Part shown: positions 1 through 21,234 of the stretch, piece by piece | Position numbering within the stretch: position 1 is the first letter of the stretch | How the letters are laid out: each line of letters opens with the position of its first letter | Source: a virus | Virus record (IMG/VR): IMGVR_UViG_3300042890_000138 | Location: 1-21,234 of that record | Reading direction: 5' to 3' (one strand) | Length of the DNA stretch: 21,234 bases | Translations under genes and position numbers: made by a program | Notes under the pieces: generated by a model | Told to the model about the DNA's origin: nothing | The model's database searches: none | What the model saw: only the letters and a program-made list of their open reading frames with translations

Positions 1-144
1 GCTGTTCTTGTTGAACAACAAAAAGTTCGTTCACAAGCTCAGTACAAACAAGAGTACTTAGGCACTCTATACACTGCAGATACAATCTATGGTGTTAAAG
101 AGTTGCGTGATAATGCTTGTTTCGCTTTAGCAGTTCCTTTATAA
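1..144 (+). CDS. Major capsid protein, C-terminal end (partial)
   Basis: Only the last 47 codons are inside the window; the frame is open from base 1 and ends in TAA. The visible protein has the stretch LGTLYTADTIYGVKELR and ends in CFALAVPL. This kind of ending (a final beta-strand segment in which the protein mentions its own capsid contacts) is what I recall from major capsid proteins of T7-like podoviruses. The position fits too: immediately upstream of a strong terminator and the tail/adhesin genes, with tail tubular genes further on, as in T7 where gene 10 is followed by a terminator and genes 11-12. The call rests on this short C-terminus and on gene order, so it is an inference; another abundant virion protein is possible. 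Confidence 0.6.
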   Translation, partial: AVLVEQQKVRSQAQYKQEYLGTLYTADTIYGVKELRDNACFALAVPL

Positions 145-158
145 GAAACTGATAGATG

Positions 159-186
159 GCCCTTGCTTAGGCAGGGGCTATTTTTA
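159..186 (+). terminator. Rho-independent terminator after the capsid gene
   Basis: The sequence GCCCTTGC-TTAG-GCAGGGGC forms an 8-bp stem (one G-T wobble) with a 4-base loop, followed directly by TATTTTTAT. It lies 15 bases after the presumed capsid stop codon. This is a classical intrinsic terminator. Partial read-through here would set a high capsid to low tail-protein ratio, comparable to the T7 terminator after gene 10 (inference). Confidence 0.85.
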
Positions 187-230
187 TGGGTACTTTTCTA
201 GTATCTATAAGAATATTCAAGGAGATCTAA

Positions 231-389
231 ATGAAATTCAAATGTTTACAATCAGGTGTGGTAATTGAGTTCGTTCAAGAACAAGATATTAAAACAACTC
301 TAGATAATCCAGCTTATGAAGTATATGAAGAACCAGTAGTTGCTCCTAAAAAAGAAACTAAAAAAGTAGAAGTTAAAGAAGAGGAATAG
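231..389 (+). CDS. Small charged phage protein of unknown function
   Basis: This gene encodes 52 residues beginning MKFKCLQSGVVIEFVQ. The first half looks like a small folded beta/alpha module (KCLQSG..IEF...QDI). The last 15 residues are almost only Lys and Glu (APKKETKKVEVKEEE), probably a flexible charged tail. The start is supported by an AAGGAG Shine-Dalgarno sequence 6 bases before the ATG. The gene ends 2 bases before the next start. Small proteins of this type sit next to capsid and tail genes in many phages and have no assigned role; head decoration or an adaptor is possible but not shown by the sequence. Confidence 0.75.
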   Translation: MKFKCLQSGVVIEFVQEQDIKTTLDNPAYEVYEEPVVAPKKETKKVEVKEEE

Positions 390-391
390 TC

Positions 392-1621
392 ATGGGTATT
401 TATCGTGGTCCTGGTGGGCCAGGAGATGCTACAGGTGATGCAGCCAATGAGGCAGTAATTGCTAAACAAGCAGCTGATGAAGCAGAGGCTAGTGCCTTAG
501 CTGCTGCTAGTAGTGCTACTGCTGCTGCAGCGTCAGCATCAAGTGCCTCGACAAGCTCAACTAATGCAAGTAACCAAGCCACAGCTGCAGCCTCATCTGC
601 AAGTGCTGCTTCTACTTCTGCATCTAATGCTGCTACAAGTGCTACTGCAGCACAGACTGCTGAAACAAATGCAGAAACTGCAGAGGCTAATGCAGAGACA
701 GCAGAAGCTGGAGCAGAGTTAGCAGAATCTAATGCAAATGCTAGCGCAGCTTTAGCTCAAGATTGGGCTACAAAAACATCTGGGACTGTTGCAGGTGGAG
801 AATACTCAGCTAAATATCATGCACAAGCTGCTAGTACTTCTGCTACAAATGCAGCAAGCTCTGCTTCTAGTGCATCTACATCAGCTACATCAGCTTCAAC
901 TAGTGCATCAGCAGCAAGCACTTCTGCAACTAATGCTTCTAACTCAGCTAGTGCAGCCTCAACATCAGCAAGCAATGCTTCAACATCAGCAACTAACGCT
1001 GCAAGTTCTGCTACATCTGCTAGTAGTTCTGCAAGTACAGCTAGTACTCAAGCAGGAATAGCTACAACTAAAGCAGGAGAGGCTAGCACATCAGCTTCTA
1101 ATGCAGCAACATCTGAAACTAATGCCGCATCCAGTGCAAGTGCAGCAAGTACTAGCGCCTCTAATGCAAGTACGTCAGCTACTAACGCAGCTAATTCAGC
1201 AACTGCTGCTAGTAACTCAGCTACAAGTGCAAGTGGTAGTGCAAGTAGTGCAGCAACGTCAGCAACAAATGCTGCAGCAAGTGCAACATTAGCAGCTAGT
1301 TATACTCCTAGTCAAACAGGAAATGCAGGTAAGTTTCTTACAACTAATGGTAGTGTAACTTCTTGGGGAACAGTTGATGCTTTACCAAGTCAATCTGGAA
1401 ACTCAGGTAAGTACTTAACTACCAATGGTACAGTAGCTTCTTGGAATACACTAGACACAGATGCTAATAAAACTACTAAAGGTTTATATGAACATAGTAA
1501 TACTATTTCTGTAAACTATACAATAGCTACAGGAAACAATGCAATGAGTGTAGGACCACTAACTATTAATAGTGGTGTTACAGTTACTGTGCCAAGCGGT
1601 TCTAATTGGAAGGTTCTATAA
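392..1621 (+). CDS. Ala/Ser/Thr-rich tail fibre shaft protein
   Basis: The 409-residue product starts MGIYRGPGGPGDATGDA, a short Gly-rich N-terminus that I associate with podovirus fibre proteins. Residues about 20-300 are low-complexity Ala, Ser, Thr and Asn repeats (STSASNASTSATNAASSA type) with an AETAEANAETAEAGAE heptad-like stretch. This pattern is typical of trimeric coiled-coil shafts in phage tail fibres. One non-repetitive insert, around residues 120-145, contains DWATKTSGTVAGGEYSAKYH, a known tail-fibre motif. Residues 306-325 and 332-351 are two copies of a 20-residue unit (PSQ.GN.GK.LTTNG.V.SW). The C-terminus (NYTIATGNNAMSVGPLTINSGVTV...) resembles the end domain of fibres and tail spikes. 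The stop codon overlaps the ATG of the next gene (TAATG). Role: virion-attached extended fibre, probably a stalk or scaffold for adhesins; receptor unknown. Confidence 0.75.
   Translation: MGIYRGPGGPGDATGDAANEAVIAKQAADEAEASALAAASSATAAAASASSASTSSTNASNQATAAASSASAASTSASNAATSATAAQTAETNAETAEANAETAEAGAELAESNANASAALAQDWATKTSGTVAGGEYSAKYHAQAASTSATNAASSASSASTSATSASTSASAASTSATNASNSASAASTSASNASTSATNAASSATSASSSASTASTQAGIATTKAGEASTSASNAATSETNAASSASAASTSASNASTSATNAANSATAASNSATSASGSASSAATSATNAAASATLAASYTPSQTGNAGKFLTTNGSVTSWGTVDALPSQSGNSGKYLTTNGTVASWNTLDTDANKTTKGLYEHSNTISVNYTIATGNNAMSVGPLTINSGVTVTVPSGSNWKVL
1307..1444 (+). repeat. Two 60-bp in-frame repeats in the fibre gene
   Basis: Copy 1 is at 1307-1366 and copy 2 at 1385-1444, separated by six codons. 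Both encode a 20-residue unit of the form PSQ(T/S)GN(A/S)GK(F/Y)LTTNG(S/T)V(T/A)SW. Similarity is clear in protein but several synonymous differences have built up in DNA, so this is an old duplication. Related units occur in the fibre gene at 8210-8992 (STSGNVLTSNGTTW). The unit is a recurring small tail-fibre module. Confidence 0.8.
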
Positions 1622-2196
1622 TGGCTTCAATAATTAATGCAAGTACAAGTGGCGCTGGTGGCGTCATTACCACAGCAGATGCAAGTGGGGTATTAGAACT
1701 GCAATCTGGTGGCACAACTGTAGCAACGATAAGAGCGTCTGGTGTTAATGCTGGTATTCAAGTAGCTGCTAATGCTGCTCCAGCGTTTAGTGCTTATCAA
1801 AGCACAGACCAAACAGGATTATCTTCTAATACATATACAAAATGCAATTTCCAAACAGAAGAATTTGATACTAATTCTAATTTTGCTTCTTCAACTTTTA
1901 CACCTACAGTTGCTGGATATTATCAATTAAATTGGGGTGCCGATTTATATGCTGCTGGTGGCGGAACTGGATTTATTGCAGCCCTATATAAAAACGGTTC
2001 TTTATATAAAGCATCTAGTGGATTATTTAGTGGCTCAGCAACAGAGATTCAATCCGTTGGTTCAGCAATTGTTTACATGAATGGCTCAACTGATTATGTT
2101 GACGTATATGTAAGAATTGTTGGTGGCTCTGCAAGACAAACGTATTCTGCTATGCCCTATACATTTTTTAATGGCTCTATGATTAGGAGTGCATAA
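1621..2196 (+). CDS. C1q-like tail fibre/adhesin, unit 1
   Basis: The 191-residue product has an N-terminal attachment part (MASIINASTSGAGGVITTAD..., with ELQSGGTTVATIRASG) common in short phage fibres. Residues about 58-191 look like a C1q/TNF-like jelly-roll: AFSAYQS at the start, FDTNSNF, FTPTVAGYYQLNW, ALYKNGS, VYMNGSTDYVDVYV, and a final FFNGSMIRSA. C1q-like domains form trimers and serve as binding heads in phage adhesins. An upstream in-frame codon exists at 1606, but the ATG at 1621 is preferred because it makes a TAATG stop/start coupling with the previous gene and matches the usual N-terminus. A small chaperone-like gene follows directly. Likely role: receptor-binding tip; ligand unknown. 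Confidence 0.75.
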   Translation: MASIINASTSGAGGVITTADASGVLELQSGGTTVATIRASGVNAGIQVAANAAPAFSAYQSTDQTGLSSNTYTKCNFQTEEFDTNSNFASSTFTPTVAGYYQLNWGADLYAAGGGTGFIAALYKNGSLYKASSGLFSGSATEIQSVGSAIVYMNGSTDYVDVYVRIVGGSARQTYSAMPYTFFNGSMIRSA

Positions 2197-2197
2197 T

Positions 2198-2359
2198 ATG
2201 ACATTATACGAAAAAATAATTACTTTATATCCTGAATTAACTAATGAAGATTTTGTAAAAACAATTATTCTACAAAATGATTCAGATGGTAAAGGTGACT
2301 ACATAGCAGAATGGAATCATCCTACACTGCCACGTCCAACAGAGGAGCAATTAGCATGA
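2198..2359 (+). CDS. Small tail-fibre assembly/chaperone-like protein (XkdW/YorD type), unit 1
   Basis: The gene encodes 53 residues starting MTLYEKIITLYPELTNEDF and containing LQNDSDGKGDYIAEW and LPRPTEEQLA. This is the layout of the small XkdW/SP-beta YorD-like family found directly downstream of phage fibre genes; some relatives are annotated as fibre assembly chaperones. It starts 1 base after the adhesin stop and its TGA overlaps the ATG of the next adhesin (ATGA), so it is translationally coupled to both. A close paralogue is at 2889-3056. The exact function of the family is not established; fibre folding or assembly is inferred from context. Confidence 0.75.
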   Translation: MTLYEKIITLYPELTNEDFVKTIILQNDSDGKGDYIAEWNHPTLPRPTEEQLA

Positions 2360-2889
2360 GCGCAATCGTAATCGCTGGGGACACCTCAGGCTCAGTAACA
2401 CTAGATGCACCAGCAAATGCAGGGACAACCGTATTAACATTGCCAGCTACAAGTGGTACTGTAATGGTGAATGGTCCAGCGTTTAGTGTATCTAGAATAA
2501 CAACAAATCAATCCATATCTATTGGTGTTTATACAAAAGTTCAGTTTAACAATGTTAGTTACGATACTAACAGTAATTGGGATGCTGCAAATTATAGGTT
2601 TATACCTTCAGTCGCTGGATATTATCAATTTAATTTAAATGTAACAAGTGCTTCTTCTGGTGTTATTGCCGTATTTACTACTATTTGGAAAAATGGAACT
2701 GAATCGGCATGGGCAACCCTTCAAACATCAGGTGGTCGAAGCACCCCTACTGTATCTACTGTTTTATATATGAACGGAACTACAGATTATGTTGAAGGTT
2801 ACGGTTTTATAGAGGCTGGAACAAGTCCTGTTTTTCAATCTGGAAATGCACGAACAAGTTTCTCTGGCTGCTTAGTGAGAGGTGCATAA
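2356..2889 (+). CDS. C1q-like tail fibre/adhesin, unit 2
   Basis: The 177-residue product is a paralogue of the adhesin at 1621-2196. Its N-terminus (MSAIVIAGDTSGSVTLDAPA, then TTVLTLPATSGTVMV) is a different but also common fibre attachment segment. Residues about 47-177 are again C1q-like: AFSVSRITTNQ, YDTNSNWDAANYRFIPSVAGYYQFNLN, IWKNGTE, LYMNGTTDYVEGYGF, and a final FSGCLVRGA. A longer in-frame reading from 2311 is rejected: it would cover the end of the previous gene, while the ATG at 2356 overlaps that gene's stop as ATGA. The TAA overlaps the next ATG. Likely a second receptor-binding head with different specificity. Confidence 0.75.
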   Translation: MSAIVIAGDTSGSVTLDAPANAGTTVLTLPATSGTVMVNGPAFSVSRITTNQSISIGVYTKVQFNNVSYDTNSNWDAANYRFIPSVAGYYQFNLNVTSASSGVIAVFTTIWKNGTESAWATLQTSGGRSTPTVSTVLYMNGTTDYVEGYGFIEAGTSPVFQSGNARTSFSGCLVRGA

Positions 2890-3056
2890 TGACACTATAT
2901 GAAAAAATTATTTCACTTTACCCTGAATTAGCATTGCATGATTTTGCCTCTGGTACTATCCGCTTACAAAACGATAGCGATGGTCGTGGTGACTACATAG
3001 CAGAATGGAATCATACTTTGCCTAGACCTACAGATGAACAATTAGGAGCAGTATAA
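2889..3056 (+). CDS. Small tail-fibre assembly/chaperone-like protein (XkdW/YorD type), unit 2
   Basis: The gene encodes 55 residues starting MTLYEKIISLYPELALHDF, with LQNDSDGRGDYIAEWNH and LPRPTDEQLGAV. It is clearly paralogous to the protein at 2198-2359; a DNA stretch of over 25 bases around GACTACATAGCAGAATGG is identical in both. It is coupled to its neighbours by one-base overlaps (TAATG) on both sides. The pair 'C1q adhesin plus this protein' therefore exists twice in tandem. Function is inferred from context as for the first copy. Confidence 0.75.
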   Translation: MTLYEKIISLYPELALHDFASGTIRLQNDSDGRGDYIAEWNHTLPRPTDEQLGAV

Positions 3057-3163
3057 TGCCAATAACATTAAACGGCGATAGTGGCATAACCACTCCTACC
3101 TACGGTGGCTCAGTAACGGCAGAATACTCTGTCCCTGTAACAGCATTTAAGAATCGTAAATGA
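3056..3163 (+). pseudogene. Truncated tail fibre N-terminus, cut off at the homing endonuclease
   Basis: This 35-codon frame (MPITLNGDSGITTPTYGG...FKNRK, then TGA) matches the first 34 residues of the full fibre at 3675-4682 at 23 positions. In the intact gene the sequence continues KNR-LINGACMIDQRNAG; here it stops right after KNR. It is therefore the 5' remnant of a fibre gene whose body has been lost. It keeps the TAATG coupling with the upstream gene, so it is still translated. Its TGA overlaps the endonuclease start as ATGA. DNA identity with the intact 5' end is low, so this is not a recent duplication. Confidence 0.8.
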
Positions 3164-3684
3164 CAGCTAGAATTTACCTAGTTACCAATAATGTTAATGG
3201 CAAGCAATATGTTGGGCAAACAATTACTCAACATAGTAGACATGGGCATGGTCATGCAATGCGTGATGCTTATAAGAAGTATGGATTTAAAAACTTTACT
3301 TATGACATTGTTGTAAGTGGTATAGATAAAGACAATTTGTTTTTAGATTATGCTGAAAAGTTTTGGATTGAAGTGATGAATACATTAGCACCTAATGGAT
3401 ATAACCTAGAATCTGGTGGTAAACGTGGGAAAATTGTTCATCATACTCCAAACAAAGGTAAGAAAGCTTCTGAAGAAACTCGTAAGAAAATGTCTGAATC
3501 ACAGCGTAAACATTGGTCATCTTATGATGTGCATCCACGCAAAGGAAGTCAGCATACTGAAGAATGGAAACAAGCTGCTAGTGAAAGAATGAAAAAACAA
3601 GTTCAATCTGAAGAAACTAAACTTAAACGCAGCGAATCAATTAAACAATGGCATAAGAAGCGGAAGGAAATGCAATGCCTATAA
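3160..3684 (+). CDS. GIY-YIG homing endonuclease with NUMOD3-like repeats
   Basis: The 174-residue protein has an N-terminal GIY-YIG nuclease domain: IYLVTN at 5-10, YVGQT at 17-21, an Arg region at 24-35, catalytic Glu66 in AEKFWIE, and Asn82 in GYNLESGG. After residue 98 it has repeated basic segments of NUMOD3 type (GKKASEETRKKMSESQRKH, GSQHTEEWKQAASERM, SEETKLKRSESIKQW) that bind DNA in free-standing and intron-encoded homing endonucleases. There is no Shine-Dalgarno sequence; its ATG overlaps the stop of the truncated fibre (ATGA), so translation probably depends on coupling. Its 3' end runs 10 bases into the next fibre gene and supplies that gene's AAGGA ribosome-binding site. Likely role: cutting phage DNA that lacks the insert and spreading this fibre locus by recombination. 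Confidence 0.9.
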   Translation: MTARIYLVTNNVNGKQYVGQTITQHSRHGHGHAMRDAYKKYGFKNFTYDIVVSGIDKDNLFLDYAEKFWIEVMNTLAPNGYNLESGGKRGKIVHHTPNKGKKASEETRKKMSESQRKHWSSYDVHPRKGSQHTEEWKQAASERMKKQVQSEETKLKRSESIKQWHKKRKEMQCL

Positions 3685-4682
3685 TTTTGGATGGAAGTCT
3701 AGGAATTACAACTCCGACTTATGGGGGTGCTGATACTGCGGAATACATTACACCTGTTGTAGGGATGAAAAATCGTCTGATAAATGGGGCGTGCATGATT
3801 GACCAGCGTAATGCTGGGGCTAGTGTTACTCCCGCTAGTTTCTCTTATACATTAGACCGCTGGCGAGCTGTCCAAACTGCTGCTTCAAAGTTTTCTATTC
3901 AACAAAATGCAGGTTCAGTAACTCCACCAGTAGGATTTAGTAATTATCTAGGGGTTACATCTTTATCTTCATTCTCTGCAACAAGTGATGTTTTTGCTAT
4001 TTACCAGTCAATTGAAGGTTTCAATACTTCTGATTTGGCATTTGGAACAGCCAATGCATCATCTGTTACAATATCGTTTTGGGTTCGTTCATCGCTAACT
4101 GGAACATTTGGCGGTGCAATTAAAAATAGTGCTGGTAATAGATGTTATCCGTTTGCTTATACAATTTCATCCGCAAACACTTGGGAACAAAAATCAGTAA
4201 ATATTGCTGGAGATACAACTGGCACTTGGCTAACAACCAATGGTATTGGTATTTCTGTTGTGTTTGGATTAGGTGTTGGTGCTTCTTCTAGTGCAACTGC
4301 AAATTCTTGGACTTCATCAGATGTTTGGTCAGCAACAGGCGCAACCTCAGTAGTCGGCACTAACGGTGCTACTTTCTACATCACAGGCGTTCAACTAGAA
4401 AAAGGCTCTACAGCTACATCCTTTGACTATAGACCTTATGGTACAGAGTTAGTGTTATGCCAACGATATTTTGAAGCAGTTCCTACTGTTGTTAATGCTT
4501 CAGGAGGATTATTTCAAAACAACTTTTATAAAGTAAATAAGCGGACAGCACCAACATTGGCATTGGTATTTGGCTCTATTTCTCCAGCGACTTTAAATAG
4601 TAGAGATGTTAATTATTTTACAATAGATGGATTAGCTACTTCAAATGCAGTAGTGTCTGTAACAGCAACAGCGGAACTATAA
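3675..4682 (+). CDS. Tail fibre with carbohydrate-binding-like jelly roll
   Basis: The 335-residue product begins MPIILDGSLGITTPTYGG, a standard phage fibre N-terminus. It continues with KNRLINGACMIDQRNAG and DRWRAVQT, then a jelly-roll-like region (YQSIEGFNTSDLAFG, VTISFWVRSSLTGTFGG, NTWEQKSVNIAGDTTGTW, GATFYITGVQLEKGSTATSFDYRPYGTELVLCQRYF). This DRW...SFWVRS...GVQLEKG...RPYGTEL.LCQRYF pattern is widespread in fibres of aquatic and enteric podoviruses, where it resembles carbohydrate-binding modules. The C-terminal 70 residues after CQRYF are probably a variable tip. The start at 3675 is backed by AAGGA 6 bases upstream, inside the endonuclease gene. Followed after 3 bases by its small partner gene. 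Likely a receptor-binding fibre. Confidence 0.8.
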   Translation: MPIILDGSLGITTPTYGGADTAEYITPVVGMKNRLINGACMIDQRNAGASVTPASFSYTLDRWRAVQTAASKFSIQQNAGSVTPPVGFSNYLGVTSLSSFSATSDVFAIYQSIEGFNTSDLAFGTANASSVTISFWVRSSLTGTFGGAIKNSAGNRCYPFAYTISSANTWEQKSVNIAGDTTGTWLTTNGIGISVVFGLGVGASSSATANSWTSSDVWSATGATSVVGTNGATFYITGVQLEKGSTATSFDYRPYGTELVLCQRYFEAVPTVVNASGGLFQNNFYKVNKRTAPTLALVFGSISPATLNSRDVNYFTIDGLATSNAVVSVTATAEL

Positions 4683-4685
4683 TTT

Positions 4686-4859
4686 ATGTATAAACTAATT
4701 AAAGATAGTCTTACCAATACCGTAAATTCTGTACAACGTTTATCAGACAATGCTTGTATCCCATTTGACCCAGCTAACACAGACTACCAAGCATATTTAA
4801 AATGGCTTGAAAAAGGCAATACACCAGAACCAGCAGATGAACTAAATACAACACTATAA
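4686..4859 (+). CDS. Small fibre-associated protein
   Basis: The gene encodes 57 residues: [19 protein letters not shown], then [21 protein letters not shown] and [10 protein letters not shown]. Proteins of this pattern ('...RL.DNA.IPFD.ANTDYQ.YL.W...GN.P.PAD') are found right after fibre genes in many phages and probably assist fibre folding or assembly, a role equivalent to the XkdW-like genes of units 1 and 2. It starts 3 bases after the fibre stop. The family match is from memory of the motif; the function is inferred. Confidence 0.75.
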
Positions 4860-4873
4860 CTAAGGACTAAGGA

Positions 4874-5053
4874 ATGACTCCTGAAGAACAAAAAGAAATA
4901 CACAAAGCTGCTATTAAAGAAGCTATAGGAGAGTGGCTAGATAAGCAGTTCATTACCTTAGGTAAGTGGACTCTTAAAGGATTATCTGCAATGGGTTTAG
5001 CTGTGCTTGTTTACCTGTGGGCAGCTGCTCATGGATGGACTATTAAGCTATGA
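4874..5053 (+). CDS. Small single-span membrane protein of the lysis group
   Basis: The gene encodes 59 residues. The N-terminal half is charged (MTPEEQKEIHKAAIKEAIGEW), followed by one hydrophobic segment at about 36-55 (GLSAMGLAVLVYLWAAAHGW). The start is preceded by an AGGACTAAGGA purine run. Its TGA overlaps the ATG of the endolysin gene (ATGA). One transmembrane helix directly before an endolysin suggests a holin or spanin-like accessory, but the sequence alone does not settle which. A second hydrophobic small protein follows the endolysin. Confidence 0.7.
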   Translation: MTPEEQKEIHKAAIKEAIGEWLDKQFITLGKWTLKGLSAMGLAVLVYLWAAAHGWTIKL

Positions 5054-5463
5054 TTAATTCTCGTAAGTTAGAAGACTTAAATCCAAAGGTTAAAACTCTT
5101 TGTGAAAAGTTTATTGCTTCTTGTGATAAACAAGGTATTGATATTTTAATTACTTCTACATACAGAGATGGGGAATCACAAAGTGCTTTATATGCTCAAG
5201 GTAGAACTACTCCTGGAAAAATTGTTACGAATGCTAAGGCTGGACAATCCTTCCACAACTGGCGTGTTGCTTTCGATTTTGTACCCTTAGTAAATGGTAA
5301 GGCTCAATGGTCTGATGTAGGGCTATTTACTAAGTGTGGAGAAATAGCAGAACAATGTGGTTTAGAGTGGGCAGGTAGATGGAACAAGTTTAAAGAATTG
5401 GCACATTGTCAATATACAGGTGGTTTAACTTTGCAAGACTTTCAAAAAGGAAAAACATTATGA
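5050..5463 (+). CDS. Endolysin, peptidase M15 (L-alanyl-D-glutamate peptidase type)
   Basis: The 137-residue protein is an M15 (VanY/CwlK-like) zinc peptidase. Visible motifs are TSTYRDGESQSALYAQGR at 36-52, the zinc ligands His69 and Asp76 in SFHNWRVAFDF, and the C-terminal catalytic Glu116 with zinc ligand His119 in ELAHCQY. Trp107 (LEWAGRW) matches the conserved 'GLeWGG.W' motif. The length is that of a single catalytic domain with no separate cell-wall-binding domain and no signal peptide, so release needs a holin. It cleaves the peptide cross-bridge of peptidoglycan at lysis. It is coupled by 4-base overlaps to the small membrane gene before it and to the holin-like gene after it. Confidence 0.88.
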   Translation: MINSRKLEDLNPKVKTLCEKFIASCDKQGIDILITSTYRDGESQSALYAQGRTTPGKIVTNAKAGQSFHNWRVAFDFVPLVNGKAQWSDVGLFTKCGEIAEQCGLEWAGRWNKFKELAHCQYTGGLTLQDFQKGKTL

Positions 5464-5624
5464 TTACATATTTATTAGAACGTGCTCAAGAACCTTCATC
5501 ATGGCGTGGTGCTGTACTATTAGTTACTGCTGCAGGTGTAGGTATTACTCCTGAACTAGCTAATGCTATTATTACAGCAGGTGTATCTATTGCAGGTTTA
5601 CTAGGTATCTTTACTAAAGGATAA
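5460..5624 (+). CDS. Holin-like small membrane protein
   Basis: The gene encodes 54 residues: MITYLLERAQEPSSWRGAVLL, then a hydrophobic span (VTAAGVGI) and a second one (IITAGVSIAGLLGIFTKG). Two short hydrophobic segments, a short Lys-containing C-terminus and the position right after the endolysin fit a small phage holin. The ATG at 5460 overlaps the endolysin stop (ATGA) and has AAGGAAAA upstream; an in-frame start at 5406 would run 58 bases into the endolysin gene and is not preferred. The role is inferred from context and topology. Confidence 0.7.
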   Translation: MITYLLERAQEPSSWRGAVLLVTAAGVGITPELANAIITAGVSIAGLLGIFTKG

Positions 5625-5627
5625 CAT

Positions 5628-5906
5628 ATGAAGAAAGACTCTCGTTTAGAAAGAGCGGGAGTAGCTGGGTTTAATAAACCTAAGCGTACTCCTTCTCACC
5701 CAACTAAGTCTCATGTTGTTGTAGCTAAATCAGGAGATCAAGTTAAAACTATTCGCTTTGGTCAACAGGGAGTTAGTGGTGCAGGTGCTGCTCCAAAAAC
5801 TGCTAGTGAAAAAGCAAGACAGAAAAGTTTTAAAGCTCGTCATGCTTCTAACATTGCTAAAGGTAAAATGTCTGCAGCATACTGGGCAGATAAAGTCAAG
5901 TGGTAA
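5628..5906 (+). CDS. Small basic conserved protein of unknown function
   Basis: The 92-residue protein starts MKKDSRLERAGVAGFNKPKRTP, has a core HPTKSHVVVAKSGDQVKTIRFG, and ends with KARHASNIAKGKMSAAYWADKVKW. It is strongly basic. I recognise the pattern (RAGV.G.NKPKRTP.HPTKSH...IRFGQQGV...SFKARH..NI.KGKMSAAYWA) as a conserved phage and bacterial hypothetical protein often near structural genes. The basic Lys/Arg-rich C-terminus suggests nucleic-acid contact or packaging in the particle, but this is an inference. It starts 3 bases after the holin-like gene and is the last gene before the internal promoter. Confidence 0.75.
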   Translation: MKKDSRLERAGVAGFNKPKRTPSHPTKSHVVVAKSGDQVKTIRFGQQGVSGAGAAPKTASEKARQKSFKARHASNIAKGKMSAAYWADKVKW

Positions 5907-5917
5907 TTAAAAAGTAG

Positions 5918-5946
5918 TTGACAAATATACTATATTGTGGTATAAT
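5918..5946 (+). promoter_or_regulatory. Near-perfect sigma70 promoter upstream of the tail genes
   Basis: TTGACA at 5918-5923 and TATAAT at 5941-5946 are exact consensus hexamers separated by the ideal 17 bases. They lie in the 64-base gap before the tail tubular A-like gene. Transcription would begin near 5953 and give a very short leader with AGGAAAG before the ATG at 5971. A second, weaker -10-like box TATAAC (5952-5957) follows. The signal suggests use of host RNA polymerase for the second half of the virion genes. Confidence 0.8.
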
Positions 5947-5955
5947 TGTGGTATA
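5934..5955 (+). repeat. Direct repeat over the -10 region (possible operator)
   Basis: ATTGTGGTATA occurs twice back to back (5934-5944 and 5945-5955) and covers the -10 box and start-site region of the promoter. It may simply duplicate the -10 element, or serve as a binding site for a regulator that blocks the promoter. The repeat is seen; its use is inferred. Confidence 0.5.
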
Positions 5956-5970
5956 ACTTAGGAAAGTATA

Positions 5971-6612
5971 ATGAATTATTTAGATATTGTCAATAGTGTT
6001 TTACGTAGACTTAGAGAAAATGAGGTGTCTTCTGTACAAGAAACTCCTTATAGTAGACTTATTGGCGATCTAGTTAATGTAGTTAAACGTGAAGTAGAAG
6101 ATACTTGGGACTGGTCTGTCTTACGTACAACATTAACTGCAGTAACTACTAATACTTTATTTAACTATGAACTACAAGGTTCTACTACTCGTATTAGAAT
6201 TTTAGATATGTTTAATGATACTGATAATATCATTATGCAACAACGTAGTACTAAGTGGTTTGATAGACAATTCTTACTTTCAAATCCTGAATCAGGTTCT
6301 CCTTATTACTACAACTTTAATGGTGTTTCTCCTGATGGAGATACTCAAGTAGACTTCTATCCAATTCCTGATGGAGTTTACAATCTTAGAATTAACTGTA
6401 TTATTCCTCAAGCTAAGTTAAGTTTAAATACAGATAAGATTCTTGTACCTGCTGATGTAGTTATCGAAGGTACTATCTCTCGTGCTATTTCAGAACGAGG
6501 TGATGATGGTGGTAATGTAGAACATGAAATGCGTTACCGTAGTATGTTGGCAGATTACATTGCTATTGAATCTGGTCAACGTATGGATGAAATTACTTGG
6601 AGTCCTTACTAA
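5971..6612 (+). CDS. Tail tubular protein A-like (head-tail adaptor)
   Basis: The 213-residue protein starts MNYLDIVNSVLRRLRENEV and has DTWDWSVLRTTLTAVT, STKWFDRQFLLSN, VDFYPIPDGVYNLRINCI, DVVIEGTISRAISERGDDGG and EMRYRSMLADYIAIESG. The N-terminal helix pair, the central W..D...L segment and the C-terminal helical hairpin with 'A...RG.DGG' match the tail tubular A/gp11-like adaptor group of T7-like phages, which forms the ring between portal and nozzle. The length (T7 gp11 is about 196 residues) agrees. It lies right after the internal promoter and its TAA overlaps the ATG of the tail tubular B-like gene. Assignment is by pattern and gene order. Confidence 0.75.
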   Translation: MNYLDIVNSVLRRLRENEVSSVQETPYSRLIGDLVNVVKREVEDTWDWSVLRTTLTAVTTNTLFNYELQGSTTRIRILDMFNDTDNIIMQQRSTKWFDRQFLLSNPESGSPYYYNFNGVSPDGDTQVDFYPIPDGVYNLRINCIIPQAKLSLNTDKILVPADVVIEGTISRAISERGDDGGNVEHEMRYRSMLADYIAIESGQRMDEITWSPY

Positions 6613-8213
6613 TGCCAGGTGCTTTAAAAGCAGCAAGTAATGCTACACTAGGTTTCTTGGGTTTAAATACTCAAGAAAGTGGTGTGACTCTTGAATCTGG
6701 CTATGCTAAGAAAGCTATTAACTGTATCATTGATAGATATGGTAGGTTAGGTAGCCGTCGTGGATGGCAAATGCTTACCACTAATAATGGTGATCTAAAT
6801 AATGATCAATACATTGAATCTATATTTGAGTTTAGAGATGTAGGTGGAAACTCTACATTCTTATCAGCTGGTGGTGGTAAGTTATTTTCTGGTACAGATA
6901 CTTTAACTAGAAAATTAGTATTTGGTCCTGACTCTGGTGGACCAGTAGCATTAGCAACTCAACCTACCTTTACAGGTAATCGTTGGCAGTTTGCTGCATT
7001 ACAAGAAAATGCAGGAGCTTCTGCTGAGTCATATGCTTTTGCTGCACAAGCTGGTAATAGAATGATGGTATACAGAGAAGGTGCTCATAGTGGCCCTTAT
7101 GTATTTCAAAGAATTGGTGATTATGGAACAGCCCCAAGTGGTTTAGGTTTATTTGATCCTGATTGTGTTCATGCTGCTTTTGGTAGATTATGGACTGGTA
7201 GAGTTACTGAAAATAAAACAACAGTATTCTATAGTAGACTTTTAGATGGTGCTCATTTTTCAGGTACAGGATCTGGATTACTAGACATTGGTGCAGTAGT
7301 TGGAGGCAACGATGAAATTGTTGCTATTAGTTCTTACAATAAATTTTTAATTATCTTTTGTTCTAATAACATTGTTGTTTATGATAATGCAGATGATCCT
7401 ACTACAATTGCACTAGCTGATGTTATTAATGGTGTAGGTTGTATTGCTAGAGATTCTGTACAACAAACAGGTACTGACTTAATCTTTTTGTCTAAGAGTG
7501 GACTACGTTCTTTACGAAGAACTGTTGAAGAAAAGTCTATGCCAATGAGAGAGCTATCTCTTAACATTCGTGATGACTTGGTTAATTATATTAATGGTGA
7601 AAGTCTTACTAATGTTAAAAGTGTTTACTTTGAAAGAGATGCTTTTTATTTATTAGTTTTACCTGGACTTAAACAATCTATTTATTTTGATTTACGACAA
7701 ACACTTCCTAATGGCGCTTCAAGAACTACCATATGGAATAACTTAGTACCTAAGGCTTTATGTGCTACTTATGATCGTAACTTATATTTAGGTATGGCTG
7801 GTGGTATAGGAAGATATTTTGGATATGACGATAGAGGGGACTCTTATCGTTTAGAGTATACTACTTCTAATACAGATGTAGGTGAACCATTTACTCTTAA
7901 GTTTTTAAAGAAAGCTAAAGTAATTGTAATTGCATCAGGTACTCAAGACATTATTATTAAGTATGGTTTTGATTACAGTAATACTTCTTCTTCTAGAACT
8001 TATGCTAAAGACTTTGTATCTGGAGCTTCACAATATAATATTTCAGAATATAATATTGGTGAGTTTACATCTGGTACAGCCATATCAGAAATTGATTTAA
8101 ACTTAGGTGGATCTGGAAAGATCTTAGAGTTTGGTGTTGAGTGTACTATTGATGGTGCTCCAGTAAGCTTACAACAAATGACAGTGTATTTAAAAACAGG
8201 AAAATTAGCATGA
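6612..8213 (+). CDS. Tail tubular protein B-like (tail nozzle) structural protein
   Basis: The 533-residue protein begins MPGALKAASNATLGFLGLNT, followed by SGVTLESGYAKKAINCIIDRYGRLGSRRGW, a motif I know from podovirus tail proteins annotated as tail tubular B or stabilisation proteins. Later segments (HAAFGRLWTGR, VVGGNDEIVAISSYNKFLIIFC, DSVQQTGTDLIFLSKSGLRSLRR, RRTVEEKSMPMRELS) have the alternating beta pattern of a propeller-like fold. It is shorter than T7 gp12 (about 794 residues). A TTG start at 6597 is rejected in favour of the ATG at 6612, which gives TAATG coupling with the upstream gene. Likely role: tail tube and fibre-attachment nozzle. Confidence 0.7.
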   Translation: MPGALKAASNATLGFLGLNTQESGVTLESGYAKKAINCIIDRYGRLGSRRGWQMLTTNNGDLNNDQYIESIFEFRDVGGNSTFLSAGGGKLFSGTDTLTRKLVFGPDSGGPVALATQPTFTGNRWQFAALQENAGASAESYAFAAQAGNRMMVYREGAHSGPYVFQRIGDYGTAPSGLGLFDPDCVHAAFGRLWTGRVTENKTTVFYSRLLDGAHFSGTGSGLLDIGAVVGGNDEIVAISSYNKFLIIFCSNNIVVYDNADDPTTIALADVINGVGCIARDSVQQTGTDLIFLSKSGLRSLRRTVEEKSMPMRELSLNIRDDLVNYINGESLTNVKSVYFERDAFYLLVLPGLKQSIYFDLRQTLPNGASRTTIWNNLVPKALCATYDRNLYLGMAGGIGRYFGYDDRGDSYRLEYTTSNTDVGEPFTLKFLKKAKVIVIASGTQDIIIKYGFDYSNTSSSRTYAKDFVSGASQYNISEYNIGEFTSGTAISEIDLNLGGSGKILEFGVECTIDGAPVSLQQMTVYLKTGKLA

Positions 8214-8992
8214 GTAATTATGTAAAAGCAACTAACTTCTATTCTAAAGATGCTCTTCTTTCTGGGGATCCAGATAAGATTATTAAAGGAGCTGAGATTG
8301 ATGATGAGTATAATGCTATTGCTGTAGCTGTTGCTACTAAAGCAGATCTAAATAGTCCTAACTTTACAGGTACTCCTACTGTACCTACTGCTCCTAGTAC
8401 AACTAATACAACTCAAGTAGCTTCTACTGCTTTTGTTAAATCTGCTGTTGATGCTAATAATGCTAGTGTAGCCATCACTGGAGGCACCATTGATGATGTT
8501 GACATCACTGGTGGAACCATTGTTGATTTAGACACGCCTTTAGCTGTTAATAGTGGAGGTACTGGTAAAAACACTTTAGCTTTAAACAATGTATTGTTAG
8601 GTAACGGCACAAGTGCTTTACAAACAGTAGCTCCTAGCACCTCAGGTAACGTATTAACGTCTAATGGTACTACATGGACAAGTGCGCCTTTAAATTTTGA
8701 TAAATCACTAACAGAAAGTGGTTATCAAAAATTGCCTGGAGGATTAATTTTGCAATGGGGGGTAACTGCTACCATTTCCACAAGCAACAGAACTATAACT
8801 GTTACATTTCCAATAGCATTTACTGCGCAATGTTTTATGGCAGTTGCAAGTAAGGTAGGAACAAACACTAATGACCAAGGTGGCGCTTTAACTACAAACT
8901 ACACTACAACAACCATGAGCGTTACAAATCCAGCATCATATAATGGTGTTGGAACATCAAATCAAGTTTCATGGTTTGCGATTGGATACTAA
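8210..8992 (+). CDS. Tail fibre with gp53-like C-terminal domain
   Basis: The 260-residue protein has an N-terminal virion anchor (NFYSKDALLSGDPDKIIKGAEIDDEYNAIA), then the common fibre repeat NSPNFTGTPTVPTAPSTTN-TTQVASTAFV at about 48-76. This is followed by TGGTIDDVDITGGTIVDLD, SGGTGKNTLALNNVLLGNG and STSGNVLTSNGTTW. The last 90 residues (LPGGLILQWGVTATIS, ITVTFPIAFTAQCFMAVAS, VSWFAIGY) match the gp53-like fibre tip domain, a receptor-binding head. The ATG overlaps the stop of the upstream gene by 4 bases. In position it corresponds to the main tail fibre behind the nozzle gene. It probably forms trimeric fibres. Confidence 0.8.
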   Translation: MSNYVKATNFYSKDALLSGDPDKIIKGAEIDDEYNAIAVAVATKADLNSPNFTGTPTVPTAPSTTNTTQVASTAFVKSAVDANNASVAITGGTIDDVDITGGTIVDLDTPLAVNSGGTGKNTLALNNVLLGNGTSALQTVAPSTSGNVLTSNGTTWTSAPLNFDKSLTESGYQKLPGGLILQWGVTATISTSNRTITVTFPIAFTAQCFMAVASKVGTNTNDQGGALTTNYTTTTMSVTNPASYNGVGTSNQVSWFAIGY

Positions 8993-9394
8993 ATGGCTAT
9001 TCAAAGAGTAACATTTACAGAATGGACTCCTGACTTACCTGGTGTAGCTGAAAACTTATCTATCGCTAAAAACGTAGTGCCTACCTCTATAGGTTCTGCT
9101 CCTTATTATGGCGCGAGAGCTTGGGCAAAGATTAGTGGAGGAACTGTAAATGGCTCAGGTAACATTTCTTCTGTTTCAAATTCAAGTTCTGGTGTTTATA
9201 ATTTTACATTTTCAATAGGTATGCCAGATAATGAATATGCTATTGTAGCAACTAACTTTTGGAGGAATGCAGCTTGGGCAGAGTATTGCTCTGTCATTGC
9301 ACAATCAACTTCTGGGTTTTCTATTCGAGTCACAGACGGTGGGGATGTAAACCCTAAAAATGTACCATCGGTTTATGTTGTAGTTTATAGATAA
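8993..9394 (+). CDS. Short chimeric tail fibre/receptor-binding protein
   Basis: The 133-residue protein joins two unrelated parts. Residues 1-38 (MAIQRVTFTEWTPDLPGVAE, then AKNVVPTSIGSAPYY) look like the N-terminus of a much longer phage virion protein. Residues about 41-133 (GARAWAKISGG, SGNISSVSNSSSGVYNFTFS, MPDNEYAIVATNF, VPSVYVVVYR) match a widespread fibre C-terminal domain with the 'RAW..F.G....SGN.SS...N..G.Y...F...MPD.NYA.V' pattern. It begins immediately after the previous fibre's stop and ends in TAATG. No Shine-Dalgarno is evident, so coupling is likely. It may be a second tip protein bound to the nozzle by its short N-terminus. Confidence 0.65.
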   Translation: MAIQRVTFTEWTPDLPGVAENLSIAKNVVPTSIGSAPYYGARAWAKISGGTVNGSGNISSVSNSSSGVYNFTFSIGMPDNEYAIVATNFWRNAAWAEYCSVIAQSTSGFSIRVTDGGDVNPKNVPSVYVVVYR

Positions 9395-9702
9395 TGCAAG
9401 GTAATGTAGTACAGATAGATAATGAGTTACAAACAGTACTATTTGATTATGTTGAGGCACTAGGCAAAGAAATAATTATAGCTCACTGTGATGTACACAA
9501 GTGGACTAAAGAAACAAAACCAGTAATTCTGAATCAGATAAAAGAACTGGCAAGTAAACAGACTCTTCCGATATTTGTAGTGTGGAATGGTAAAGATAAA
9601 AAGTTTTTAAAATGGATAACAATGTGTGGCTTTGTCTTCTCAGGCTTTTCCACTACTGATTATGGTGAAGAGGAATATATGTATATCTGGAGTAACAAAT
9701 GA
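9394..9702 (+). CDS. Conserved small phage protein, possibly gp13/GNAT-like
   Basis: The 102-residue protein reads MQGNVVQIDNELQTVLFDYV at the start, then IIAHCDVHKWTKETKPVILNQI, TLPIFVVWNGKDKKFLKWITMCGFVFSGF and EEYMYIWSNK. The order (helix, strand, helix, strand 'LPIFVVWNGKDKKFLKWITMCGF', final strand) resembles the second half of a GNAT acyltransferase fold; T7 gp13 and small proteins at this position between fibre and internal core genes have such a fold. No clear acetyl-CoA-binding loop is visible, so enzymatic activity is doubtful. It overlaps both neighbours by 1-4 bases. Function uncertain. Confidence 0.6.
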   Translation: MQGNVVQIDNELQTVLFDYVEALGKEIIIAHCDVHKWTKETKPVILNQIKELASKQTLPIFVVWNGKDKKFLKWITMCGFVFSGFSTTDYGEEEYMYIWSNK

Positions 9703-10721
9703 GTAAAAAGAAACCTAAGGTTGCCAAGTTACAGTTAAAACCTACTACTGTTTCTACAGGATATGGTACTGGTACTTATGATCCTAAAACTGGAAAAGTA
9801 AGTTATGAACTTGATCCTAATTTAGCTCAGTTTAGAGACTACTTCTATAATGCTGCTGAAGAGTTTCAGCCTACTCAAGGAGAACTAGACTATGCTTATA
9901 GTTTAGGAGAGAAAGGGCAGTCATTCTTAGACAGAGGTCTAGGACTAGATATTAATAAAGTAACTCAAGACTATTATGATGAAGGTAGTAGACTACTTGC
10001 TCCTACTCGTGCACAAGAAGAAGCACGATTAGCTGATACACTGTTTAAGACAGGTCGTACTGGTGCAGCTGTAGGTCGAGGTGAAGGTTATGTTAATCCT
10101 GAACAGTTTGCTTTACTTAAAGCTCGTGAAGAAGCAGACGCTTCTCGTATGTATGGTGCAGAAGAACGTGCTAGAAGTATTCAAAGTCAAGACATTCAAC
10201 GTGGTCTAGGTTTAATTGACTCAAGTAATGCTTTAGCTATGCGTCCTTACAGCAATGTAAGTTCATTGTTTAACTTAGGTGCTGGTGTTGAAGGTTTGGG
10301 TTATAATGTTCTTAATACTGTAGGTAGCTTTGCTCCTATTCAAGCTGGCTGGCAACAAGCTTTACAATCTAATCAACAACAAATTAATAATGCTAAGGCT
10401 TCTGGTGGTGGATTTGGTGGCGGTCTATTAGGTTCTGCTATTAATGCAGGTATTGGTTATGCTACTGGTGGTTGGGGCGGAGCAGTAGGTGGGTTCTTAG
10501 GTGTACCTGGTTTAGGTGGTCAACCTGGTTTTGCTGGTGGATCTTTCGGTAACTTGTTTAGTGGCTCTAGCCCTTCATCTTCTATCTTTGGTAGTAGTGG
10601 ATTTGGTAACTTAGTTGGTACTTGGAACAATACATATAGCCCTTCTAATTTTGGTATTGGTATGGGTGGTTATAATGCTCCAGCTAACTTTGGCGGTGGC
10701 ACTCTTGGCCCAGTATTTTAA
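9699..10721 (+). CDS. Internal virion protein with Gly-rich C-terminus (gp14-like position)
   Basis: The 340-residue protein has a basic N-terminus (MSKKKPKVAKLQLKP) and a helical middle (FRDYFYNAAEEFQPTQGEL, LLAPTRAQEEARLADTLFKTGRTG, FALLKAREEADASRMYG). The C-terminal third, from about residue 230, is rich in Gly, Ser and Phe (GGGFGGGLLGSAINAGIGYATGG type). The 'L.PTRAQEEARL...LF.TGR.G' segment is a recurring motif of podovirus internal virion proteins. The Gly-rich hydrophobic end would suit insertion into the host envelope during DNA ejection (inference). It is the first of three consecutive large genes in the place of T7 genes 14, 15 and 16. Confidence 0.65.
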   Translation: MSKKKPKVAKLQLKPTTVSTGYGTGTYDPKTGKVSYELDPNLAQFRDYFYNAAEEFQPTQGELDYAYSLGEKGQSFLDRGLGLDINKVTQDYYDEGSRLLAPTRAQEEARLADTLFKTGRTGAAVGRGEGYVNPEQFALLKAREEADASRMYGAEERARSIQSQDIQRGLGLIDSSNALAMRPYSNVSSLFNLGAGVEGLGYNVLNTVGSFAPIQAGWQQALQSNQQQINNAKASGGGFGGGLLGSAINAGIGYATGGWGGAVGGFLGVPGLGGQPGFAGGSFGNLFSGSSPSSSIFGSSGFGNLVGTWNNTYSPSNFGIGMGGYNAPANFGGGTLGPVF

Positions 10722-10732
10722 TAGGATAAAAC

Positions 10733-11983
10733 ATGGCATCTAATATTGTACCATCATTATTTGGTTTAACTCAACAACAAGTTAGACAACAACAACTGGC
10801 TGAAGATCAGCAGTTTGCTAAAGAGTATATGGCTACTCAGGCAAATCCTTATGAAAGAGAACGTGCTTACCTAGGTGCTACTGTAGGATCTGGTTTAGTT
10901 CGAGGTATTGCAGGATTGTTTGGACTTAAGACAGGTGCTGAACAAAAAGCTTCTGCTATGGATGAAGCTCTTAAAGTAGCTACTCAATCTTTACCTCCTG
11001 AACAGCGGGGCAATCGTGCTCTTGTTATGAGTAAGGTAGCTGATGTTCTTGCAACTAACCCTAACTTTCAACGAGAAGCTTTTGATGCTACTATGCAAGC
11101 AGCTCAGTTTGCTAAGGAAGATAATGAAGCGGCTGCAGATGTTGCATATAAAAAAGGTTTGACTGAATACTATGGTATACTTAAGACAGATAAAGAAGCA
11201 GAGCAAGAGTCTAAGAAACTAGAACGTCAAGGTCAAGTAGCCTTTGGTGCTCTTAATAGTTTACAACGTAGTAAAGACCCTGCTGCTCAGACTAAAGTCT
11301 GGGAGAATGCTTTATCTGCTTTACAGAAACAAGGCTTAGACATTAGTACTATTAAAGATATTCCTTGGGAGCAACGTGCTACTGTATTAGAAGGTATCGT
11401 AGATTCATCAGAGACTTCTGCTACTCGTGTTAAAGCTGAGATTGCTACTCTAAAGAATCAGTTCCAAGAAGGACAGCAACAAGAACGTGCTCGCCATAAT
11501 TTAATTATGGAAGGGTTACAAAAAGAAAAGATGGTTTTACAAGAACGTCTTACTGATGAGAAAATAGCTTCTGCTGAGCGTATCTCATTAAATAATAAAC
11601 TTAATGGTATTAATGCTCAAATGGATCGTCAAGAAAAGACAGCTGCTTGGCGTAATCAAGGTCAATTTACTTCTCAAATTGGTACTAAGGAATTTAATAA
11701 AACTATTAAAGGGTACCTACGAGAAGAACTTGATCTAAATGATAAAGATATAGCTAAAGCTTTACCTACATTTAACTCTATCTATGGTAAGTATTTAGGT
11801 GAGAAGGATGCCAATGGTTATCCTAAGTATGATAACAATACAGCTTTAAATATGGCTAAGAAAGAACTAGAGTCTGGTACTACAGATATGGTGTCTACTG
11901 TAGGTGGTGTTAAGGTACCATTCTCTAAGAAAAAAGTATTTGACAGTTCTAAGATTAAGTCTCCAGTTATTAATTTAGATTAA
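10733..11983 (+). CDS. Coiled-coil internal virion protein (gp15-like position)
   Basis: The 416-residue protein starts MASNIVPSLFGLTQQQVRQQ and is almost entirely helical. It contains long charged and Gln-rich stretches (QQLAEDQQFAKEYMATQ; FQEGQQQERARHNLIMEGL; VLQERLTDEKIASAERISLNNKL) predictive of coiled coils at about 230-305. A short hydrophobic Gly segment at 50-68 (GATVGSGLVRGIAGLFGLK) could touch membranes. No catalytic motif is visible. Position between the gp14-like and the giant protein suggests part of the internal core/ejectosome. It starts 11 bases after the previous stop, with TAGGATAAAAC before the ATG. Confidence 0.65.
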   Translation: MASNIVPSLFGLTQQQVRQQQLAEDQQFAKEYMATQANPYERERAYLGATVGSGLVRGIAGLFGLKTGAEQKASAMDEALKVATQSLPPEQRGNRALVMSKVADVLATNPNFQREAFDATMQAAQFAKEDNEAAADVAYKKGLTEYYGILKTDKEAEQESKKLERQGQVAFGALNSLQRSKDPAAQTKVWENALSALQKQGLDISTIKDIPWEQRATVLEGIVDSSETSATRVKAEIATLKNQFQEGQQQERARHNLIMEGLQKEKMVLQERLTDEKIASAERISLNNKLNGINAQMDRQEKTAAWRNQGQFTSQIGTKEFNKTIKGYLREELDLNDKDIAKALPTFNSIYGKYLGEKDANGYPKYDNNTALNMAKKELESGTTDMVSTVGGVKVPFSKKKVFDSSKIKSPVINLD

Positions 11984-11991
11984 GGAATCTC

Positions 11992-14900
11992 ATGCCTTTA
12001 TATGAGTATCAAGGACAGCAGTATAATATTTCTACTGATGACCCAGTATTAGCAAAGCAAAAGATTCTAGCTCACTTAGGTAAATCACAAGAAACGGCAG
12101 CTCCAAAGGCTGCTGTTCCTGCTCCTACTCCTAGAGATCCTGAAATCCCAGTTGCTGCTTATTCAACCAAGGAAGTAATTCCTGGTCAAACAACCACGTC
12201 TCAAGATCTAATTAAGTTAGGTAAGAGCCTTGTAGCTGAGGGTTTATCTGCAGCTAATCTTGTAGCTTCTGCTCCTGAGTTTGTTGCTGGAGTAGTACAA
12301 CAAGGTGTAGTAGAGCCTGTTCGTCAGATGGCTACTACTGGTAGCATGAAAGTTGATTGGGGTAAAGCTAGAGAAGATGCTAGTAGAGTAGTGTCTCCAT
12401 TAGGAGCACCTGCTAGAACTATTGAACCACTAGCTAAGTTCTTAGGATTAGAAGAAGAGTATGTTAACTCAGGTGTTAATCGTACTCTAGGTAATCTTAC
12501 TGAAGGTATGTCTTGGGTTGCTACTGAAACAGAAAAGAAAACTGGTATTCCTAAAGAAGGAACTATGGCTGTTCTTGAAACACTCATGGTTACTGGTGCT
12601 CCAGGTGTACGTCCTGTAGCTCGTGTTGCTAAAGAATCAATTGGTAAAGCTAGTACAGATGTGCAAGTAGGTACTAAGATGATTGCTGATCCTGTATTTA
12701 AAAAGGCAGCAGAAGGTGTACAAGAGTCTAAAGTAGGTATTAAAAAAGAACCTATATCTACTAAGGATATTGCTTTAAAAATAGTTGAAGATACTTCACA
12801 TCAAGAAATTATTGATACACTAAATACTCCTAAGATTCCTACTAATGCTGGTGAGTTCTGGGATTCTTTATACACATTAGCGGGTCAAAAGAAAGCAGAT
12901 CAAACTGTAGTAGCTAATCTAGAAACTAGACTTGATGAGTTAGGTGTTACTCCTGATTTAAAAGAAAAGTTTCGTAGATACACAGAAGAGACAGCAATTG
13001 GTAATGAGTTAATCAATGATAAGTTAGACGCTCTAAAGCGTCAACAACAAGTGTTACATGAAACTAATGCTGAGATTTATAATGAAGGTAACTTACGTAG
13101 TGTAATGAATCCAGAAGGTACTGTTCTTTGGAAAGACTTACCCCGTCGTAGTGAAGTTCTAGAGAATAGAAAAGCCATTGAAGATCTAGACAAACAGATG
13201 GAAGAGTTAAGAGCTCAATATAAAAACAAAGAGTTCTTAGATCCATGGGAACAAAAGATCTACAATGAAACAGTAGGCCCACAATTAAAAACTATTACAG
13301 ATCTTAATAAGTATTTACAAAGGGAACAGATTGTTCCTGAGATTAATATGGATCCTGCTGTAGTTGGTGGCTATGCTCCTCGTTATGGTATGCCTGAGAA
13401 AGGTAATGCTTGGGAAAACTTTAAGCGTAAGATCTCTGGTGATCAGTTTGGTTTACAACAAGACTTTGCATCAGGAGTACTTCCTCCTGCAGCTAAAGAA
13501 CGTGCTGTGTTTGTACATGAGTTACCTAATGGTGTTCGTAAAGTAATTAGTTTTAGTGGTAACGAGGTAATGCAATGGAAAGATGGTACTTCTTCTAGGT
13601 ATCTAACTAAACCAGCAGATGATTTAAAAGCAGGGGATAAGCTTGGTAAAGGTACTATTAAAGAAGCTACACTTGATGAGATTGAAAAGAACACTCCTTA
13701 TAAATACTCTAGGAATCTCACTGCTGTATCAGGGACCAGACTCACCGAACTACGTGATGTTGCTCGTGTCAATGAGTTTCTAAAACAATGGATGGAATCT
13801 CCTTACTTTAAAGAGGTAGCTCATAAAATTACTAAAGGTATTGAAGCACCTAAAGGCTTTGTACGTCCTGAACATCTAGATAAAATGCCACAGTTAAATG
13901 ACTATGTATTTGAACCTAGAGTATCAGAAGCATTAGAAGATTTTAATAGACGTTGGGAACCAACTGCTCTAACAGAAATAAGTAATGCAGTCATTAAAAA
14001 TATGATGATTAACCCTGCAATGCACATGCACAATGAGGTTGTGCACTGGTACCTTTCAAGAGGTGCTTCTGGATTTAGTACTCATGAGGGTCTTGCAGAT
14101 TTAGCTTCTACACTTCCTGATGCTATTATGGAAGTACATAATAAAGGCCAACTTTATAGAGAAATTATGCGTGAAGGCGGTTCTATTATGTCTGCCAATG
14201 TGCGTAATAATTTATTAATGGAAAAAGCTTTTGAAAAAGGTCTTAAAGAACTTAAAGAAGATCCTAGATTTAATGAGATGGCTAAAGCCTTAGGAAGATC
14301 TCCATTAGATTTGTATGATGGTATTTCTAAAGCTTCTAATAAATCTATGTGGACTTTCCGTGATATTTTATATACTCAGTTAATCATGGAAAAAATGAAG
14401 CACGGAGCTTCTATGAAAGAAGCTATTAAAGCTGTTGAACGTCATATGCCTAATTACCGTTTACCACCTCGAGTTGGTGAAAAAGTATTAGGTGCTAAGT
14501 TATCTCGTACTGCATCTAAAATTTTACAGAATCCTAATTGGGTTGTTTTTGCTCGATACAAACATGGTATGGTTAGTTCATTCTTAAATGGCATGAAAGA
14601 TCTAGCTATGTTAGACCCTAATGTTAAGAAGTCTAAGCAATTTAAAGAAGGTATGGATTATGCTATTGCCTTATCTATTTTACTTGGTGCTATTTATCCA
14701 GTTATGGATTCAATATTCCAATCTATTACAGAAGAAGACTCAGCTAAGGTACGTAGAGCAGGGGTAACTCACTTGTTCTCTGCCATGAAAGATGTATCTG
14801 AAAGTAAAAAAGATTTCTTTGCTGTACTTTCTGGATTAGTTACTTTTAATCCTATTGCTCAGTCTATGTTTGAATTAGCTGCAGACTATGAATTGTACAA

Positions 14901-15150
14901 TCGTCGTAACATTTTTAATGTAGAAGATGATTGGGATATTATAGCTACAGATATTGGCAATTATGCTCTTCGTAGAGTACCTCAAATTGGAGAGGGTATT
15001 CGTGCTTCATCTGAATTTGGTGGTGGTTGGAAACAATGGATGCTTAAACAATTTGATATTAAGACTCAAACTGCAGATCAAATTGAAAGAGAACAGGATC
15101 AGATTGAAAGAAGACAAACTGCTGCAGAAAATCGTAGAGATGAAAGATAA
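11992..15150 (+). CDS. Large internal virion / DNA ejection protein (gp16-like)
   Basis: At 1052 residues this is the largest gene here and the last of the virion arm. It starts MPLYEYQGQQYNISTDDPVLA, a typical N-terminus of large phage ejection proteins, followed by a Pro/Ala linker (TAAPKAAVPAPTPRDPEIP) at about 35-53. The rest is helical, with coiled-coil-like charged regions at about 280-440. The segment AIKAVERHMPNYRLPPRVGEKVLG, then FARYKHGMVSSFLNGMKDL, recurs in phage core proteins. There is one hydrophobic stretch near residue 890 (YAIALSILLGAIYPVMDSI). The end is extremely charged (ADQIEREQDQIERRQTAAEN). I see no lytic transglycosylase motif, unlike T7 gp16. Likely role: forming the ejection channel through the envelope. 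Confidence 0.7.
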   Translation: MPLYEYQGQQYNISTDDPVLAKQKILAHLGKSQETAAPKAAVPAPTPRDPEIPVAAYSTKEVIPGQTTTSQDLIKLGKSLVAEGLSAANLVASAPEFVAGVVQQGVVEPVRQMATTGSMKVDWGKAREDASRVVSPLGAPARTIEPLAKFLGLEEEYVNSGVNRTLGNLTEGMSWVATETEKKTGIPKEGTMAVLETLMVTGAPGVRPVARVAKESIGKASTDVQVGTKMIADPVFKKAAEGVQESKVGIKKEPISTKDIALKIVEDTSHQEIIDTLNTPKIPTNAGEFWDSLYTLAGQKKADQTVVANLETRLDELGVTPDLKEKFRRYTEETAIGNELINDKLDALKRQQQVLHETNAEIYNEGNLRSVMNPEGTVLWKDLPRRSEVLENRKAIEDLDKQMEELRAQYKNKEFLDPWEQKIYNETVGPQLKTITDLNKYLQREQIVPEINMDPAVVGGYAPRYGMPEKGNAWENFKRKISGDQFGLQQDFASGVLPPAAKERAVFVHELPNGVRKVISFSGNEVMQWKDGTSSRYLTKPADDLKAGDKLGKGTIKEATLDEIEKNTPYKYSRNLTAVSGTRLTELRDVARVNEFLKQWMESPYFKEVAHKITKGIEAPKGFVRPEHLDKMPQLNDYVFEPRVSEALEDFNRRWEPTALTEISNAVIKNMMINPAMHMHNEVVHWYLSRGASGFSTHEGLADLASTLPDAIMEVHNKGQLYREIMREGGSIMSANVRNNLLMEKAFEKGLKELKEDPRFNEMAKALGRSPLDLYDGISKASNKSMWTFRDILYTQLIMEKMKHGASMKEAIKAVERHMPNYRLPPRVGEKVLGAKLSRTASKILQNPNWVVFARYKHGMVSSFLNGMKDLAMLDPNVKKSKQFKEGMDYAIALSILLGAIYPVMDSIFQSITEEDSAKVRRAGVTHLFSAMKDVSESKKDFFAVLSGLVTFNPIAQSMFELAADYELYNRRNIFNVEDDWDIIATDIGNYALRRVPQIGEGIRASSEFGGGWKQWMLKQFDIKTQTADQIEREQDQIERRQTAAENRRDER

Positions 15151-15182
15151 ACGGCTTTCATAATCAACGTATAACAAGAGAA

Positions 15183-15208
15183 AAGGGGACGGCTAATGCT
15201 ATCCCCTT
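15183..15208. terminator. Hairpin between the convergent operons (bidirectional terminator)
   Basis: AAGGGGA (15183-15189) and TCCCCTT (15202-15208) form a perfect 7-bp stem with a short inner GC-TAAT-GC pairing. It sits in the 99-base gap between the stop of the last plus-strand gene (15150) and the stop of the last minus-strand gene (15250). Flanking T-rich sequence is modest on both strands (TTAATTCTT on plus, TTCTCTTG on minus). It is the only obvious place where both transcription units can end. The remainder of the gap holds nothing I can identify. Confidence 0.6.
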
Positions 15209-15249
15209 AATTCTTGCTAACTATTTGATATAGCGCTTGCTAGATATGT

Positions 15250-15384
15250 CTATGACGTTTTCTTGTATTTCTCCACTAAAACTCGTACAATTCCTAGATC
15301 AATGATGAAGTAATGTGTACTTTCTTCTTCAAGGTACTCAACTCCTACAGTAAAACCTGTAATAAAGTCAATTGAAATAAACAT
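15250..15384 (-). CDS. Small phage protein of unknown function
   Basis: The gene encodes 44 residues: MFISIDFITGFTVGVEYLEE, then ESTHYFIIDLGIVRVLVEKY and KKTS. The pattern 'ISIDF.TGF..G.E......IIDLGI.R.....' is one I know from small phage proteins of unknown role. Predicted structure is two or three beta strands; it is not a clear membrane protein. The ATG overlaps the stop of the upstream 65-residue gene as TAATG, which supports translation. It is the last gene of the minus-strand operon. Confidence 0.65.
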   Translation of the reverse strand: MFISIDFITGFTVGVEYLEEESTHYFIIDLGIVRVLVEKYKKTS

Positions 15385-15581
15385 TAGTCACCTTTCTTAA
15401 AGTAAACTGTACGTTCAGTTAGAGTTTGAATATAAAACTTCATAGCTTGTACTTGTTGATTAAGTAATTCAATCTCTTTAGTTTCAATCTGTGGATCTGT
15501 TCGTAGAAAGTCAATTAACTTTTGTGTCTTTGCTACTAACTCATCACGTTCTTCTACTACTTTAGTTTGCCATGCTTGCAT
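15384..15581 (-). CDS. Helical hairpin protein resembling the Acb2/Tad1 family (possible anti-defence sponge)
   Basis: The 65-residue protein reads MQAWQTKVVEERDELVAKTQ, then KLIDFLRTDPQIETKEIELLN and QQVQAMKFYIQTLTERTVYF. It has two helices joined by a short loop with the spacing 'Q..VV.E..EL..K..KL..FL......E.ELL..Q..AM..Y...L..R...F'. This pattern fits the small family called crAss001_48-related or Acb2/Tad1 hairpin domain, whose characterised members bind cyclic oligonucleotide signals of CBASS (Acb2) or Thoeris (Tad1). Whether this member binds such ligands cannot be told here. The start at 15581 is chosen over 15614 because AAGGAG (15588-15593) lies 6 bases upstream; the longer reading would overlap the RNR end. 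Confidence 0.6.
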   Translation of the reverse strand: MQAWQTKVVEERDELVAKTQKLIDFLRTDPQIETKEIELLNQQVQAMKFYIQTLTERTVYFKKGD

Positions 15582-15591
15582 ATTTTTCTCC

Positions 15592-17442
15592 TTAGTTAAC
15601 TTCACAACTTCCACCTGAACAAGCTAAGTTATCCTTAGCCTCTGTTAAATCATCATGTTCAACTACCTTTGTTAAATCAATAGCTGCCATATGTTTAAAC
15701 ATTTCTTCAAACACTTCTTCAGTACAATCTTCGAATGGTGCTTGTTGATATGTACCACCATTGTAAGGTAGAACAGAAATACCTGTGTAGTCATAGCGGT
15801 TATCCCACATCCACTTACCACAGTCATTCCATTCATCTTCTTTCAATGAGATAGTGCATGATACATTATGTTTATTGTTACCACTCACATGACCATTAGC
15901 TACCCATTCTAGATTGAATCGTTTAACTCGTTCTAAAATCTCCTTATAACTTTCTGTTCGTAAAATTGCACCTTGTGGGGCACGTTGTGGGAAACTCATT
16001 ACTGCTTCTAAGTGAGGTTTGTATACACAGTCCTCAATTAAAGAAGGGAATCTGTCAACCATGTAGCCATATAACGGCTCATTCTTTCCAACACGCATAC
16101 GACGGATATAATAATCGTTATGCCAAGCATGAATTCCAGAACTACTTCCAAGAACCAACGACGTTGTCCCTGCAGGTTTAACAGTAGTAATACGGGCAGA
16201 AGAATTAATACCGATAAGAGCAGCAACACGTTTATTCTCCTCTACTGTAACTGCAGCAGCTTCATTTAAGTCTAGTTTAAGTACTCCAGCTGATGCAATA
16301 CCTGTCATTGATACACCAAGTAAAGCTTCTCGTTCTGTTGTTTCTTTCCAAACACTACGTAAGTAATGGAAGTCTGTATATCCTGCTTGTAGTGTACCAA
16401 TTAGAGTAGCTGCTTTGACTCGTGCATTTAACTCTTCTTGTGTTACTACATCTGATACGTTAACTTCTACTAGGTTACAGTACTGATTAGAGTTAAGACT
16501 AATTTCTGCACATGGGTTAGTACCAATGTCATAGTCGTTAGTCCAGAATACACCAGGTTCTCCTGAACCAGATAACTCTACTTTCTTCCAAATGTCAAAC
16601 CATTCTTCTTCTGTTGTCTCATCACGATTAAGAACAACTGAGTTATTAGCACGACCTCGTTGTGGATTTAATTCCCACCATGCACCACTCTTTGCTGCAA
16701 GCATGTCATAGTCGTCTTTGTCAAACAAACTAATTAAAGCAGCACGACGAATACCCCCACTAAGGACAGCATCTGCAATATGGCACACCATGTCATGAAC
16801 TTCAATAGGTTTGAGTTTTCGTCCAATGGAATCATTAAGTACAGACCGCAATTTATCAAGACAGATACGTAAAGGGTCTGGACCTGGAGCTTTACCGCCA
16901 CTGGTAATGAGTCTAGCCCCTTTAGGGCGAATATCCCTAAAATCAAATACAGGGTCAGACTTACCAAGTGTATAGGCTTTAACAAGAACTTTAACAGCGT
17001 CAGCCCAGCCTTCAATAGAATCTCCAACTAAGAATCTCCTTTGTTTAGTTGACGGTCCAACAATCGTAGGAAGATTTTCAACATGCCGCTTCTGAACAGA
17101 GAAGCCGACACCTGATCCACCAAGTAAGTTAAACATCGTTTCGCTAAAGACTGCTGGATGATCAACAGCGGAGAAAGCACAATTAAACATACGGTTATTG
17201 CTAAGCTCAATAGGAGTACCACCAAACTGTAACGAACGCATTGATGGTAGAACTTGCCTATTAAATACAAATGTGTATGCACTCTTAATTTCCTCTTTCA
17301 TCTTAGGATATTTACGTAAGTGCATTGCCATGTTACGTTGCACTAGTTCTTCCCAAGTCTCTCGACGTTCTGCTTCTGGAACATACTTAGCATACTTGTT
17401 AAAGATTGTAATATCTGATAATACTTTCTGACTAATATCCAT
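15592..17442 (-). CDS. nrdJ: Class II (adenosylcobalamin-dependent) ribonucleoside-triphosphate reductase
   Basis: The 616-residue enzyme makes deoxyribonucleotides for phage DNA. The key residues of monomeric class II RTPR (Lactobacillus leichmannii type) are all present: Cys88 in MFNCAF, the NPCAEI loop with Asn309, Cys311 and Glu313, Cys322 in QYCNLVEVN, and the C-terminal redox pair Cys608 and Cys613 in ACSGGSC. The spacings (311 to 322, 608 to 613) equal those of the L. leichmannii enzyme (408 to 419, 731 to 736). The phosphate-binding PAGTTSLVLGSSSGIH is at 424-438. It is about 120 residues shorter than the bacterial enzyme. No ATP-cone is seen. The ATG at 17442 is preferred over an in-frame start at 17559, which would cover the upstream gene; the ribosome site is a weak AGAAAGAAA. 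The enzyme needs B12 from the host. Confidence 0.93.
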   Translation of the reverse strand: MDISQKVLSDITIFNKYAKYVPEAERRETWEELVQRNMAMHLRKYPKMKEEIKSAYTFVFNRQVLPSMRSLQFGGTPIELSNNRMFNCAFSAVDHPAVFSETMFNLLGGSGVGFSVQKRHVENLPTIVGPSTKQRRFLVGDSIEGWADAVKVLVKAYTLGKSDPVFDFRDIRPKGARLITSGGKAPGPDPLRICLDKLRSVLNDSIGRKLKPIEVHDMVCHIADAVLSGGIRRAALISLFDKDDYDMLAAKSGAWWELNPQRGRANNSVVLNRDETTEEEWFDIWKKVELSGSGEPGVFWTNDYDIGTNPCAEISLNSNQYCNLVEVNVSDVVTQEELNARVKAATLIGTLQAGYTDFHYLRSVWKETTEREALLGVSMTGIASAGVLKLDLNEAAAVTVEENKRVAALIGINSSARITTVKPAGTTSLVLGSSSGIHAWHNDYYIRRMRVGKNEPLYGYMVDRFPSLIEDCVYKPHLEAVMSFPQRAPQGAILRTESYKEILERVKRFNLEWVANGHVSGNNKHNVSCTISLKEDEWNDCGKWMWDNRYDYTGISVLPYNGGTYQQAPFEDCTEEVFEEMFKHMAAIDLTKVVEHDDLTEAKDNLACSGGSCEVN

Positions 17443-17494
17443 ATTGTTTCTTTCTTTTCTAGGATAGTTTAATAAATTAATAGGAGGAAACCAC

Positions 17495-17650
17495 TCACTC
17501 CAACTCAGCACAAATGGTTTCATACCTATCTTCAATCTTATCTGCAAAAGCGTATACAAGATCTTGAGTAGTTAATCCTAGTAGATCTATCAAGTCTACT
17601 TCATCAATCTGCTCAATTATTTTTTCTTGTAATTCAGTTATTGTTAACAT
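17495..17650 (-). CDS. Small acidic phage protein of unknown function
   Basis: The gene encodes 51 residues: MLTITELQEKIIEQIDEVDL, then IDLLGLTTQDLVYAFADKIED and RYETICAELE. It is acidic and probably all-helical, with 'EVDL.DLLGLT..DLV..F.D.I' as its most distinctive part. I recall similar small proteins in phage nucleotide-metabolism operons without known function. It begins 17 bases inside the preceding small gene. The 52-base gap before the RNR start has no clear signal apart from a purine-rich stretch. Confidence 0.65.
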   Translation of the reverse strand: MLTITELQEKIIEQIDEVDLIDLLGLTTQDLVYAFADKIEDRYETICAELE

Positions 17651-17768
17651 AATAACTTCCAACCTTATACTTAATATTGAATCCTTGATTATTTAAATAG
17701 CCTACTATACTATTATGAACCCACTCTAAAGGAAAACCATAATCTTTATACTGTTGAAGAGATAACAC
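17634..17768 (-). CDS. Small protein with GTG start, unknown function
   Basis: This 44-residue frame reads (GTG start) MLSLQQYKDYGFPLEWVHNS, then IVGYLNNQGFNIKYKVGSYY and VNNN. It fills the space between the DUF6378-like gene and the next small gene, overlapping the latter by 17 bases. The GTG is preceded by AAGGAAAATAAA, a good Shine-Dalgarno at the end of the upstream gene. Amino-acid composition is protein-like (many aromatic residues). I do not recognise the family. No ATG alternative gives a longer reading. Confidence 0.5.
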   Translation of the reverse strand: MLSLQQYKDYGFPLEWVHNSIVGYLNNQGFNIKYKVGSYYVNNN

Positions 17769-17769
17769 T

Positions 17770-18111
17770 TTATTTTCCTTGTAGTCTATTTGCAACTAAG
17801 GTAGCATATCCTGCAATGTCAACCCAGCTATCATCATAATCAGGATCACCATTAATAATACGACCTATTTTGTGATAAATCATATCTAAAGCTTCTTGTT
17901 GATCATCATATAAAACTTTGTTACGATCATTTAAATGTCTAGTAGTAACTGCTTTTAATTCTTGAGTTACATTAGCATGTCCTACAAAATCACCATACCT
18001 ACTACCTCGTTCTTTTAAAATAGATTCAGTAGTAGGTTTGTAAATCTCTTTAGGTCCAAAAGTTTCTGCATAGATTGGATCTTGTACTTCTGAATTAATA
18101 TTAGATAACAT
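17770..18111 (-). CDS. DUF6378-like phage protein
   Basis: The 113-residue protein has a variable N-terminus to about residue 26 and then a conserved block: SILKERGSRYGDFVGHANVTQ, then EALDMIYHKIGRIINGDPDY and DSWVDIAGYATLVANRLQG. The 'RG..YG.F...A...Q', 'EALDMI.HKI.RI..GDP' and 'DSW.DIAGYA.L' motifs are those of the DUF6378 family of phage proteins, which looks like an all-alpha fold reminiscent of MazG-type nucleotide hydrolases. Activity is not known to me. Its ATG lies 11 bases inside the exonuclease gene upstream, so the two are coupled. Confidence 0.75.
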   Translation of the reverse strand: MLSNINSEVQDPIYAETFGPKEIYKPTTESILKERGSRYGDFVGHANVTQELKAVTTRHLNDRNKVLYDDQQEALDMIYHKIGRIINGDPDYDDSWVDIAGYATLVANRLQGK

Positions 18112-18850
18112 TAACTACCCTTTCTGCTGTTCGACTACGTAAGTTTTTGTTACCTCGGAACCAGTTACCACAATCTTGACACTGATATCGTTGGAACTTA
18201 CTTACTGTTGTTACTGCGTACCCACGTTTCTGGTGATGTTTACCACCACAGTTAGGACAAACAAGTTCATCATCGTTGAAGATGGATAAGTTTAAATGAT
18301 GTTTAATCCATGGTCTAAACTTATAGTACACCTTCTCTAGAAGAACTACGTCTTGCTTATTGTACTCTTCCATTAAAGCCCAAGCTTGAGGATTGTTAGC
18401 CATACATTGAATCCAAAGATCATGTCCAGTATGACTAGTCTTCTTACCTAGACCTAGTGCTTGTGCTACATAGTCAAGTTTGTTTGACACAAACCTAAAC
18501 TGTTTCTTAGCTACTTGAAGTAAATCAATATGTTTAACTGGTGACGGAGGAGTTAGTCCATGTAATAGGAACTCCTTGTTCAGTGTTGGCATATCAAACT
18601 TACTACCATTGTAGTGAATTACTGCATCAGCTTCATCAATTAGATTGTGAATACCTGTTAACATGTCAATAGGATCTGACTTGTAGACACTATCGAAGTA
18701 CATTGTATCATCTTCTAACCACTTAGCTGAGTAACACATGGTATAAGACGACTCAAGAAGCTGACTTAATCCAATGTTCTGTTGCCAAATACCCCACACA
18801 TGTGCTGTGTTAGGACTTGTTTCAATATCTAGTAGTAATATCTTAGCCAT
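18101..18850 (-). CDS. DnaQ/YprB-like 3'-5' exonuclease with C-terminal zinc ribbon
   Basis: The 249-residue protein has an RNase H-like DEDD exonuclease domain: Asp8 and Glu10 in LLLDIETSP (Exo I), Asp86 in HYNGSKFDMPTLN (Exo II), and Tyr163 with Asp167 in EEYNKQDVVLLEKVY (Exo III). A C-terminal zinc ribbon has Cys198 and Cys201 (CPNCGG) and Cys224 and Cys227 (CQDCG), flanked by basic residues. Such enzymes degrade single-stranded DNA or trim ends; in a phage operon with a FEN-type nuclease and a resolvase, a role in replication, recombination or host-DNA breakdown is likely. The zinc ribbon may give DNA binding. It overlaps the upstream gene by 8 bases. Confidence 0.85.
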   Translation of the reverse strand: MAKILLLDIETSPNTAHVWGIWQQNIGLSQLLESSYTMCYSAKWLEDDTMYFDSVYKSDPIDMLTGIHNLIDEADAVIHYNGSKFDMPTLNKEFLLHGLTPPSPVKHIDLLQVAKKQFRFVSNKLDYVAQALGLGKKTSHTGHDLWIQCMANNPQAWALMEEYNKQDVVLLEKVYYKFRPWIKHHLNLSIFNDDELVCPNCGGKHHQKRGYAVTTVSKFQRYQCQDCGNWFRGNKNLRSRTAERVVNVI

Positions 18851-19106
18851 ATCCTACGTTCCCATTCTGAGCTACTGCTCTATCTCGTTCATCTGACTGC
18901 CAATCTTCAGAGTACTTGGTAGCTATCCAGTTATCATGTAACCAAGACTCACCTAATTGATTGAAAGTTTTAGTTGCTATACCAAAGGAAGGCAAGACTT
19001 CAAACCACATCTTACCATCCTTCAGTTGATACTTAGCACCTATTTCAATTAGAGGGGTATTACGTAGTACATGGTAATAATCTAATTGCTTTAGGTCTTG
19101 GTTCAT
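18843..19106 (-). CDS. Conserved hypothetical phage protein
   Basis: The 87-residue product begins MNQDLKQLDYYHVLRNTPLI and contains YQLKDGKMWFEVLPSFGIAT, then SWLHDNWIATKYSEDWQSD. It is rich in Trp and Tyr and has a mixed alpha/beta look, but I recognise no domain. Its ATG overlaps the stop of the upstream 64-residue gene (TAATG), and its own end overlaps the exonuclease start. Translation is well supported by this tight packing; function is unknown. Confidence 0.65.
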   Translation of the reverse strand: MNQDLKQLDYYHVLRNTPLIEIGAKYQLKDGKMWFEVLPSFGIATKTFNQLGESWLHDNWIATKYSEDWQSDERDRAVAQNGNVGYG

Positions 19107-19300
19107 TAGCTAGGCTTTCTACCTTCATCTTTAAATAGAGCATATTGCTGCTCTGCTTCTTGTTCCTGAACCTTAATAACACCATGATGAATAAGATTCT
19201 TTACTGCATGATCCATTAAGAAAGATGCTTCTTCAAGATCTACATGAAACTCAAAGTCTAAAGAACCATCTTCATTCCGTACACAGTTTTGTATAATCAC
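19106..19300 (-). CDS. Small phage protein with GTG start, unknown function
   Basis: The 64-residue product (GTG start) reads MIIQNCVRNEDGSLDFEFHV, then DLEEASFLMDHAVKNLIHHG and VIKVQEQEAEQQYALF. The 'FDF...L..EEA.FL..HAVK.LI..G.I.VQEQE.E' part is a pattern I recall from small phage proteins adjacent to nucleases. The GTG at 19300 lies 8 bases after AAGGA and 29 bases inside the resolvase gene; the next in-frame ATG would remove half of the conserved part. Function unknown. Confidence 0.65.
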   Translation of the reverse strand: MIIQNCVRNEDGSLDFEFHVDLEEASFLMDHAVKNLIHHGVIKVQEQEAEQQYALFKDEGRKPS

Positions 19301-19649
19301 GTAACCAATCCTTTCTAAAGTCTAACCATTCAAATCCATTATCATCAGCCCACATAGCGTAGGTAGTTTTGCTCGTTTTACGAATCTTATTATCAGGATT
19401 CTGAAAGAGGATAATGACTCTAACATCTGGATTACAATCTCTAAACCACAACATCTTTTGTCTAGTTGCAAGATCCAACTTACCTTTAGCTTCGATATAA
19501 ATATTCCCTATTTTAAAATCAGGAATATAATTTCTTTCTTTAGCAGGTTGTATGAAAGCAATCTTATCTGGTTCATACTTGACACTAGGATATGTAGTCT
19601 TTAGTCTAGCCCAGACTTTTTCTTCTAACTTACTCTTGAATACTGGCAT
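19272..19649 (-). CDS. T7 endonuclease I-like Holliday junction resolvase (gp3-like)
   Basis: The 125-residue protein aligns along its whole length with T7 gp3. Shared parts are FKSKLEEKV (T7 FRSGLEDKV) with catalytic Glu9, YIPDF with Asp44, IEAKG with Glu53 and Lys55 (T7 PDF/VETKG), then RQKML...R..NPD.R.IILF and KTSKTTYAMWADDNGFEW. These are the four catalytic residues of the PD-(D/E)XK-type T7 endonuclease I. The enzyme resolves branched DNA and, in T7, helps degrade the host chromosome to nucleotides that the RNR next door can use. It is a little shorter than T7 gp3 (149 residues), lacking the basic N- and C-terminal extensions. It overlaps small genes on both sides by 20-29 bases. Confidence 0.92.
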   Translation of the reverse strand: MPVFKSKLEEKVWARLKTTYPSVKYEPDKIAFIQPAKERNYIPDFKIGNIYIEAKGKLDLATRQKMLWFRDCNPDVRVIILFQNPDNKIRKTSKTTYAMWADDNGFEWLDFRKDWLRDYTKLCTE

Positions 19650-19773
19650 TCATTTTCTCTAATTTATTTAAGACTCTTTTTAAATTAGAAGGTCCTACTT
19701 TTATAACAGCGTATACTGTTAAAGCAAGAGCTCCAATAAGTAGGAATGGGTATGCTAATATTTTTCTAATCAT
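19630..19773 (-). CDS. Small single-span membrane protein
   Basis: The 47-residue frame reads MIRKILAYPFLLIGALALTV, then YAVIKVGPSNLKRVLNKLEK and MNASIQE. Residues 7-25 form one transmembrane helix after a basic start; the C-terminal half is an amphipathic, basic helix. The ATG has a clear AAGGAG 9 bases upstream, within the end of the exonuclease gene, and overlaps that gene by 8 bases. It also overlaps the resolvase start by 20 bases. No family recognised; a membrane function in early infection is possible. Confidence 0.65.
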   Translation of the reverse strand: MIRKILAYPFLLIGALALTVYAVIKVGPSNLKRVLNKLEKMNASIQE

Positions 19774-20473
19774 TACTTAACTCCTTGTATCTATTAAGGA
19801 AAGAGTCATCAGTATCTCGTAAGATCCATAAGCATTGTGCGTTCATTTTAAATTCATCATCATTGCTATATGCTTGTCTTACAACATCAAACATCTCTTG
19901 TTCAGAACTACAATGTGCTAACAACTTACGAGCTTTAACTTCACCAAGACCAGCAATACCTTTTACGTTATCTGCTTTGTCTCCTTTTAAGCACTGCTCG
20001 TAGAACAATCTTAACCCATCTAGATCTGTTTGAGTAATAAACTTCTCATCCTTTTGCCACTTAGAAGTACCAAATGCCCATTGATAATGATTGCCTGGTA
20101 CTTGTAACATATCTTTATCAAGAGAACAGATAGTTGTTTGACCATCAATTTTATCTTGAAAGATACCCATTGCATCATCTGCCTCCAATGTAGGAGGAGC
20201 CAGTTCTGCACTGAGTTCTTTTAAAGAGTATTCTCTTAAAGCTTCTAAGTGTTTAGGTTTCTCAGCAGTTCTGTTAGCTTTGTACTCTGGATAGATCTTC
20301 TTACGGAAGTTATCTCCGCCTGATAAGAATGCTCTATACGAAGTAGCTTGAGTCTTTTCTAATAAAGTATCTAGAAGTTCATTGACCCTATAGATTGCTA
20401 TACCTAAGTCATCGTTCTCAGCTGACGCTGCACAACGATACACAACTAAATCCATGTCAATCAATGCTTGCAT
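19766..20473 (-). CDS. FEN/PIN-type 5'-3' exonuclease (T7 gp6 equivalent)
   Basis: The 235-residue protein has the metal-binding acids of the 5'-nuclease family: Asp6 and Asp8 in LIDMDLVVYR, FRKKIYPEYKANR (the helical arch), EADDA at 97-101, Asp119 and Asp121 in CSLDKDMLQVPG, and Asp165 and Asp168 in KGDKADNVKGIAGLGEVKARKLL, which also carries the helix-3-turn-helix DNA-binding motif. It removes RNA primers and 5' flaps and, as in T7, would digest host DNA. It lacks a polymerase domain, consistent with a separate DNA polymerase upstream in the operon. The start lies 17 bases inside a predicted 39-residue gene. Confidence 0.92.
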   Translation of the reverse strand: MQALIDMDLVVYRCAASAENDDLGIAIYRVNELLDTLLEKTQATSYRAFLSGGDNFRKKIYPEYKANRTAEKPKHLEALREYSLKELSAELAPPTLEADDAMGIFQDKIDGQTTICSLDKDMLQVPGNHYQWAFGTSKWQKDEKFITQTDLDGLRLFYEQCLKGDKADNVKGIAGLGEVKARKLLAHCSSEQEMFDVVRQAYSNDDEFKMNAQCLWILRDTDDSFLNRYKELSND

Positions 20474-20576
20474 CTAGATACCTTAATAAAAATAAACACA
20501 TAACAAAACCTACTAATATCCCTTGACAAACGGAGGGCCCGTAGCATAGAATGTAATCAATCACCAGTGTCTCCAT
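20457..20576 (-). CDS. Possible 39-residue membrane protein
   Basis: This frame starts at the ATG at 20576 and reads METLVIDYILCYGPSVCQGI, then LVGFVMCLFLLRYLDASID. Residues about 14-32 are a plausible transmembrane helix. It fills the gap between SSB and the 5'-3' exonuclease and overlaps the latter by 17 bases, exactly as other small genes of this operon overlap their neighbours. There is no good Shine-Dalgarno sequence, so the call is tentative. No family recognised. Confidence 0.45.
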   Translation of the reverse strand: METLVIDYILCYGPSVCQGILVGFVMCLFLLRYLDASID

Positions 20577-20597
20577 ACGTTAGCTATTATGTGGAAG

Positions 20598-20621
20598 CAG
20601 GTGATTATTTCTAACCACCTG
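20598..20621. other. 10-bp hairpin with GAAA loop in the SSB-exonuclease gap
   Basis: In the minus-strand transcript, CAGGTGGTTA-GAAA-TAATCACCTG forms a 10-bp stem with one G-T wobble closed by a GNRA-type tetraloop. It starts 13 bases after the SSB stop. No T-run follows in either direction, so it does not look like a terminator. It may stabilise the 3' end of the SSB message or serve as an RNase processing site (inference). Confidence 0.6.
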
Positions 20622-20633
20622 ATTAAAGATAAC

Positions 20634-21173
20634 TTATAGAGGAATGTCATCTTCAAATGAGTCAAAGTTTACTGCTTGATCTGTTGCTTTAGCATCTTTA
20701 CCAAATACCCAATCACTGAGTTCAGTAGCTAATGATAATACTTCTGCTTTGCTTACTGTCTTAGCACCTACTGTTAAAATAGAGATAGCATTAGACAAAG
20801 AAGATTGACGAACAATTAACTCTTGTCGAGCTGCACGTTCTTCTTTAGTTTCATAGTTGCTGCCTGTTACTCGTGCACCACCTGTTGATGTTGCTGCTGC
20901 TGATTGTTGTGCCACTGGTGCTCCTCCTTCTGTACCGATACCTGTCCATTGCCAGTAACCTTGATCATCTTTTTGTGATACTACATCTACTACATCACCT
21001 TTGTTCCAGCTACCAGCTGCTTTGAATACAGAAGGATTACTGAATGACATTAACTTCTTGTTACCTACCTTACCATCTGCACCCTTGTAAGTTACTTCTA
21101 ATGACTGGTAACTACGACCATTCTTAGCAGCGTGGGTGTTAGGTGTACCTACATCAATTACTGTGATTTGCAT
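20634..21173 (-). CDS. ssb: Single-stranded DNA-binding protein
   Basis: The 179-residue protein has an N-terminal OB-fold-like part (MQITVIDVGTPNTHAAKNGR, then YQSLEVTYKGADGKVGNKKLMSF and WNKGDVVDVVSQKDDQGYWQW). A Gln/Ala/Ser linker follows at about 87-105, then a helical segment, and finally an acidic tip, FEDDIPL, nearly identical to the DDIPF end through which SSBs recruit partner proteins. It would coat single-stranded DNA during replication and contact the polymerase. The fold differs from E. coli SSB in detail, so the OB assignment is inferred from layout and the tip. It begins 16 bases inside the upstream polymerase-like gene. Confidence 0.8.
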   Translation of the reverse strand: MQITVIDVGTPNTHAAKNGRSYQSLEVTYKGADGKVGNKKLMSFSNPSVFKAAGSWNKGDVVDVVSQKDDQGYWQWTGIGTEGGAPVAQQSAAATSTGGARVTGSNYETKEERAARQELIVRQSSLSNAISILTVGAKTVSKAEVLSLATELSDWVFGKDAKATDQAVNFDSFEDDIPL

Positions 21174-21234
21174 ACGATCTTCTCCATATTGCCCCAGTCA
21201 GGTCCAACTTCACATTCGACCCTCATAGGTAAGT
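21158..21234 (-). CDS. Probable family A DNA polymerase, C-terminal end (partial)
   Basis: Only the last 24 residues are in the window: LPMRVECEVGPDWGNMEKIV, then CKSQ and TAA. The segment 'P..VE..VG.DW' matches the end of family A DNA polymerases (E. coli Pol I ends with PLLVEVGSGENWDQAH). The position directly upstream of SSB and a stand-alone 5'-3' exonuclease supports this. The evidence is short, so the call is tentative; the rest of the gene lies beyond the right edge. Confidence 0.5.
   Translation of the reverse strand, partial: LPMRVECEVGPDWGNMEKIVCKSQ

Follow-up and report, generated by a model that had tools for sequence, protein, structure and literature searches.

Comparison of the tail-fibre genes in a 21,234-base virus record, the whole of which we refer to as the window, with related loci in other viral contigs points to a homing element that dispenses with an intron and that probably consists of an endonuclease gene together with a spare, recoded 5' end of the fibre gene hosting it. 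At this locus, the beginning of a resident fibre gene is cut short (the remnant), an endonuclease ORF overlaps its stop codon, and a complete fibre gene with a second, differently worded N-terminus (termed N-term B) begins within the endonuclease ORF (Table 1).

Table 1. Features of the interrupted fibre locus in the window
Feature	Position	Strand	Basis
XkdW-like companion gene of the preceding fibre	2889..3056	+	Pfam XkdW (PF09636), E=3e-9; its stop overlaps the remnant ATG
Remnant of the resident fibre N-terminus; 34 codons up to KNR, one K codon and the stop	3056..3163	+	DNA identity with L052
Left break, the limit of homology to the intact fibre, after AAGAATCG(T)	3149..3157	+	Direct comparison with L052 AAGAATCGCCTGATTAACGG
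GIY-YIG/NUMOD3 endonuclease, family A1	3160..3684	+	PF01541, PF07460, PHROG 314
AAGGAA, Shine-Dalgarno-like sequence for the downstream fibre, in the conserved KRKE codons of the endonuclease C-terminus	3664..3669	+	Sequence
N-term B, substitute fibre N-terminus with synonymous rewording; 34 codons up to KNR	3675..3776	+	Identity counts
KNR/LINGACMIDQRNAG junction, boundary of N-terminus and body, presumed right homology arm	3768..3810	+	Conserved in >120 distinct fibres
Fibre body, proposed resident	3777..4682	+	PHROG 4492; bodies vary independently in related elements
Fibre companion gene, syntenic with L052	4686..4859	+	PHROG 20370, E=2e-13

The interrupted locus and its empty counterpart

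The remnant ORF encodes 35 amino acids (MPITLNGDSGITTPTYGGSVTAEYSVPVTAFKNRK, ending in ...VPVTAFKNRK) and closes with a TGA at 3161-3163, which the endonuclease ATG (3160-3162) overlaps as ATGA; the endonuclease (174 residues) ends 10 bp inside the next fibre, which runs from its ATG at 3675 to 4682, is complete at 335 residues and matches tail-fibre PHROG 4492 (E=4e-48). The original prediction had the resident fibre gene stopping right after codon 34 at KNR; the truncation is real, with one lysine codon standing between KNR and the stop. Its assignment of the overlapping ORF as a GIY-YIG/NUMOD3 endonuclease was borne out, both domains scoring above the Pfam cut-off (PF01541, 26.4 vs. 22.6 bits; PF07460, 28.5 vs. 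20.4 bits), with a match to homing-endonuclease PHROG 314 (E=3e-30) and an alignment with the catalytic domain of I-TevI (1LN0). So was its observation that the endonuclease ends within the start of a complete fibre resembling the remnant in protein and diverged in DNA: the two N-termini are identical at 23 of 34 residues but at only 63 of 102 bases, use the same codon at 7 of 22 shared amino acids and have a longest exact match of 6 nt. Both junctions occur at 100% identity in a second contig (L002). The surroundings of the locus form a tandem array of fibre-like genes (392-4859), several of them followed by a small companion ORF, and the segments 2189-2354 and 2882-3045 are diverged duplicates with 73% DNA identity. 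An XkdW-like gene is also found upstream of the element in L200.

The counterpart without an endonuclease, which the original prediction had asked for, is found in a sister phage (L052), whose DNA is 87% identical to the window over 3.7 kb downstream and 83% identical over 1.5 kb upstream. At the same locus L052 has one fibre gene of 336 residues and no endonuclease, with a remnant-like N-terminus that reads unbroken through AAGAATCGCCTGATTAACGG into the fibre body; as had been claimed, intact relatives (L052 and L007) continue past KNR as KNR(L/I)ING. Over positions 3068-3156, the window remnant shows 87.6% DNA identity with the start of the intact L052 fibre, which is the level of the flanking genes, and 22 of 26 shared amino acids use the same codon, as compared with only 6 of 21 between N-term B and the L052 start. 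The orthology and continuity of the L052 locus thus identify the remnant as the resident start, and the endonuclease with the second N-terminus as the foreign piece. Orthologous loci lacking the element and continuous across the insertion site were likewise found for two further elements (L292, with L015 as the empty locus, and L300, with L165). In three other close relatives (L050, L051 and L056, 93% identical downstream), an unrelated set of fibre genes lies between the same flanks as window positions 1111-4855, a whole-locus fibre replacement.

An insertion at a conserved site with flanking "exons" bears some resemblance to a group I intron or an intein, in which case remnant and body would be spliced and N-term B would be incidental. 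We regard this as hardly credible, since a start and a ribosome-binding site are already present for the downstream fibre, and a recoded N-term B would be pointless. A group I intron was rejected because no recognised intron RNA flanks the ORF, with no Rfam match up to E=1 at positions 2800-5000 of the window; an intein was rejected because the three ORFs occupy different reading frames and overlap through their stop and start codons.

Recurrence at one fibre junction

The arrangement in the window recurs in dozens of loci and is thus far beyond chance. A pattern search with the N-terminal motif identified a locus (L070) in which the same type of remnant ends in ...VPVTA and a stop, but both the endonuclease behind it and the N-terminus of the ensuing fibre differ; accordingly, we distinguish two endonuclease families, A1 (window type) and A2 (L070 type). 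Searching with the motif INGAM(M/V)IDQRNAG yielded at least 127 distinct sequences of N-terminus plus ING, with an endonuclease immediately upstream in at least 8, while family searches yielded at least 41 non-duplicate A1 and A2 loci in uncultured phages, a number that includes close pairs, with independent insertions being fewer; all of these figures come from scans of viral contigs and are lower bounds. Among the matches listed for the family HMMs, every A1 or A2 member above 150 bits with downstream sequence lies directly upstream of an ING-motif fibre, the high-scoring exceptions being contig ends (L305, L309) and near-end contigs (L219/L220), whereas lower-scoring relatives (about 112 bits and below) are mostly located at other places. 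Loci of both families, among the matches listed, are found only directly upstream of (K/R)NR-(I/L)ING fibres. Close homologues were found neither in isolated phages nor in bacterial or archaeal genomes (best match 41%).

With respect to the endonucleases themselves, the combination of GIY-YIG and a NUMOD-type motif seen in the window is also present in L148, L223 and L225, whereas the GIY-YIG match of A2 falls below the Pfam cut-off throughout. In A2 members (L120, L170, L302, L303 and others), the catalytic part (PTALLVMTHNVTGLKYFCKT...) has no Pfam nuclease match above cut-off, NUMOD-like domains alone being recognised; A2 represents a second endonuclease family on the same target as A1. A hybrid endonuclease at the same fibre site (L187:1996-2793) is A2-like in its N-terminal part and A1-like in its C-terminal part. 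A third, distant and weakly GIY-YIG-like ORF ends at a fibre start in L096 (6328-6879, reverse strand numbering), at a locus without a remnant and with the FKNR site unchanged. By regular expression and inspection, HNH (NUMOD4-motif) endonucleases were not found at this fibre place in 120 motif-selected fibre loci.

A recognisable truncated fibre N-terminus lies upstream of the endonuclease in about 20 loci, and these remnants all end -5 to +3 codons from the KNR-type triplet preceding (I/L)ING, despite spanning several N-terminal families (MPITLNGDSGITTPTYGG..., MALTQVQPG..., MPYGQI..., MSVIIDGTAGVTFNDASIQNTAATGF and MSTVKANS...); the window remnant extends about three codons beyond the usual break. 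These results support the proposal that a mobile endonuclease entered a resident fibre gene, most likely at the conserved KNR/INGA junction. Several loci show an in-frame fusion of remnant and endonuclease (fusion point marked by a slash), among them L225, ...LAPSSAV/LNAQVYLVSN; L293, ...NTAATGF/NPTALLV; L302, ...QYTGN/WMPTALLV; and L303, ...SPENT/FAPTALLI. Where there is no fusion, the endonuclease begins at the remnant stop, overlapping it, or shortly after it (TAATG, TGATG, TAGTATG). In addition, the remnant is reduced to a few bases in L200 and to about five codons in L297, L299 and L300, and no remnant was seen in L120 and L130.

The fusions, overlaps and reduced remnants fit an endonuclease that uses the resident start signals, and they argue against the remnant being a gene of its own. 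A functional small gene of 35 codons next to an unrelated resident endonuclease would be in keeping with remnant ORFs that are open up to the break wherever they are recognised, but such open frames are also expected because the endonuclease would be translated from the remnant's start, and the same sequence is the fibre's own N-terminus in L052 and L007; we therefore give this possibility next to no credence, and the original reading of the ORF as a truncated remnant stands. Somewhat less remote, but still very improbable, is a tandem fibre duplication in which one of two adjacent fibres decayed and an ordinary free-standing endonuclease entered between them. Fibre genes do occur in tandem arrays (window 392-4682; L034, L092 and L103), but decay would not be expected to stop about 20 remnants at one position just before KNR rather than at random, L052 has one fibre here and not two, and both the start and the stop of the endonuclease are fused to, or overlapped with, fibre signals.

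The spare 5' end and the probable unit of movement

In all 41 loci listed, the 3' end of the endonuclease gene harbors a Shine-Dalgarno-like sequence at proper spacing to the fibre start, and the fibre start is positioned -15 to +3 nt from the endonuclease stop. N-term B and the local remnant are members of one family (alignment scores over 20 loci sum to 1383 vs. a permuted mean of 632, with none of 20,000 permutations as high), which indicates a functional stand-in whose sequence is presumably constrained by the need to attach to the virion. At the DNA level the two copies are reworded: codons at shared amino acids are identical in 65 of 215 cases (0.30, 15 loci pooled), compared with 0.44 in endonuclease-free control pairs matched for protein identity, and a value as low as 0.30 was reached in 2 of 20,000 simulations. 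The longest exact match between remnant and N-term B is at most 8 nt in 16 of 16 loci, and the clearest case, L290, combines 24 of 26 identical residues with 9 of 23 identical codons. In endonuclease-free fibres, the ING segment shows only mildly raised synonymous conservation (0.58 vs. about 0.45 in the body), to which we attach no weight.

Differences are also evident at the presumed target codons. The sequence AAYCG, covering Asn-Arg of KNR, is found in 100 of 128 endonuclease-free fibres vs. 2 of 15 fibres behind A1 (Fisher p=1.2e-6) and the longer AAGAAYCG in 54 of 128 vs. 0 of 15, whereas behind A2 the AAYCG core is not depleted (23 of 25) and AAGAAYCG is (3 of 25, p=0.006), often via RNR or VNR, these loci being related to each other so that the p-values overstate independence. 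Behind A1, Asn frequently gives way to Ser (KSR), or Arg CGN to AGA or Lys AAA; KSR is present at 0 of 128 endonuclease-free sites and, among the matches listed, behind A1 endonucleases only. L222 (MPITLNGDTGILTPMYNGSITSNAVTPSVNMKSR) and the endonuclease-free L153 (MPITLNGDTGITTPMYNGSITANAVTPSVNMKNR) form a near-minimal pair. In the window, the junction reads AAAAATCGTCTGATAAATGGG (AAAAATCGT CTG ATA AAT), with AATCG retained and its neighbours changed, and protection would thus depend on the neighbouring changes only. Altered target codons are the differences expected of element alleles that resist their own enzyme, if that enzyme cleaves here, and the diverged 5' end of the incoming gene fits the protective role suggested for it by the original prediction.

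As to which piece moves, the original prediction envisaged a cassette of endonuclease plus complete fibre that displaced the resident body, resulting in an endonuclease-driven exchange of adhesins. Pairs of related elements speak to this issue, as the identities for endonuclease, N-term B, ING and body, respectively, are: 1) 93%, 100%, 93% and 73% for L200/L291; 2) 96%, 92%, 98% and 68% for L298/L301; 3) 88%, 96%, 91% and 76% for L297/L299; 4) 83%, 99%, 94% and 72% for L224/L221; and 5) 85%, 95% and 82% for L315/L306, with bodies that are not alignable. Overall, endonucleases of related elements are 78-96% and N-term B 89-100% identical, while their bodies either show no more than background similarity or fail to align; the 400 bases upstream likewise fail to align in L200/L291 and L297/L299. 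With the body varying while endonuclease and N-term B stay similar, the co-inherited unit comprises endonuclease and N-term B (plus ING).

A full-fibre cassette would agree with the highly mosaic nature of fibre bodies and with the window body, the middle of which differs from that of L052. We nevertheless consider it unlikely, given that related elements do not share the body, that N-term B is matched in family to the remnant, as expected when a local 5' end is replaced, and that the 3' segment of the window fibre (98% identical at 4404-4450) and the downstream companion gene are those of the L052 locus, with DNA from 4746 onward being 87% identical and the downstream genes common to both. 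The sequences are best read as a mobile unit of endonuclease plus spare 5' end joined to a resident body, and we infer the same for the body in the window, for which no endonuclease-free relative carrying that body was found. Fibre bodies also turn over without endonucleases, a process that could blur an originally larger cassette, and there is a small probability that the window body arrived with the element. With endonuclease plus spare 5' end as the unit, the host-range exchange that had been predicted as cargo becomes a possible side effect.

Proposed mechanism and known systems

Based on these comparisons, we postulate that the endonuclease makes a double-strand cut in intact fibre genes at the conserved (F)KNR/(I/L)ING codons, and that an element-bearing co-infecting phage would serve as the repair template, with the recipient's own N-terminus as the left homology arm and the ING region as the right arm. 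Homing would then paste endonuclease plus N-term B between the arms, with the resident body subsequently read from the new N-term B. The old N-terminus would stay upstream as a truncated ORF, which in the window is the remnant and which we propose as a start or leader for the endonuclease as well as the left arm; its start signals would drive endonuclease translation via stop-start overlap (ATGA in the window) or in-frame fusion (other loci), and the endonuclease 3' end would supply the ribosome-binding site of the rebuilt fibre. Because its cut-site codons are altered and its whole length is reworded, N-term B would escape cutting by its own enzyme and would not loop out with the remnant, an outcome that selection may have disfavored.

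If correct, this scheme implies that a selfish gene can occupy an essential gene without splicing and without lethality, by providing a reworded copy of the part it severs and borrowing the old start codon. Fibre genes in metagenomic phages that seem "broken" by an endonuclease would, on this view, be working loci, and the scheme predicts an exact cut site together with resistant and sensitive alleles. For fibre modularity, usually ascribed to passive recombination at conserved linkers, it would offer a concrete, enzyme-driven cause. More tentatively, and with somewhat less than even confidence, we consider a general class of phage homing elements that carry, in recoded form, a spare end of whichever essential gene is their target (5' in fibres, perhaps 3' in the L003 portal) and that drive shuffling of fibre N-termini and bodies; endonucleases may act as such a driver because the target, at the boundary of virion-anchoring N-terminus and receptor-binding body, would be cut repeatedly. 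A possible 3' counterpart is seen in L003 (4780-5541), where the stop of a portal gene ending in RQGIEQSSTPFEVGGAAGGAAFGSTP is overlapped by a GIY-YIG ORF whose own end, RQGIEQAASPEAVTGMPGGPGFGSAA, looks like a displaced duplicate of the portal tail joined to it.

Exchange of distal tail-fibre parts at conserved motifs in T-even phages, as Tetart et al. (1998, cited in PMC7468147) reportedly described, resembles the present case in that conserved linkers are the recombination points between fibre modules; the T-even linker, unlike the present junction, is not known to be occupied by an endonuclease or to carry a spare 5' end. The free-standing Seg and Mob endonucleases of T4 are encoded between intact genes and cleave at distances of hundreds to thousands of bp (PMC2988022). 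Like the present system, they feature GIY-YIG enzymes that lie outside introns, overlap the upstream ORF, are translationally coupled and co-convert their flanks, but the present element is inside its presumed target gene, with a truncated version of one gene start on one side and a complete version on the other instead of two intact genes, and it carries a spare piece of that target. Endonucleases within essential phage genes are also exemplified by mobE in Aeh1 nrdA and mobA in T4 gene 60, where the host gene is split into two working polypeptides (PMC2988022); here, a duplicate takes the place of the lost piece, so that the protein remains undivided. Phage methylase genes with an out-of-frame HNH insertion of the ShiLan type offer another example of non-splicing, homing-like insertion; this insert is read through as an in-frame loop and is not reported to carry a substitute gene end (PMC11855218).

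In the open-access literature, a phage precedent for an endonuclease with a spare 5' end was not found. Judged from sequence, the nearest analogues of the putative element are fungal mitochondrial elements that combine an endonuclease with a spare 3' end, an arrangement that it mirrors at the 5' end of phage adhesin genes. In atp6, atp9, cox2 and nad3 of Glomus sp., an endonuclease ORF brings in a substitute C-terminus while the native C-terminus is left as a diverged duplicate, with conserved amino acids and diverged DNA (63.5% DNA identity between atp6 C-termini; PMC3630166), and a comparable element in Allomyces atp6 is attributed there to Paquin et al. 1994 (PNAS 91:11807, as cited in PMC3630166). 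In these systems as in ours, the endonuclease travels with a substitute end of the host gene, a hybrid gene results and the diverged native end is displaced beyond the endonuclease, the displaced end here being the 5' one. The fungal elements affect the 3' end of mitochondrial housekeeping genes and mostly encode LAGLIDADG enzymes, whereas those described here affect the 5' end of phage fibre genes; capture of the start codon by the endonuclease, a ribosome-binding site provided by the endonuclease gene and occurrence at dozens of loci further set the phage elements apart.
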